Positions 1-56,163 of a DNA stretch of 56,163 bases are shown here, in pieces. Below the pieces are notes generated by a model. That model was not told where the DNA came from. It made no database searches and saw only the letters and a program-made list of their open reading frames with translations. Each line of letters begins with the position of its first letter. The stretch's first letter is position 1. The position numbers and the translations under genes are program-made. The stretch comes from Gammaproteobacteria bacterium. GTDB lineage: Bacteria > Pseudomonadota > Gammaproteobacteria > SZUA-229. The stretch lies in contig JAOULC010000022.1 in NCBI GenBank assembly GCA_029882215.1, positions 1 through 56,163 of the forward strand, written 5' to 3'.

Positions 1-889
1 ATATCGCCCTGTTATACGCATATTTAGCCGCCTTATGCGGAATCATTGCATCTGCTACCAGAGGCCCCAGATCTGCCCTGGGACGCAGTAACATAATGCG
101 CAGTTTCTTGTCCTTTAGGTACTGCTCTGCGGTGGAAACGACTACACCCTGTTCAATATGTGCTTCGATGATATAAGGCGTTTGTGTGTCAGACTCTATA
201 TAGACAAGGGCAATATGTGAAAAATTACCCGGGTAGTTATTACCGCGCGCGATCAGTGCCGATGTCGCGGCACCACCGCGTGAAACCAGAATATCACCAC
301 TGCGAAGCCTGACATCATGCAGATCCGCATAAGGCGCCTTTGATGGCTCATCCGTACCGTGTACCAGCGATAGTACTAAGTCTGATCGTGACTGCAGAAT
401 AGTTTCCTCAGCAGCAGCACGTGAGCCATAAAGCAGTCGGTAAAGCGTGGTCCGGGTTGCATGTGACCGGATATTCCAGTTAATGGACTGCTGCTTAATC
501 ACAGCTCGCATATCTGCAATCAGCTTAATGTATTCCATAACCGATGTCTCACAGACACTAACCACAGGTCCTGTCTCGAACACCAGTGTTTCGAGTTGCT
601 TAAAAATAGGATGACCGGGTGCTAACGATTCCACACTGGCACGCTTTATTAATTTTTTTAGCTTCTCAAAATTTGACGTTAAAGCCACTTCGGCCTTATT
701 ACAGCCTTGTTGCTTGAGCTCCACATATTGTGCCTCCAGTGTCTGCCAGTAAGCATTCTGACCCCATGAAAAAACCGGCCTTTGCGGTTGTTCAATATCA
801 AAATTAACATGCTTTCTGTCATCAAATGGAATAAGCAGTATGATGTATAACATGACAGAAAATAACAAAAACCATTTAACACGCTTCAT
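1..889 (-). CDS. Membrane-anchored YiiX/YebB-type (C92) permuted papain-like peptidase, 3' end cut by window
   Basis: The frame is open from an ATG at 889 to the window edge, giving 296 codons without a stop; the C-terminus lies outside. Residues 6-22 are a hydrophobic segment, probably a single membrane anchor or uncleaved signal. Residues 25-190 are a helical region I do not recognise. From about 195 the protein reads like the YiiX/C92 branch of the NlpC/P60 superfamily: LRSGDILVSRGG, then NFSHIALVY with the likely catalytic His225, then YIIEAHIEQGV. In this circularly permuted fold the catalytic Cys follows the His, so it should lie just beyond base 1. Family members are thought to cleave amide or ester bonds in lipids or peptidoglycan; the substrate here is unknown. 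It is divergent from the transporter at 1272. The family call is good, the function open. Confidence 0.72.
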   Translation of the reverse strand, partial: MKRVKWFLLFSVMLYIILLIPFDDRKHVNFDIEQPQRPVFSWGQNAYWQTLEAQYVELKQQGCNKAEVALTSNFEKLKKLIKRASVESLAPGHPIFKQLETLVFETGPVVSVCETSVMEYIKLIADMRAVIKQQSINWNIRSHATRTTLYRLLYGSRAAAEETILQSRSDLVLSLVHGTDEPSKAPYADLHDVRLRSGDILVSRGGAATSALIARGNNYPGNFSHIALVYIESDTQTPYIIEAHIEQGVVVSTAEQYLKDKKLRIMLLRPRADLGPLVADAMIPHKAAKYAYNRAI

Positions 890-1271
890 AATTTTAGCCG
901 GCCAGTACCGTATTCGTTAGCAGAGTATTCATCAGGCTGACCACACACTATCGTTTAGTGATGATCGGAATTGCATCAGCTATCTAGTGTATCACTGACT
1001 ACTGGGGATTATTTGGACTATTTACTGATAATATTTTTAACTATCTACATATTGTCAGGCATCCGTTGAGAAAAATCACTGCAAACGATATTAATATATA
1101 ACGACACCGTTTTATGTATTCAAATCCATCATAAGAACCGTCTTTAGTGTCAGGAGCAGCTGATAAATGTCATAGTGGGTGTCTGACTGATAGTCACTTA
1201 TAAATAGTTAAAAGTATTACAATGAGCATATTAAGATTGATTTTATTTGGCTTATACGAGAAAGTGCTGTT
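890..1271. other. Divergent intergenic region without a recognisable gene
   Basis: This AT-rich stretch of 382 bases separates the leftward peptidase gene from the rightward UMF1 transporter and must hold both promoters. Reading frames on both strands are short and none has a convincing ribosome binding site. I saw no strong inverted repeat, no tRNA-like fold and no clear operator. Confidence 0.5.
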
Positions 1272-2561
1272 ATGAATATACACTCAGCACAATTACGTGA
1301 AAAAGTTGCATGGGCGATGTATGACTTTGCTAATTCCGGCTATGCAACCGTTGTCCTGACGACGATATATAATGCCTGGTTTGTATCCGCTATCGTTCTG
1401 ACTGATGGCACTGATACCGGCACCGCAACATTACTCTGGACGCTGGCTATTGCCATCGGTAACTTTCTTATTCTCTTCAGTGCACCGGTGCTGGGTGCCT
1501 TAGCGGATATATATGCTATCCGCAAACGCCTGTTACTGGCCAGCTCGCTCGGTTGTATCTTTTTCACCGCTTTATTGTCTGTACCTGAAGCCGGAGATAC
1601 CTGGCTGGCAATGGGTTTACTGATAGTTTCGTATTATATGTTTGCCTGTGGTGAGAATCTTATTGCCGCCTTTCTTCCTGAATTAACCACCGCAGATAAC
1701 ATCGGACGGCTATCAGGGTATGGCTGGGCTTTAGGTTTTATGGGTGGCCTGCTAACACTGGCCTTATGTTTGTATTACATCAGTTCGGCCGAAGCTGCCG
1801 GACAAACAGCGGCAGAGTTTATTCCTGTCACCATGTTAATTGTATCGGCTTGTTTTCTGGTTTCTGCAATCCCGGCTTTTATCTGGTTAAAAGAACGCGG
1901 CAAACCCTCTCAGACATCATCACAGCGAATCATTCGCAATACCTTTGGCGAACTTAAAACAACCTTAAACAATCTCAGACATTTTCCTGACCTGAAACGT
2001 TTTATGTATGCACTCACCTGCTTCCACGGTGGTATTTATATTGTTATTGTACTGGCTGCTGTTTATGCAGAACAAGTAATGGGGTTTGATACCAAACAAA
2101 ATATTATTCTAATCGGGGTTGTCAATATAACAGCGGCCGCCGGTGCATTTGCATTTGGCCATATACAGGACAAAATAGGATCGGTTCGTACACTCATACT
2201 GACTTTACTTATCTGGTGCCTGGCCATCGTGATTGCCTGGTCAAGTAAAGAGCTGGTCAGTTTCTGGATAGCAGCCAACCTCATTGGGATTGCACTCGGC
2301 GCATCACAATCGGGCAGCCGTGCCTTAATGGGTCTGTTCAGTCCGCCAGGGCATTATGCAGAGTACTTTGGCTTATGGGGATTGTGCGTAAAACTGGCCG
2401 CCATCATCGGTCCCATTAGCTATGGCCTGCTGAATAAATTTTTTGCCGGTGATCACCGCAGCAGTTTATTAGTTACCTTAGTATTTTTTATATCAGGTCT
2501 GATATTACTGCTCGGTGTGAATGAGCGACGCGGTATCAAAACGGCAAATAAAATTCATTAA
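1272..2561 (+). CDS. MFS transporter, UMF1 (Atg22-like) family
   Basis: This 429-residue integral membrane protein has about 11-12 hydrophobic segments. It opens with AWAMYDFANSGYATVV at residues 14-29, the signature of the UMF1 / vacuole-effluxer (Atg22-like) branch of the major facilitator superfamily. The usual MFS basic loop (ADIYAIRKR) follows the second hydrophobic segment. Yeast Atg22 exports amino acids from the vacuole; bacterial members are mostly uncharacterised, so the substrate is unknown. Length is normal for the family. It stands alone, convergent with the mutarotase gene on its right. The ATG follows GAGAAAG, a modest ribosome binding site. Confidence 0.85.
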   Translation: MNIHSAQLREKVAWAMYDFANSGYATVVLTTIYNAWFVSAIVLTDGTDTGTATLLWTLAIAIGNFLILFSAPVLGALADIYAIRKRLLLASSLGCIFFTALLSVPEAGDTWLAMGLLIVSYYMFACGENLIAAFLPELTTADNIGRLSGYGWALGFMGGLLTLALCLYYISSAEAAGQTAAEFIPVTMLIVSACFLVSAIPAFIWLKERGKPSQTSSQRIIRNTFGELKTTLNNLRHFPDLKRFMYALTCFHGGIYIVIVLAAVYAEQVMGFDTKQNIILIGVVNITAAAGAFAFGHIQDKIGSVRTLILTLLIWCLAIVIAWSSKELVSFWIAANLIGIALGASQSGSRALMGLFSPPGHYAEYFGLWGLCVKLAAIIGPISYGLLNKFFAGDHRSSLLVTLVFFISGLILLLGVNERRGIKTANKIH

Positions 2562-2696
2562 TACCTGTGCCTGTATCCGCAAACAAAAAAACAACGCCAT
2601 TACAGATAAACCTTAATAAAAAACTTAAAAAGAAAACAGCTTATTGCTAAACATGCATATCAGTATAAATGCAGTATTTTTTAGCTACGTTAGTTC

Positions 2697-3614
2697 TCAG
2701 CACTGATAAATGACCAGTAATTTATGCGACTGACCCGAATTTATAAGCCTCACATCATCGGCGGCATTTGCAGATTCAACACAGAGCATATTCATATAAC
2801 CATCCGGCCCTAAGTCAGCCATTTTGTCTGCCGTTTCTTTCCAGGGGTTCCAGACGACAGTTGATTCACTGCCCTGTTTTTTGATAGTGATTTCTCGTTG
2901 TTTATTTTTTATCGTGACATCATCTGCTGTTTCAAGATACACACGATCAACTTCCTGATCAATAATCACTGAACGGCTTTGTGTTTTACGCTTGAAACCA
3001 TCTGTCTTGTCCAGATAGGGTTTGCCCTCCAGTCCTTGTACTGTTGTTGTAGAAATATCCTGTACATTAAAGTAGGTATGTAGCGCCTGTCCTATGGTAA
3101 TAGCCTGATCGCTATTGTTATGTGTGATTAGTTCAAGCTTCAGCGTTTTTCCAAGCGTAACAATGTACTCTGCCGTGGTGGGCTGTGGCCACATTTGCTG
3201 ATACTTTTCAGCAAGCTGATTAGATTCTAATTTAAAACAAATCTGTGTCTGACCATTGTCTATCTCAGTCGTCTCTGTTACCTGCCACATCACAGTGCGT
3301 GCATAACCGTGCGCGGGATATGCCGGGTTATTTTCATGCGCACCGAACCAGGGCCAGCAAATCGGTATACCACCACGCACTGATTTCCCTGCAGAAAAAG
3401 TCGCATCTTCTGACAGCCAGATAACATCTTCCTGACCAGCCGGTACCCAGCTCAGCAAATGCGCACCCTGCAGACTAATACGGCCACTGGCCTGACTGTT
3501 TTTAATCTCGACAACCGGTATATCGCCTTCACCGGTGATAAATTCAAGACGTGTGAATTCACTGTGGATTGAAAAATCATTATTTAGCTTCGCGATATCA
3601 TATTTTATTGTCAT
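2697..3614 (-). CDS. D-hexose-6-phosphate mutarotase (aldose 1-epimerase family, YeaD-like)
   Basis: The product of 305 residues matches the YeaD class of galactose-mutarotase folds, which interconvert alpha and beta anomers of glucose-6-phosphate and related sugars in the cytoplasm. Conserved pieces are LQGAHLLSWVPAG near 50-62, IWLSEDATF, VRGGIPICWPWFG, PAHGYART with a catalytic-type His, and ALHTYFNV. Near the C-terminus CVESANA carries the likely catalytic Glu. I chose the ATG at 3614 because a longer reading (from 3686) would overlap the upstream gene by about 70 bases, while 3614 lies four bases after that gene's stop, preceded by GAGTAAGG. Translational coupling to the 144-residue gene upstream is likely. 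Confidence 0.86.
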   Translation of the reverse strand: MTIKYDIAKLNNDFSIHSEFTRLEFITGEGDIPVVEIKNSQASGRISLQGAHLLSWVPAGQEDVIWLSEDATFSAGKSVRGGIPICWPWFGAHENNPAYPAHGYARTVMWQVTETTEIDNGQTQICFKLESNQLAEKYQQMWPQPTTAEYIVTLGKTLKLELITHNNSDQAITIGQALHTYFNVQDISTTTVQGLEGKPYLDKTDGFKRKTQSRSVIIDQEVDRVYLETADDVTIKNKQREITIKKQGSESTVVWNPWKETADKMADLGPDGYMNMLCVESANAADDVRLINSGQSHKLLVIYQC

Positions 3615-3618
3615 AGCC

Positions 3619-4053
3619 TTACTCACTGAGTCCATTATTTTTTTCTCGCTGGCGCTGACAGTATGTCTGCTCTTGCGGATTTTCAACTGCCGTTACGATT
3701 GCATCAACTATCGTTGCAAATTCTTCGGGCGAAATAGCACTGATAACACGGCCCATTAATTTCGGATCAATATCTGCATAAGAAACCTGACCAGTACGTA
3801 AATGGACGGCAATACCAGCCATATGATAGCCATCCTGACCGGCATTTTCCTGGTTCAGGATGGCTTCATTCATTTCCAGTAATTCATCGTACTTTTCTTC
3901 AATTAGACGGTACAGATCATCCGCTATATTTTCATCAAGAAAAACAATATGACTTTCTTCATCCTGAACAACTTCCACTTCAATCCCTTGTGACTTGAGC
4001 CAGTCAGAAAACAGCTGTGTTGGCGTCTCGTGAAAAAATATATATTCAAGCAT
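3619..4053 (-). CDS. Conserved hypothetical protein, 144 aa, acidic
   Basis: This is a soluble acidic protein with no signal peptide or membrane segment. It begins MLEYIFFHETPTQLFSDWL, has an acidic middle rich in Glu and Leu (RLIEEKYDELLEMNEAIL, probably helical), and ends in a polar tail. It resembles a short gammaproteobacterial family of unknown function that I recall from pseudomonads. The middle contains HMAGIAVHLRTGQVSYADI, which reads like beta strands with the conserved AGI-V-L pattern. Its stop codon is four bases upstream of the mutarotase start, so the two genes are an operon, but that does not define a role. No function is assigned. Confidence 0.75.
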   Translation of the reverse strand: MLEYIFFHETPTQLFSDWLKSQGIEVEVVQDEESHIVFLDENIADDLYRLIEEKYDELLEMNEAILNQENAGQDGYHMAGIAVHLRTGQVSYADIDPKLMGRVISAISPEEFATIVDAIVTAVENPQEQTYCQRQREKNNGLSE

Positions 4054-4155
4054 AGGAATTCTTCACTAATAAATAATAAGCATATAATATCAGTAAGATA
4101 ATAACCTGTTTTAGAGCATGTCGTTATATTTATTAACTCAGGATATGATTGCAAA

Positions 4156-4176
4156 GCAGGGATAGAGTTACCCTGC
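4156..4176 (-). terminator. Possible terminator hairpin downstream of the HPF-CSD gene
   Basis: GCAGGG and CCCTGC form a six-pair GC-rich stem with a nine-base loop, 35 bases past the stop of the ribosome hibernation gene. On the minus strand the stem is followed by only a short TTTG, so it is a weak candidate for an intrinsic terminator. Confidence 0.35.
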
Positions 4177-4210
4177 TCTGCCGAGCCTGTAATAGATTTA
4201 CTGGGCAATA

Positions 4211-4786
4211 CTAGTGGATTCTATCAACGATATGATGCTTACCAATCATATGAACACTCGAGGCCTGCGGACCATCATTACCCGCTTCTTCTGCAAACCT
4301 GACCTCATCACCTATTTCAAGTGAATCGTAATTTTCATCCAGCATACTGTTTCTATGGAAATACACTTCCCGACCATCCGGCGTGGCTATTCGTCCATAG
4401 TCTTCTCCAGAAATAATTTCCGAGATCATGCCATGCGCAGGTGGCCGATGTGTTTTTACCTGCCCGCGGCGCTTTCTGGCATATTCAGTTAACTGACGTT
4501 TTGCTGCTTCAAACGCATCTCGTAAAGCAACGTACACATCTTCATGCGCATGGTGATCTTTTGGCGAACGGTTAACAACCAGCTCGCCATCCGGCACCGT
4601 CATGTCGATACAGATATGGTACAGGTTACCTTTGTTATGATGACTATGAGGTGCTTCTACAACCACTTTAAGGGAGATAATCTGATCATAAAAATGATCC
4701 AGTTTATTGGCTTTTTCAAGGATTCTAGCTTCTACAAAATCTGAATGAGGAATATCACGAAAGGTAATCTGAACAGGTTGCTTCAT
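4211..4786 (-). CDS. Ribosome hibernation factor (HPF/RaiA domain) fused to a cold-shock-like domain
   Basis: This 191-residue protein has two parts. Residues 1-105 are an S30AE / HPF-RaiA domain (MKQPVQITFRDIPHSDFVE at the start, then a basic helix DAFEAAKRQLTEYARKRRG). Residues 118-187 form a small OB-fold resembling cold-shock domains: HGMISEIISGEDYGRIATP, then VYFHRNSMLDENYDSLEIGDEVRF, where YGRI and YFHRNS stand for the RNP1/RNP2 regions. HPF-type domains bind the 30S decoding site in stationary phase; the OB part would add single-strand RNA binding. This replaces the ribosome-dimerising C-terminus of long HPFs. AAAGGAG sits eight bases before the ATG, predicting efficient translation. 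It appears monocistronic. Domain fusions of this kind are known in proteobacteria. Confidence 0.88.
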   Translation of the reverse strand: MKQPVQITFRDIPHSDFVEARILEKANKLDHFYDQIISLKVVVEAPHSHHNKGNLYHICIDMTVPDGELVVNRSPKDHHAHEDVYVALRDAFEAAKRQLTEYARKRRGQVKTHRPPAHGMISEIISGEDYGRIATPDGREVYFHRNSMLDENYDSLEIGDEVRFAEEAGNDGPQASSVHMIGKHHIVDRIH

Positions 4787-5371
4787 ACTATCACTCCTTT
4801 AGTCCGGGCTCATTACATAGCCTGACTAATTGTTTATGACTGGTTTTATTTACACATAAATACCACATGCGAGTATTGATACAAATCAGCTATTTGGGAG
4901 ATTAAAGAGCCGACCAATTAACTATAGTCGCTGGTAAAGTTTGCTGTATGTCATTCATCGTTTTTTATGGACATCAGAGAAGGCTTTAATAAAAATATTT
5001 TTTAGTTATTGTTTTTTATAGGAATAATAATGCCATCACTGAGGATGATTATCCTGTTATGAGACCCAAAGTTTGCTACGGAACACACAACAGGAGATTA
5101 TTAAAATGCTGTAACAGATGCATAGCGCCTAAGAAAAGCTGTAAATCGCTAATTTGATCAGCCAAGTACTTTGTCTTTATCCCGCTGCAATAGCGCATAA
5201 GCCTACTAAATAACAATCATTTTTGTTTATAAAATATTGCTGTCGCTATATTTAGAAACACAGACCATGAAGATGATCAGCACTTAAGACATTATTTAAT
5301 CTAACTAAGATGTTTTCAGGAACCCTGATTTTTCTGATAGATCTTATTTATTATCAGCTAACCACTCCCGC
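4787..5371. other. Long intergenic region, no gene seen
   Basis: These 585 AT-rich bases lie between two minus-strand genes. I read both strands for short frames and found only runs of about ten codons. An example is the ATG at 5031, preceded by GGAATAATA but stopping after ten codons. A small AGGAT/ATCCT hairpin occurs near 5042-5055. The part next to 4786 should carry the hibernation factor promoter, but no good -35/-10 pair is visible. A small RNA cannot be excluded. Confidence 0.4.
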
Positions 5372-7582
5372 TTAATTGCCTTTCTGGCCACTCCGGCTGA
5401 CTTCTATTTCCTCTTCTGCCGCTTTTATCAAACCCGCCATTTTAGATATTAAATTTTCACACTGATAAGTATCATTTCTCGCCAGTGACTGTTCTATCAG
5501 CAAACAAACATTTGTGATTTCAGGATAACCAAATGATCCTGCCAGTCCTTTTAATTTATGCAGTGCTGCTTTAAGCTGGTCGCGGTCTTTGTTTTCATGA
5601 GCATGTTTTATCGTATTGTATACAGATGGTAGCTTTGAAATAAAGCGTATTTTAAGATCAAACACATCAGGATCCTGGTAATAGTGCTTGCTGTCATTTT
5701 TGACTGTTTCATGATCAGACTCTGTGACTTCCAGATACTGGTAAACAGTTTCGTACAAGACCTCTTTACTGACAGGTTTGGTAATATAATCATTGCAACC
5801 GGCTGCAAAACAGGCTTCTTTATCCTGCTTCATACTGTTTGCTGTTAATGAGATTATCACGCCCTTATACCCTGACTGACGAAGTACTCTGATAGCCTCC
5901 ACCCCATCCATAACTGGCATTTGCATATCCATGAAAATGATATCAAATGACTCGTTTCTGGCTGCTTCAACCGCCTCCTTACCATTAGCGGCGATTTTAA
6001 TTTCTGCGCCAATATTCTCAAGCAACAAACAATACAATTGCTGATTATCAAGATTATCTTCTGCTAGCAAAATTTTGCCTGAGACTCGCTTATTAGCATC
6101 ACCAACCGGCAATAGATGTAAATACGCCGCTGATTTTAATTTTTTCTGAACTGTTTTGACAGTTGAAATATCTCCGGTACTAACACTGACTATAAACCTG
6201 CTGCCAATTCCCGGCAGACTATGTGCACTTATCTCACCACCCATGCGCTCTGCAAACTGTTTAGACAACGTCAGACCCAGACCTGTTCCGCCATATTTAC
6301 GTGTAACCGTTGAGTCAGCCTGTGTAAAGACATCAAATACTTTATTGATTTGCTCCTCAGACATCCCTATTCCGGTATCAATCACCTCTATAAATATTTT
6401 TTGTGTAATAAAATCACAACTTGTTTTTACATTAATTCTGCCTGTCTCGGTAAACTTGACGGCATTACTGCATAAATTAAGTATTATCTGTTTCAGCCTG
6501 AAAGGATCCCCGATAATAGATTCAGGTATCGGGTATTCATATACAAATTCAATAAACAGTCCTTTAGCCTTTACTTGTGGCGCAATTATTTGCTCAACTT
6601 CAGCCAGTAACTGAAACACAGAAAAATTTTCTTTATCAAAATCAATTCTATCTGCTTCAAGTTTTGAAATATCGAGAATATCATTTATCACCTGTAATAG
6701 GTGTTTACCATTCCTGACAATTGAGTGCGAATGCCTGATTCTGTCTTCTTTAGTAATTGAATCATGAAGATTTATTTCAGCAAAACCAATAATCGCTGTT
6801 AAGGGTGTTCTTATTTCGTGACTCATGGTTGCGAGAAATGTTGATTTAGCCCGGGTAGCCTCAAGAGCAAGCTTAGAGACTTCCTCGAGCTCAGAATTCT
6901 TATCAATTAACTCAGCATTCTTTTGTGAAACAAAGTCTGATACGACACGCGTGATAATAAGAGCCAGTATTATTAGAAACAGGACACTGAACACTGACCC
7001 TAGAAAAACTTTCTGATAGGACTGCCTGCCTTCAACAACAAACTGCATTTCATAATATTTTTGCATGCCAATGAGACTTTCCATGACCCTCATTATATCT
7101 GCCTGTGCAGACTGTGCTTTCTGGCTGATAAGGTATGCATTTTCAGTTTCGAACTCTGCCATAATAGAACTGATAGCCGCCTGATTGATCGGCTGCGCTA
7201 TTTTTATTAAACGCACCAGTTCCTTAAGTAACTCTTGTTCCTGTTGATTTCTTGTTAGTAATAACAGCTTCTCTCTGGATCCCCGAAACTCACCTGCCAG
7301 AGAGAAAAACTCGTGGCTTTTTTCCTCACGCAAAAAAGGATCTTTTGATGCCAGCATGCTGCTTAAAATTATCTGTCGTTTTCGAATGACATCCCGCATG
7401 TTATACAAATGCATTATCTTTGCATTTTCAATTTCGACAATTTCAGTCAGTTTATTAGTGCTCTGGCGGATCTGATACAGAGAGGTAACGGCATAAATAA
7501 TCACCAGCGCAATAACTAGCGAAAAGCCTAGCTGGACTACTCGACCGGTTTCATAGCGGGATAATTTTTCCAGAAAAAACAT
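5372..7582 (-). CDS. Hybrid sensor histidine kinase with receiver and HPt domains (BarA/ArcB-like layout)
   Basis: The 736-residue membrane kinase has helix TM1 at 17-36, a periplasmic four-helix-bundle-like sensor at about 37-192 and TM2 at 193-214. A short coiled coil leads to the dimerisation domain with the H-box SHEIRTPL (His255). The ATPase domain shows N-box NLCSNAVKF near 369, DTGIGM near 402 and GGTGLGL near 431. A receiver domain follows at about 502-618, with the phospho-acceptor Asp552 in MDMQMPVMDG and Lys602. The C-terminal HPt domain has His675 in ALHKLKGLAG. All residues for a His-Asp-His relay are present. No HAMP domain or PAS sensor is obvious. No response regulator gene is adjacent, so the output partner is encoded elsewhere. 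Confidence 0.9.
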   Translation of the reverse strand: MFFLEKLSRYETGRVVQLGFSLVIALVIIYAVTSLYQIRQSTNKLTEIVEIENAKIMHLYNMRDVIRKRQIILSSMLASKDPFLREEKSHEFFSLAGEFRGSREKLLLLTRNQQEQELLKELVRLIKIAQPINQAAISSIMAEFETENAYLISQKAQSAQADIMRVMESLIGMQKYYEMQFVVEGRQSYQKVFLGSVFSVLFLIILALIITRVVSDFVSQKNAELIDKNSELEEVSKLALEATRAKSTFLATMSHEIRTPLTAIIGFAEINLHDSITKEDRIRHSHSIVRNGKHLLQVINDILDISKLEADRIDFDKENFSVFQLLAEVEQIIAPQVKAKGLFIEFVYEYPIPESIIGDPFRLKQIILNLCSNAVKFTETGRINVKTSCDFITQKIFIEVIDTGIGMSEEQINKVFDVFTQADSTVTRKYGGTGLGLTLSKQFAERMGGEISAHSLPGIGSRFIVSVSTGDISTVKTVQKKLKSAAYLHLLPVGDANKRVSGKILLAEDNLDNQQLYCLLLENIGAEIKIAANGKEAVEAARNESFDIIFMDMQMPVMDGVEAIRVLRQSGYKGVIISLTANSMKQDKEACFAAGCNDYITKPVSKEVLYETVYQYLEVTESDHETVKNDSKHYYQDPDVFDLKIRFISKLPSVYNTIKHAHENKDRDQLKAALHKLKGLAGSFGYPEITNVCLLIEQSLARNDTYQCENLISKMAGLIKAAEEEIEVSRSGQKGN

Positions 7583-7824
7583 AAATCATCTCAAATTACC
7601 CGCAGCCATAGTCACAACGGGTATATCAACAATCACGCAACAGATCCCTGTTAAAGTGCTAAGGAGCTTAATTAAACATTGCGCTTACATAAGACCAGAG
7701 CACATTAGACTTACTCACTGAAAATTTATGCCTTAATATTCCCGCTCTGACACGCTGCCAGCTATCATGCAAGCCGGTATAAACTGACGAATATTTAAAC
7801 ACAGATAATACTCAGTTAGCTCTC

Positions 7825-9012
7825 TTAAAGTGAACTAAAACCGCGCTGTAAGTCTGCTTTAATATCCTCTAAGTCCTCCAGACCAACCGATAGCCTAATC
7901 AAACCTTGCTTTATTCCGGCCGCCACTTGCAACTCTGGTGTCAGGCGGCCATGGGTTGTTGTCGCAGGATGGGTAATCGTGGTTCTTGTATCTCCCAGAT
8001 TACCGGTAATAGACAGCATTTGAGTTGAGTCTATAACCTTCCAGGCGGTTTCCTGGTCTTTCATTTCAAACGACACAATACCGCCAAAGCCAGACTGTTG
8101 TTTACAGGCCAGCTCATACTGCGGGTGTGTTTCCAGGCCACAATAATATACTTTTACAACACTTGGTTGTAATTCCAGCCATTTTGCTAATTTAAGGGCA
8201 TTAACGGTATGCGCATCCATTCTTAGCTTTAGTGTTTCCAGACTTTTTGAAAACACCCATGCATTAAACGGGCTCATTGAAGGACCGGCTGTTCTTAAAA
8301 ATGAAAACACGTCGGTGCCAACAACAGCTTCAGAACCCAGTACCGCGCCACCCATACAACGCCCCTGGCCATCAATAAACTTGGTCGCTGAATGTACCAC
8401 AATATCTGCACCAAACTTAATGGGCTGCTGCAATGCCGGCGTACACAATGCATTATCGACAACTAACAATGCATTATTTGCATGCGCCAGATCAGCCAGC
8501 GCACGTATATCAGCAATATCACCCAGTGGATTTGATGGGGTTTCTAGGAACAATATTCTGGTATTGCTCTGGATGGCATTTTCCCACGAACGGTTATCGA
8601 CTAAATCAACATAGCTCACTTCTATATCGAATTTCTTTAAAAATTTTTCCATCAGTACATTGGTTACACCAAAAATACTGCTGGATGAAATAATATGATC
8701 ACCGGCTTTCAGAATACCCAAAAAGGTTGCCGTAATCGCTGCCATGCCAGATGATGTCGCCAGACATTTTTCCGCTCCTTCCAGCGCAGCCAGCCTGTTT
8801 TCAAATGTCCTTACCGTGGGATTGGTAAAGCGTGAATATATATTGCCAGACTCCGTGCCTGAGAAGCGGGCAGCAGCTTCCGCCGCCGATTTAAAGACAT
8901 AGCTTGAGGTTGGGAATATAGCCTCTGAATGCTCTCCTTCATTTGTTCTGTCCAGCCCTGCTCTTATTGCCAGCGTTTCAAAACCTGTTTCGTCGTCAAA
9001 TTGATAGCTCAT
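7825..9012 (-). CDS. metZ: O-succinylhomoserine sulfhydrylase
   Basis: This 395-residue enzyme is a PLP-dependent Cys/Met metabolism enzyme. It makes homocysteine from O-succinylhomoserine and sulfide in the cytoplasm. Visible motifs are YSRFTNPTVRTFENRLAALE, LATSSGMAAI, FLETPSNP, VVDNALCTP and HSATKFIDGQGR, whose Lys (residue 211) should bind PLP. RLSVGLEDLEDI near the end is standard for the family. The assignment as metZ rather than metB or metC rests on this sequence style and on proximity to purF, as in Pseudomonas. The ATG at 9012 is chosen; a TTG eight codons earlier (9036) could also serve. Confidence 0.87.
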   Translation of the reverse strand: MSYQFDDETGFETLAIRAGLDRTNEGEHSEAIFPTSSYVFKSAAEAAARFSGTESGNIYSRFTNPTVRTFENRLAALEGAEKCLATSSGMAAITATFLGILKAGDHIISSSSIFGVTNVLMEKFLKKFDIEVSYVDLVDNRSWENAIQSNTRILFLETPSNPLGDIADIRALADLAHANNALLVVDNALCTPALQQPIKFGADIVVHSATKFIDGQGRCMGGAVLGSEAVVGTDVFSFLRTAGPSMSPFNAWVFSKSLETLKLRMDAHTVNALKLAKWLELQPSVVKVYYCGLETHPQYELACKQQSGFGGIVSFEMKDQETAWKVIDSTQMLSITGNLGDTRTTITHPATTTHGRLTPELQVAAGIKQGLIRLSVGLEDLEDIKADLQRGFSSL

Positions 9013-9062
9013 GCCTTTACCGTAATTATGTTTCAATATTTTATTATCTTATCACTTATGGA

Positions 9063-9545
9063 TCAGTCTTCAATCCATACGTCTGTATTCAGCTCCACTT
9101 TTTCATACAGCTGTATGATGTCCTGATTGCGCATGCGAATACAGCCATGTGAAACCGGCTTTGAAATATTTTCTTCATCAGCCGTACCATGGATATAAAT
9201 ATACCGCGCAAATGAATCAATTCCATCACCCATATTAATGCCGGCTTGTTTACCAGCCAGCCTGATTATTCTTGCTGTGATAACATCATCCGGTAACGGT
9301 ATGTTTCTGGCCTGTAAATCTGCCAGACAACCTTGTGCCTGGCGGCCGATAAAAACCTCATCTTGAGGCATGCCTGCGCCTATTTTTTCACACACCTGAT
9401 GATAGCCTAACGGTGTTTTGAAACTTCCCTCACGGTTACCCACTCCGTACATCGAAGTAGATACAGGGTATTCAGTTATCAGCTGCTCATTAGCATCATA
9501 AAGCCTTAACAGCTGATCTGAGACATTCACTTTAATTGTAGCCAT
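9063..9545 (-). CDS. YkuD-domain L,D-transpeptidase-like protein without signal peptide
   Basis: The 160 residues are essentially one YkuD domain. IYIHGTADE supplies the conserved His119, and SHGCIRMRN carries the catalytic His133-Gly-Cys135. The N-terminus MATIKVNVSDQLLRLYD is already the first beta strand, with no hydrophobic leader. Reading upstream in frame reaches a TGA 14 codons before the ATG without a hydrophobic stretch, so a missed signal is unlikely. YkuD enzymes usually act on periplasmic peptidoglycan as L,D-transpeptidases or carboxypeptidases. A cytosolic member would more plausibly handle recycled muropeptides. The exported M14 amidase is divergent, with starts 58 bases apart. 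Catalytic competence is inferred from the motif only. Confidence 0.82.
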   Translation of the reverse strand: MATIKVNVSDQLLRLYDANEQLITEYPVSTSMYGVGNREGSFKTPLGYHQVCEKIGAGMPQDEVFIGRQAQGCLADLQARNIPLPDDVITARIIRLAGKQAGINMGDGIDSFARYIYIHGTADEENISKPVSHGCIRMRNQDIIQLYEKVELNTDVWIED

Positions 9546-9602
9546 AGTTAGGTCTATAATCTGTTTAATACATATACAAAGGCTTCACTATACCCGCTAA
9601 TC

Positions 9603-10502
9603 ATGCTGCAATTCAAACATACACTGTTGCTTCTGTCGTTTTCTCTTAGTGGCTCTGTTGCACTGGCAGATCAGGTCATTGTCAGCTCCTGTCAGGATAT
9701 CAGTAACAAGCTTGGAAGCGTTCATCTTGAAAGCTGTCTTTCACACAAACTCGATGACTCCGGTTATCGTAGTCGCCTCAATAAACCCCTATTAATCAAG
9801 GAATATCCTCCTCTGGGTCAGAGAATACCTCAGGCCAAAATACTTTTACTCGGCGGTATTCATGGTGATGAATACTCATCCGTCAGTATCGTTTTTAAAT
9901 GGCTTAGCACGCTAGACAAGTACCATAGCGGATTATTCCACTGGAAAATTATTCCACTGCTGAATCCCGATGGCTTATTAAGAAAGCCTTCACACAGAAC
10001 CAATGGCAATGGTGTCGATCTCAATCGCAACTTTTCCCCTGGCAGTAATAAACAGGCCAGCCTGGATTACTGGGTAAAACGAACCCGCAAAGACAGCCGT
10101 CGCTACCCCGGCCCGGCCCCAGTCAGTGAACCTGAGACACAATGGCTGGAGAAGCTGATCAACGACTTTAATCCGGATGTGATTATTGCTGTACATGCAC
10201 CTTTTGGCATCCTTGATTTCGACGGCCCGCATCAGGCACCAAAACATCTCGGATCATTACATTTGAAACTATTGGGCACATACCCGGGCTCACTTGGTAA
10301 CTACGCTGGTATCCAGCTCGGCAAACCAGTGATTACCATTGAGCTTCCGCATGCCGGTATCATGCCCAGCAAGCAACATGTGTCAGGAATCTGGACTGAT
10401 CTGGTACGCTGGTTAAAGCAGCACGCAAAAACAACCTCAACAAAGCAAAAGCTTTTACATGCTGAAACAGAGGTATTACAAAAAAGCGTATTGATTGACT
10501 GA
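9603..10502 (+). CDS. Exported M14-family zinc carboxypeptidase, MpaA-like murein peptide amidase
   Basis: Residues 1-22 look like a cleavable signal peptide (hydrophobic LLLLSFSLSGSVALA, cut before Asp). The mature part is an M14 zinc peptidase: GGIHGDEYSS gives the H87-x-x-E90 pair, LNPDG and NGVDLNRNF are substrate-site motifs, AVHAP gives the third ligand His198, and ITIELPHAG gives the catalytic Glu247. The closest characterised relative is MpaA, which cuts the gamma-D-Glu-meso-DAP bond of murein tripeptide. E. coli MpaA is cytoplasmic, whereas this one appears secreted. A stretch from 150 to 175 is rich in Arg and Lys. It is divergent from the YkuD gene and convergent with the YkuD-NTF2 gene. 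Confidence 0.85.
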   Translation: MLQFKHTLLLLSFSLSGSVALADQVIVSSCQDISNKLGSVHLESCLSHKLDDSGYRSRLNKPLLIKEYPPLGQRIPQAKILLLGGIHGDEYSSVSIVFKWLSTLDKYHSGLFHWKIIPLLNPDGLLRKPSHRTNGNGVDLNRNFSPGSNKQASLDYWVKRTRKDSRRYPGPAPVSEPETQWLEKLINDFNPDVIIAVHAPFGILDFDGPHQAPKHLGSLHLKLLGTYPGSLGNYAGIQLGKPVITIELPHAGIMPSKQHVSGIWTDLVRWLKQHAKTTSTKQKLLHAETEVLQKSVLID

Positions 10503-10555
10503 CGAAAAACTAAAAAACTTATTCGCTTGCTACACACGATCAAGACTTTAGCCTT

Positions 10556-11764
10556 TTAAAGCCGTGTAAGAACCTGATCAGGCTCCTGAATTCTTCCCTC
10601 AAAAATAATCCGCCACTGGCCATCGCTTTCCTGCTTCCAGTATTGTCGCTTATAACCTACAGAAGAGTAATTATTGCTTTTATAATGCTGTTGAAAAGTA
10701 ACCACAAGTATGTCGTCTTTAGGGTGCTTTAAAATACTTAAATCATCCGCTTTTACCCGGATATATTTTTTATTTTTATTCACCTGCTGCTTGTGTGAAT
10801 ACCATTGTGAAAAGTCTGTCTTACCTGCTTTAAATGTTTTTGAGTAATGCTGAATGTATCGCGTAGTATCCATACTTTGCCAGTCCTGCAACCAGCCTGT
10901 CACCAGTTTAGTGAAGAACTCTTTTTCCTGCTGCCACTTTTCCTTATCCAGCCAGTTAATATTATCGGCAATCACAAAAGGCGTGCGTTTTAATTGCAGA
11001 TAACTCCCTACTGTTTGCAAATCTGCATTTGATAAGACAACACAGCCTTCACTGTCTCTTGGAGGACGACTATACGTGTCTAAAGGTGTACCGTGCAGCC
11101 AGATCCCATAACCGGTTTTACCCAGCCGGTCATCCCATACGTTTGGATAATTTAATGGAAAAGCACCTTCACCATATTTATCTGGCAAACTCTCAGGAGA
11201 AAGAAAATTTTCTATAAAATAAACACCGAGAGGGGTTCTGTTATCACCTTCAAACTGTTTATACGGACCACTCTTTCCCATTGAAACATAAAAATCACCG
11301 ATTTTTTTCGGTATACCATTTTTATTCTCAAACAAATATAGACGTGAATTGTTCAGTCCAACCACTACCGCATACTGATAGCGCTGATCAAGATTCAGCA
11401 ATGCCGCTGGTAACAGTCCATCTCTAACCGGGCTTTTATGGTTTTGCCAGCGCTTGCTGGCTTCTGCAAGAAAACCTTCAAGTAACACATTCTGTTTTAA
11501 AAGCTGACCTACCTTTTCAAGCCCTTGCGCCTTTGCGAGCAAGACATCGGCATAAATCAGTTGCGCCAGCTTAAAATCAGGCTTGCTTTTTAGCAACTGT
11601 TGTAACTGAGATATTGCCTGCTCGAGCTGCTGCGACTGTATAGATGTTAGTGCATTAATGAGCTGCTGCTCAGGCGACTGATTAAACGCTTGTCCATACG
11701 ACGTGGCACTGCCGATGAATAGCAGTACAATCAAAACGCTTTGTTTATACCAGTGTGACATCAT
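10556..11764 (-). CDS. Exported L,D-transpeptidase/carboxypeptidase with C-terminal NTF2-like domain (Csd6/YafK-like)
   Basis: This protein of 402 residues (401 from the second ATG) starts with a signal peptide (VLIVLLFIGSATSYGQA). A helical region at 30-110 looks like degenerate TPRs (LEQAISQLQQLLKSKPDFKLA). The YkuD domain spans about 128-268: GIWLHGTPLDT with His224, then RDSEGCVVLSNADL with Cys241. Residues 285-400 are an NTF2-like domain beginning near WLQDWQSMDTTRYIQHYS. The same order, YkuD then NTF2, occurs in Helicobacter Csd6, an L,D-carboxypeptidase; the E. coli YafK/DpaA family is another relative. Its start overlaps the stop of the upstream TPR-NTF2 gene (TAATG), so the two are translationally coupled. 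Confidence 0.85.
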   Translation of the reverse strand: MMSHWYKQSVLIVLLFIGSATSYGQAFNQSPEQQLINALTSIQSQQLEQAISQLQQLLKSKPDFKLAQLIYADVLLAKAQGLEKVGQLLKQNVLLEGFLAEASKRWQNHKSPVRDGLLPAALLNLDQRYQYAVVVGLNNSRLYLFENKNGIPKKIGDFYVSMGKSGPYKQFEGDNRTPLGVYFIENFLSPESLPDKYGEGAFPLNYPNVWDDRLGKTGYGIWLHGTPLDTYSRPPRDSEGCVVLSNADLQTVGSYLQLKRTPFVIADNINWLDKEKWQQEKEFFTKLVTGWLQDWQSMDTTRYIQHYSKTFKAGKTDFSQWYSHKQQVNKNKKYIRVKADDLSILKHPKDDILVVTFQQHYKSNNYSSVGYKRQYWKQESDGQWRIIFEGRIQEPDQVLTRL

Positions 11765-12606
11765 TACAGTTTTTCTGTTACCTGTTCGCGTGTGATCAGC
11801 CAGGTTTGATTTTCCAGAGACCAGTACAACTGTTTTCTTACCTGATCCTGATATGTATCAGTCTGGTATTTCTGAGTGAACTCTATCAGTGCGCTATCTT
11901 TTTCTGCATTAAAATATACATCTACTTCAGTATAGCTCACAACTACCTGTTTTGAATTTCTCAGACGGTAACGTCGCTGAGCCAGCCAGTCCTGATACGA
12001 CAAATTTCCTCCCGGCTGAAATTTTTCAGAATAGGTTGCAAGGTATGATTTCACGTCACCTTTCATCCATGCCTTTGCCCAGCTTTCCACTTTAGCCGAT
12101 AAAACAACTGTCAATTGACTGGTTATCTCAGCATCTGATTTTTTTTGCTGGTTTTTATCTGTGCTGACTACTATTGTTTGCGGCTCTTGTTGTGCTGCTT
12201 TCAGCTCAACAATTGAATCCAGACCTGGCAGCTGTGCCGTTACCTTTTTATCCAGTGCTTTAGCATATGCCTGAGCCGCCATATAAGCGTATATCTGACT
12301 TATATTTTTTTGTGTTACAGAAAACTGCTTATCTGAAATCATTGCAGCCTTTAAACTTTCCAGCGCCTGTTCTGTCTTCCCCTGTGCCATTTGCGCCACC
12401 GCCAGATTATTCAGATAGGTAACCTGAGAGGGATACTGCAGCTTGAGTTTCTGAAAATGATCCTCAGCCTGCTGATAGTTCTTCTGCTGAATCAGTTCGA
12501 GGCCAAGTTTAAGCTGAGCATCCTGACTGTCTGTGCTCAGAATCTCGGACTGTACATTAACAGTCAAAAGCATCAGGCTTAATAAAAACCATTTAGAAAC
12601 GTTCAT
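11764..12606 (-). CDS. Exported TPR protein with NTF2-like domain
   Basis: The 280-residue product has a signal peptide (KWFLLSLMLLTVNVQS). At 30-105 come two or three TPR units (LELIQQKNYQQAEDHFQKL, YLNNLAVAQMAQGKTEQAL). A low-complexity linker at 140-160 leads to an NTF2-like domain at 170-277 (VESWAKAWMKGDVKSYLATY). That domain is similar to the C-terminus of the next gene product: W, Y, then a QYW/LYW strand near the end are shared. It has no YkuD domain and no catalytic motif, so it may be a scaffold or partner for the coupled enzyme. It starts two bases after the purF stop and overlaps the next gene by one base. Confidence 0.82.
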   Translation of the reverse strand: MNVSKWFLLSLMLLTVNVQSEILSTDSQDAQLKLGLELIQQKNYQQAEDHFQKLKLQYPSQVTYLNNLAVAQMAQGKTEQALESLKAAMISDKQFSVTQKNISQIYAYMAAQAYAKALDKKVTAQLPGLDSIVELKAAQQEPQTIVVSTDKNQQKKSDAEITSQLTVVLSAKVESWAKAWMKGDVKSYLATYSEKFQPGGNLSYQDWLAQRRYRLRNSKQVVVSYTEVDVYFNAEKDSALIEFTQKYQTDTYQDQVRKQLYWSLENQTWLITREQVTEKL

Positions 12607-12608
12607 AT

Positions 12609-14117
12609 TTAGTGACTATTATGTATGTCTATGACGGCAGGGTTATTGACAGTCGTTTTCTTTGCGCTGTCATTACGAACCTGATCGATATGTTCAAGAT
12701 ACTGCTGATCAACATCACCCGTCACATACTCCCCATTAAAGCAGGAGGTATCAAAAGCCGTTAGTTCTTTGTTGCCTTTTTTAACCGCTTTCTCAAGCTC
12801 ATCAAGATCCTGATAGACCAGCCAGTCAGCGCCAATTTCTCTGCAGATTTCATCTTCTGTACGGTTATGCGCGATAAACTCGTTCATTGACGGCATATCG
12901 ATACCATAGACGTTTGGAAAACGTACTGGTGGTGCGGCTGATGCCATATAAACTTTATTTGCACCGGCATCCCTCGCCATCTGAATAATTTGTTTTGAGG
13001 TGGTGCCGCGCACAATTGAATCATCAACCAGCATGACATTTTTGCCTTTGAACTCCAGCTCCACCGGATTCAGTTTCTGGCGCACTGATTTTTTACGTTC
13101 CTGTTGCCCCGGCATGATAAAGGTACGACCGATGTAACGGTTTTTAATAAACCCTTCACGGTATTTAACACCTAAATGAAACGCGACTTCGAGTGCTGAT
13201 GTACGACTGGTATCCGGAATGGGGATCACTACATCAATATCATGGTCGGGCCGGATACGTTTGATTTTATTGACCAGACCTTCGCCCATGCGTAAACGGG
13301 CTTTGTAGACTGAAATATTATCGATAATGGAGTCTGGACGGGCAAAATAGACGTACTCAAAAATACACGGTGCCACTTTTGGGTTTTCGGCACACTGCTG
13401 ACTAAAGAACTCACCTTCTTTGGTAATGAAAATTGCCTCGCCAGGCGCTAAATCCCGCACCAGGTCAAATCCCAGCGCCTGCAATGCCACGCTTTCTGAT
13501 GCGACCATGTATTCGGTACCCTGCTCAGTTTCCCGCTTACCATAGCAGACAGGCCGGATGGCATACGGGTCACGAAATGCGATGATGCCTCTGCCAACAA
13601 TTGTCGCAACAACGGCATAGCCGCCTTTGCAGCGTTTATGCACCGCTTCTACTGCTTTAAATACATGCTCCTGAGAGACTTTTAATCCACCCTGTGTCTG
13701 TAATTCATGGGCCAGGATATTCAGTAGTATTTCTGAGTCTGACTCTGTATTGATATGGCGTAAATCGGTGCGATACAGCTCTTTTTTCAACTCAGCTGCA
13801 TTGGTCAGATTGCCATTATGAGCCAGTGCAATGCCATAAGGTGAGTTGACGTAAAAAGGCTGAGCTTCAGCGGATGATGAGCAGCCCGCCGTCGGATAAC
13901 GCACATGGCCTATCCCCATATTACCGGGCAATTGCATCATATGCTCAGTTTCAAAGACATCTCGCACCAGTCCGTTCGCTTTACGCAAAAAGAATTTCCG
14001 GCCTTCACACGTCACGATGCCCGCTGCATCCTGACCTCGATGTTGTAATATCGTTAAACCATCATAGAGCAGTTGGTTAACTGGACTAAAACCGACAACA
14101 CCAATAATACCGCACAT
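12609..14117 (-). CDS. purF: Amidophosphoribosyltransferase
   Basis: This 502-residue enzyme commits PRPP to purine synthesis by transferring ammonia from glutamine. The start MCGIIGVVG gives Cys2 as the glutaminase nucleophile with no propeptide, as in E. coli PurF. Further motifs are [18 protein letters not shown], and the PRPP loop [17 protein letters not shown] near 370. [10 protein letters not shown] is also typical. Length is normal. It sits at the distal end of the accD-folC-dedD-cvpA-purF series, 50 bases after cvpA, the arrangement known from E. coli and Pseudomonas. Two cell-wall genes follow with a two-base gap. Confidence 0.97.
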
Positions 14118-14167
14118 TAAAAATTCCTCGAAAAGCTAGCTGCAAAAAATAATTTGAAAGTCTGATG

Positions 14168-14656
14168 TTAACCAGGGAGATTGTTTGAAATGTTATCTGG
14201 TAAATAAACCTGTAACCAGCTTGCTAATGCCTGAAAGCGCACCACCAGCTCCGAATCTTTCCAGAACGACTGATCCTGAACACTGGTCAGACTTGCAAGC
14301 ATGACAAATACAGTGACGATTAAAACGCCACGAGCCAAACCAAAAATGGTACCTAAAGCCCGGTCAACACCACTTAAGCCCGTTTTATTAATGATCTGAT
14401 TGAACAGAATATTGACCATCACACCGAGTATCAGGGTCGCTACAAACAAGGCTATGAATGCAAGCCCCATCTTAAAAGCGGGATTTTCTATGCTTTCCGG
14501 CATAAAATTCGACAGATTCGATGCAAAGGTAGTCGACACCCACATGGCCACTATCCAGGAGCCCAGAGAAATTGCTTCTTTAACAAAACCACGTAATAAA
14601 CTGAACAGAGTTGAAATGATAATCACTGCGATAAACGCATAATCAATGCCGGTCAT
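14168..14656 (-). CDS. cvpA: CvpA family inner-membrane protein
   Basis: This 162-residue protein has about four hydrophobic segments. It starts MTGIDYAFIAVIIISTLFSL and contains the family pattern RGFVKEAISLGSWIVAMWVS and later ALGTIFGLARGVLIV. In E. coli the gene is needed for colicin V production and affects envelope stress tolerance; its molecular role is unclear. It is placed between dedD and purF as in other gammaproteobacteria. Confidence 0.93.
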   Translation of the reverse strand: MTGIDYAFIAVIIISTLFSLLRGFVKEAISLGSWIVAMWVSTTFASNLSNFMPESIENPAFKMGLAFIALFVATLILGVMVNILFNQIINKTGLSGVDRALGTIFGLARGVLIVTVFVMLASLTSVQDQSFWKDSELVVRFQALASWLQVYLPDNISNNLPG

Positions 14657-14796
14657 AGCTTGTCGGTTTTCCAGAAATTAAGTTTAGTCATGTATTTTAG
14701 CAGTGCAAACACCAGTATCACAGTTTTAATCATTATAAAGATCAGTTCAATGAACGTGTATTTCGTAAGTATATGATTTTAAACATCGTACCGACA

Positions 14797-15309
14797 CTAT
14801 GGATGGGTGACAATGATACTCTCTTTATTTTCACTGGCTTTCAGCTTTTGCTTTATTTTCTCAATATTTGAACGATCCAGATCAGGGCCAATTCTCACCT
14901 CATAGCGAATATCAGATGATTTCTTAGATTTCACGATAAAGGCCCGGTAGCCATTGGCACGCAGCTGGTCCTGCAAAACCAGCGCATTGGTTTCCTGTGA
15001 AAAACTCCCCAGTTGTAATGCCCAGGCTTTTATACTCGGGCTTGATGTCTGTTTATTTGTTTGTGCCTTTTGGCGGGCCGCTTTATTAGTCTCAGCCGCA
15101 TCTTTGGCTCTTGCGGGCGGCAGGTTAGCCGGCAGCTCTTTTAACTCATCCCAGGATTTTATGTTAATCACCGGCTCAGGCGGCATCACAATATCTTGTG
15201 AGAAACGGGCGTTATGGCCAGCACCATCCAGCAATAACGGAATTAACACAACGCCTGAAATAACCAGCACAATCGCACCTGTTAATCGTTGTTTAAGAGC
15301 TTTTTCCAC
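14797..15309 (-). CDS. dedD: SPOR-domain protein DedD-like
   Basis: The protein has 170 residues: a short cytoplasmic N-terminus, a membrane helix near 9-27 (LTGAIVLVISGVVLIPLLL), a polar Ala/Lys-rich linker, and a SPOR domain at about 92-168 (WALQLGSFSQETNALVLQDQL, then YEVRIGPDLDRSNIEKIKQKL). SPOR domains bind denuded septal peptidoglycan, and E. coli DedD is a division-site protein. The start codon is GTG, preceded by AGGGGA six bases upstream, with one base between the folC stop and this start. Coupling with folC is expected. Confidence 0.92.
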   Translation of the reverse strand: MEKALKQRLTGAIVLVISGVVLIPLLLDGAGHNARFSQDIVMPPEPVINIKSWDELKELPANLPPARAKDAAETNKAARQKAQTNKQTSSPSIKAWALQLGSFSQETNALVLQDQLRANGYRAFIVKSKKSSDIRYEVRIGPDLDRSNIEKIKQKLKASENKESIIVTHP

Positions 15310-15310
15310 C

Positions 15311-16633
15311 TTAATCCCCTGAAGACGGTTCGGATAACCACTGCATTGCCGCCGATACGGTTACAAATGATCCAAATATAATGATACGGTCGTCACTGCT
15401 CGCCACCGATAAAGCGTTTTCTATTGCCGCTTCAACCGTTTGATGGCAGGTCAGTTTATCACTACTAATGCATTGCTGAATCCGTTGTTGCAGCTGTTCA
15501 ACCGATAAAGTTCGGCTACCTTGCAGACCAGCCAGATAATACCTGTCGATCAATGAATCTATTTGCACCAGTGCATCACAAATCGCCTTATCTTCGAGCA
15601 TAGCAACAACCGCGTAAGTACGCCCTTTGCAAGGATTGCCGGCCAGATTTGCTGCCAGCGATGATATCGCATGTGTATTATGTGCAACATCAAGGATAAT
15701 ATCAGGCTTTCTGGCTACATACTGAAAACGCCCTGCCAGTTTAACATCCGCTAGCGCCTGACTGTATACCGTGGGTTTTATTGGTAAGCGTTTACTTAAT
15801 AACTGTGATACCAAGATGCTCGCAGCGGCATTATCCAGCTGAAAGGCAGCGCCCAAATTGCCTTCAAGTAAAGGCACTGGCAGGTCATTTATCTCAACAG
15901 TGCCGGCTTTAAAACGCCATTTAGTCGCCCCGCTAGCGGACGACATATACGCCATAAACTCTTTATTCAGGCAATATAATGGCGCCTGACTGGCATGTGC
16001 TTTATCGATGACCGGGCGAGCTGGATCCGCATCATTATAAACAACCAGCGCGCCAGATTTGATAATACCCGCCTTTTCTTTAGCAATTTCATCCCGGCTA
16101 TTGCCCAGCCAGCTTTGATGATCTATCGCTATTGGCGTGATCATTGCGACGGCCGCATCAATGATATTAACCGCATCCAGCCGACCACCCAGACCCACTT
16201 CGAGTATCACCACATCAAGATCCGCCTCAGCCAGGATGGATAAGGCAGCCAAGGTGCCAAATTCAAAATACGTAAGTGATATTTCATCAGCCGCTTTATT
16301 CTTTCTGGCCTGATCAATTTTTTCAAACGCCTGACAAATGATCTCATCGGCCACCGGCTGACGGTCAATTTTAATGCGTTCGTTATAGGAGATTAAATGA
16401 GGTGAGGTATAACTGCCGACCCGATAGCCGGCATGCTGGTAAATGGCTTCAAGCATGGCGACCGACGAGCCTTTGCCATTGGTGCCGGCAACGGTTATAA
16501 CCGGCATGTGCCATATGGCTTTGATACCCATATTGCCAGCTACACGGCGGACTCTGTCAAGACCCAGCTCAATTTCTGAGCTGTGTAATGTTTCCTGCCA
16601 GCTTAACCAGCTTTGCAGATTATTTAATCGCAC
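15311..16633 (-). CDS. folC: Folylpolyglutamate synthase / dihydrofolate synthase
   Basis: This Mur-ligase-fold enzyme of 440 residues adds glutamate to dihydropteroate and to folates. The ATP loop VAGTNGKGSSVAMLE lies near 48-62. GSYTSPHLISYNERI is the folate-binding loop, VGLGGRLDAVNII is conserved, and DVAHNTHAISSLA lies near 318. The start codon is GTG, 14 bases after the accD stop. Gene order accD-folC-dedD matches E. coli and Pseudomonas. Confidence 0.95.
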   Translation of the reverse strand: MRLNNLQSWLSWQETLHSSEIELGLDRVRRVAGNMGIKAIWHMPVITVAGTNGKGSSVAMLEAIYQHAGYRVGSYTSPHLISYNERIKIDRQPVADEIICQAFEKIDQARKNKAADEISLTYFEFGTLAALSILAEADLDVVILEVGLGGRLDAVNIIDAAVAMITPIAIDHQSWLGNSRDEIAKEKAGIIKSGALVVYNDADPARPVIDKAHASQAPLYCLNKEFMAYMSSASGATKWRFKAGTVEINDLPVPLLEGNLGAAFQLDNAAASILVSQLLSKRLPIKPTVYSQALADVKLAGRFQYVARKPDIILDVAHNTHAISSLAANLAGNPCKGRTYAVVAMLEDKAICDALVQIDSLIDRYYLAGLQGSRTLSVEQLQQRIQQCISSDKLTCHQTVEAAIENALSVASSDDRIIIFGSFVTVSAAMQWLSEPSSGD

Positions 16634-16647
16634 TTTTGATTAACGAC

Positions 16648-17508
16648 TTACAGGGATGGTTTATTAGTCAGCATTAAGAGTAAAGAAGCGATTTTTTCTG
16701 GCAGATCACGACGATCAAGAATCATATCGACCGTACCATGTTCCATCAAAAATTCACTGCGCTGGAAACCTTCCGGTAAAACTTCACGCACTGTTTGCTC
16801 AATAACCCGGGGGCCCGCGAAACCAATTAACGCATTTGGCTCTGCCACGTTGACATCACCCAGCATCGCCAGACTGGCAGAAACACCACCCATGGTCGGA
16901 TCAGTCAGCACAGATACATAGGGAATACCACGCTTGGACATTTTCTTTAAAACCGCACTGGTTTTTGCCATCTGCATCAGCGATAAAAGCGCCTCTTGCA
17001 TGCGCGCACCGCCGGAAGCTGAAAAACAGATCAGCGGGATGTTATGTTCCAGCGCCACATTAGCCGCCTGTACAAATTTTTCACCCACAACCGAGCCCAT
17101 AGAACCGCCCATGAACCTGAATTCAAATGCCGCAACAACCACCGGTAAGCCTTTGATAGTGCCACGCATTGCCAGTAAAGCGTCTTTCTCATCGGTACTT
17201 TTCTGTGCCTGAATAATACGGTCTTTATATTTTTTACTGTCACGAAATTTTAATGCATCAATCGGCTCAACATTAGACGCAATCTCTTCCATCGGGCCAT
17301 CGTCAAGAAAAGCCGTAATTCGCGCGCGCGCGCCTAAGCGCATGTGGTGATCACATTTAGGACAAACCATCAGGTTACGTTCCAGTTCTGCGCGATACAG
17401 CACAGAGCTACATTTGTCACACTTGGTCCACAAACCTTCCGGTACATTGCCTTTTGCAGCACCTTCAGTACGAATCCGCGACGGCATTAATTTTTCAAAC
17501 CAGCTCAT
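16648..17508 (-). CDS. accD: Acetyl-CoA carboxylase carboxyltransferase subunit beta
   Basis: The 286-residue subunit joins AccA to transfer carboxyl groups from carboxybiotin to acetyl-CoA, the first step of fatty acid synthesis. A zinc ribbon lies at the N-terminus: Cys30 and Cys33 in WTKCDKC, then Cys49 and Cys52 in VCPKC. The crotonase-like core shows [14 protein letters not shown] and [20 protein letters not shown], the acyl-CoA oxyanion region. The C-terminus is short and lacks the extended tail of some homologues. It follows trpA by 86 bases, an association seen in several gammaproteobacteria. Confidence 0.97.
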
Positions 17509-17594
17509 TTTATACCCGTAAATCAGTTCTTGTTATTTAAACCGAGTTTACCACAATCACTGCACTCGGCATTATTAATCTTATCGCTATAATT

Positions 17595-18401
17595 TTACGC
17601 CTGATCCATCGCCTTGCGCATGGACGAGGTCAGTTCGATGACAGACTGAATCATTTTCTCAGGCTCATGCCCCAGTTCAGCCATGCGTTTTACAATCGCA
17701 CTACCAACCACGACTGCATCTGCCACTTTGGAAATTTTAGCCGCAGTTTGTGCATCACTGATGCCAAAGCCGACGCCAACCGGCAGGCTGATTTGCTGAC
17801 GAATCTGAGTTAATTTGCTGCCCACGCTGTCGATATCCAGTGTGGCTGCACCCGTTACCCCTTTCAGCGACACATAATAGACAAAACCGCCGGCTACTGA
17901 AGCAATACTGGCTATCCGTGCTTCATCACTGGTCGGTGCCAGCAGATAAATCGGATCAATGCCTTTGGCTTTCAGCAGTCGGGTATATGCTTCGCCTTCT
18001 TCCGGTGGCATATCGACGGTTAACGCCGCATCTACTCCAGCAGCTGATGCTTTACCGGCAAATACATCGTAACCCATGACTTCGACAGGGTTTAAGTAAC
18101 CCATCAATATCACCGGTGTTTGCGTATCTGTTTCACGAAACTTAGCAACAACACTGATCACATCCGCCAGACTGACATGATTGACCAGCACCCGCTCAGC
18201 CGCCGCCTGAATAACAGGACCATCGGCCATCGGGTCTGAAAAAGGTACGCCCAACTCGATCATATTAACACCACTGTCAACCAGTGCATGCATCAGCTTC
18301 ACGGTGGTGCCTAAATCAGGGTCACCGCACATGATATACGGGATTAATGCCGTTTTATTTTGCGCCTTGAGCGATTCAAAAGTAGCAGCTAGTCGACTCA
18401 C
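17595..18401 (-). CDS. trpA: Tryptophan synthase alpha chain
   Basis: This 268-residue TIM barrel cleaves indole-3-glycerol phosphate to indole, which passes to TrpB. Motifs are [27 protein letters not shown] with the catalytic Glu and Asp, [12 protein letters not shown], and [12 protein letters not shown] binding phosphate. The start is GTG within GTGA, overlapping the trpB stop by four bases, so translation is coupled and stoichiometry with TrpB is maintained. Confidence 0.97.
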
Positions 18402-19633
18402 AGCTTAATCCCCTCTATATCAGCGATGGTATTGATATCTTTATCACCACGACCTGACAGGTTGACGATAATAATCTGATCTTTATCCATTGTTTTCGCC
18501 AGCTTGGTGGCATAAGCCACGGCATGACTGGACTCTAAGGCCGGTATAATGCCTTCAATTCGGGTTAACGAATGAAAGGCTTCGAGCGCTTCAGCGTCAG
18601 TGATCGAATCATATTTTACACGCCCAATATCCTTCAACCAGGCATGCTCAGGCCCTACCCCCGGATAATCCAGACCGGCTGAGATACAGTGGGTTTCAAT
18701 AATTTGACCGTCATTATCTTCCATCAGATAGGTACGGTTGCCGTGTAGAACACCCGGCTTACCGGCACATAACGGAGCGGCATGGCGCGGAGTATCAATC
18801 CCGTCACCGCCGCCTTCGACACCGTAGATAGCAACGTCTTTGTCTTCAAGAAATGGGTGAAACAGGCCGATGGCATTTGAACCGCCACCAACACAGGCCA
18901 CGATGGCATCCGGTAGGCGACCCGCCTGCTGCAGAATCTGCTGTCGCGCCTCACGACCGATAATGGTCTGAAAATCACGTACCATTTCAGGGTATGGGTG
19001 CGGACCTGCAACCGTTCCGATAATATAAAACGTATCATCGACGTTAGTTACCCAGTCACGCATGGCTTCATTCAGTGCATCTTTCAGGGTTTTTGAACCG
19101 GACTCAACCGGAACTACAGTAGCGCCCAGCAGTTTCATACGATAAACATTCGGTGCCTGGCGGACAACGTCTTCAGCGCCCATATAAACCACACACTCCA
19201 TACCAAAGCGCGCCGCCACGGTGGCCGATGCAACCCCGTGCTGACCGGCACCGGTTTCAGCAATAATGCGTGTTTTACCCATGCGACGAGCCAGTAAGGC
19301 CTGACCAATCGTGTTATTTATTTTGTGTGCACCGGTGTGATTTAAGTCTTCACGCTTCAGATAGATTTGCGCACCACCGAGCATTTTTGACCATCGTTCA
19401 GCGTGATACAGAGGACTTGGGCGACCGACATAATGCGCCAGATCACGGTCAAATTCAGCCTGAAACTCCGGATCATTTTTAATCTGCTGATAAGCATCAC
19501 GCAGTTCATTGATGGGTTGCATTAAGGTTTCAGCAGCAAACACTCCGCCGTAAATGCCAAAATGGCCTTTTTCATCCGGCATCTGACTAAAATCGATAAC
19601 CGTATCTGTTCCAGAATCTATTGAATCACTCAT
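18398..19633 (-). CDS. trpB: Tryptophan synthase beta chain
   Basis: This PLP enzyme of 411 residues condenses indole and serine to tryptophan. PLP binds the Lys in [29 protein letters not shown] carries the substrate-carboxylate loop, and [13 protein letters not shown] is the phosphate-binding loop. The N-terminus includes an extension rich in Asp ([19 protein letters not shown]) before the usual GHFGIYGG. I chose the ATG at 19633 because it overlaps the trpF stop as ATGA; a TTG two codons earlier is less likely. Confidence 0.97.
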
Positions 19634-20262
19634 TCGCAATCTACTCGTTTCACTTCATTCATAAAGGCTTCAATTAAAGCCTCATCTTTAATTCCGCCAG
19701 ACGATTCCACTCCGCTACTGATATCCACAGCGAAAGGTCTGACCTGTTTAATGGCTTGCGCCACGTTATCCGCAGTGAGCCCACCGGCTAAGGTAATCTG
19801 GCCACGGATAGCTTCTGGAATAGTACCCCAGTCAAAGACATGTCCAGAACCGCCATCTTCACCGATGGCATGACTATCTAGTAATAAACCTCTGGAAGAT
19901 TGGTATTGGCTGGCAAATGCCGCTACATCACTCTGACCGATCATACCAATGGCTTTAATATAAGGTTTGCCAAACTGCTGGCAAAACGCTGCTGTTTCGC
20001 TGCCATGAAACTGCAGCAAATCGACCGTTACATTTTCGATCACTGATTTTACAAAATGTTCATCCGCATCTTTAAACAGAGCCACCACAGTAACAAACGC
20101 AGGCAATACTTTACAAATAGCGAGTGCCTGCTGCAGATCAATATTCCTCGGGCTTTTCGCGTAAAAAACCAGACCGATAGCATCTACTCCGCAGCGACTG
20201 ACTGCCAGTGCATCTTCAACTCGTGTAATACCGCAAATTTTAACGCGTGTACGGAAATTCAT
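19630..20262 (-). CDS. trpF: Phosphoribosylanthranilate isomerase
   Basis: This 210-residue TIM barrel isomerises phosphoribosylanthranilate to CdRP in tryptophan synthesis. It starts with [12 protein letters not shown], where the Cys of KICG is the catalytic base. [38 protein letters not shown] with the acid Asp area, [10 protein letters not shown] and [15 protein letters not shown] follow in normal order. It is a stand-alone TrpF, not fused to TrpC, in a trpFBA series. Two TCTGAACCG words lie just upstream. Confidence 0.96.
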
Positions 20263-20272
20263 GGGCGCTCTG

Positions 20273-20301
20273 TCTGAACCGGGGTTAGGCTATCTGAACC
20301 G
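20273..20301. repeat. Direct repeat TCTGAACCG x2 upstream of trpF
   Basis: The nine-base word TCTGAACCG occurs at 20273-20281 and again at 20293-20301, starts exactly 20 bases apart, about two helical turns. They lie 11-39 bases upstream of the trpF start. This spacing suits a protein bound on one DNA face, but chance cannot be ruled out from one site. Confidence 0.35.
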
Positions 20302-20357
20302 ACTATGATAACAAATTTGAACGGCTCAGTCCTCTAGGCTAACTCCGATTATTTTAC

Positions 20358-21140
20358 TTAGCTAAATACTGGCGGTGTGTGACACTCTGGTATTCCGAAC
20401 TCTTGCGGGTATTTAACATTCACAAGATACAGACCAGCGGCAGGTGCTGTCGGGCCTGCCAGTGTGCGGTCTTTGCTGGCAAGTAATTCAGCCATCCAGC
20501 CAACAGGTTTAACGGTTTTACCCACTTCAATCAGGCTACCCACCAGATTTCTGACCTGATGGTGTAAAAAGGCATTCGCAGAAACATCAAAATAAATAAA
20601 ATCACCCTGCTGCGTCACACTGATTGCGAGCATATCCCGAACTGCTGTTTTAGCCTGACATTGCGACGAGCGAAAAGCACTAAAATCATGTTCACCGATT
20701 AAGGCCTGAGCGGCCTCATGCATTTTTGCCACATCAAGGTCACCATAACGCCACGCAACACGGTTATTAAGCAATGAGGGGCGACCAATACGATGCTGAA
20801 TAACATAACGGTAACTGCGCTCAAAGGCACTGAAACGGGCACTAAAGTCTGCCGGCACTTCGCGCATCCAGAGCGCACTAATATCACAAGGCAGGTAATT
20901 ATTTAAACCCAGCACCCAGGCCTTCGGATCACGTGACTGATCATAATCAAAGTTCACGACCTGATTTAATGCATGTACGCCCGTATCTGTTCTGCCGGCA
21001 CACACAACCTGAACCGGCTGATCAGCAATTTTAGACAAAGCTTCTTCAAGACAGCCCTGTACGGTGCGCACATCGCCTTTTTGTTGTTGCCAGCCGGAAA
21101 ACTGACTGCCGTCGTATTCAATACCCAGTGCTATGCGCAT
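20358..21140 (-). CDS. truA: tRNA pseudouridine(38-40) synthase
   Basis: This 260-residue enzyme isomerises uridines in the anticodon arm of many tRNAs. IEYDGSQFSGWQQQ opens the protein, and CAGRTDTGVHALNQVVNF carries the catalytic Asp of RTD. FSAFERSYRY, FHLHH-like FLHHQVRNLVGSL, and the late AGPTAPAAGLYL are family hallmarks. It lies between fimV and trpF as in Pseudomonas. A hairpin terminator stands between the end of fimV and this start, so truA probably has its own promoter. Confidence 0.96.
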   Translation of the reverse strand: MRIALGIEYDGSQFSGWQQQKGDVRTVQGCLEEALSKIADQPVQVVCAGRTDTGVHALNQVVNFDYDQSRDPKAWVLGLNNYLPCDISALWMREVPADFSARFSAFERSYRYVIQHRIGRPSLLNNRVAWRYGDLDVAKMHEAAQALIGEHDFSAFRSSQCQAKTAVRDMLAISVTQQGDFIYFDVSANAFLHHQVRNLVGSLIEVGKTVKPVGWMAELLASKDRTLAGPTAPAAGLYLVNVKYPQEFGIPECHTPPVFS

Positions 21141-21193
21141 AATAAAAATTCAAGCCCGTTATCCAGACAGTTATCTGGCGTAGTACACAAATA

Positions 21194-21225
21194 AAAACGG
21201 CATTGAGAACACCCAATGCCGTTTT
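21194..21225 (-). terminator. Intrinsic terminator after fimV
   Basis: AAAACGGCATTG and CAATGCCGTTTT make a perfect 12-pair stem with an eight-base loop, followed by the T-run from the stem base. It lies 38 bases past the fimV stop and before truA. The A and T tails flank both sides, but only the minus strand is transcribed here. Confidence 0.85.
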
Positions 21226-21262
21226 ATTGAAGATATCAATCATTACAAATCAAACAAAAATC

Positions 21263-24200
21263 TTATGCAATGTTTTTCAGTAACTCTTCTGCTACCTGCT
21301 TTTGCTGGTCAGCACCTTCTTCAATGACTTCACGAAGAATACTGGCAGCACCTTCACCATCCCCCATATCCATATAGGCTCTGGCAAGGTCAAGCTTGGT
21401 ATTCACTTCATCAAGATCATCCGGTAAGGAGTTGATATCTATCGATTCATCCTCCGCAGATAAATCGACAGCACCCAGATCAAAACCTTCATCCTCAGAC
21501 AGGGGGTCATCAAAGTCTGCTGACAAATCAATATCACCCATATCCAGTGATATATCCTCCTCATCATCCGCCGACAAATCAAGGCTTTCAGTGTCTAAGT
21601 CGGCCATATCAAGGCTAAAGTCTTCTTCCGATGCAAGCTCTGTATCACCACTGGATACGTCATTCATCTCCAGCGCAGAGTCATCCATATCCAGAGACTC
21701 AAGGGCGTCACCCAGATCATCTTCATCATCTGATAAATTAAAACCACTATCATCAGTTTCAACAGTCATTGACGAGGCGACTTTTTCCGTTTCTTCTGCA
21801 GACACTTCAGCGTTTAATTCATCAAGCCCCAGATCGGCCATTTCAAAATCAAGGCTAAAGCTATCTTCGGACTCATCTTCTTCGTCATTCTGGTTCTGAG
21901 CCGGCTTTTCTTCACTCTCAAAGCCCGCTGCAGCCAGCTCCAGATCCAGCTCGTCCAGCCCGTCATCGTCTAGTGCAAAATTATCGTCATCAGCAACAGA
22001 TGAATCACCCAGATTTAACCCGTTCATATCAGCAGCAGAAATAACCGCTGTCGCTTCAAAGTCATCATCAAGACTGTCATCATCCAGACCATGAGTAAAA
22101 TCATCGTCAATTGAATCACCCAGCTCAAAATCAGCGGCCGCATCACCCAGATCAAAGTCGGTTTCGGGCTTGTTTAATGCCAGATCATCGACATCAAAGT
22201 CTTTCATGTCGCCAGCATCCCTGAACATTTCATTAGTAGCGTCAAGCTCACGACCCATACTAATGATACGTTGCCATTCAGCTGACTGAGGCTTAAGGCT
22301 CGCTTTCACCTGCTCTGCTAGTGGCAGAAAACTACCTTTATCTTTTGCTGCAAAATAAGTTTCCAGCAGCTTAACTTTATATTCATTGCGATCAGGGTTG
22401 GTTGTTATTGCTGTTTTTAATAACTCTTCTGCCTGCTGATAAATGCCATAAGCAAGGTAAACATCGGCTTCTGCCAGCACATCATCTTTAGGCCCGTCTT
22501 CTTCAGCTGGCTGATCATCATCCAGACTAATAACATCTTCTTCATCTGCGTCAGTTTCTGCCGCAAAGGCCTCTAATTCCTGCTCCAGATCTTCATCTTT
22601 TTTCTCATCAAAGTCGCCAAAGCCATCATCATCGGATAAATCGATATCAGCGACTTCATCGAAGTTAAAATCACCTGTTTCCGGTAATTCTGTTAGCACT
22701 TCCTCTGATTGTTTAGCTCTTTTACGTCTTATAGCAATTAATAAAAGCAGAATAACTATAACGGCTGGCACACCTGCAAGGATAGGCAGGTTAGCAGGGT
22801 CTTTAAGCAGATCTTCAATAAAGCCTGCCGGATCTTTTAGCAGATCATCAATCAAGTCAGTTGTGCTGCTTTCACCCACTACAACTGGCTTTGCCGGTGG
22901 GATAACAACTGGCGGGGTAGCTGCAGGCCCGGCTGATGAAACTTCATCTTTAAATACAGCACCTTCTGCTGGCTGCGTCGATGACACTGCATCCATCGCA
23001 ACATCTGGCTCGGTAGCCAGTGGCGTGGCAGCAGCATCTTCCGTTGGACTGACTGGCTCATTAGCCATGCTGTCTTCAGCTTTCATATCAACAGCAGCCG
23101 GCGTAACATCGCCAACAGGCTCATCATTTACTACTGTGTCGCTGATTTGTTCGCCGCTTTCAGGTGTCAGATCGCTCTGCAGATTTGCTAAATCACCGTC
23201 TTTAAGATTGAGCAGTCTTTCCATCTTCTTCATGCGCGTTTGCAAAGACTTGATGCGATCCTTCAGCTCCTCATTTTCTAACTTGCCGCTAGCTAACTCT
23301 TCAGAGGTGGATGATAGGTCCTGACGCAATTGTTTAAGTTCAGCATCAGGGTTTTGCAATCCAGAAGTAGCACCTTCGCTTGCATCGTCTTTAGCAGCCG
23401 ATGCAATCGTCAGGTGACCTTTAGCCGCTTTCACAGACTCAGGAACTGTACCACCATCACGTGCAATTTTATTGGCATTACGCTTAGCCGTGACGCCCTG
23501 GCTATACTCACGCCATAATGCATACTGCTCCCTGACCTGCGTCAAAGCCGTTTGCTTGCTCAGGTTATTAATTTCCTGCTGATCCGGCATACGCAGAATA
23601 TAACCGCGTTTTACGCCATTAATATTATCCTGAATAAACGCTTCCGGATTCCGTCGCAATAACGCCATCATCATTTGTTCAATGGAAATAGACGGATCGG
23701 TGCGTAATTGTTCTGCTATTTTCCAGGCGGTATCGCCTTTCTGTACGCGATAGCCGTTAGCTTGCACCTGATAGCGTGCAACAGGGCGTGTATTAACCTG
23801 GTTTGACTGTACTGGCACTTGTCGTTGCATCGCCTGTGGTGTCTGTGCATTGACCACAGGTGCATCCGCCATAGCCTGACTATTAACTGTGGTCGCGCCG
23901 TCTTCACCCGGGCGACCATACTGCTGATTAAGCTCATTAACCTGATTCGTTACCCGCGGTGCCACTACCGACTTTGAAGGCAACCCTTCCGGCGTCGCTT
24001 GCATAAAGACAGGAGGATCCAGCAACATGGTGAATTCGCGCAGGATACGCCCCCGCGGCCAGTCAATGTCTAAAAGAAAACTAAGAAAAGGCTCTCGAAT
24101 GGTTTTTTTACTGGTTACCGAGATATACGGCTGGCCATTTTTAACTTTAATAGTGAAGTTAAGGTCATTCAGGATAAATGGTCTATCTATACCTGCCCGA

Positions 24201-24394
24201 GCAAATTCTTCTCTTGAAGCCAGCTTAACAATAATTGTCTCTGCCGATTCTTTGCCAACAGATAACAATGCAATTTCAGCTTTCAACTCTTGATTAAGAG
24301 ATGAATGCAGCTCTATTTCACCCAGACCTAATGTGTTGCCTCTTGATGGTATCAACAAGGCAATACAAAACAGGGTTATGACTAACTTGCGCAC
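21263..24394 (-). CDS. fimV: FimV, LysM-containing polar hub protein for type IV pili
   Basis: The GTG at 24394 is chosen because GAGGGG stands seven bases upstream and the protein then opens with a signal-like hydrophobic stretch (LVITLFCIALLIP). Total length is 1043 residues. The periplasmic part starts LGLGEIELHSSLNQ, the family signature. A LysM domain lies at about 215-270 (VQKGDTAWKIAEQL), a coiled coil at about 350-410, and a membrane helix near 530-555 followed by RRKR. The cytoplasmic half is very acidic with repeated DLG/DDDF-like blocks. It includes a TPR region (LAYGIYQQAEELLKTAITT) and ends in the conserved FimV domain ARAYMDMGDGEGA. In Pseudomonas, FimV localises pilus and c-di-GMP components at the pole. 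Confidence 0.93.
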   Translation of the reverse strand: MRKLVITLFCIALLIPSRGNTLGLGEIELHSSLNQELKAEIALLSVGKESAETIIVKLASREEFARAGIDRPFILNDLNFTIKVKNGQPYISVTSKKTIREPFLSFLLDIDWPRGRILREFTMLLDPPVFMQATPEGLPSKSVVAPRVTNQVNELNQQYGRPGEDGATTVNSQAMADAPVVNAQTPQAMQRQVPVQSNQVNTRPVARYQVQANGYRVQKGDTAWKIAEQLRTDPSISIEQMMMALLRRNPEAFIQDNINGVKRGYILRMPDQQEINNLSKQTALTQVREQYALWREYSQGVTAKRNANKIARDGGTVPESVKAAKGHLTIASAAKDDASEGATSGLQNPDAELKQLRQDLSSTSEELASGKLENEELKDRIKSLQTRMKKMERLLNLKDGDLANLQSDLTPESGEQISDTVVNDEPVGDVTPAAVDMKAEDSMANEPVSPTEDAAATPLATEPDVAMDAVSSTQPAEGAVFKDEVSSAGPAATPPVVIPPAKPVVVGESSTTDLIDDLLKDPAGFIEDLLKDPANLPILAGVPAVIVILLLLIAIRRKRAKQSEEVLTELPETGDFNFDEVADIDLSDDDGFGDFDEKKDEDLEQELEAFAAETDADEEDVISLDDDQPAEEDGPKDDVLAEADVYLAYGIYQQAEELLKTAITTNPDRNEYKVKLLETYFAAKDKGSFLPLAEQVKASLKPQSAEWQRIISMGRELDATNEMFRDAGDMKDFDVDDLALNKPETDFDLGDAAADFELGDSIDDDFTHGLDDDSLDDDFEATAVISAADMNGLNLGDSSVADDDNFALDDDGLDELDLELAAAGFESEEKPAQNQNDEEDESEDSFSLDFEMADLGLDELNAEVSAEETEKVASSMTVETDDSGFNLSDDEDDLGDALESLDMDDSALEMNDVSSGDTELASEEDFSLDMADLDTESLDLSADDEEDISLDMGDIDLSADFDDPLSEDEGFDLGAVDLSAEDESIDINSLPDDLDEVNTKLDLARAYMDMGDGEGAASILREVIEEGADQQKQVAEELLKNIA

Positions 24395-24527
24395 CAGCAG
24401 TCCCCTCAATTTATTCCATATTATTTCAAATATAGTTCGACATGCATTTTTATCAAATTTGATATTTGAAACATCAATATTCGGCACATTCTTAAGAATA
24501 TGCTTTAAGTATGTGCTCTAATATAGA

Positions 24528-25550
24528 TTATAAATACTCTTTAAGCAAAATTTCTGCTATCTGAATGCTATTTAATGCCGCTCCTTTGCGCACATTATCC
24601 GACACAACCCACATATTCAGGCCTTTTTCATGCGATATATCTTCACGAATCCGGCCAACATAGGTCGCATCATTATTCGCACCTTCAGTAACAGCCGTTG
24701 GGTAGCCGCCGTCCTTGCGCTCATCCATAACCTGTACTCCAGAGGCATTTTCGAGCAATGTACGGGCATCAGTGGCGCTAATTTTCTCATCCGTTTCAAT
24801 ATGAATCGCCTCAGAATGACCATAAAAAACCGGCACTCGGACAGCCGTCGGGTTAACCTCAATGCGATCATCACCCATGATCTTCTTGGTTTCCCAAACC
24901 ATTTTCATTTCTTCCTTGGTATAGCCGTTGTCCATAAAAACATCGATTTGAGGCAAAACATTGAACGCAATTTGCTTTGGATAAACCTCAGTTTTGACTT
25001 CTTTGGCATTTAAGATAGCCGCTGTCTGACTTGCCAGCTCTTCAATCGCCTCTTTACCGGTACCTGAAACCGCCTGATACGTCGCTACATTGATGCGTTT
25101 GATACCCACTGCGTCATATATTGGCTTTAAGGCAACCAGCATCTGAATAGTTGAGCAATTAGGGTTGGCGATAATGCCGGTTTTCTTATAATCGGCAATC
25201 GCATGCGGATTAACTTCCGGTACCACCAGTGGCTTATCATCGTCATAGCGAAATTCAGAAGTGTTATCGATCACAACACAGCCAGCTGCTGCTGCTTTTG
25301 GTGCAAATTCTTTTGAAATAGATGCACCGGCTGAAAACAGACCAATCTGCACCTTTGAAAAATCAAATTCAGCCAGATCTTCAACCACCAGCATGCTGTC
25401 ACCAAACTGCACACGCTTACCTTTTGAGCGAGCACTGGCCAAGGCATACACTTTACCTACCGGAAATTTACGCTCTGCCAGAATCGACAACATGGTTTCA
25501 CCAACCGCACCGGTCGCTCCGACTACTGCAACATCAACTGTTTTTGTCAT
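24528..25550 (-). CDS. asd: Aspartate-semialdehyde dehydrogenase
   Basis: This NADP-dependent enzyme of 340 residues makes aspartate semialdehyde, the branch point to lysine, threonine, methionine and diaminopimelate. GATGAVGETML is the nucleotide loop, FSAGASISKEFAP is conserved, and NPNCSTIQM holds the catalytic Cys. GTGKEAIEEL and VPVFYGHSEAIHIE are also standard. The second of two nearby ATGs (25550) is preferred since AAGGG lies eight bases before it. It follows leuB after 151 bases that hold a palindromic repeat. Confidence 0.96.
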   Translation of the reverse strand: MTKTVDVAVVGATGAVGETMLSILAERKFPVGKVYALASARSKGKRVQFGDSMLVVEDLAEFDFSKVQIGLFSAGASISKEFAPKAAAAGCVVIDNTSEFRYDDDKPLVVPEVNPHAIADYKKTGIIANPNCSTIQMLVALKPIYDAVGIKRINVATYQAVSGTGKEAIEELASQTAAILNAKEVKTEVYPKQIAFNVLPQIDVFMDNGYTKEEMKMVWETKKIMGDDRIEVNPTAVRVPVFYGHSEAIHIETDEKISATDARTLLENASGVQVMDERKDGGYPTAVTEGANNDATYVGRIREDISHEKGLNMWVVSDNVRKGAALNSIQIAEILLKEYL

Positions 25551-25580
25551 GATCATTACCCTTTTAAAATTTTATTTGTT

Positions 25581-25645
25581 GCCACAGAGGTGCAGAGTAC
25601 ACGGAGACTTTAATAACGAATCTCTGTGTCTAAAACCTCGGTAAT
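25581..25645. repeat. Imperfect palindromic repeat with ACAGAGGTGCAG word
   Basis: The left arm at 25582-25607 (CCACAGAGGTGCAGAGTAC and onward) resembles the reverse complement of 25619-25643, which reads ACCGAGGTTTTAGACACAGA. The core CACAGAG/CTCTGTG pairs perfectly. The word also occurs in the psd-epmA gap and, less fully, between leuB and leuD. It looks like a member of a dispersed intergenic repeat family. Confidence 0.5.
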
Positions 25646-25701
25646 TGCTCCTGCTTACTCTACCTGCTGCATCCATGCAGTCGTCTGTGGGGAATTATTT
25701 G

Positions 25702-26772
25702 TTACAGTGCGGCAACAACCGCATCACCCATTGCCATGGTATTCACTTCGATACAACCATCGGACATGATATCGGCCGTACGTAAACCCTGATCCAGCAC
25801 TTTGCCAACAGCCGCTTCTATGCGCTCAGCCATTGCCGTTTCATTCAGTGAATAGCGCAGCATCATAGCCACCGATAAAATGGTTGCCAGCGGATTGGCA
25901 ACACCCATACCGGCAATGTCAGGTGCTGAACCATGAATCGGTTCATACATGCCTTTGCCATGCGCATCCAGAGACGCGGAAGGCAGCATGCCGATAGAGC
26001 CGGTTAACATGGCCGCGCAATCTGATAACACGTCACCAAACAGGTTGCTCGTCACCATCACATCAAACTGTTTTGGCCATTTCACTAATTGCATCGCCGC
26101 ATTATCAACATACATGTGACTGAGTTCGACTTCAGGATAATCTTTTGCCACGTTCTCCATCACTTCGCGCCACAGCTCAGACACTTCCAGCACATTGGCT
26201 TTATCAACCGAACACACACGCTTATCACGCTTCATTGCAATATCAAAAGCCGAACGACCGATACGCTCTATTTCACTTTCTTTATAACCGGCTGTGTTAT
26301 AGGCGTAACGCTCACCGTCTTTTTCAGTGATGGCACGCGGCTGACCAAAATAGATGCCACCTGTTAACTCGCGCACAATCATAATATCCAGACCGGCTAC
26401 TATCTCGGGTTTCAGCGACGAGGCATCAGCCAGCTGCGGATATAAAATAGCAGGACGCAGGTTTGAAAACAGCTCAAGCTCCGAGCGCAGACCTAACAGT
26501 CCACGCTCCGGACGCGAGTCACGCGGCAAGGCTTCATATTGAGGACCACCAACAGCACCCAGTAAGATCGCATCAGAAGCCCTGACTAAATTTAAGGTAT
26601 CGTCCGGCAGCGGTTTACCCGCAGCATCATAACCGGCACCACCAATCGGGGCCTCAGTCATTTCTGCGTTCAGGCCTGCATTTTGTTGCAAAAACTCAAT
26701 CACCTTGACGGCTTCAGCAACAATCTCAGGGCCAATACCATCGCCTGGTAAAACTGCAATCTTATGTGTCAT
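25702..26772 (-). CDS. leuB: 3-isopropylmalate dehydrogenase
   Basis: This enzyme of 356 residues oxidatively decarboxylates 3-isopropylmalate in leucine synthesis using [49 protein letters not shown] and [12 protein letters not shown] are diagnostic for LeuB over isocitrate dehydrogenase. [18 protein letters not shown] and [14 protein letters not shown] provide the metal-binding Asp residues. [18 protein letters not shown] carries the NAD-site GSAPDI. It lies 91 bases after leuD. Confidence 0.97.
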
Positions 26773-26863
26773 CTTTTAACCTTTTCTTGCACAGAGATGA
26801 GGCCCTGTGTATTAAAATTTACTTTTTAAATGGCTTAATCAAACGCTGAAACACTCTGATTGA

Positions 26864-27499
26864 CTAAAACAACCACGGTGCCTGTTGTTTTCTTGTCTCT
26901 TCATAAGTGCGGATATCAGCCGCATGTTTCAGCGTCAGACCAATATCATCCAGCCCGTTTAACAGGCAGTATTTACGAAATTCATCAACCTCAAAAGGGA
27001 TCACATCACCATTGGGTTTACTGATTTTTTGCGACTCAAGGTCAATCGTTAACTGATAGCCTTTATCCGACTCAACTTCTTTAAACAGCTGCTCAACAAC
27101 AGTGGCATCCAAAACAATGGGTAACATGCCGCTTTTAAAACTGTTGTTAAAGAAGATGTCGGCAAAACTTGGCGCAATCACCGCGCGAAAACCGAAATCA
27201 TCCAGTGCCCAGACAGCATGTTCTCGTGATGATCCACAGCCAAAGTTCTCCCGTGCCAGCAAAATAGTCGCCTGATCATAGGGTTTCTGATTCAGCACAA
27301 ACTCAGGGTTCGGCCGCCTTTTACTATGGTCCATACCCGGCTCACCCGGATCCAGATAACGCCAGTCATCAAACGCATTAGGGCCAAAACCACTGCGCTT
27401 GATTGATTTTAAATACTGCTTGGGAATAATGGCATCGGTGTCGACATTCGGTCGGTCCATTGGCGCTACTATGCCGGTAATTTCAGTAAATTTTTGCAT
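26864..27499 (-). CDS. leuD: 3-isopropylmalate dehydratase small subunit
   Basis: This 211-residue subunit forms the isomerase with LeuC. It starts with [21 protein letters not shown], the standard opening, and has [21 protein letters not shown], the substrate-recognition region, and [17 protein letters not shown]. Length is normal. A small lipoprotein gene stands between leuC and this gene, all on one strand. Confidence 0.97.
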
Positions 27500-27541
27500 C
27501 AGTTCTCAGCCTTGCTATTCATCGGATAACATTGATTTGAA

Positions 27542-27676
27542 TTACTTTTCATCCGATTTCATTGATTCTTTAATGGATTTACCCATCTTTTCTATATCAT
27601 CGCCCACACCTTCCAGTGTGCTGGTACAACCCAATAACGACAACGCAAATAAAACGATCATTAATTTATTCAGCAT
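27542..27676 (-). CDS. Entericidin-like small lipoprotein, 44 aa
   Basis: The ATG at 27676 follows AAGGAAG six bases upstream, a strong ribosome binding site; longer readings of this frame run into leuC and are not credible. The product is MLNKLMIVLFALSLLGC, a lipoprotein signal peptide with lipobox LLGC (lipidated Cys17), then TSTLEGVGDDIEKMGKSIKE and a Lys-rich tail. The GxGxDIExxGxxI pattern is that of EcnA/EcnB entericidins, short amphipathic cell-envelope lipoproteins. In E. coli they form an antidote-toxin pair; here only one is present. It lies between leuC (31 bases) and leuD (42 bases). Confidence 0.85.
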   Translation of the reverse strand: MLNKLMIVLFALSLLGCTSTLEGVGDDIEKMGKSIKESMKSDEK

Positions 27677-27707
27677 AAAATCTTCCTTATCTAATTTAAG
27701 TGATTCA

Positions 27708-29111
27708 TTATAAATCATTAACATTGATAAAATGGCCAGTAACCGCCGCCGCCGCCGCCATCGCAGGACTAACCAGATGAGTACGTCCACCCTGCCCCTG
27801 ACGGCCTTCAAAATTACGGTTTGAAGTCGATGCGCACCGCTCACCCGGCTCAAGCCGGTCAGCATTCATGGCCAGACACATAGAACAGCCCGGCTCACGC
27901 CATTCAAAGCCCGCTTCTTTAAAGATCACATCCAGCCCCTCGGCTTCCGCCTGCTGTTTTACCAGACCAGAACCGGGCACCACCATCGCCAGTTTAATAT
28001 TCGCTGCCACCTTGCGGCCTTTCGCCACAGCCGCCGCTGCACGCATGTCTTCAATTCTTGAGTTGGTGCATGAGCCAATAAACACTTTATCAAGCTGAAT
28101 AGCCGTCACTGGCATGCCGGCTTTAAGATCCATATAAGCCAGTGCTTTGCGCATGCCGTTGGCTTTTACTTCATCCGCCTCGCTTTCAGGGTCTGGAACA
28201 TTCGCATCAATCGCCACTTCCATTTCCGGCGAGGTACCCCAGGTAACCTGCGGTTGAATGCTGGCGGCATCTAATCTGACCACTTTATCAAAATGCGCGC
28301 CTTCATCAGACTTTAAATCAGTCCATGCGGCGACTGCCCGATCCCACACCTCACCTGTCGGTGCATAAGGGCGACCTTTAACATAATCAATCGTCGTCTG
28401 ATCGACAGCGACCATACCGGCACGCGCGCCGCCCTCAATCGCCATATTGCAGACCGTCATCCGGCCTTCCATTGAAAGATCAGCAATCGCCTCACCGGCA
28501 AACTCGATGGCATAACCATTACCACCGGCTGTTCCAATCTTGCCGATGATGGCTAATACGATGTCTTTTGCTGTGATGCCCGGTTGTACCTGGCCATCAA
28601 CCGAAACCAGCATGTTTTTCATTTTATTCTGGATCAGACACTGCGTTGCCATGACATGCTCAACTTCAGAGGTACCCACACCATGCGCCAGTGCGCCAAA
28701 GGCACCGTGCGTAGAAGTGTGTGAATCACCACACACCACCGTCATGCCGGGTAAGGTTGCACCCTGCTCAGGGCCGATGACATGAACAATACCCTGGCGG
28801 ATATCACCCATATTAAATTCGGTAATAGAGAATTCCTGACAATTTTGCTCCAGCGTATCAACCTGCAATTTAGCCACCGGATCGGTAATGGCTTCATTGC
28901 GTGAGGTGGTGGGAACATTATGATCAGGCACAGCCAGTAACGAGTCGGTTCTCCATGGACCGCGATTCGCCAGACGTAAGCCTTCAAAAGCCTGCGGCGA
29001 TGTCACTTCATGAATTAAATGCCGGTCGATATAGATAAGTGCCGTACCGTCTTCTTCGGTACGCACGACATGGGCATCCCATAACTTGTCATAGAGCGTT
29101 CTAGCTGTCAT
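27708..29111 (-). CDS. leuC: 3-isopropylmalate dehydratase large subunit
   Basis: This aconitase-family iron-sulfur enzyme has 467 residues. It opens [51 protein letters not shown] with the first cluster Cys, [16 protein letters not shown] and [11 protein letters not shown] with the remaining cluster Cys residues are all present. [19 protein letters not shown] closes the active site. The ATG at 29111 is chosen because GGAG lies seven bases upstream; a TTG four codons earlier is rejected. It heads the leu operon and is transcribed away from a LysR regulator gene. Confidence 0.97.
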
Positions 29112-29137
29112 TTTTTTCTCCAAACTTTAGAGCTACG

Positions 29138-29166
29138 ATGATACGCTGAGCGTATAAATTACTCAA
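29138..29166 (-). promoter_or_regulatory. Sigma-70-type promoter of leuC
   Basis: On the minus strand TTGAGT (29166-29161) and TATCAT (29143-29138) are separated by exactly 17 bases, matching the -35 and -10 consensus at four and five of six positions. The -10 lies about 27 bases before the leuC ATG, giving a short leader. A perfect dyad fills most of the spacer and reaches into the -10. Confidence 0.65.
29141..29155. promoter_or_regulatory. LysR-type operator dyad 1 (T-N11-A) inside the leuC promoter
   Basis: ATACGCT-G-AGCGTAT is a perfect 15-base palindrome containing T-ACGCTGAGCGT-A, the T-N11-A form bound by LysR-type regulators. It overlaps the leuC -10 and spacer, so bound protein would be expected to block or reposition polymerase. 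The neighbouring LysR gene is the natural candidate for its ligand. Confidence 0.6.
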
Positions 29167-29187
29167 ATTCATATTTTTCATATAAAC

Positions 29188-29204
29188 TATTCCCTATAGG
29201 AATA
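29188..29204. promoter_or_regulatory. LysR-type operator dyad 2 (T-N11-A) near the LysR gene
   Basis: TATTCC-CTATA-GGAATA is a perfect six-base-arm palindrome containing T190-N11-A202. Its centre is 48 bases from that of dyad 1 and 30 bases before the LysR start codon. It may be the autoregulatory or primary recognition site. The two dyads differ in sequence. Confidence 0.6.
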
Positions 29205-29225
29205 TTTAGAGGAACTATTACCCAG

Positions 29226-30089
29226 ATGGATATCCAGAACCTGCAGGCCTTTATCGCCGTATTCGAGCAACAGTCATTCTCTAAAGCCGCTATCCAGTTA
29301 AACCTGACTCAGCCCGCGGTCAGTAAACGCATCGCCGCGCTGGAGCAAGATTATAATACAACGCTGTTTAATCGCATCGGTAAAACCATTGTCTTGACCG
29401 AAAGCGGTGAAATACTGCTGCCCAGCGCCCGCCATATTATAGAAGAAATAAAACGCAGCCACCAAAGCATTCAGGGGCTCAGCGGCCAGCTGGGCGGAGA
29501 ACTCAAACTGGCCACCAGTCATCACATTGGATTACACCGACTGCCACCGGTATTACGCGCATTTACCGGCTCGTATAAGAATGTAGAGCTTGACCTGCGC
29601 TTTATGGATTCAGAGCAGGCCTGTGAGATGATCGAAAACGGTGAACTGGAACTTGCAGTGGTGACTTTACCGCGCAAACCGTCAAAAAACCTGATGACCG
29701 AAATAGTCTGGCATGACCCTTTGGTCATCGTCGTCGGCAAAACGCACGCCTTAGCCGGCAAACAAAGCATCAGCACAAAAGACCTGATTGACCGGCCCGC
29801 TATCCTGCCATCACATGAAACCTTCACCCGTTCAATGATAGAAACCCAGCTCTCTCTTAAACAGATGCCACCGATCGCACTCGAGACCAACTATCTGGAA
29901 ACCATAAAAATGATGGTTTCCATTGGCCTTGGCTGGGGGGTTTTACCTAAAAGCATGATCCACGGCGAGCTGGTTGAGTTTCAAATTGCAGGGGTAGAAA
30001 TGTCGCGTGAACTGGGAGCAGTTTATCACCGCAACAGAACACTTTCTTCAGCGAGTCTGGCCATGCTGGATGTATTGCGGGCAATTTAA
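29226..30089 (+). CDS. LysR-family transcriptional regulator, divergent from leuC
   Basis: The 287-residue regulator starts with a winged HTH: LQAFIAVFEQQSFSKAAIQL, then NLTQPAVSKRIAALEQ as recognition helix. A linker helix ends in GEILLPSARHIIEEI. From about 90 comes the periplasmic-binding-like sensor domain (ELKLATSHHIGLHRLPPVL). The inducer is unknown; position next to leuC suggests a leucine-pathway intermediate, by analogy with LysR-type activators of leu genes. An AGAGGAA lies upstream of the ATG with long spacing. The end of the gene is 190 bases from the MFS gene, so they may be separate transcripts. Confidence 0.93.
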   Translation: MDIQNLQAFIAVFEQQSFSKAAIQLNLTQPAVSKRIAALEQDYNTTLFNRIGKTIVLTESGEILLPSARHIIEEIKRSHQSIQGLSGQLGGELKLATSHHIGLHRLPPVLRAFTGSYKNVELDLRFMDSEQACEMIENGELELAVVTLPRKPSKNLMTEIVWHDPLVIVVGKTHALAGKQSISTKDLIDRPAILPSHETFTRSMIETQLSLKQMPPIALETNYLETIKMMVSIGLGWGVLPKSMIHGELVEFQIAGVEMSRELGAVYHRNRTLSSASLAMLDVLRAI

Positions 30090-30279
30090 CCCAGCGCACA
30101 ATCATCACGCATTTCGAGCTGCCATAACAAAGCACAACCAGTACATCTGCTACGGCCGTTAAACGCGTGTCGATTGAGTGATATTTTAAAATTTATCGTA
30201 TTTCCCTTCTCATTCATCCTTCTCGATAAGTTTGCTCATTTGAGCTACGATAGCGCCTTAATATTCTCAGGCCCTCAGC

Positions 30280-31581
30280 ATGCACCACGACGAACAACAA
30301 CGCTTTGTGCGTACCCGCACTCTTATTTACGGCATCCTCATTATTTCCTATATGTCAGTGTATTTTCACCGTATGGCACCCGCGGTGGTCTCATCTGAAC
30401 TGATGCTGAGTTTCCAGACTTCTGCCACCACGCTCGGTTCACTGGCGGCCATGTATTACTATATTTACACTTTGATGCAAATTCCTGCCGGTGTGCTGGC
30501 CGATACACTCGGTAACCGGACATCGGTGACGGTAGGCAATTTAATCGCCGGTGTCGGCTCAATAGTTTTTGCCACCGCAGAAACCATTGAACTGGCCTCA
30601 CTGGGCCGTTTTATGGTGGGCCTTGGTGTCTCTGTTATTTTTGTTGGGTTAATGAAGAACAACACCGTCTGGTTCAGAGACCGCGTTTACGGACTGGTTT
30701 CCGGCTTTACCGTTTTAATGGGCAATCTCGGCTCAGTGTTAGCGGCAAAACCCTTATCGGCGTTACTGAACATCTGGTCATGGCGCGATATTTTTATTGG
30801 CATTGGTATTCTCTCTATACTACTGGCCATCCTGACCTCACTATTTGTGCGCAACCGCCCCGAAGATGCCGGCTTCCCTTCGGTGCGTCAGATGGATGGT
30901 ATGTCATCGCATGCCGAACGCCATCAGCACTGGGGCCGAGACCTTTTAAATGTCTTTAAAAACATTACGGTCTGGCCCGGTTTCTGGATCAACTTTGGCA
31001 TGGCGGGCGGGCTATTTGCATTTGCTGGCTTATGGGCTGTTCCACTGCTGCGAGACAGTTTTAATATGAGCCGGGATGATGCCTCAATTTATACCACCAT
31101 CACTTTAATCAGTCTGGCAATGGGTACCTTTCTGGCTGGCTGGATTTCCGATCACATCGGTTTACGCAAACCGGTCATATTGGTGAGCGCCGGCGTTTAT
31201 GCCTTGTCCTGGTTAGCGATGATTTATGCGCCGTGGCAGCCGGGGCTGTTTGCTATGTTTTTGTTTATGTTAATCGGCATCACCAGCGGAGGTTTTGTTT
31301 TAACCTATCCCTGCGCCAAAGAAGTCACTCAGCCGGCACTCTCAGGTATGGCAATCAGTCTGGTGAATACAGGGCTGTTTCTTGGCGCGGCCATCATACA
31401 AACATTATTTGGCTGGATACTGGATTTAGGCTGGGACGGGAAAATAGCCGATGGTATAAATCATTACAGCTGGGGTAACTATCAGAATGCATTGTTACTG
31501 ATGCTGGCATTTGCTACTGTGGCTTTTATAGCAGCCTTACGCATTAAAGAAACCGGTTGTAAAAACATCACTTCAAGTTAG
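30280..31581 (+). CDS. Major facilitator superfamily transporter
   Basis: This 433-residue protein has about 12 membrane segments. The N-terminal half carries YFHRMAPAVVSSELM and the MFS loop GVLADTLGNRTSV; the C-terminal half carries the parallel GWISDHIGLRKPVILV. MKNNTVWFRDR near 125 is typical of a branch of transporters common in Legionella-like gammaproteobacteria. It may move organic anions or siderophore-like compounds, but the substrate cannot be read from sequence. The patatin gene follows after 12 bases, so the two are likely one operon. Confidence 0.88.
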   Translation: MHHDEQQRFVRTRTLIYGILIISYMSVYFHRMAPAVVSSELMLSFQTSATTLGSLAAMYYYIYTLMQIPAGVLADTLGNRTSVTVGNLIAGVGSIVFATAETIELASLGRFMVGLGVSVIFVGLMKNNTVWFRDRVYGLVSGFTVLMGNLGSVLAAKPLSALLNIWSWRDIFIGIGILSILLAILTSLFVRNRPEDAGFPSVRQMDGMSSHAERHQHWGRDLLNVFKNITVWPGFWINFGMAGGLFAFAGLWAVPLLRDSFNMSRDDASIYTTITLISLAMGTFLAGWISDHIGLRKPVILVSAGVYALSWLAMIYAPWQPGLFAMFLFMLIGITSGGFVLTYPCAKEVTQPALSGMAISLVNTGLFLGAAIIQTLFGWILDLGWDGKIADGINHYSWGNYQNALLLMLAFATVAFIAALRIKETGCKNITSS

Positions 31582-31593
31582 AGAAAATACTGC

Positions 31594-32493
31594 ATGACAA
31601 AAAAACCAACAGTATCTCTTGTGCTCGGTGCGGGCGGTGCCCGCGGGCTCACTCACATTGGTGTTATTAACTGGTTAGAAGAACGTGGTTTTGAAATTAA
31701 AACCATCTCCGGTTCTTCAATCGGTGCATTAATCGGCGGCGTATATGCTGCCGGCAAGCTCGATATTTATACCCACTGGGTCAAAGCATTGCAAAAAAAG
31801 GATGTACGAGGACTCATGGATTTTGCATACAGTCGCTCCGGCTTATTCAAGGGCGACAGGATTATGGGAACATTGAAAAACCTGCTCGGTGATGTCTGTA
31901 TTGAAGAACTGGATATTAAATTTACCGCCGTTGCATCCGATCTGGATGCTGACAAAGAAGTCTGGTTTACCAAGGGCTCTTTATTTGAAGCCATTCGGGC
32001 ATCGATTTCTATTCCGACGATCTTTACACCTGTCAGATACCATGGCCATCTGCTGGTTGATGGTGCCATGATGAACCCGATACCGGTGGCACCGACACTA
32101 ACGGATATGACCGACATAACCATCGCTATTAATCTCAGTGGCAAGAAAAAAGAATTACCGCCCAGCTTAAGTCAGATAATAAAACCGGATAAAGTAGAAA
32201 ACAAATACTTTGCCGGCATTGCAAAGTTCATCTCCACTTATTATCAACTACCGGCCGACCCTAACCCGGAAGAGCTTCATGTTTTTGAAGTGGTATTAAA
32301 AACATATGAATCCATGTCAAACACCATCACAAGGTACAAAATAGCCGGCTACAATCTGGATTATTTAATTAATGTACCGAATAATGTCTGCAAGATTTTA
32401 GAATTTCATAAGGCAACTGCATTGATTGACTATGGCTATCAACTGGCTGAAGAAAACCTCAGCGGTCTTACTCAGCAAAAAAAGCAGCCCTGA
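31594..32493 (+). CDS. Patatin-like phospholipase family protein (RssA-type)
   Basis: This 299-residue serine hydrolase contains the oxyanion loop GAGGARG (13-18), nucleophile Ser42 in GSSIG and Asp156 in VDGAMMNP, the complete Ser-Asp dyad of patatins. It lacks a signal peptide and membrane segments and is probably cytoplasmic or peripheral. Such RssA/RssA-like proteins are lysophospholipases or acyl hydrolases, but natural substrates are poorly known. The C-terminal third (residues 190-299) is helical and less conserved. It is preceded closely by an MFS gene. Confidence 0.9.
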   Translation: MTKKPTVSLVLGAGGARGLTHIGVINWLEERGFEIKTISGSSIGALIGGVYAAGKLDIYTHWVKALQKKDVRGLMDFAYSRSGLFKGDRIMGTLKNLLGDVCIEELDIKFTAVASDLDADKEVWFTKGSLFEAIRASISIPTIFTPVRYHGHLLVDGAMMNPIPVAPTLTDMTDITIAINLSGKKKELPPSLSQIIKPDKVENKYFAGIAKFISTYYQLPADPNPEELHVFEVVLKTYESMSNTITRYKIAGYNLDYLINVPNNVCKILEFHKATALIDYGYQLAEENLSGLTQQKKQP

Positions 32494-32580
32494 CCAGCTG
32501 GCTGATAATATACGTCTATAGCTGCGAAAAGATTTTTTACTTGTTTATTTAGGCTTAAAGAATTATGGTCAGAGCAATAT

Positions 32581-32620
32581 AAATAAAAAATAATAAAAAA
32601 TAATAAAAAATATAAAAACA
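32581..32620. repeat. Ten-base tandem A-tract repeat (TAATAAAAAA)
   Basis: Four units with consensus TAATAAAAAA follow each other; the last is TATAAAAACA. A-tracts start at 32585, 32595, 32605 and 32614, so they recur almost exactly once per helical turn. Such phased A-tracts bend DNA. The unit lies 37 bases before the start of the MHYT c-di-GMP gene. Confidence 0.75.
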
Positions 32621-32656
32621 ACTTCATAAAAAAGTCAAACAGCAATCTGAGATCAT

Positions 32657-35152
32657 ATGAACATGCCGTTAGAAGGTAGCTACAGCCCTGAGCTCGTCTT
32701 TTTATCTGTTTTGATTGCAATGTTCTCCGCCTACACGGCACTTAACCTCATATCACGACTAAAGAGCAAACACTCCGCCCACATTACTCAGAGCCGGATT
32801 GGTACTAGTGGGCTAGTGCTTGGCCTTGGCGTCTGGTCAATGCATTTTGTCGGCATGATGGCTTTCTCACTGCCCGTACCGATTCATTATGACGGCGCAC
32901 TCACTTTAGCATCGCTGATCGTAGCGATTATCTCAGCAATTGCCGGGCTTGCTGTTGCCAATGCTAAAGAGAATAAAACCTGGTTAATTTGCGGTGGCGT
33001 TGTACTGGGGCTTGGCATTTCTTCAATGCACTATATTGGCATGGCCGCCATGCACGTTCAGGCCGGCTCTCACCACAATATTTTCCTGATTATTCTTTCC
33101 ATACTGACAGGCATCATTGCATCAGTCATGGCATTATGGATGGCATTTAATACAGGCAAAAGTGCAACTTCCACATTTTTACTAAAGCTTGCCAGCTCTT
33201 TTATAATGGGTTCTGCCATTGCGGGGATGCACTATATCGGAATGGCCGCAATGAGTTTTCATTCAGTCAGTCAGTTGAACTACACGGCGACTGGCTATGA
33301 GCTTAACCCGGATGTGATTGGAGTCGCACTCACCGGTACTATTTTATTATTAATGTCATTTGCTCTGTGGTCTTCCAGGGTAATTGCCAATTCTGATCTG
33401 GTTTATCAGAATGAAGAAAAAGTTCGTGCCATTACCGAAAATTTATCAGACGTTATTATCACTATCAACAGCAGTGGCATCATCGAATTTGCCAATGCCA
33501 CAGTCTTAAAACATTTTGGCTATCGGCCAGATGAAATCATCGGCCGGAATGTCAACATACTGATGCCACTACCAGAACAACAGCAGCATGATAATCACCT
33601 GCTAAACTACCTGCAAACGAAGCAGTCCGATATCATCAAAAATATCAATGAGTTTCAGGCCAGCCACAAAAATGGCAACACATTCCCCATAGACCTGTCC
33701 GTTACTGAAACAAAAATCTCAGGCAATACTATTTTTATCGGCACAATTCGCGATATCAGCGAACGCGTAGAAGCACAAAAAAAGCTGGAATATTTAGCCC
33801 ATCACGATGTTTTAACCACACTGCCAAACAGGCATTTTTTTTTACAAAACATCGACCATGCACTGGCCAGTGCAAAGCGCAATAGTCAGATCATTGCGGT
33901 TATGTATCTCGATCTTGACCGTTTTAAAGTCATCAATGACACGCTGGGGCATGATATAGGTGACAAGCTGTTACAAGAAATCGCCAAACGCTTAAAAAAC
34001 TGTATAAGAGCCAGTGACATCATTGCCCGCATTTCCGGCGATGAGTTCACCATTTTACTGGATCATTTATCAAATAAAAATGATATTGCACTCATTGCAA
34101 GAAAAGTGATTGATGAGCTGTCCAGACCTTTTGTTCACTCAGGTCACGAATTGTATAGCAGCGCCAGTATTGGTATCAGTATTTATCCGGACGATGTCAA
34201 GACAACATCCGGTATGATGCGACATGCTGACATTGCAATGTACCGGGCAAAATCAGAAGGCGGTAATCAGTACTGCTTTTATTCCACCGAAATGAACACC
34301 CGGGCAAGCAGCCACCTGAAACTCGAAAGCGAATTAAGACATGCTCTGGAAAGGGGTGAGTTTGAACTTTATTATCAGCCACAAATGGATAATGAAAACG
34401 GCGTTTATTCCGGTGCAGAAGCCCTGTTACGCTGGCAGCATCCGCAACTGGGTGTGCTGCCGCCGGGTGATTTTATTCCCATTCTGGAAGAAACAGGGCT
34501 CATTATTCCTGTCGGCGAGTGGGCTATTCGTACAGCCTGTCAGCAGGCTGTCAGCTGGGAGCAGGCCGGCTTGCCGCCAATGCATGTTGCCGTCAACCTG
34601 TCAGCAAGACAGTTCACCGAGCATGACATGGCAGATAAAATTTCAGTCATCCTGCAAGAAACCGGACTGCCTGCCGAGTACCTTGAACTGGAGATCACTG
34701 AAAATATTCTGATGCAACAGAACAACCATACAATGAACATTATTAACAAGCTGCATAAGCTCGGTATACAACTGGCCATTGATGACTTTGGCACCGGCTA
34801 TTCATCGCTGAGTTATCTGAGAAAATTCCCGATACATACATTAAAAATAGACCGCTCCTTTGTGCGTGATATTACAATGGATTCGGATGATGCTGCCATT
34901 GTGCAACTGATCATTGATATGGCACACAGCCTCAAATTAAATGTAATTGCCGAAGGTGTTGAAAGCAAAGAACAGGTTGAATTTCTGAAAGCCAGAAAGT
35001 GCTGGGAGATGCAGGGCTATTATTTTAGCAAGCCATTACCTGCTGATGAAATCACAGCCCTGTTACAGTCGCACGTAAATTCACATCAGCGAAGTGACTT
35101 GAGCCGCAAACAGCAAACCACGTCTACAGAGCACAATATAGAACCCGTCTGA
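32657..35152 (+). CDS. MHYT-PAS-GGDEF-EAL membrane c-di-GMP enzyme
   Basis: This 831-residue protein starts with a seven-helix MHYT sensor. Three signature copies are MHFVGM at 62, MHYIGM at 124 and MHYIGM at 191; they are proposed to bind copper or a gas such as O2, CO or NO. A PAS domain follows at about 253-370 (NLSDVIITINSSGIIEFANA). The GGDEF domain has SGDEF at 460-464 in place of GGDEF, a form still found in active cyclases. The EAL domain keeps all key motifs: EALLRW 588, VNLSARQF, LEITEN, DDFGTGYSSL, KIDRSF and AEGVES. It is therefore likely an active phosphodiesterase, with cyclase activity less certain. Confidence 0.92.
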   Translation: MNMPLEGSYSPELVFLSVLIAMFSAYTALNLISRLKSKHSAHITQSRIGTSGLVLGLGVWSMHFVGMMAFSLPVPIHYDGALTLASLIVAIISAIAGLAVANAKENKTWLICGGVVLGLGISSMHYIGMAAMHVQAGSHHNIFLIILSILTGIIASVMALWMAFNTGKSATSTFLLKLASSFIMGSAIAGMHYIGMAAMSFHSVSQLNYTATGYELNPDVIGVALTGTILLLMSFALWSSRVIANSDLVYQNEEKVRAITENLSDVIITINSSGIIEFANATVLKHFGYRPDEIIGRNVNILMPLPEQQQHDNHLLNYLQTKQSDIIKNINEFQASHKNGNTFPIDLSVTETKISGNTIFIGTIRDISERVEAQKKLEYLAHHDVLTTLPNRHFFLQNIDHALASAKRNSQIIAVMYLDLDRFKVINDTLGHDIGDKLLQEIAKRLKNCIRASDIIARISGDEFTILLDHLSNKNDIALIARKVIDELSRPFVHSGHELYSSASIGISIYPDDVKTTSGMMRHADIAMYRAKSEGGNQYCFYSTEMNTRASSHLKLESELRHALERGEFELYYQPQMDNENGVYSGAEALLRWQHPQLGVLPPGDFIPILEETGLIIPVGEWAIRTACQQAVSWEQAGLPPMHVAVNLSARQFTEHDMADKISVILQETGLPAEYLELEITENILMQQNNHTMNIINKLHKLGIQLAIDDFGTGYSSLSYLRKFPIHTLKIDRSFVRDITMDSDDAAIVQLIIDMAHSLKLNVIAEGVESKEQVEFLKARKCWEMQGYYFSKPLPADEITALLQSHVNSHQRSDLSRKQQTTSTEHNIEPV

Positions 35153-35158
35153 ATATAA

Positions 35159-35180
35159 ACAGGCTCTACCTGTCTTTTTA
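35159..35180 (+). terminator. Weak terminator after the MHYT gene
   Basis: ACAGG and CCTGT form a five-pair stem with loop CTCTA, followed by CTTTTTA. It lies just after the stop codon in a convergent gap with rhlE. The stem is short, so the call is tentative. Confidence 0.4.
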
Positions 35181-35256
35181 TAGTCGGTACCTGATAGTTT
35201 ATCAAAGCAATAAAAATGACGAAAAAAGACATCCGCCATTTCTGTTTAACAAGCGC

Positions 35257-36519
35257 TTAAACTTTTTTCTTTTTAGTAACTTTTTTATTACCTGTATCAT
35301 CCCGGATAATTTTTGTCTGACTGACTTTATTGCTACGTGGCGCACGTGAATGCTTTTCAATATTTTTAAAAATCGCTTCACGGTCACCGACTTCATAGCC
35401 GGGCATTTTTACACGTTTAATTTTACTGCCAATGAGTTTTTCTATATTAGCCAGTGAACGCTCTTCTTCACGGCTAACCAGCGAAATCGCCTGACCTTTT
35501 TCACCGGCACGCCCGGCGCGCCCCACACGGTGCACATAGTCTTCCGCCAGATAAGGTAAGTTGAAGTTAACCACATGCTCCAGCCCCTGAATATCAAGTC
35601 CGCGTGCAGCCACTTCCGTTGCAACCAGCACCTGAACTTTGTCAGCTTTGAAGTCAGCGATTGCACGACGACGGGTCCCCTGGCTTTTATCCGCATGACA
35701 CAGCGCCGCTTTAATCTGAGCATGTTTCAAATTCTTCATTAATGCATCGGCCTGTGCCTTGGTGCTGGTAAAAACCAGCACTTTAAACCAGTTTTTCTCT
35801 TCAATCAGATCAACAAACAACTCGGCTTTACGGCGTTCTTCTACCGGATAAACAACGTGTTCAACGGTATCGGCAATGGCATTTTGTTTGGCAACGCTCA
35901 CCAGCTGGTGATTCTTTAATATCTTATTCGCCAGCTCTTTTACCGCCTGTGAAATCGTCGCCGAAAACAGCAGGGTTTGATGGTTTTTCTGGGTTTTTTG
36001 TAACAGCGTTTTAACATCCGCTAAAAAACCCATATCCAGCATGCGATCGGCTTCATCCAGCACCACAAACTCGGTATTAGATAGGTTAACGTTGCATTGC
36101 ACAATATGCTCCAGCAAGCGACCGGGAGTTGATATCAGAATATCGATACCGGCCCTTAGCTTTTTTTCCTGAGCAGTCATTTTAACACCGCCATAAAAGG
36201 CAGTGACCGTCAGTGGCAGAAACTGCGCGTAGGACTGAATGGTTTCCGCCAGCTGTTCAGCCAGCTCACGAGTCGGCGTCAGAATCAATGCACGGGGACT
36301 GTCGGCAGAGGTGTCTTTTGGTCGATCAACCATTTGCTGTAAAATTGGCAACGCAAATGCGGCTGTTTTGCCGGTGCCTGTCTGTGCATTAGCCAACAAA
36401 TCTTTTCCACGCCGTGCAGGAATAATCGCCTGTTGCTGGATCGGTGTCATCTGGCTGTAGCCGCATGCATCAATCGCACGCTGAATCTCTGGAGCTAAAT
36501 CTAAGGATGAAAATATCAT
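35257..36519 (-). CDS. rhlE: DEAD-box RNA helicase, RhlE type
   Basis: This 420-residue helicase remodels RNA, often in ribosome assembly or RNA decay and at low temperature. Motifs in order: Q motif MTPIQQQAI, Walker A AQTGTGKT, LTPTRELAEQ, STPGRLLE, DEADRMLDMGF, SAT, VATEVAARGLDI and YVHRVGRAGRAG. The C-terminus ends in a basic Lys-rich tail (KKVTKKKKV), an RNA-binding extension. The F upstream of the Q motif (FSSLDLAPEIQRAI) and short DEAD core place it near RhlE rather than DeaD. Confidence 0.92.
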   Translation of the reverse strand: MIFSSLDLAPEIQRAIDACGYSQMTPIQQQAIIPARRGKDLLANAQTGTGKTAAFALPILQQMVDRPKDTSADSPRALILTPTRELAEQLAETIQSYAQFLPLTVTAFYGGVKMTAQEKKLRAGIDILISTPGRLLEHIVQCNVNLSNTEFVVLDEADRMLDMGFLADVKTLLQKTQKNHQTLLFSATISQAVKELANKILKNHQLVSVAKQNAIADTVEHVVYPVEERRKAELFVDLIEEKNWFKVLVFTSTKAQADALMKNLKHAQIKAALCHADKSQGTRRRAIADFKADKVQVLVATEVAARGLDIQGLEHVVNFNLPYLAEDYVHRVGRAGRAGEKGQAISLVSREEERSLANIEKLIGSKIKRVKMPGYEVGDREAIFKNIEKHSRAPRSNKVSQTKIIRDDTGNKKVTKKKKV

Positions 36520-36702
36520 GATATGGCCTCTGCAGATATTGCTACAGTCAAAAAATAGAGGACGAATTATAGAGGATTTTGCCCTATTAAGTGAAACTGA
36601 TTAGCCCTTCTCGCTTTAAATACTACCGTTTATCAAAAAACGACTGGGTAAACCTGCTGGCCGGCGCTAGCCATCAAATATTTCTCCATGCACTATCTTG
36701 CA

Positions 36703-37947
36703 TCACCACGGATAAAAGAAAAAGATTGCCACTTCCGTTCCCTCATCGCCCGTTGAAAAATCAGCGCGATACACACTTCCCGATGCAGCCAGTAGCCTGA
36801 ACCCGATACCGTAGGTATAACGCTGTTCCTGCCATAAATCGGAGGATACTTCAGACACACTTCCCGCCTCAGCAAAAAAGGCAATTTGTTTACCGGTACG
36901 CACATCTTTCCAGAAGAAGTAATTGAAAGGTGTCGCTTCATCAGTCAGATTCCATCGATATTCTGCGGCTAAGAAGGCAGCGTGACCGCCAGAGAACCGG
37001 CCCTGGGGATAGGAGCGTAAACGTTCAAGACCTCCCAGAGACGCTGCTGTCCCATAGGTACGGGCACTGACAAAACTATTTACCAGACTCTGCTCAGTTT
37101 GCAAACAGACAGGATCACCACCACAGCTCAGATTAAGTTCATTTCGGATATCGCTTTCATTAATATTACCAATTGCTCTTACATGAGCATCCGATTGAAA
37201 ATAGTTTAGCACCAGCGTATCGGCTTTTCTGAGCGGGAAATAATATGAAAAATTATAATTCAGTACATAGAAGTCCGGATCATTACTGACACCTTTCAGC
37301 GGATGATCAATATACTCAAGTCCGAGCCTGAAGCCCCTACGCGGATCCATATAATCATCTGTCAGATCAGCAAGCAGCCCGATGACATCCGTCGTGCTTG
37401 TTCCGGAATATGATACACTCAATCCCGGAATCGAATTGCCGTCAGGATCAAGTATCGCATCCAGTGTGAACGCCTCTTCTGAGCGGGTAAGATAATAATT
37501 AAAACGACGCTCATCTGATGAATAGTCCAGACGAATAATGGCATGATCTGCCTGACTGACATCAAGTAATGTGTAATCAGTACCATCAGAACCATTCATG
37601 CCGCGTATCGCATATTGATTGATAACTGCGCGGTTAATATCTCGCCACTGTACCGATAATAAAAGTTCATCAGCCAAAACAGGCACTTCATCAAACTGCA
37701 CAACCCGTCCTGTTGCATCGCCAACCACCTCTATATACAGAACATCTGATGTTGTCTCAAAAACATTAGAGGCATTACCCAGTATAAATAAACCTTCTCC
37801 AATACCCGGATAACTATAAGGCAACGGTACAACCAGATAAGCATCTTCTTTAGGAAATTGATCCCGACGCCGCTCCGGGTACCAGGCAGCATGACTCAAT
37901 TCTGCAATCATCACAGATAAAAGCATTATCATTGCAGAGTATTTCAT
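36703..37947 (-). CDS. Omp85/BamA-type outer-membrane barrel lacking POTRA domains
   Basis: The start at 37947 gives 414 residues and a clean signal peptide (MIMLLSVMIAELSHA) cleaved before AWYPE; AGGGA lies about nine bases upstream. The rest is a beta barrel of alternating hydrophobic strands: DPRRGFRLGLEY, LGGLERLRSYPQGRF and ending FFFYPW, the aromatic end needed for barrel insertion. DPRRG and LRSYPQGRF correspond to conserved bacterial surface antigen (D15/BamA barrel) motifs. No POTRA repeat is present before the barrel, only about 50 residues. Two Cys occur in the loop CGGDPVC. Function unknown; members of this short class may act as transporters or lipase-associated barrels. Flanked by rhlE and a phosphodiesterase. 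Confidence 0.78.
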   Translation of the reverse strand: MKYSAMIMLLSVMIAELSHAAWYPERRRDQFPKEDAYLVVPLPYSYPGIGEGLFILGNASNVFETTSDVLYIEVVGDATGRVVQFDEVPVLADELLLSVQWRDINRAVINQYAIRGMNGSDGTDYTLLDVSQADHAIIRLDYSSDERRFNYYLTRSEEAFTLDAILDPDGNSIPGLSVSYSGTSTTDVIGLLADLTDDYMDPRRGFRLGLEYIDHPLKGVSNDPDFYVLNYNFSYYFPLRKADTLVLNYFQSDAHVRAIGNINESDIRNELNLSCGGDPVCLQTEQSLVNSFVSARTYGTAASLGGLERLRSYPQGRFSGGHAAFLAAEYRWNLTDEATPFNYFFWKDVRTGKQIAFFAEAGSVSEVSSDLWQEQRYTYGIGFRLLAASGSVYRADFSTGDEGTEVAIFFFYPW

Positions 37948-38107
37948 AGAAATTATCCCTGTATCATTCATTTTAATATTGATTCTTTCTAAATAACTAT
38001 AGCTGCAATTTTATAACAACAAAATACTCAGCAATATAAAAATGCCATAGACCGGCTATAAAATAGAGCGTAGGATTTAATTATGAATAGTTCGAGTGGA
38101 TATTGAT

Positions 38108-38740
38108 ATGACATTTCGCATTGGCATCATCAGTGACACGCATTCATCAACCGCTCCGCTTGCAGAAGCCCTGCAAATCTTTCATAGCCGACAGGTTGAT
38201 ATGATTATTTGCGCCGGCGACATTGCCGGTTATGGTGAAGATGAACTGGAACAGACCGTACGCCTGTTAAAAGATAACCACTGCCATGTAATTTCTGGCA
38301 ATCATGACGACATACTCGATGCCTCGCAAGCCAGCTTAAACTCCGGCGAACTGTATGATTTTTTTACCTCATTACCCAAATATTTAACTTTTGAAATTGC
38401 CGGTAAAAAAATATATGTTGTTCATGCCAGTCCGCCGGATCATCAGCATGGCGGTATTAAGCTGCTTGACCAGAATGGAGGGATCATCAGCCAGCAAAAA
38501 GAATTATGGCAGTCTGAGCTCGCAGATTTTGACTACGATATTCTGATTGTTGGACACACCCATCAGGTGTTTGCGGAATATATTAATAGCACATTTGTTA
38601 TTAACCCCGGCAGCACACTGTACAATAACAGCTGCATGATACTGACGCTGCCAGAAACTACCCTGACCAGCTATCCGCTACAAAACAAAGACATTGTAAA
38701 AAGCTGGAACTGGGGGTTATTTTTTAAAGGCCATCACTGA
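38108..38740 (+). CDS. Metallophosphoesterase, YfcE/MJ0936-like
   Basis: This 210-residue soluble protein carries the full dimetal phosphoesterase set: IISDTHS near the start, CAGDIAG, SGNHDD, VVHASPPD, and VGHTHQVF near the end followed by INPGSTL. Such proteins hydrolyse phosphodiesters in vitro; cellular substrates are unclear. The ATG at 38108 is preferred over a GTG four codons earlier since GGA stands eight bases before it. It is isolated between divergent and convergent neighbours. Confidence 0.88.
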   Translation: MTFRIGIISDTHSSTAPLAEALQIFHSRQVDMIICAGDIAGYGEDELEQTVRLLKDNHCHVISGNHDDILDASQASLNSGELYDFFTSLPKYLTFEIAGKKIYVVHASPPDHQHGGIKLLDQNGGIISQQKELWQSELADFDYDILIVGHTHQVFAEYINSTFVINPGSTLYNNSCMILTLPETTLTSYPLQNKDIVKSWNWGLFFKGHH

Positions 38741-38768
38741 ATCTGATCAGCACCATGTATACTATTTA

Positions 38769-38791
38769 GCCTAAAGCATTCAGCTTTAGGC
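38769..38791. other. Perfect hairpin overlapping the stop of the 118-aa gene
   Basis: GCCTAAAGC and GCTTTAGGC pair over nine bases with loop ATTCA. There is no T-run on either side, so it is not a classical terminator. It lies in the convergent gap and overlaps the TAA of the small gene on the minus strand. Confidence 0.45.
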
Positions 38792-39142
38792 CGGCAAACG
38801 CTCTTTGATAAGCTGCTTAAGCTCGTCGATTGTCTTGCACTGATTAATTTCCCGACGACTAATTAACAGACTCAGCGTGTCATTACCATAATAAACAGCC
38901 GGCAACTCATCCGCCTGATCGGGATGCTGTTTTTGCCACTCATCACGGTGTAAAAATTCCATTTGATGATGAATACTTTGCAGAAACATTTTCCATTCTT
39001 CACGCATTGAAAAAGCTGAATGGGTAATAGCGCAGAGCTGGCATTCATAAGTAGACGGGGAAAATATTTTATGCGCTATGTCACTAACGGTATTAAACAA
39101 ACCACTGTCGGCGTTATAAACAAATATAATTTTTTGTGTCAT
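38786..39142 (-). CDS. Conserved hypothetical protein, 118 aa
   Basis: This small soluble protein opens MTQKIIFVYNADSGLFNTVS. It continues with AHKIFSPSTYECQLCAITH, holding a CxxC-like pair (CQLC), then a central amphipathic helix and a C-terminal ISRREINQCKTIDELKQLI. I recall this YNADSG family as widespread but uncharacterised; it is sometimes annotated as a putative GTPase without clear reason, and no Walker motif is visible. The CxxC could bind metal or be redox active. It stands between the metallophosphoesterase gene and the MFS gene, 55 bases downstream of the latter. Confidence 0.72.
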   Translation of the reverse strand: MTQKIIFVYNADSGLFNTVSDIAHKIFSPSTYECQLCAITHSAFSMREEWKMFLQSIHHQMEFLHRDEWQKQHPDQADELPAVYYGNDTLSLLISRREINQCKTIDELKQLIKERLPA

Positions 39143-39197
39143 TTTTTAACCTGTCTTTTATTTTCAGACTCGACACATCGTCATTCGTTCAGTCTGC

Positions 39198-40343
39198 CTA
39201 AGGTTTTATATAAGAACGCGTGACCAGCACCGATAAAAACACAACGCCTGCGGCAATCAGAAAAGTATTGGTCGAGCCTAATGCATCCCAGCTCAAACCA
39301 CTTAGCAGACTGCCGGCAGCGCCACCTGCACCAAAACTGACGCTGGCATACAGCGCCTGACCACGACCCTGATGTTTACCAACAAAGGTCTGATGAAATA
39401 ATGAAATGGCAACGGCATGAAACACCCCGAAACTGGCGGCGTGAAAGAGTTGCGCGATAATCATCACTGAGGGCGACTCCACGGCATAGGCAATCAGCAA
39501 CCACCTTAAAGTAGTTAATAACAATGCCACTAACAGCAACTGACGGTGGCCGTACTTTGGCAGCCACTTATGGATATATAAAAACACCATGACTTCAGCA
39601 ATCACCCCCAAAGCCCACAACCAGCCGATCATGCTGCGCACATAGCCATGGTCTTCGAGGTAAATACTATAAAACGTATAATAGGGACCATGGCTCAGCT
39701 GCACGAGAAAGCACACCACTAATAACGCCATCACCTGCGGTTGTTTTATAACCGTTAAGATACTATCCTGCTGATATGAATGAAGCGGCTCCAGTGTGGC
39801 TGGCACCAGAAAGCTGCTAAGCATCAGAGCGCCATACATCAATAGCAGCACCAGTGGCACAAGGCTAATCGGCTGACTCTCCAGCAATATGCCCATCAGC
39901 ACAACAGCCGCCACAAAACCCAGCGAACCCCAGACTCTGATCTTGCTGTAATCGTGCTCCTCTGCACCGAGGTGATTCATCGTTGTCGCTTCAAATTGCG
40001 GCAGCGCCGCATTCCAGAAAAAACTGAAGCTCATCATCACCAGCGCAATCCACCAGTATGATTGCTCGATAAAAACCAGCCCGAAGATAACAAATGAAAG
40101 CACACTGGCAAGCCGCACTATCTGCATGCCTTTACCCGTGTGGTCGGCTATCGCGCCCCAGATATAGGGTGCGATAATTTTGGTTGCCATGATGATGGCA
40201 ATGAGCTCACCAATCTGCCGGGCATCAAAATTTAATGATTTAAGATACAGCCCCCAATAAGGAACCAGCACGCCCAGCGCGGCGAAGTAAACCAGGTAGA
40301 AACCGGATAAACGCCAGTAAGGAACGGTTTGTGACTGATCCAT
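39198..40343 (-). CDS. MFS transporter, HcaT/PPP-like
   Basis: This 381-residue protein has about 12 membrane segments. YWRLSGFYLVYFAALGVLVP is the N-terminal mark of the 3-phenylpropionate/nucleoside permease-like MFS group (HcaT). APYIWGAIADHTGK is the MFS loop. FHAVAISLFHQTFVGKHQGR and FGAGGAAGSLLSG follow in the C-terminal half. Substrate is unknown. It starts 27 bases after the aroC stop, as in the pseudomonad aroC-MFS pair, so it is probably cotranscribed with aroC. Confidence 0.87.
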   Translation of the reverse strand: MDQSQTVPYWRLSGFYLVYFAALGVLVPYWGLYLKSLNFDARQIGELIAIIMATKIIAPYIWGAIADHTGKGMQIVRLASVLSFVIFGLVFIEQSYWWIALVMMSFSFFWNAALPQFEATTMNHLGAEEHDYSKIRVWGSLGFVAAVVLMGILLESQPISLVPLVLLLMYGALMLSSFLVPATLEPLHSYQQDSILTVIKQPQVMALLVVCFLVQLSHGPYYTFYSIYLEDHGYVRSMIGWLWALGVIAEVMVFLYIHKWLPKYGHRQLLLVALLLTTLRWLLIAYAVESPSVMIIAQLFHAASFGVFHAVAISLFHQTFVGKHQGRGQALYASVSFGAGGAAGSLLSGLSWDALGSTNTFLIAAGVVFLSVLVTRSYIKP

Positions 40344-40369
40344 AGTGGCGCTTTAACGCGCTGCCAGCA

Positions 40370-41470
40370 TTAACTAATGCCGGCAGGAATAACAGGTGTT
40401 GTACACTTAACGTCACCACACTGGGCTTTAAACCGCAGCATGTGATCAATCAGTACCAGCGCCATCATTGACTCAGCAATCGGCGTCGCACGAATACCAA
40501 CGCAGGGGTCATGACGACCGTGAGTCACCACTTCCATCACCTCGCCATTAATATCCACACTGCGACCTGGGAGGCGCATACTTGAAGTTGGTTTTAAAGC
40601 GATATGAGCCACAATATTCTGACCCGATGAAATACCACCTAAAATACCGCCGGCATGATTACTAAGGAAGCCTTCCGGCGTGATTTCATCCCGAAACTCT
40701 GTGCCTTTGGCCGCCACACAGCCAAAACCATCGCCAATTTCAACCCCTTTAACGGCATTGATCGTCATCATCGCATATGCGATTTCTGCATCTAAGCGGT
40801 CAAAAACAGGTTCACCTAAACCCGGTGGCACGCCTTCGGCTACCACTGAAATTTTTGCGCCAACGGAATTGCCTTCCTTACGCAGTGCATCCATGTAGTC
40901 TTCCATGGCACCGACTTTAGTCGCATCCGGACAGAAAAACGCATTATTACGCACTTCATCCCAGTCAAAATTCTCTATTTCGACAGGTCCCAGCTGGGAT
41001 AAGTAGCCACGAATTTTGATGCCGTAGCGATCGGCCAGGTATTTTTTGGCAATACCACCGGCCGCCACACGCATCGCCGTTTCCCGTGCAGAGGAACGGC
41101 CACCACCGCGATAATCGCGAAAGCCAAATTTTTGTGTATAGGTGTAGTCCGCATGACCGGGACGAAAGGTAGCAGCGATATTGCCGTAGTCTTTGGAGCG
41201 CTGATCAACATTCTCGATCATCAAACCAATCGGCGTACCGGTGGTTTTACCTTCAAATACACCGGACAGAATTTTTACCTGATCCGGCTCGCGGCGCTGT
41301 GTGGTGTGACGGCTGGTACCGGGTTTCCGCAGGTCAAGATCTGCCTGCAGATCGGCTTCTGATAATGCCAGTCCGGGAGGACAACCATCAACAATTCCCA
41401 GCAGCGCAGGGCCGTGGCTTTCACCACTGGTGGTTACGGTAAATAATTTGCCGATGGTATTTCCAGACAT
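40370..41470 (-). CDS. aroC: Chorismate synthase
   Basis: The 366-residue enzyme uses reduced FMN to convert EPSP to chorismate, the last common step of aromatic synthesis. It begins [65 protein letters not shown] (listed in parts), [25 protein letters not shown] and ALVLIDHML are all conserved, including the three signature Arg/His blocks. Chorismate links to the trp genes elsewhere in the window. Confidence 0.97.
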
Positions 41471-41571
41471 GCAGAGAATCTCGATTAGTTATTTTGCGAG
41501 TTATTCTAACATGAAGCAGCAAAAATATGAGCGCAATAACGATAACTAAAAGCAGCCATTTTCAAAGCTCG

Positions 41572-43632
41572 CTAATATTTAAACTGTGCGACCAGATCCT
41601 GTAACTCGGCCGCCAGTTGCGCCATATCCTGACTCGATGCCAGCAACTTATTAGAGGCATCTGCATTGTCATCAGCCACATGACTGATGTTCACCACATT
41701 TTGATTAATTTCTTCGGCTACCGAGCTTTGCTCTTCAGATGCCGTTGCTATCTGAATATTCATACTGGTAATGGTCGCAACCGACTCTGTAATTTCCGTC
41801 AGTGAGTTACCAGCATCTGATGCCTGCTTAACACTGACTTTAGCTTTTTCCTGACCCTGGGAAATAGCCTGCACAGCCGCACGCGCCTGTACCTGCAAAC
41901 TTTCGATCATCGATTCGATCTCGGTGGTTGATTGCTGAGTCCGGCTGGCCAGCGTTCTGACCTCATCGGCCACCACGGCAAATCCCCGGCCCTGCTCACC
42001 GGCACGGGCTGCTTCTATCGCCGCATTCAGTGCGAGTAAATTTGTTTGTTCTGCAATGCCTTTAATGACATCCAGCACCGAGCCAATTGACTCGGCATCC
42101 TGTGACAATTTACTGATAACATTAGCACCTGTTTCAATTTCACCTGCCAAAGCATTGATCGACGCAACTGTGTCGCTGACAATTTTCTGACCCGATCTGG
42201 CATTATCATCGGCCAGCTGCGCAGAATCCGCCGCTAAATTAGCATTCGATGCCACTTCCTGCACCGAAGCCGTCATTTCAGTAACCGCTGTTGCCACCTG
42301 TTCAGTTTGCTGGCGCTGTGTTTGCGCACCGCTTTGCGTCTGTTCGACAATACCAGAGACATCACTGACTACCCGGGATAAGTTTTCAACACTGCTCGCC
42401 AGCTGAGCAATCAGCATCTGAACTTTACTGGCAAAACTATTAAAGCCTTTGGCCATCATCGCAATTTCGGAACGACCTTTCTCATCAAGACGGCGCGTCA
42501 AATCCCCTTCGCCTTCGGCCAAATCCTGCATGGCGTGAACCGCTTCATTGATCGGGTGTGTGATCATTCGCGCCATGAAAATGGCAACTAATAAACCGAT
42601 GACCACACCCATGATCATAAACACCAGTACCTGTGTTCGGGCATCATCGGCTTCCTGTTGCAGCTCGTTACTGGTTGAATCGATAACTTCTTTTAACTCA
42701 TTAACCAGCCTGCTCAGATTGATTTGCATGCTATGAACTAACGGACCGATCTCGGTTTTCACCAGATAAATATCTGTACGGTATTTATCTGTAGAGTGGA
42801 TTTTAAGCACCTCATCAAGGGCTTTTTCATAGATCCCGTTAGTTTCCAGGAACCTGCCCATTACATCTTCCTGCTCAAAGCTATAAAGCGACTTTGACTG
42901 TTCAAGCAGTTTAAGTTTCGCATTGATCACTTCACGAAGTGAAGCCATATTCTGCGCATTAGCCTCGGCTCTGAAGGCCAGAAAAGTGCGCAACTCACTG
43001 GCAATCTGTCCGTTATAATAGCGCAGGTCGTATATCGCTCTTCTTAATTCATTACGCTGGGCGTTTTGATTATCTTCTTCATAGTCAGACTCAATCATCT
43101 GATGAATCATCGACTGTAATTGCTGTAACATCGGGTTTAATTGTTCGCCCGCGATCTTCTGTGCCGGAATATTTTTTATATCATCGTTAGCCAGCTCGAC
43201 CATTTGATTTTTATACATAGCCAGTTTTTGTAAATCAACTGAAAGCCGTTCTATTTCAGAGCGATAGATTTCACTTTTTGTAACAAAGTCATAGGTGCTT
43301 AACTGTGCTGCCAGCTGGCTGGCTTTATCAAGACTGGAAAAATACTGCTCTTTATATTCGTCACCTTTGGTGAGTAAATAAAAGCCCAGTGCACCGGCAA
43401 TAGTCTCCAGACGTGTTTCTAAATTCTGAGCGGTTAATACCACCGGCTGAATCTGCTCTGTCACGTCGCTAATACCGTTACTTAAGCGCACAAAACGCCC
43501 CAGGTTACTTAAAGAGACAATGATTAAAACGACAAGAATAAGCCCGAAACCAAACAGGATTCGATTACGAATTGAAGAACTTCCTATAAACGGAATTTCA
43601 TTCAAATGACACCTTTCAAGGAAACTACTCAT
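41572..43632 (-). CDS. Methyl-accepting chemotaxis protein
   Basis: The 686-residue receptor has TM1 at about 25-43, a large helical periplasmic domain at 44-333 that is long enough for a helical bimodular (HBM) sensor, and TM2 at 334-356. A HAMP domain follows at about 357-409 ([20 protein letters not shown]). The signalling tip is [19 protein letters not shown] at 528-546 followed by [15 protein letters not shown]. The C-terminus ends AQFKY, without a CheR tethering pentapeptide. Predicted ligand is unknown. It separates prmB from aroC, genes close together in Pseudomonas. It has no chemotaxis genes nearby. Confidence 0.93.
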
Positions 43633-43797
43633 TGACTCTCCAACACCGACTGACCATACATGACTTGCATAACAGCAACCTAGTAATAGATATAGCAGTT
43701 AAAAATATGACTTGCGGTATTATTGGAGAATGATCTGAGAAATTTGCAGAGAGCAGGCCTCTACAAATTTAATCCGGGACAGGCTTGTGAAGACGGC

Positions 43798-44745
43798 TTA
43801 ACTAAACGCAAACGATGACTGGTGCTGAGTCAGTTGCTCATGAGTTAACAGAAAGACTCCCTCTCCGCCTCTTTCAAACTCTAACCAGTAAAAATCAACT
43901 TCCGGTAGCAGCTCTTCCAGAGCAAATTGTGAATTACCCACTTCGACTACCAAAATACCGCCAGGGTTCATGAAGTTAGCGGCCTGATTAAGAATAACTT
44001 TAACCAAATCTAGACCATCATTACCTGCCGTCAGGCCCAGTTCGGGTTCACGTCTGAATTCATCCGGCAAAGCCGCCATATCTTCGGCATCAACATAAGG
44101 CGGGTTAGAGACAATGATGTCATATTTACGCCCCTCAAGTGCAGAAAACAAATCCGACTGCAACACAGTGACCTGTTCTTCTAGCTGATGATCTTTTACA
44201 TTTCGCCGCGCCACAGCCAGTGCCGCCGGTGAAATGTCTGCCAGATCAACATCAGCCCAGTCAAAAGCATACGCACTGGCAATGCCGATACAACCGCTAC
44301 CGGTGCATAAATCCAGAATGCTATCCACTTGCTGTGGATCGACCCATGGTTCAAAACGATTTTCAATTAGCTCTGCAATCGGTGAGCGCGGCACCAGTAC
44401 GTTTTCATCGACATAAAACTTCAGCCCACAAAACCAGGCCTCATGCGTTAAGTAAGCCGCCGGGATACGTTCATTCATCCGCCTCTGGTACAGCGCCAGC
44501 ACCTGCTCTCTTTCAGCCAGTGTTAAACGTGAATCAAAATAGCTCTCGGTAATATTGAGCGGTAATTTCAAGCTGGATAAAGCAATAAAAACCGCCTCAT
44601 CTAACGCATTGGCCATGCCGTGCCCGTACCAGAGTTCGGCCTGATTAAAATGACTAACACCCCAGCGAATCACATCACGGATACTGATTAATTCCGCCGC
44701 AATAGCGGGCACATCAAAGGAAATGGTTGGTTTTGCATCAGACAC
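43798..44745 (-). CDS. prmB: 50S ribosomal protein L3 N5-glutamine methyltransferase
   Basis: This AdoMet enzyme of 315 residues methylates a Gln of ribosomal protein L3. The start codon is GTG. The N-terminal helical domain reads DVIRWGVSHFNQAELWYGHG, matching PrmB rather than PrmC. ILDLCTGSGCIGIASAYAF is the AdoMet motif, SNPPYVDAEDMAALPDEFR holds the NPPY catalytic motif, and LGLTAGNDGLDLV follows. It is followed by the chemoreceptor on the same strand after 165 bases. Confidence 0.94.
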   Translation of the reverse strand: MSDAKPTISFDVPAIAAELISIRDVIRWGVSHFNQAELWYGHGMANALDEAVFIALSSLKLPLNITESYFDSRLTLAEREQVLALYQRRMNERIPAAYLTHEAWFCGLKFYVDENVLVPRSPIAELIENRFEPWVDPQQVDSILDLCTGSGCIGIASAYAFDWADVDLADISPAALAVARRNVKDHQLEEQVTVLQSDLFSALEGRKYDIIVSNPPYVDAEDMAALPDEFRREPELGLTAGNDGLDLVKVILNQAANFMNPGGILVVEVGNSQFALEELLPEVDFYWLEFERGGEGVFLLTHEQLTQHQSSFAFS

Positions 44746-44805
44746 TGAAGTCGCTCCACTATTCGTCTAAAAAATTTTACGCTTTCACTCGCCGCCGCAG
44801 CCACC

Positions 44806-44811
44806 TATAAT
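44806..44811 (+). promoter_or_regulatory. Possible -10 element of the copper chaperone gene
   Basis: A perfect TATAAT stands 33 bases before the ATG at 44845. The best -35 at 17-base spacing, TTTCAC (44783-44788), is poor, so activation by a regulator would be needed. No CueR-type dyad was recognised. Confidence 0.35.
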
Positions 44812-44844
44812 GGCAAGCAATTTAGGCTTAACCACATATATTTT

Positions 44845-45309
44845 ATGCGACCATATATAACCCTGACACTTAGCATCCTGTTTTTAATACTTGCTAAGCA
44901 AGCCCATGCTGCCGATTCACTGATGATTCACAGCGCATGGATCCCAGAGATGCCACCCGTCAGCCGGGTACATGCCGGTTTTGCCAGTTTCCATAATGCC
45001 AGCGATGAGGACATTGAAATCACTGCCGTTAGCAGTGCCGATTATGCCAGCATTGAAATGCATTTAAGCAAACAAGTTGATGATATGGCGCGCATGATAC
45101 CGCAGAAGTCCCTGATTGTGCAGGCTAATCAAATGATGACGCTAAAAAATGGCGGCTACCATTTAATGCTGTTCAAGCCCCAGAGAAAATTAATAGCCGG
45201 CGACTCAGTGCGACTAACCCTCGAGCTGTCTGACGGCAAAAAGCAGTCATTTAACGCTACGGTAAAAAAATCTTCCGAAGAAAATAATCATCAACACCAT
45301 CATCACTAA
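44845..45309 (+). CDS. Periplasmic PCu(A)C copper chaperone
   Basis: The 154-residue protein begins with a signal peptide (ITLTLSILFLILAKQAHA) cleaved before ADS. The mature domain shows IHSAWIPEMPPVSRVHAGFA, then SIEMHLSKQVDDMARMI and GGYHLMLFKP, the H-M ... M ... H-x-M copper set of the PCuAC family. Such proteins deliver Cu(I) to cytochrome oxidase CuA or cbb3 centres. The C-terminus ends in NNHQHHHH, an extra His-rich metal-binding tail. Psd follows after 22 bases, so the two may be cotranscribed, with no clear functional link. Confidence 0.9.
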   Translation: MRPYITLTLSILFLILAKQAHAADSLMIHSAWIPEMPPVSRVHAGFASFHNASDEDIEITAVSSADYASIEMHLSKQVDDMARMIPQKSLIVQANQMMTLKNGGYHLMLFKPQRKLIAGDSVRLTLELSDGKKQSFNATVKKSSEENNHQHHHH

Positions 45310-45331
45310 CACGGTTTATCGACACATACTT

Positions 45332-46180
45332 ATGAATGTTAAAACTAAAACTCTGATTTTTTATATCCTGCCCCATCACTTTATGTCCTGGATTTCTTAT
45401 CATCTGGCGCATATTAGCTGGCCACCGGTAAAAAACCGTTTTATCGACCTTTATCGTCATCTGCATCCTGTCAGTCTGGACGATGCGGTTATCAAGGACC
45501 CTTATGCATTTGCCTCACTGAATGCCTTTTTTACACGGGCACTGGAACCGGCTGCCAGACCGCAGGCACGCGGTAAAAACACCCTGATATGCCCTGTTGA
45601 TGGCCGGGTCAGTCAGGCACAGGCGATAAAAAATGGCCGTGTTTTTCAGGCCAAAGGACAGGACTACTCATTATTAGAACTCGTTGGTGGCATTAAAGAG
45701 CTGGCTGAACCGTTTGAAAATGGCATGTTCAGCACCATCTATTTATCGCCCACTGATTATCACCGCATTCACATGCCTCTGGCCGGTGAACTGACCGATA
45801 CCGTGTATGTACCCGGCAGACTTTTCAGCGTTGCACCATGGACAGTAGAAAATGTACCGCGCTTATTTGCCCGCAACGAACGCGTAGTCTGTAAATTTAA
45901 TACCGCTGCCGGTCCGATGATCATGATTCTGGTGGGTGCAATTAATGTATCCGGTATAGATACAGTCTGGGGCGGACGAGAAACTCCGCCAAGCGGCAGA
46001 AAAATACGCCATCAGACTTTTGAAAGTGTCAAAATCAGTCTTAAAAAAGGCGCTGAAATGGGCCGCTTTAATCTCGGTTCAACCATTATTTTACTGACAC
46101 AGGATAATGTGACATTTGATGACAGCATTATTCCCGGCGAAGCGACGTTAATGGGCCAAGCGCTGGGTAAGTTTGAATAA
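45332..46180 (+). CDS. psd: Phosphatidylserine decarboxylase proenzyme
   Basis: This 282-residue proenzyme makes phosphatidylethanolamine at the inner membrane. FNLGSTIILL near 246-255 contains the LGST autocleavage site; Ser250 becomes the pyruvoyl group. CPVDGRVSQAQ, LSPTDYHRIHMPLAG and the N-terminal ISYHLAHISWP with LNAFFTRAL are family features. In Pseudomonas psd lies near fimX; here FimX is about 5 kb away with the EF-P cluster between. Confidence 0.95.
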   Translation: MNVKTKTLIFYILPHHFMSWISYHLAHISWPPVKNRFIDLYRHLHPVSLDDAVIKDPYAFASLNAFFTRALEPAARPQARGKNTLICPVDGRVSQAQAIKNGRVFQAKGQDYSLLELVGGIKELAEPFENGMFSTIYLSPTDYHRIHMPLAGELTDTVYVPGRLFSVAPWTVENVPRLFARNERVVCKFNTAAGPMIMILVGAINVSGIDTVWGGRETPPSGRKIRHQTFESVKISLKKGAEMGRFNLGSTIILLTQDNVTFDDSIIPGEATLMGQALGKFE

Positions 46181-46201
46181 ACACAGTCAAAAGTCTGTAA
46201 T

Positions 46202-46314
46202 CGCCAGTCATAAATCTAAATCAAAGAACTTTAACCACCGAGATGCAGGGGCAAAGGCAGTTTTTCTGCCAATGAACCCTGCCGTTTTTTTAGATTTTAG
46301 ATTTTGGACTGACG
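46202..46314. repeat. Palindromic intergenic element filling the psd-epmA gap
   Basis: CGCCAGTCATAAATCTAAA at 46202-46220 matches the reverse complement of the region 46293-46314, which reads CGTCAGTCCAAAATCTAAAA; about 18 of 21 positions agree. Between these arms lies ACCGAGATGCAGGGG and nested GC stems. The whole looks like a miniature inverted-repeat element. Its word is shared with the repeat between leuB and asd. Confidence 0.6.
46245..46290 (+). terminator. Nested-stem intrinsic terminator after psd
   Basis: GCAGGG (46245-46250) pairs with CCCTGC (46277-46282), enclosing GGCAG/CTGCC (46256-46270), and then CGTTTTTTT follows. The stems and T-run suit transcription from psd. It sits within the palindromic element of this gap. 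Confidence 0.65.
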
Positions 46315-46322
46315 ACTTATCT

Positions 46323-47291
46323 TCAAGCCCTGTCAAAAGGAAAAGCCAGTACCTCACTGATGGTGCTTTTCCCTGTTAATACCATTAACAACCGGTCTAA
46401 GCCAATCGCAACACCTGCACACTTTGGAAAACCGGCTTCCAGTGCCTGCAAAAAGTTCTCATCTACCGGCATCGCATCCAGCCCCGCCAACTGACGTTTT
46501 TTATTATCGCTTTCAAAACGCTTGCGTTGTTCAGCGCCATCCGTCAGTTCATTAAAACCATTGGCTAATTCCAGTTCACCGTAAAATATTTCAAACCGCT
46601 CTGCCACACGGCCATCCGCACTGATGCTGGCCAGTGCACATTGTGAGGCGGGGTAATCATATAAAACCGTAAAACCGTTTTTGTTAAAAGCCGGTGCCAC
46701 CGCCTGCGTGAGTATCCAGTCCAGCCATTCATCAAGGTTATCTCCTGCCATGCCTTGTGGTATCTCGATCTGCAAGCGACTGCAGCATGCTCGACAGTTT
46801 TCTACGCTGGTATTCAATGGATCGATATCAACGGTCTGTAGAAAGGCTTGCTGATAACTGACAGTTTGTATCTGAGTTTTCAGCAGGCTTTCCGCAGACA
46901 ACATGGCCAGTAAAGTGCTGACTTCTTGCATCAGTTGCTTATAGTCAAAACCCAGCCGGTACCACTCCAGCATGCTGAATTCAGGGTTATGATAAATGCT
47001 TTGCTCTTCCCGCCGGTAAACTTTACAGATCTGGTAAATAGACGGATAAGCCGATGCCAGAAGTCGTTTCATCGGGTACTCTGGTGAAGTATGCAGGTAA
47101 AACATTTGCGCTTGCATGGTCGTCGCGAAGCTTTCGATGTGCCGGTCAGTCACCGCCGCAGCAGAGATCGAAGGCGTATCAACCTCCAGTACATCACGTT
47201 CAGCAAAAAAAGCCCGGATACTTTGCAGCATCCGGGCTCTTTTTTGCATGACCTCAAGGCTGGCGACTGACTGCCACTTTTGAGTAGTCAT
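46323..47291 (-). CDS. epmA: EF-P lysyltransferase
   Basis: This 322-residue class II lysyl-tRNA synthetase paralogue attaches beta-lysine to Lys34 of EF-P without tRNA. RARMLQSIRAFFAERDVLEVDTP opens it (spans motif 1), YLHTSPEYPMKRLLA and QICKVYRREEQSIYHNPEF is motif 2, and CAGVAIGLDRLLMVL is motif 3. It lacks the anticodon-binding domain of LysRS, as expected. It follows efp by 12 bases on the same strand, so cotranscription is likely. Confidence 0.95.
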   Translation of the reverse strand: MTTQKWQSVASLEVMQKRARMLQSIRAFFAERDVLEVDTPSISAAAVTDRHIESFATTMQAQMFYLHTSPEYPMKRLLASAYPSIYQICKVYRREEQSIYHNPEFSMLEWYRLGFDYKQLMQEVSTLLAMLSAESLLKTQIQTVSYQQAFLQTVDIDPLNTSVENCRACCSRLQIEIPQGMAGDNLDEWLDWILTQAVAPAFNKNGFTVLYDYPASQCALASISADGRVAERFEIFYGELELANGFNELTDGAEQRKRFESDNKKRQLAGLDAMPVDENFLQALEAGFPKCAGVAIGLDRLLMVLTGKSTISEVLAFPFDRA

Positions 47292-47303
47292 TGACGGGTC
47301 AAA

Positions 47304-47873
47304 TTACTCTTTAACACGCGACACATACTCACCAGAGCGGGTGTCAATTTTCAGCACTTCACCAATTTCAATAAACAACGGCACTTTAACAACCGCACCG
47401 GTTTCTAAAGTTGCTGGCTTGGTACCACCTTGCGCAGTATCACCTTTGAGACCCGGGTCTGTTTCGGTAATTGTCAGCTCAACAAAATTCGGTGGCGTCA
47501 CCACAAGAGGCTCGCCATTCCAGAGTGTCATGGTGCATGCTTCCTGTCCTTTTACCCATTTAACCGCATCAGCCATAGCCGCTTCGCTGGCCGCATACTG
47601 CTCAAATGATGTCGGTTGCATGAAGTGATACAGCTCGCCATCTCCGTATAAAAACTCTACATCAATGTCTTCAACATCCGCTGCTTCAACCGATTCACCT
47701 GACTTGTAGGTTTTTTCAATGGTACGACCTGTTTTCAGGTTCTTCATTTTTACACGATTAAAGGCTTGTCCTTTACCCGGCTTAACCAGAACATTTTCTG
47801 TAATGGAACATGGATTGCCATCCAACAATAGTTTCAAGCCGTTTTTAAATTCATTTGTACTGTAAGTTGCCAT
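47304..47873 (-). CDS. efp: Translation elongation factor P
   Basis: The ATG at 47873 gives a 189-residue protein with GGTGA upstream; a longer reading from 47924 adds a non-conserved hydrophobic stretch and is rejected. It begins [30 protein letters not shown] places the modifiable Lys at position 34, exactly as in E. coli. It relieves stalls at polyproline motifs. Together with epmA and epmB it makes a nearly complete lysylation set; EpmC is not in the window. Confidence 0.96.
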
Positions 47874-47980
47874 AAATATCACCGTGAATAAACCAAGGCG
47901 CAATAATACCGAAAAAGACCTCATTAATACACTAACAAGCCTTATAATATGCGCATTTTATCTGCTAAGATTACACTAAT

Positions 47981-48958
47981 ATGAGCATCAGCTGGCAGCA
48001 ACAACTATCCAATAACATTAAATCGGTTGATGAGTTAATTGAAAAAACTGCCAATCATAATCTGCAAGACCTTTTTTCAGAGGCTGCCCATCAGCAGTTT
48101 AAAATCAAAATTCCGCTTAACTTTATTTCACGTGACGGCTGTGCTGACACAGATCCGTTGTTAAAACAGGTACTGCCGCATGCAGATGAAACCATACTGA
48201 CTGCAGGCTATCTGACTGACCCGGTTGGTGACATCGCGGCCATGAGCACGCCGGGGTTGATTCATAAATATAAAAACCGAGCACTCTTTATAGTAACCGG
48301 TGCATGCGCCATACACTGCCGGTATTGTTTCCGCCGGCACTTTCCGTACTCAGATTCACAAGTCAATAAAGAAAACTGGCAACCGGCTTTCGATTACTTA
48401 CGTGAGCACACTGAGATTTCAGAAATTATTCTCAGTGGCGGTGATCCGCTGATGATCTCCGATGAAAAGCTACAGCAACTGGTGCAGCAGCTGGAAAAAA
48501 TCCCTCACATTAAACGTTTAAGAATACACAGCCGGATACCCAGCGTCTTACCGGAACGCATTAACGACAATGTGATTTCTGTTTTACAGACAAGCCGTTT
48601 TCAGATTTCACTGGTTACCCATATCAATCACCCCGATGAATTAAGTCCGTTAAACAGAGCGGTTTTTCAACACTTAAAACAAGCCGGCGTTTTATTATTA
48701 AACCAGTCCGTATTGTTATTTGAAATCAATGACAGCGATAAAATTCTCGTTGAATTAAGCGAAAAACTATATGAATACGGCATTTTGCCGTATTATTTGC
48801 ACTTGTTAGATCCTGTTCAGGGCGCCGCGCATTTTTCTGTAAAAGAAGCTGACGCAATCGCCATAATGAACTCGATCAGCAAATTATTACCCGGATATCT
48901 CACGCCGAATCTGGTGAAAGAAGTTTCTGGTGAACAGGCAAAAATACGAATAGTGTAA
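47981..48958 (+). CDS. epmB: EF-P beta-lysylation protein, radical SAM lysine 2,3-aminomutase
   Basis: This 325-residue enzyme converts lysine to (R)-beta-lysine for EF-P modification. The radical SAM Cys triad is Cys109, Cys113 and Cys116 in GACAIHCRYCFRRHFPY. SGGDPLMISDEKL and LRIHSRIPSVLPERI are typical for the KamA/EpmB group; the late PYYLHLLDPVQGAAHF is characteristic of EpmB. It is divergent from efp with a 107-base gap, which contains a TATAAT at 47943 that may serve this gene. Confidence 0.95.
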   Translation: MSISWQQQLSNNIKSVDELIEKTANHNLQDLFSEAAHQQFKIKIPLNFISRDGCADTDPLLKQVLPHADETILTAGYLTDPVGDIAAMSTPGLIHKYKNRALFIVTGACAIHCRYCFRRHFPYSDSQVNKENWQPAFDYLREHTEISEIILSGGDPLMISDEKLQQLVQQLEKIPHIKRLRIHSRIPSVLPERINDNVISVLQTSRFQISLVTHINHPDELSPLNRAVFQHLKQAGVLLLNQSVLLFEINDSDKILVELSEKLYEYGILPYYLHLLDPVQGAAHFSVKEADAIAIMNSISKLLPGYLTPNLVKEVSGEQAKIRIV

Positions 48959-49073
48959 CAGTTATGTAAATTACACTAACAAATAGCTGGAAATTATTGT
49001 TTTTGTTATATTATTTATTATCAATACATATTTTAGCTGTACATATTTATTCGAAGGCAGGTACACAGGTTTA

Positions 49074-50927
49074 ATGAAACTTCATATTCCCAGTCAGACA
49101 GAGCCAGTAAAAGCAGCCTTCCCGAATCACCCGCGTAAAATCAAAAAGTGGTTAGCCCAGCTTCCCCGTGCCAGTATGGGTGATATGACACGACAAATTT
49201 ACAATGCGCTGGTTGACCTTAACCGTCAGCAAATGCCGGCAAAATATCGCATTGAAAACATGGAATTGTTTCTTGAGCCTATTGAACTCATTTTACATCA
49301 CCTGCATAAACACTTTATAAATCGCAGCCTGCCATTACCTGATAAAAGCCTTAAGATTATTAATTTAAATCAGGCACTGTTACGTGAAATCACTCACGGC
49401 TATAAAATCATTATTTTTGATGTCGCTAACGGCATCGATAAACTGGATGACAAAAATATTATTCTGGCCGCTCACCGCGCCATTACCAACACATCCCTGT
49501 TAGTGTTACGAGCCAGTCAGATTTACGCCAGTGTGCCTCGTGGTAGCTGGTGGGATGTCAATCATATCTATCAGTATATTTGCACCAAGAACTGGCAAAA
49601 AAAATCAGTTCCTGGCAAAACAAAAGAAAGTGCTGCAGTTAGTCTGGAACAAGCCTATAAAAAACTGGTGCTATTTTCTTTATCCCGGCCACATGCACTC
49701 AGGCACAGCGAAACAGAACGGGTTTTCAAACAACTGGATGATTGGAATGATCTGGTGAATTTGACAGCTATCCCGCTTGATACTGTACAGGACCGTTGTT
49801 TTTCGATTCAGATAAAGGCTGACTCACCGCCGGCCTGCATTAGCACGGCAGAACACCAGAACGATACAAACTTTGTTGCGGTTAATACCGAAGCGCTGGT
49901 CAATAAAATTCGCTCACTTTCATCCGATAAAAGCAAAGGCTACGATACCATCTCCACCAATGACGGGCTGACTCAGGAAACACTCAGAACCCTTGCAACA
50001 TCCTGGAGCATTTGCGCAAAACGACGCTTCTCACGCAACCATAAAAATGGTGGTATTTCGGCATCTATTGGGCTTACTCCAATTTATAACGCAATGTACT
50101 CAGAGTTAAACCCCGTAACAGAACCCCCCACACTACCAACACTCTCACTTGAAGCCATCAATACCGATTATAGCTATGACAAAGAGGATCACTATGATCA
50201 CAGCTTAATCACCCACCCAAACCTCAATGCAAGTATGAAGAACCTGCCCAATGCATGGGATATTGTCGCTTCTGGTAATGTGCTCACCGACACTTTCATC
50301 GGTGAACTTAAAGCCCGCGAAAAAGAGAGCTATCACCTGATCAAAGAAGAAGATGACCTGTACTGGGAGGTCATTAATATTTCAGCCGGCGGTTATTGCC
50401 TGCACTGGAACTCTGACACTACATCGAAAGCACAAGTGGGTGAATTAATAGGGATCAGAGAAAAGGAACCCGATCACAGCTACCATTGGCGTGCCGGCAT
50501 TATCCGCTGGATGCAATACACACAAGGCAGCGGGCTTGATATCGGCGTTCAGGTGTTATCGCCAAAAGTCATTATCGCCACTGTCGAACGCATTGGCACA
50601 GACTATCAGGACCCTTTTGAGTGCCTGATGTTACCGGGCATTAAACCAATTAACCAACCCTCCACTCTGTTATTACCGGCACATGCCTTTAAAATAGGTA
50701 CCCTGCTTAAAATTCATGTTTACGAACGAACCATTAATATAAAGCTCAGTCATGTAGCTGAACACACCGGCTCGTTCACTCAGTTCCAGTTTACTCAGGT
50801 TGACGAAAAAACCGCTGCGGGCAGTAAAAAGCAGCTTAAAAAAGAAGCGGTTAAACCCGCAGCGAAACAGCAAGATCACAATTCTGAAGACGGCGATGAC
50901 TTTGATTCTATCTGGTCATCACTTTAA
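49074..50927 (+). CDS. Uncharacterised protein with C-terminal PilZ-like region, upstream of fimX-like gene
   Basis: This 617-residue soluble protein has no signal or membrane segment. Residues 1-300 are mostly helical, with WLAQLPRASMGDMTRQIYNA near 26-45. Further on, SICAKRRFSRN has the R317-xxx-R321 spacing of PilZ arginine pairs. From about 430 comes WEVINISAGGYCLHW, with N435-x-S437-x-x-G440, then VGELIGIREKE and WRAGIIRWMQYTQGSGLDIGV, the strand pattern of PilZ beta barrels. The arginine pair is far from the NxSxxG motif, so c-di-GMP binding is uncertain. The tail is Lys-rich then acidic. I recall a similar gene next to psd/fimX in Pseudomonas. Function unknown. Confidence 0.75.
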   Translation: MKLHIPSQTEPVKAAFPNHPRKIKKWLAQLPRASMGDMTRQIYNALVDLNRQQMPAKYRIENMELFLEPIELILHHLHKHFINRSLPLPDKSLKIINLNQALLREITHGYKIIIFDVANGIDKLDDKNIILAAHRAITNTSLLVLRASQIYASVPRGSWWDVNHIYQYICTKNWQKKSVPGKTKESAAVSLEQAYKKLVLFSLSRPHALRHSETERVFKQLDDWNDLVNLTAIPLDTVQDRCFSIQIKADSPPACISTAEHQNDTNFVAVNTEALVNKIRSLSSDKSKGYDTISTNDGLTQETLRTLATSWSICAKRRFSRNHKNGGISASIGLTPIYNAMYSELNPVTEPPTLPTLSLEAINTDYSYDKEDHYDHSLITHPNLNASMKNLPNAWDIVASGNVLTDTFIGELKAREKESYHLIKEEDDLYWEVINISAGGYCLHWNSDTTSKAQVGELIGIREKEPDHSYHWRAGIIRWMQYTQGSGLDIGVQVLSPKVIIATVERIGTDYQDPFECLMLPGIKPINQPSTLLLPAHAFKIGTLLKIHVYERTINIKLSHVAEHTGSFTQFQFTQVDEKTAAGSKKQLKKEAVKPAAKQQDHNSEDGDDFDSIWSSL

Positions 50928-51011
50928 ACAGGCCATATTGGAATCAAATTTCCATATCTGTTGATTACATATTAGAATGTCAGAATGTATCACGTGGCTA
51001 TGGAGTAATTT

Positions 51012-53099
51012 GTGGGTAAAGAAACATCCGTCAACATCATCGTAATTGACGATTCTTTCAACAATGAAGAAAAACTGGTCAGCCTCATTCGTGGCCTTGG
51101 TTCTGCGTCGCATTCAGTTCGGGTAGAAGATGACGAAGATCTCGAAGAAGCCCTCAAAAAGATCACCCCTGATCTTGTCATCTATAGTAATGGCATGGAA
51201 CTGATTGATCTCCCCGCCACCGTAAAAATACTCGCAAATCATGACCTTTTAAAAAGAACATCTGTTCTTGCCTCTTGCAGGGATGGTCAGACCAACGATG
51301 TAGACATCGCCATGGCTCAGGGTGCTAATGACCTGATCGATATGGACAATGAAGTACACCTTAAGAATGTGCTCAACCGCGAACTAAAACAGATCGCCAA
51401 CAATCGCCGGCTTGCCAAGCTGGAAACAGCCTATACTGAAAGTGAGCGCCGCTGTGAATCACTAATGGATAGCTCACGCGACGCCATTGCCTATATCCAC
51501 GAAGGCATGCACATTTATTCCAACCAGTCCTACCTTGAGCTTTTTGGTATAGAAGAATCCGGTGATCTGGAAGGCACACCGATACTTGATATGGTCAGCA
51601 GCAGTGATCAGGACAGTTTCAAAAAATTCCTGCGTGATTACGCAAAAACAGAAGGCATCGCGTCTTTAGAAAGTACGCTTAAAAATTCGGATGCCACAGA
51701 ATTTAAAGGAAAAATAGAATTCTCGCCGGCATCTATCGAAGGCGAACCCTGCATACAGATCATTATTCGCAATGAAATAGACCAGAAAGAATTAGAAAAA
51801 CAGATCAATATGCTAAGCCAGCGTGATCAGGTAACCGGCCTCTATAACCGGCAGTTTTTTATTGATTCACTTGAAAAGACCATCGTCAAAGCGAAGAAGG
51901 ACAAACTGAAATCAGCCTTACTGTATTTAAGCCTTGATAACTTTCAGGACTTCAAAAGCACTTTAGGTGTTATTGGCAGTGACCAGCTATTAATCGAAAT
52001 CGCAGAGTTACTGAAAAAGACCTGCTCAGAGAACGACGTGCTGGCACGCTTTCACGGCCACCACTTCACCATCACCCATGAAAATTCAGACCGTCAAGGT
52101 GCTGAGGCCTGCGCTAATAAAATCAGAGAAGCCATCGAAGAATTCAGCACTGTAATCAATGGCACATCAGCCACCACCACCTGCACCATCGGCATCAGCC
52201 TGATAGAAGAAAAATCACCGGAATCCAGCGAAATAATATTGCGGGCAGAAAAAGCAGCAGAGGAATCACAGCAAACCGGGCCCAACAAAGTCTCTGTTTA
52301 TATTCCTAAAGAAGGCGAACTGACACAAAAAGAAGTTGACTCACAAGTATCCGGCGCTTTAATGGATGCACTTAAAAACAATATGTTTGCACTGTTTTAT
52401 CAGCCTGTCATCAGCCTGCACGGTGACACCGAAGAACGTTACGAAATTTATTTAAGAATGAAAGGCGAAAAAGGCGAGCTCATTATGCCTGATGATTTCA
52501 TACCGGCAGCGGAAAGAAGCGGTTTAATGCCGCTGATTGACCGCTGGGTCATTGGCAATGCACTAAAAATTCTGGTTGCGCAGAAAAAAGCCAAGAAAAG
52601 CACGAGGTTTTTTATTAAGCTCAGCGAAGCATCGCTGCGTGATGAAAAGCTACTGCCCTGGCTGGAAGAAAAAATTCACGCCGCCAAACTTAATAAAGAC
52701 AGCATTATCTTTGAAATTAAAGAGTCTATCGCCGTCACTAATCTAAAGCAGTCTAAAATACTGGCTGAAGGCCTTAACGCACTGGATTGTGGCTTTGCAC
52801 TGGATGATTTTGGTACCGGCATGAACCCGTTCCAGCTGTTAAAACACATTCCTGCCAACTACCTTAAGATTGAAAGTTCATTTATGGATCAGCTTTCTAC
52901 CAACACACAAAACCAGGAAGCCGTTCAAAACATCACTGAAACGGCCACAAAAATGGGTAAACTGACCATCGCTCAGGGCATCCATGATGCCAGTAGCCTG
53001 TCTGTGTTGTGGGGCATGGGGATCAACTTCATACAGGGCAACTTCCTGCAGGAGCCAATGCCAGAACTCAATTATGACTTTACTGAGATGGCCGGTTAA
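51012..53099 (+). CDS. fimX: FimX-like degenerate REC-PAS-GGDEF-EAL c-di-GMP receptor
   Basis: A GTG start at 51012 follows GGAG six bases upstream; the product has 695 residues, close to the 691 of P. aeruginosa FimX. Domains: REC at about 8-125, in which the phospho-acceptor position reads DLVIYSNG instead of an Asp; PAS at about 148-260; GGDEF at 270-430 with HGHHF (348-352) replacing GGDEF; EAL at 445-685 with EIYLRM (478-483) replacing EALLR. DDFGTGMNP (598) is retained and QGNFLQEP ends the fold. Catalysis is therefore unlikely; a c-di-GMP binding EAL pocket is expected, as in FimX, which controls type IV pilus assembly. It follows the PilZ-like gene by 84 bases. Confidence 0.88.
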   Translation: MGKETSVNIIVIDDSFNNEEKLVSLIRGLGSASHSVRVEDDEDLEEALKKITPDLVIYSNGMELIDLPATVKILANHDLLKRTSVLASCRDGQTNDVDIAMAQGANDLIDMDNEVHLKNVLNRELKQIANNRRLAKLETAYTESERRCESLMDSSRDAIAYIHEGMHIYSNQSYLELFGIEESGDLEGTPILDMVSSSDQDSFKKFLRDYAKTEGIASLESTLKNSDATEFKGKIEFSPASIEGEPCIQIIIRNEIDQKELEKQINMLSQRDQVTGLYNRQFFIDSLEKTIVKAKKDKLKSALLYLSLDNFQDFKSTLGVIGSDQLLIEIAELLKKTCSENDVLARFHGHHFTITHENSDRQGAEACANKIREAIEEFSTVINGTSATTTCTIGISLIEEKSPESSEIILRAEKAAEESQQTGPNKVSVYIPKEGELTQKEVDSQVSGALMDALKNNMFALFYQPVISLHGDTEERYEIYLRMKGEKGELIMPDDFIPAAERSGLMPLIDRWVIGNALKILVAQKKAKKSTRFFIKLSEASLRDEKLLPWLEEKIHAAKLNKDSIIFEIKESIAVTNLKQSKILAEGLNALDCGFALDDFGTGMNPFQLLKHIPANYLKIESSFMDQLSTNTQNQEAVQNITETATKMGKLTIAQGIHDASSLSVLWGMGINFIQGNFLQEPMPELNYDFTEMAG

Positions 53100-53113
53100 T
53101 TTCGTAGTAAATG

Positions 53114-53144
53114 AGTGATAAGTAAACTCTTTTTACTTATCACT
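53114..53144. other. Perfect 13-bp hairpin after the fimX-like gene
   Basis: AGTGATAAGTAAA and TTTACTTATCACT pair fully with loop CTCTT. It begins 15 bases after the fimX-like stop and could stop transcription or protect the 3' end, but only GTCCTAG follows, with no T-run. I therefore do not name it a terminator. Confidence 0.7.
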
Positions 53145-53150
53145 GTCCTA

Positions 53151-53177
53151 GTTCACGCATAACAGCTATGCGTGAAC
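53151..53177. promoter_or_regulatory. Perfect 11-bp palindrome just before the DUF302 ribosome binding site
   Basis: GTTCACGCATA and TATGCGTGAAC pair fully with loop ACAGC. It ends five to six bases before the AAAAAGGA ribosome binding site. It could be a protein operator or an RNA stem that protects or masks translation start. Confidence 0.6.
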
Positions 53178-53198
53178 GACTTAAAAAGGACATTTATT

Positions 53199-53660
53199 AT
53201 GAAAAAGCACATTTTCACACTCTCATTTCTACTGGCACTCTCCCCTTTTCTTGCCATTGCCGGGCATAACGACGGTCTGATCACAAAACCGAGCCGCTAT
53301 TCAGTCTCTCAGACACTCGACAAGCTAGAAGCGGCTTTAAAAACGAAAGGTATCAGTGTTGCCATGCGCTGGCAGCATGATGTCAAAGCCGGCGCTGTTG
53401 GTATTGCGTTACGACCCACAGAATTACTGGTTTTTGGTAACCCTAAAATTGGCAGCCATCTGTTTACATCAAACCAGGCAGCCGGCATCGACCTGCCGTT
53501 AAAAGCACTGGCCTGGGAAGATAAAAATGGAAAGGTTTTTTTAAGTTATAACGACCCCGCGTATATCGCAAAGCGTCACCACATCAATGACCGCGACGAA
53601 ACCCTTAAAAAAATGAGCACGGCTTTAAATAAACTCAGTGATATTGCAACCGGTAACTAA
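53199..53660 (+). CDS. Exported DUF302 family protein
   Basis: The ATG at 53199 is chosen for its AAAAAGGA at nine bases and because the signal peptide then begins properly (MKKHIFTLSFLLALSPFLAIA, cut before GHNDG). The 153-residue product has YSVSQTLDKLEAALKTKGIS, then ELLVFGNPKIGSHLF and ALAWEDKNGKVFLSYNDP, the DUF302 pattern. Its function is unknown; the fold in solved members binds small ligands or forms dimers. It stands alone between two palindromes on its 5' side and a strong terminator on its 3' side. Confidence 0.88.
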   Translation: MKKHIFTLSFLLALSPFLAIAGHNDGLITKPSRYSVSQTLDKLEAALKTKGISVAMRWQHDVKAGAVGIALRPTELLVFGNPKIGSHLFTSNQAAGIDLPLKALAWEDKNGKVFLSYNDPAYIAKRHHINDRDETLKKMSTALNKLSDIATGN

Positions 53661-53681
53661 ATTTCGGCCATTCAGACACAA

Positions 53682-53710
53682 AAAAATGCCATTCTATGAA
53701 TGGCATTTTT
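53682..53710 (+). terminator. Bidirectional terminator between the DUF302 gene and htpX
   Basis: AAAAATGCCATTC and GAATGGCATTTTT pair over 13 bases with loop TAT. It serves the DUF302 gene in the plus direction and htpX, whose stop is 20 bases away, in the minus direction. The A/T tails are symmetrical. Confidence 0.9.
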
Positions 53711-53729
53711 CATACATAAAAACTACTAA

Positions 53730-54614
53730 CTACAGTCTGGCTTTTAAAGCACTGATACGCTCTTCCAGTGGCGGGTGACTCATAAAGAATTTCTGTAAAT
53801 TACTTTTTGCACCGCCCGAGATTCCAAAGGCGACCATCTGGTCCGGCAATTCACTGGCGCCGGAATTGCGTCTTAGCTTTTCTAAAGCCGCGATCATATT
53901 TCGGGTGCCCGCTAATTCTGCCCCGCCTTCATCGGCTCTGAACTCACGCCAGCGAGAAAAATACATGACGATGCCGCTGGCTAAAATACCGAACACCATT
54001 TGTGCAACAAAAGAAGCGATGTAATAGCCAATGCCATGACCACGCTCGTTTTTCAAAAGCACCCGGTCGACAAAGAAACCGACAATACGCGAGAAGAAAA
54101 TCACGAAAGTATTCACCACACCCTGAATCAGGGTCAATGTCACCATATCACCATTTGCCACATGCGCTATCTCATGACCGATAACGGCTTCTGCCTCGTT
54201 CTCATTCATATTACTTAACAGGCCACTACTGACGGCAACCAGTGCGCTATTGCGGCTCATACCCGTGGCAAACGCGTTGATTTCAGCGCTATGAAAAATC
54301 GCCACTTCCGGCATACCAATACCGGCTTTTTGCGATAACCGTTGCACCGTGTTCACTAACCACCTTTCGGTATCGCTGCGGGGCTGCACAATCACCTCGG
54401 CCCCGCTCATACGTTTTGCCATCCATTTAGACATCATTAGAGAAATGAAAGAACCACCCATACCAAACACCGCAGAGAACACCAGTAAGGCCTGTAAATT
54501 CAGGTCTGCGCCGTTATTCTGCAGAATGGACTCAACACCCAATAACTGCAGCACCACACCTAAAACCAGCATGATGGCAATATTCGTTAGCAAAAAGTAA
54601 AAGATTCGTTTCAT
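53730..54614 (-). CDS. htpX: Membrane zinc metalloprotease HtpX
   Basis: This 294-residue protease acts in inner-membrane quality control. It starts [20 protein letters not shown] with two N-terminal membrane helices. [13 protein letters not shown] has His147-Glu148-xx-His151; the third ligand Glu is in [12 protein letters not shown]. Two further helices lie at about 155-215. [21 protein letters not shown] is conserved. Length equals E. coli HtpX. It has a sigma-32-type promoter and shares a terminator with the DUF302 gene. Confidence 0.96.
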
Positions 54615-54647
54615 TACAGTTTTATTCTCTAAGTAGACACAATGAGA

Positions 54648-54676
54648 ATATGGAGACCGACAATTCTTATTTCAAG
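54648..54676 (-). promoter_or_regulatory. Sigma-32 (heat shock) promoter of htpX
   Basis: On the minus strand CTTGAA (54676-54671) and CTCCATAT (54655-54648) are 15 bases apart. The sigma-32 consensus is CTTGAA, 13-15 bases, CCCCATNT, so all -35 bases and all but one -10 base match. Start of transcription would lie near 54640, about 25 bases before the ATG. Heat-shock control of htpX is known in E. coli. Confidence 0.7.
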
Positions 54677-54768
54677 CCGGCAGGCAAAAAAATGATGCAC
54701 ATATGAGGATATTGTTCCTTCCATGGAAAACAATCTTGCTCAGGATGAGGGTTATGCCGGCCTCTTAT

Positions 54769-56163
54769 TTAAAACTTAATCCGCTCACCCGACTGTGGAA
54801 TATTGGCAGCCCAGCCTTCCTGCACAAGTCGCTCTTTTAACACCTGTTTAGCCTTGCTTTCACCGTGTATTAAAAACAACTTTGGATGCGGTGTTTTGAA
54901 ATGACTGAGCCAGTCAATCAACTGTAACTGACTGGCATGTGCAGAGAAACCGCCCAGTGTATGTATGGCCGCCTTAACGGCAATTTCATCGCCGCCATGG
55001 TGGAATGATGTCGCCCCGTCTACCAGTGCACGACCCGGTGTACCTATCGCCTGATAGCCGACGAAAATCACATGCGAATTGCGTCGCCACAAATTGTGTT
55101 TAAAGTGATGACGAATACGGCCACCGGTACACATGCCACTGCCGGCAATAATAATAGCGCCCGCCTCTATTTTATTCAGTGCCATCGACTCTTCTGTGCT
55201 GGTGGTATAACGCAATACCGGCAGAAAACTATGCAGACTACCGCTGCTGACGTTTTGCATCGTTTCACTGTCTTCTTCGTTAAAAATATTCTGATAACGA
55301 TGATAAACCTCAGTCACCGCAATTGCCATTGGGCTATCCAGATAAATGGCCTGATGTTTTAGTTTGCCTTTTTGATATAACTCACCCAGGCGGAAAATAA
55401 TTTCCTGAGTACGCCCTACCGCAAATGAAGGAATCAAAATATTACCGCCATTTTCAGAAGCCTCTATGACGATATCCTCAAACTCCTGCAATGTGTCATG
55501 CATCGGCCGGTGACAACGATCACCATAGGTGGATTCCAGTAATACAATATCGGCCTCTTCAATCGTCACCGGGTCACGTAATAATGCCGCATAGCTGTTG
55601 CCAAGGTCACCTGAGAATACCAGTTTCTTCTCCACGCCATCTTCATTAATAAACAGCTCAACAATAGAGGAGCCCAGTATATGGCCCGCATCATTAAAAC
55701 GCAGTTCAATACCGCTAACAATTTCAGTGCGTGTACCGTATTTTAAACCCGCACAAAGGGCTAGCGATGCCTCCACATCCTCCATCGTATACATTGGTTC
55801 AATTTCAATCTTACCAGAACGGCGCCGGCGTTTGTTTTCCCACTCCACATCACGCTGCTGTAGCGATGCCGCATCCCTGAGCATTATTTCCAATAATTCA
55901 CTGGTCGCTCTGGTCATATAAAGCGAACCGCTAAAACCCTCCGCTACCAGCTTCGGTATCCTGCCTGAGTGATCAAGGTGTGCATGCGACAGAACAACAG
56001 CATCAATCTTACTGACATCAAACGGAAATGGTTCACTGTTCGCCTGCTCTTCTTCCCGGCTTCCCTGATAGAGACCACAATCTAATAATATACGGGCACT
56101 GTCAGTTTCCAGTAAATACATGGAGCCAGTCACGCCTTTCGTTGCACCATAAAGTGTCAGCTT
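54769..56163 (-). CDS. Beta-CASP metallo-beta-lactamase RNase family protein, 5' end cut by window
   Basis: The frame stays open to the right window edge; the first visible residues are KLTLYGATKGVTGSMYLLET, and most homologues begin only one or two residues earlier, so nearly the whole protein is present (464 codons seen). LSHAHLDHSGRIPKL is the HxHxDH metal motif, LDCGLYQG and HILGSSIVEL are MBL motifs, then a beta-CASP insert with PSFAVGRTQEII, GSGMCTGGRIRHH and FSAHASQLQLIDWL. Members cleave RNA. It reads toward htpX but is about 150 bases away. Confidence 0.92.
   Translation of the reverse strand, partial: KLTLYGATKGVTGSMYLLETDSARILLDCGLYQGSREEEQANSEPFPFDVSKIDAVVLSHAHLDHSGRIPKLVAEGFSGSLYMTRATSELLEIMLRDAASLQQRDVEWENKRRRRSGKIEIEPMYTMEDVEASLALCAGLKYGTRTEIVSGIELRFNDAGHILGSSIVELFINEDGVEKKLVFSGDLGNSYAALLRDPVTIEEADIVLLESTYGDRCHRPMHDTLQEFEDIVIEASENGGNILIPSFAVGRTQEIIFRLGELYQKGKLKHQAIYLDSPMAIAVTEVYHRYQNIFNEEDSETMQNVSSGSLHSFLPVLRYTTSTEESMALNKIEAGAIIIAGSGMCTGGRIRHHFKHNLWRRNSHVIFVGYQAIGTPGRALVDGATSFHHGGDEIAVKAAIHTLGGFSAHASQLQLIDWLSHFKTPHPKLFLIHGESKAKQVLKERLVQEGWAANIPQSGERIKF

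Follow-up and report, generated by a model that had tools for sequence, protein, structure and literature searches.

The window, by which the whole analysed stretch of 56,163 nucleotides of a gammaproteobacterial genome is meant, contains two consecutive genes on the forward strand, namely a probable fimW homologue at 49074..50927 coding for a protein of 617 amino acids (ATG start, stop codon included in the coordinates) and a fimX homologue at 51012..53099 coding for a protein of 695 amino acids (GTG start preceded by GGAG). An intergenic gap of 84 nt (50928..51011) separates the two reading frames, and a scan of positions 48900-53250, this gap included, did not reveal terminator-like sites on the forward strand. 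The EF-P modification genes epmA, efp and epmB (46323-48958) adjoin fimW on the upstream side and htpX is found downstream of the pair. More distantly, the gene for FimV is located at 21263-24487, 24.6 kb away (Pfam FimV_N, 1.5e-39) and in agreement with the 25 kb given in the original prediction; beyond this distance no other tie of FimV to the fimW-fimX locus was found. Equally encoded in the window, at 32657-35152, is an 831-amino-acid protein with weak similarity to FimX (24.6% over 566 amino acids), probably another GGDEF/EAL protein. The genome also encodes PilB (above the family cut-off) and twelve other PilZ domains detected by the Pfam PilZ model; a short PilZ protein of this genome (L003) is taken by us to be the pilus PilZ.

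In the FimX homologue, PAS, GGDEF and EAL domains are recognized by Pfam, and the REC domain, which has no Pfam match of its own, was placed via the full-length alignment to FimX of a genome of the Pseudomonas aeruginosa group (E 2.7e-152). The best PDB matches are FimX of P. aeruginosa and Xanthomonas (best E 5e-86), with which the homologue has the REC-PAS-GGDEF-EAL order and degenerate catalytic motifs in common. Loss of the phospho-Asp, GGDEF and EAL catalytic motifs had been claimed initially. This holds for the first two, with Ser at the phospho-acceptor position within 'DLVIYSNGM' and 'HGHHF' at the GGDEF position, but the EAL site has been stripped only partly: EAL reads 'EIY', the Asn (to Lys) and the catalytic-loop Glu (to Gln) are lost, but the first Glu, DDFGTG, the Lys and the Gln of QG are retained. 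The EAL site of the homologue here is less degraded than that of P. aeruginosa FimX, from which DDFG is missing too. Throughout 30 FimX relatives, the common forms of the phospho-acceptor are never Asp, GGDEF is scrambled, EAL reads EV(F/Y) or EIY, the metal-binding Asn is replaced by Lys and the catalytic-loop Glu by Gln, with the first Glu and DDFG mostly retained. Judged by these degenerate positions, the FimX homologue should be a receptor rather than an enzyme, as had been anticipated.

The predicted split PilZ domain

Several parts can be distinguished in the 617-residue protein, all encoded on the forward strand. A helical N-terminal domain (residues 1-290, 49074..49943) is confidently predicted and corresponds to no Pfam family; its resemblance to designed helical proteins or 14-3-3 was rejected, as Z values of 7-9.5 are too low for helical bundles. 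It is followed by the RxxxR motif (R317-R321, 50022..50036) and strand 1 (residues 327-332, 50052..50069) of the PilZ domain, a mostly disordered insert between PilZ strands 1 and 2 (approximately residues 347-428, 50112..50357), and the remaining barrel (residues 431-498, 50364..50567), which includes the NxSxxG motif (N435-G440, 50376..50393). A second beta region without assigned fold (residues 515-575, 50616..50798) and, behind a disordered linker, the C-terminal motif DDFDSIWSSL (residues 608-617, 50895..50924) complete the protein. The insert bears W395 in a D[VI]W context, which is conserved in 76 of 90 members of the FimW clade delineated below.

RxxxR and NxSxxG are located exactly where they had been predicted, at 317 and 435. 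From R321 to N435 the spacing is 113 residues, with a median of 107 and a range of 47-130 among the fimX-adjacent relatives, whereas PilZ motifs are usually about 20-30 residues apart. Both arginines are invariant in all 61 fimX-adjacent homologues and so is G440, the full [DN]xSxxG being present in 53 of the 61. The sequence has no meaningful match to a Pfam, NCBIfam or PHROGs family or to a PDB sequence; PF07238 does not match above the cut-off, and weak matches to it occur in 6 of 38 family members (best E 0.015).

An AlphaFold model of the protein, built on 44 sequences (mean pLDDT 75), shows the strand at 327-332, then low confidence over residues 349-404 (pLDDT under 50), and strands again from residue 431. 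Alignment of the model with VIA-align retrieved the PilZ structures of BcsA (Z 9.1), MotI (8.3), PP4397 (7.9), VCA0042 (7.9), MapZ (7.4) and MrkH (7.1), with rmsd of 2.6-3.8 over 80-89 residues and nearly all six covering model residues 318-498. By themselves these Z values are middling; the list of beta matches consists mainly of PilZ proteins, and in the model both motifs appear in register. The best PilZ match by Foldseek has an E of 1.8e-3, i.e. not below 0.001. When the family profile, with the insert removed, was compared by hhalign with the PilZ domains of the same genome, a score of 28.6 was reached, a value that did not exceed 11.6 when columns were shuffled 20 times, the probability being 51%, and RRFSR was paired with RRHYQR and NISAGG with DISLKG. 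In line with the PilZ-type protein originally proposed, the 617-residue protein is thus predicted to contain a PilZ barrel in which the two c-di-GMP motifs are conserved but widely separated, as the barrel is interrupted between strands 1 and 2 by a loop of about 100 residues that is mostly disordered.

That the motifs are chance occurrences in an unrelated fold, as the missing Pfam match and motifs that are 113 residues apart rather than the usual 20-30 might suggest, is barely credible and largely refuted already, since the structural and the profile matches both take the two motifs in register and skip the insert, and since the protein is homologous to FimW, a c-di-GMP binder. On the basis of conservation, profile comparison and fold comparison, motif matches by chance were rejected. 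The missing Pfam match is accounted for by the split itself, as it is because the PilZ domain is split that Pfam and NCBIfam miss the FimW family.

Barrel and both c-di-GMP motifs would be common to the modelled protein and BcsA, MotI, PP4397, VCA0042, MapZ and MrkH, from which it differs by the insert of about 100 residues and by the additional N-terminal helical domain and second beta region, both of which lack a known family. Equally, the type IV pilus protein PilZ (about 120 amino acids, a PilB chaperone) belongs to the same domain superfamily and the same machine; the protein here differs in its 617 amino acids and its retained RxxxR.

Kinship with FimW of Pseudomonas aeruginosa

Searching the Pseudomonas family with the P. 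aeruginosa FimX sequence from PDB 4j40 identified one genome (68% GC, 6.6 Mb) with a FimX 97% identical to that of P. aeruginosa; from FimX identity, GC content and genome size we infer that it belongs to the P. aeruginosa group. An open reading frame of 607 amino acids (L182:2783-4603) ends 68 nt upstream of this fimX, and the gene 3' of fimX reads as serB; therefore, the upstream reading frame must be FimW, for which we assume the P. aeruginosa locus tag PA4958. The 617-residue protein aligns to it from end to end (blastp, 25% over 634 columns, E 2.5e-73). RxxxR (ERTFQR) and NxSxxG (NHSPGG) are split in this FimW as well, with 106 residues between them, the C-terminus reads EEDFDSLWKSL, and there is equally no Pfam or NCBIfam match. 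The Pseudomonas-family genome G197 matches the family profile with an E of 2.1e-123 even though it had been left out of the profile. The two proteins are thus alike in their position before fimX, split motifs, FDxhWxxL-type tail and full-length homology; they differ in that identity is only 25% and in the surroundings, which consist here of epmB, efp and epmA upstream and htpX downstream and, in the P. aeruginosa group, of a serB-like gene downstream. With this low identity, the function could have shifted.

In P. aeruginosa, fimX and FimW are encoded together (PMC11656802). PMC10212136, PMC12564702 and PMC13432727 describe FimW as a polar PilZ-domain c-di-GMP effector that promotes type IV pili, with c-di-GMP-dependent dimerisation, polar recruitment and stimulation of pili set out in PMC10212136, where the work is credited to Laventie et al. 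2019. Consequently, neither the unknown role nor the novelty that had been attributed to the protein stands, as a homologue of a P. aeruginosa protein that, according to this attribution, was published in 2019 is encoded here. Up to late 2024, there had been no report of FimW interacting functionally with either FimX or PilB (PMC11656802). Deletion of fimW in strain PA14 leaves wild-type twitching (PMC12288467), so that the role of FimW may be conditional and linked to surface contact.

Taken together, the 617-residue protein is with good confidence homologous to FimW and very probably its orthologue, and as such would act on type IV pili as a c-di-GMP effector of the cytoplasm. The widely spaced motifs and the low identity to FimW would also suit a relative of FimW that has lost c-di-GMP binding and serves as an adaptor with a structural role, as the pilus protein PilZ does; this is quite unlikely, however, as RxxxR in 61/61 and [DN]xSxxG in 53/61 homologues have been preserved, motifs that are typically lost in non-binding PilZ proteins.

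Gene neighbourhood, sub-families and the C-terminal tail

A FimW-family homologue is encoded by 44 of 58 related genomes. A scan of public genomes recovered 51 loci, nearly all from uncultured Gammaproteobacteria including Thiotrichales, and, in keeping with the conserved neighbourhood that the original prediction called for, fimX is located directly downstream in 46 of them; of the five exceptions, three are contig ends. In the relatives, the epmA-efp-epmB order upstream is mostly retained and htpX is often found 3' of fimX. Of 369 genomes chosen from across the Gammaproteobacteria, 181 encode the family (paralogues included) and 123 encode FimX, with 97 encoding both (Fisher p 2e-16), whereby the FimX threshold was strict, such that non-detection does not prove that FimX is missing. 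The fimW-fimX pair is real and old, and already known from P. aeruginosa.

Variations of this arrangement exist. At several loci, the FimX homologue is located 600-1,400 nt from fimW, and a same-strand gene filling these gaps was not found; antisense translations suggest an opposite-strand gene, perhaps serB. A tandem pair of fimW-like genes follows epmB at L041:3883-7588 and at L116 and L117, with fimX absent from its usual place and htpX downstream in L041; the respective genomes (G057, G204 and G311) encode a distant FimX-like protein (about 25%) elsewhere. Two homologues of 34% identity (L103, L108) have neither fimX nor epmB within the fetched flanks.

A tree of 127 family members separates a clade of 90 from a clade of 37 sequences with a support of 0.998. 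The clade of 90, which as such has moderate support (0.81) in a midpoint-rooted tree, comprises all 61 fimX-adjacent and all 59 FDxhWxxL-bearing members, the clade of 37 comprising none of either; therefore, the tail marks FimW proper. The 617-residue protein belongs to the fimX-linked and not to the paralogue clade. Members of the clade of 37 (L237, L245, L238, L217, L043 and L040 among others) are tailless split-PilZ proteins never encoded beside fimX, and adjoin genes for RND/HlyD transporters, TatC, Hda and others, with pilus genes not among their neighbours.

The tail might be an element by which FimW and FimX form one complex, with the FDxhWxxL helix docked onto FimX, for example onto its degenerate REC domain, in analogy to the FliM and CheZ peptides on CheY. 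The adjacency of the genes is consistent with such a complex, as is the presence of the tail in 41 of 61 fimX-adjacent versus 14 of 54 non-adjacent members (p 1e-5, a value which overstates independence due to kinship). Folding of the natural read-through fusion of FimW residues 312-617, the gap and FimX, with paired and unpaired alignment rows, did not, however, place the tail with confidence, as its pLDDT was about 50-53 (block means) versus about 46 in FimW alone, with a pTM of 0.38. Furthermore, L258 (genome G339) and L262 (genome G110) are FimW-clade proteins with tail in genomes that encode PilB, and a FimX match at E 1e-20 was not found in either genome, which indicates that the partner of the tail need not be FimX. 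As possession of the tail goes with membership of the FimW clade, and as the tail is still present where FimX is not detectable, adjacency to fimX alone was rejected as its explanation. A single FimW-FimX complex is therefore rather unlikely. Equally, of the partnership with FimX proposed at the outset, it is the gene neighbourhood that has been seen, and FimW-clade proteins also occur in genomes without detectable FimX.

Proposed mode of action and its implications

By analogy with the P. aeruginosa literature, c-di-GMP would bind to the FimW homologue via R317/R321 and the NxSxxG loop, whereupon the protein would dimerise and collect at the cell pole. Binding by the split PilZ domain would switch FimW into a form acting at the pilus base, where it would promote pilus assembly, either jointly with the non-catalytic receptor FimX or along a parallel route. 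From their conservation, the D[VI]W-bearing insert and the FDxhWxxL tail are candidate contact elements through which a partner at the pilus base may receive the signal. One step further, the insert could be a c-di-GMP-gated loop out of the PilZ barrel which together with the tail recruits a component of the pilus motor independently of FimX, a tentative proposal that is more doubtful than not. The D[VI]W loop motif, the FDxhWxxL tail of the FimW clade and the omission of FimW from Pfam and NCBIfam have possibly not been reported.

Loop motif and ten-residue tail of the fimX-linked clade provide two small candidate contact sites for the pilus machine. Moreover, there is an annotation gap, as a widespread c-di-GMP receptor family, FimW included, escapes both Pfam and NCBIfam; with the PilZ domain split and PF07238 silent, c-di-GMP receptor censuses based on PF07238 would undercount the FimW family. 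If the gated insert were real, FimW would represent a family of split-PilZ effectors present, paralogues included, in approximately half of the gammaproteobacterial genomes sampled, and a second clade, as yet without a name, would lie outside the pilus system.
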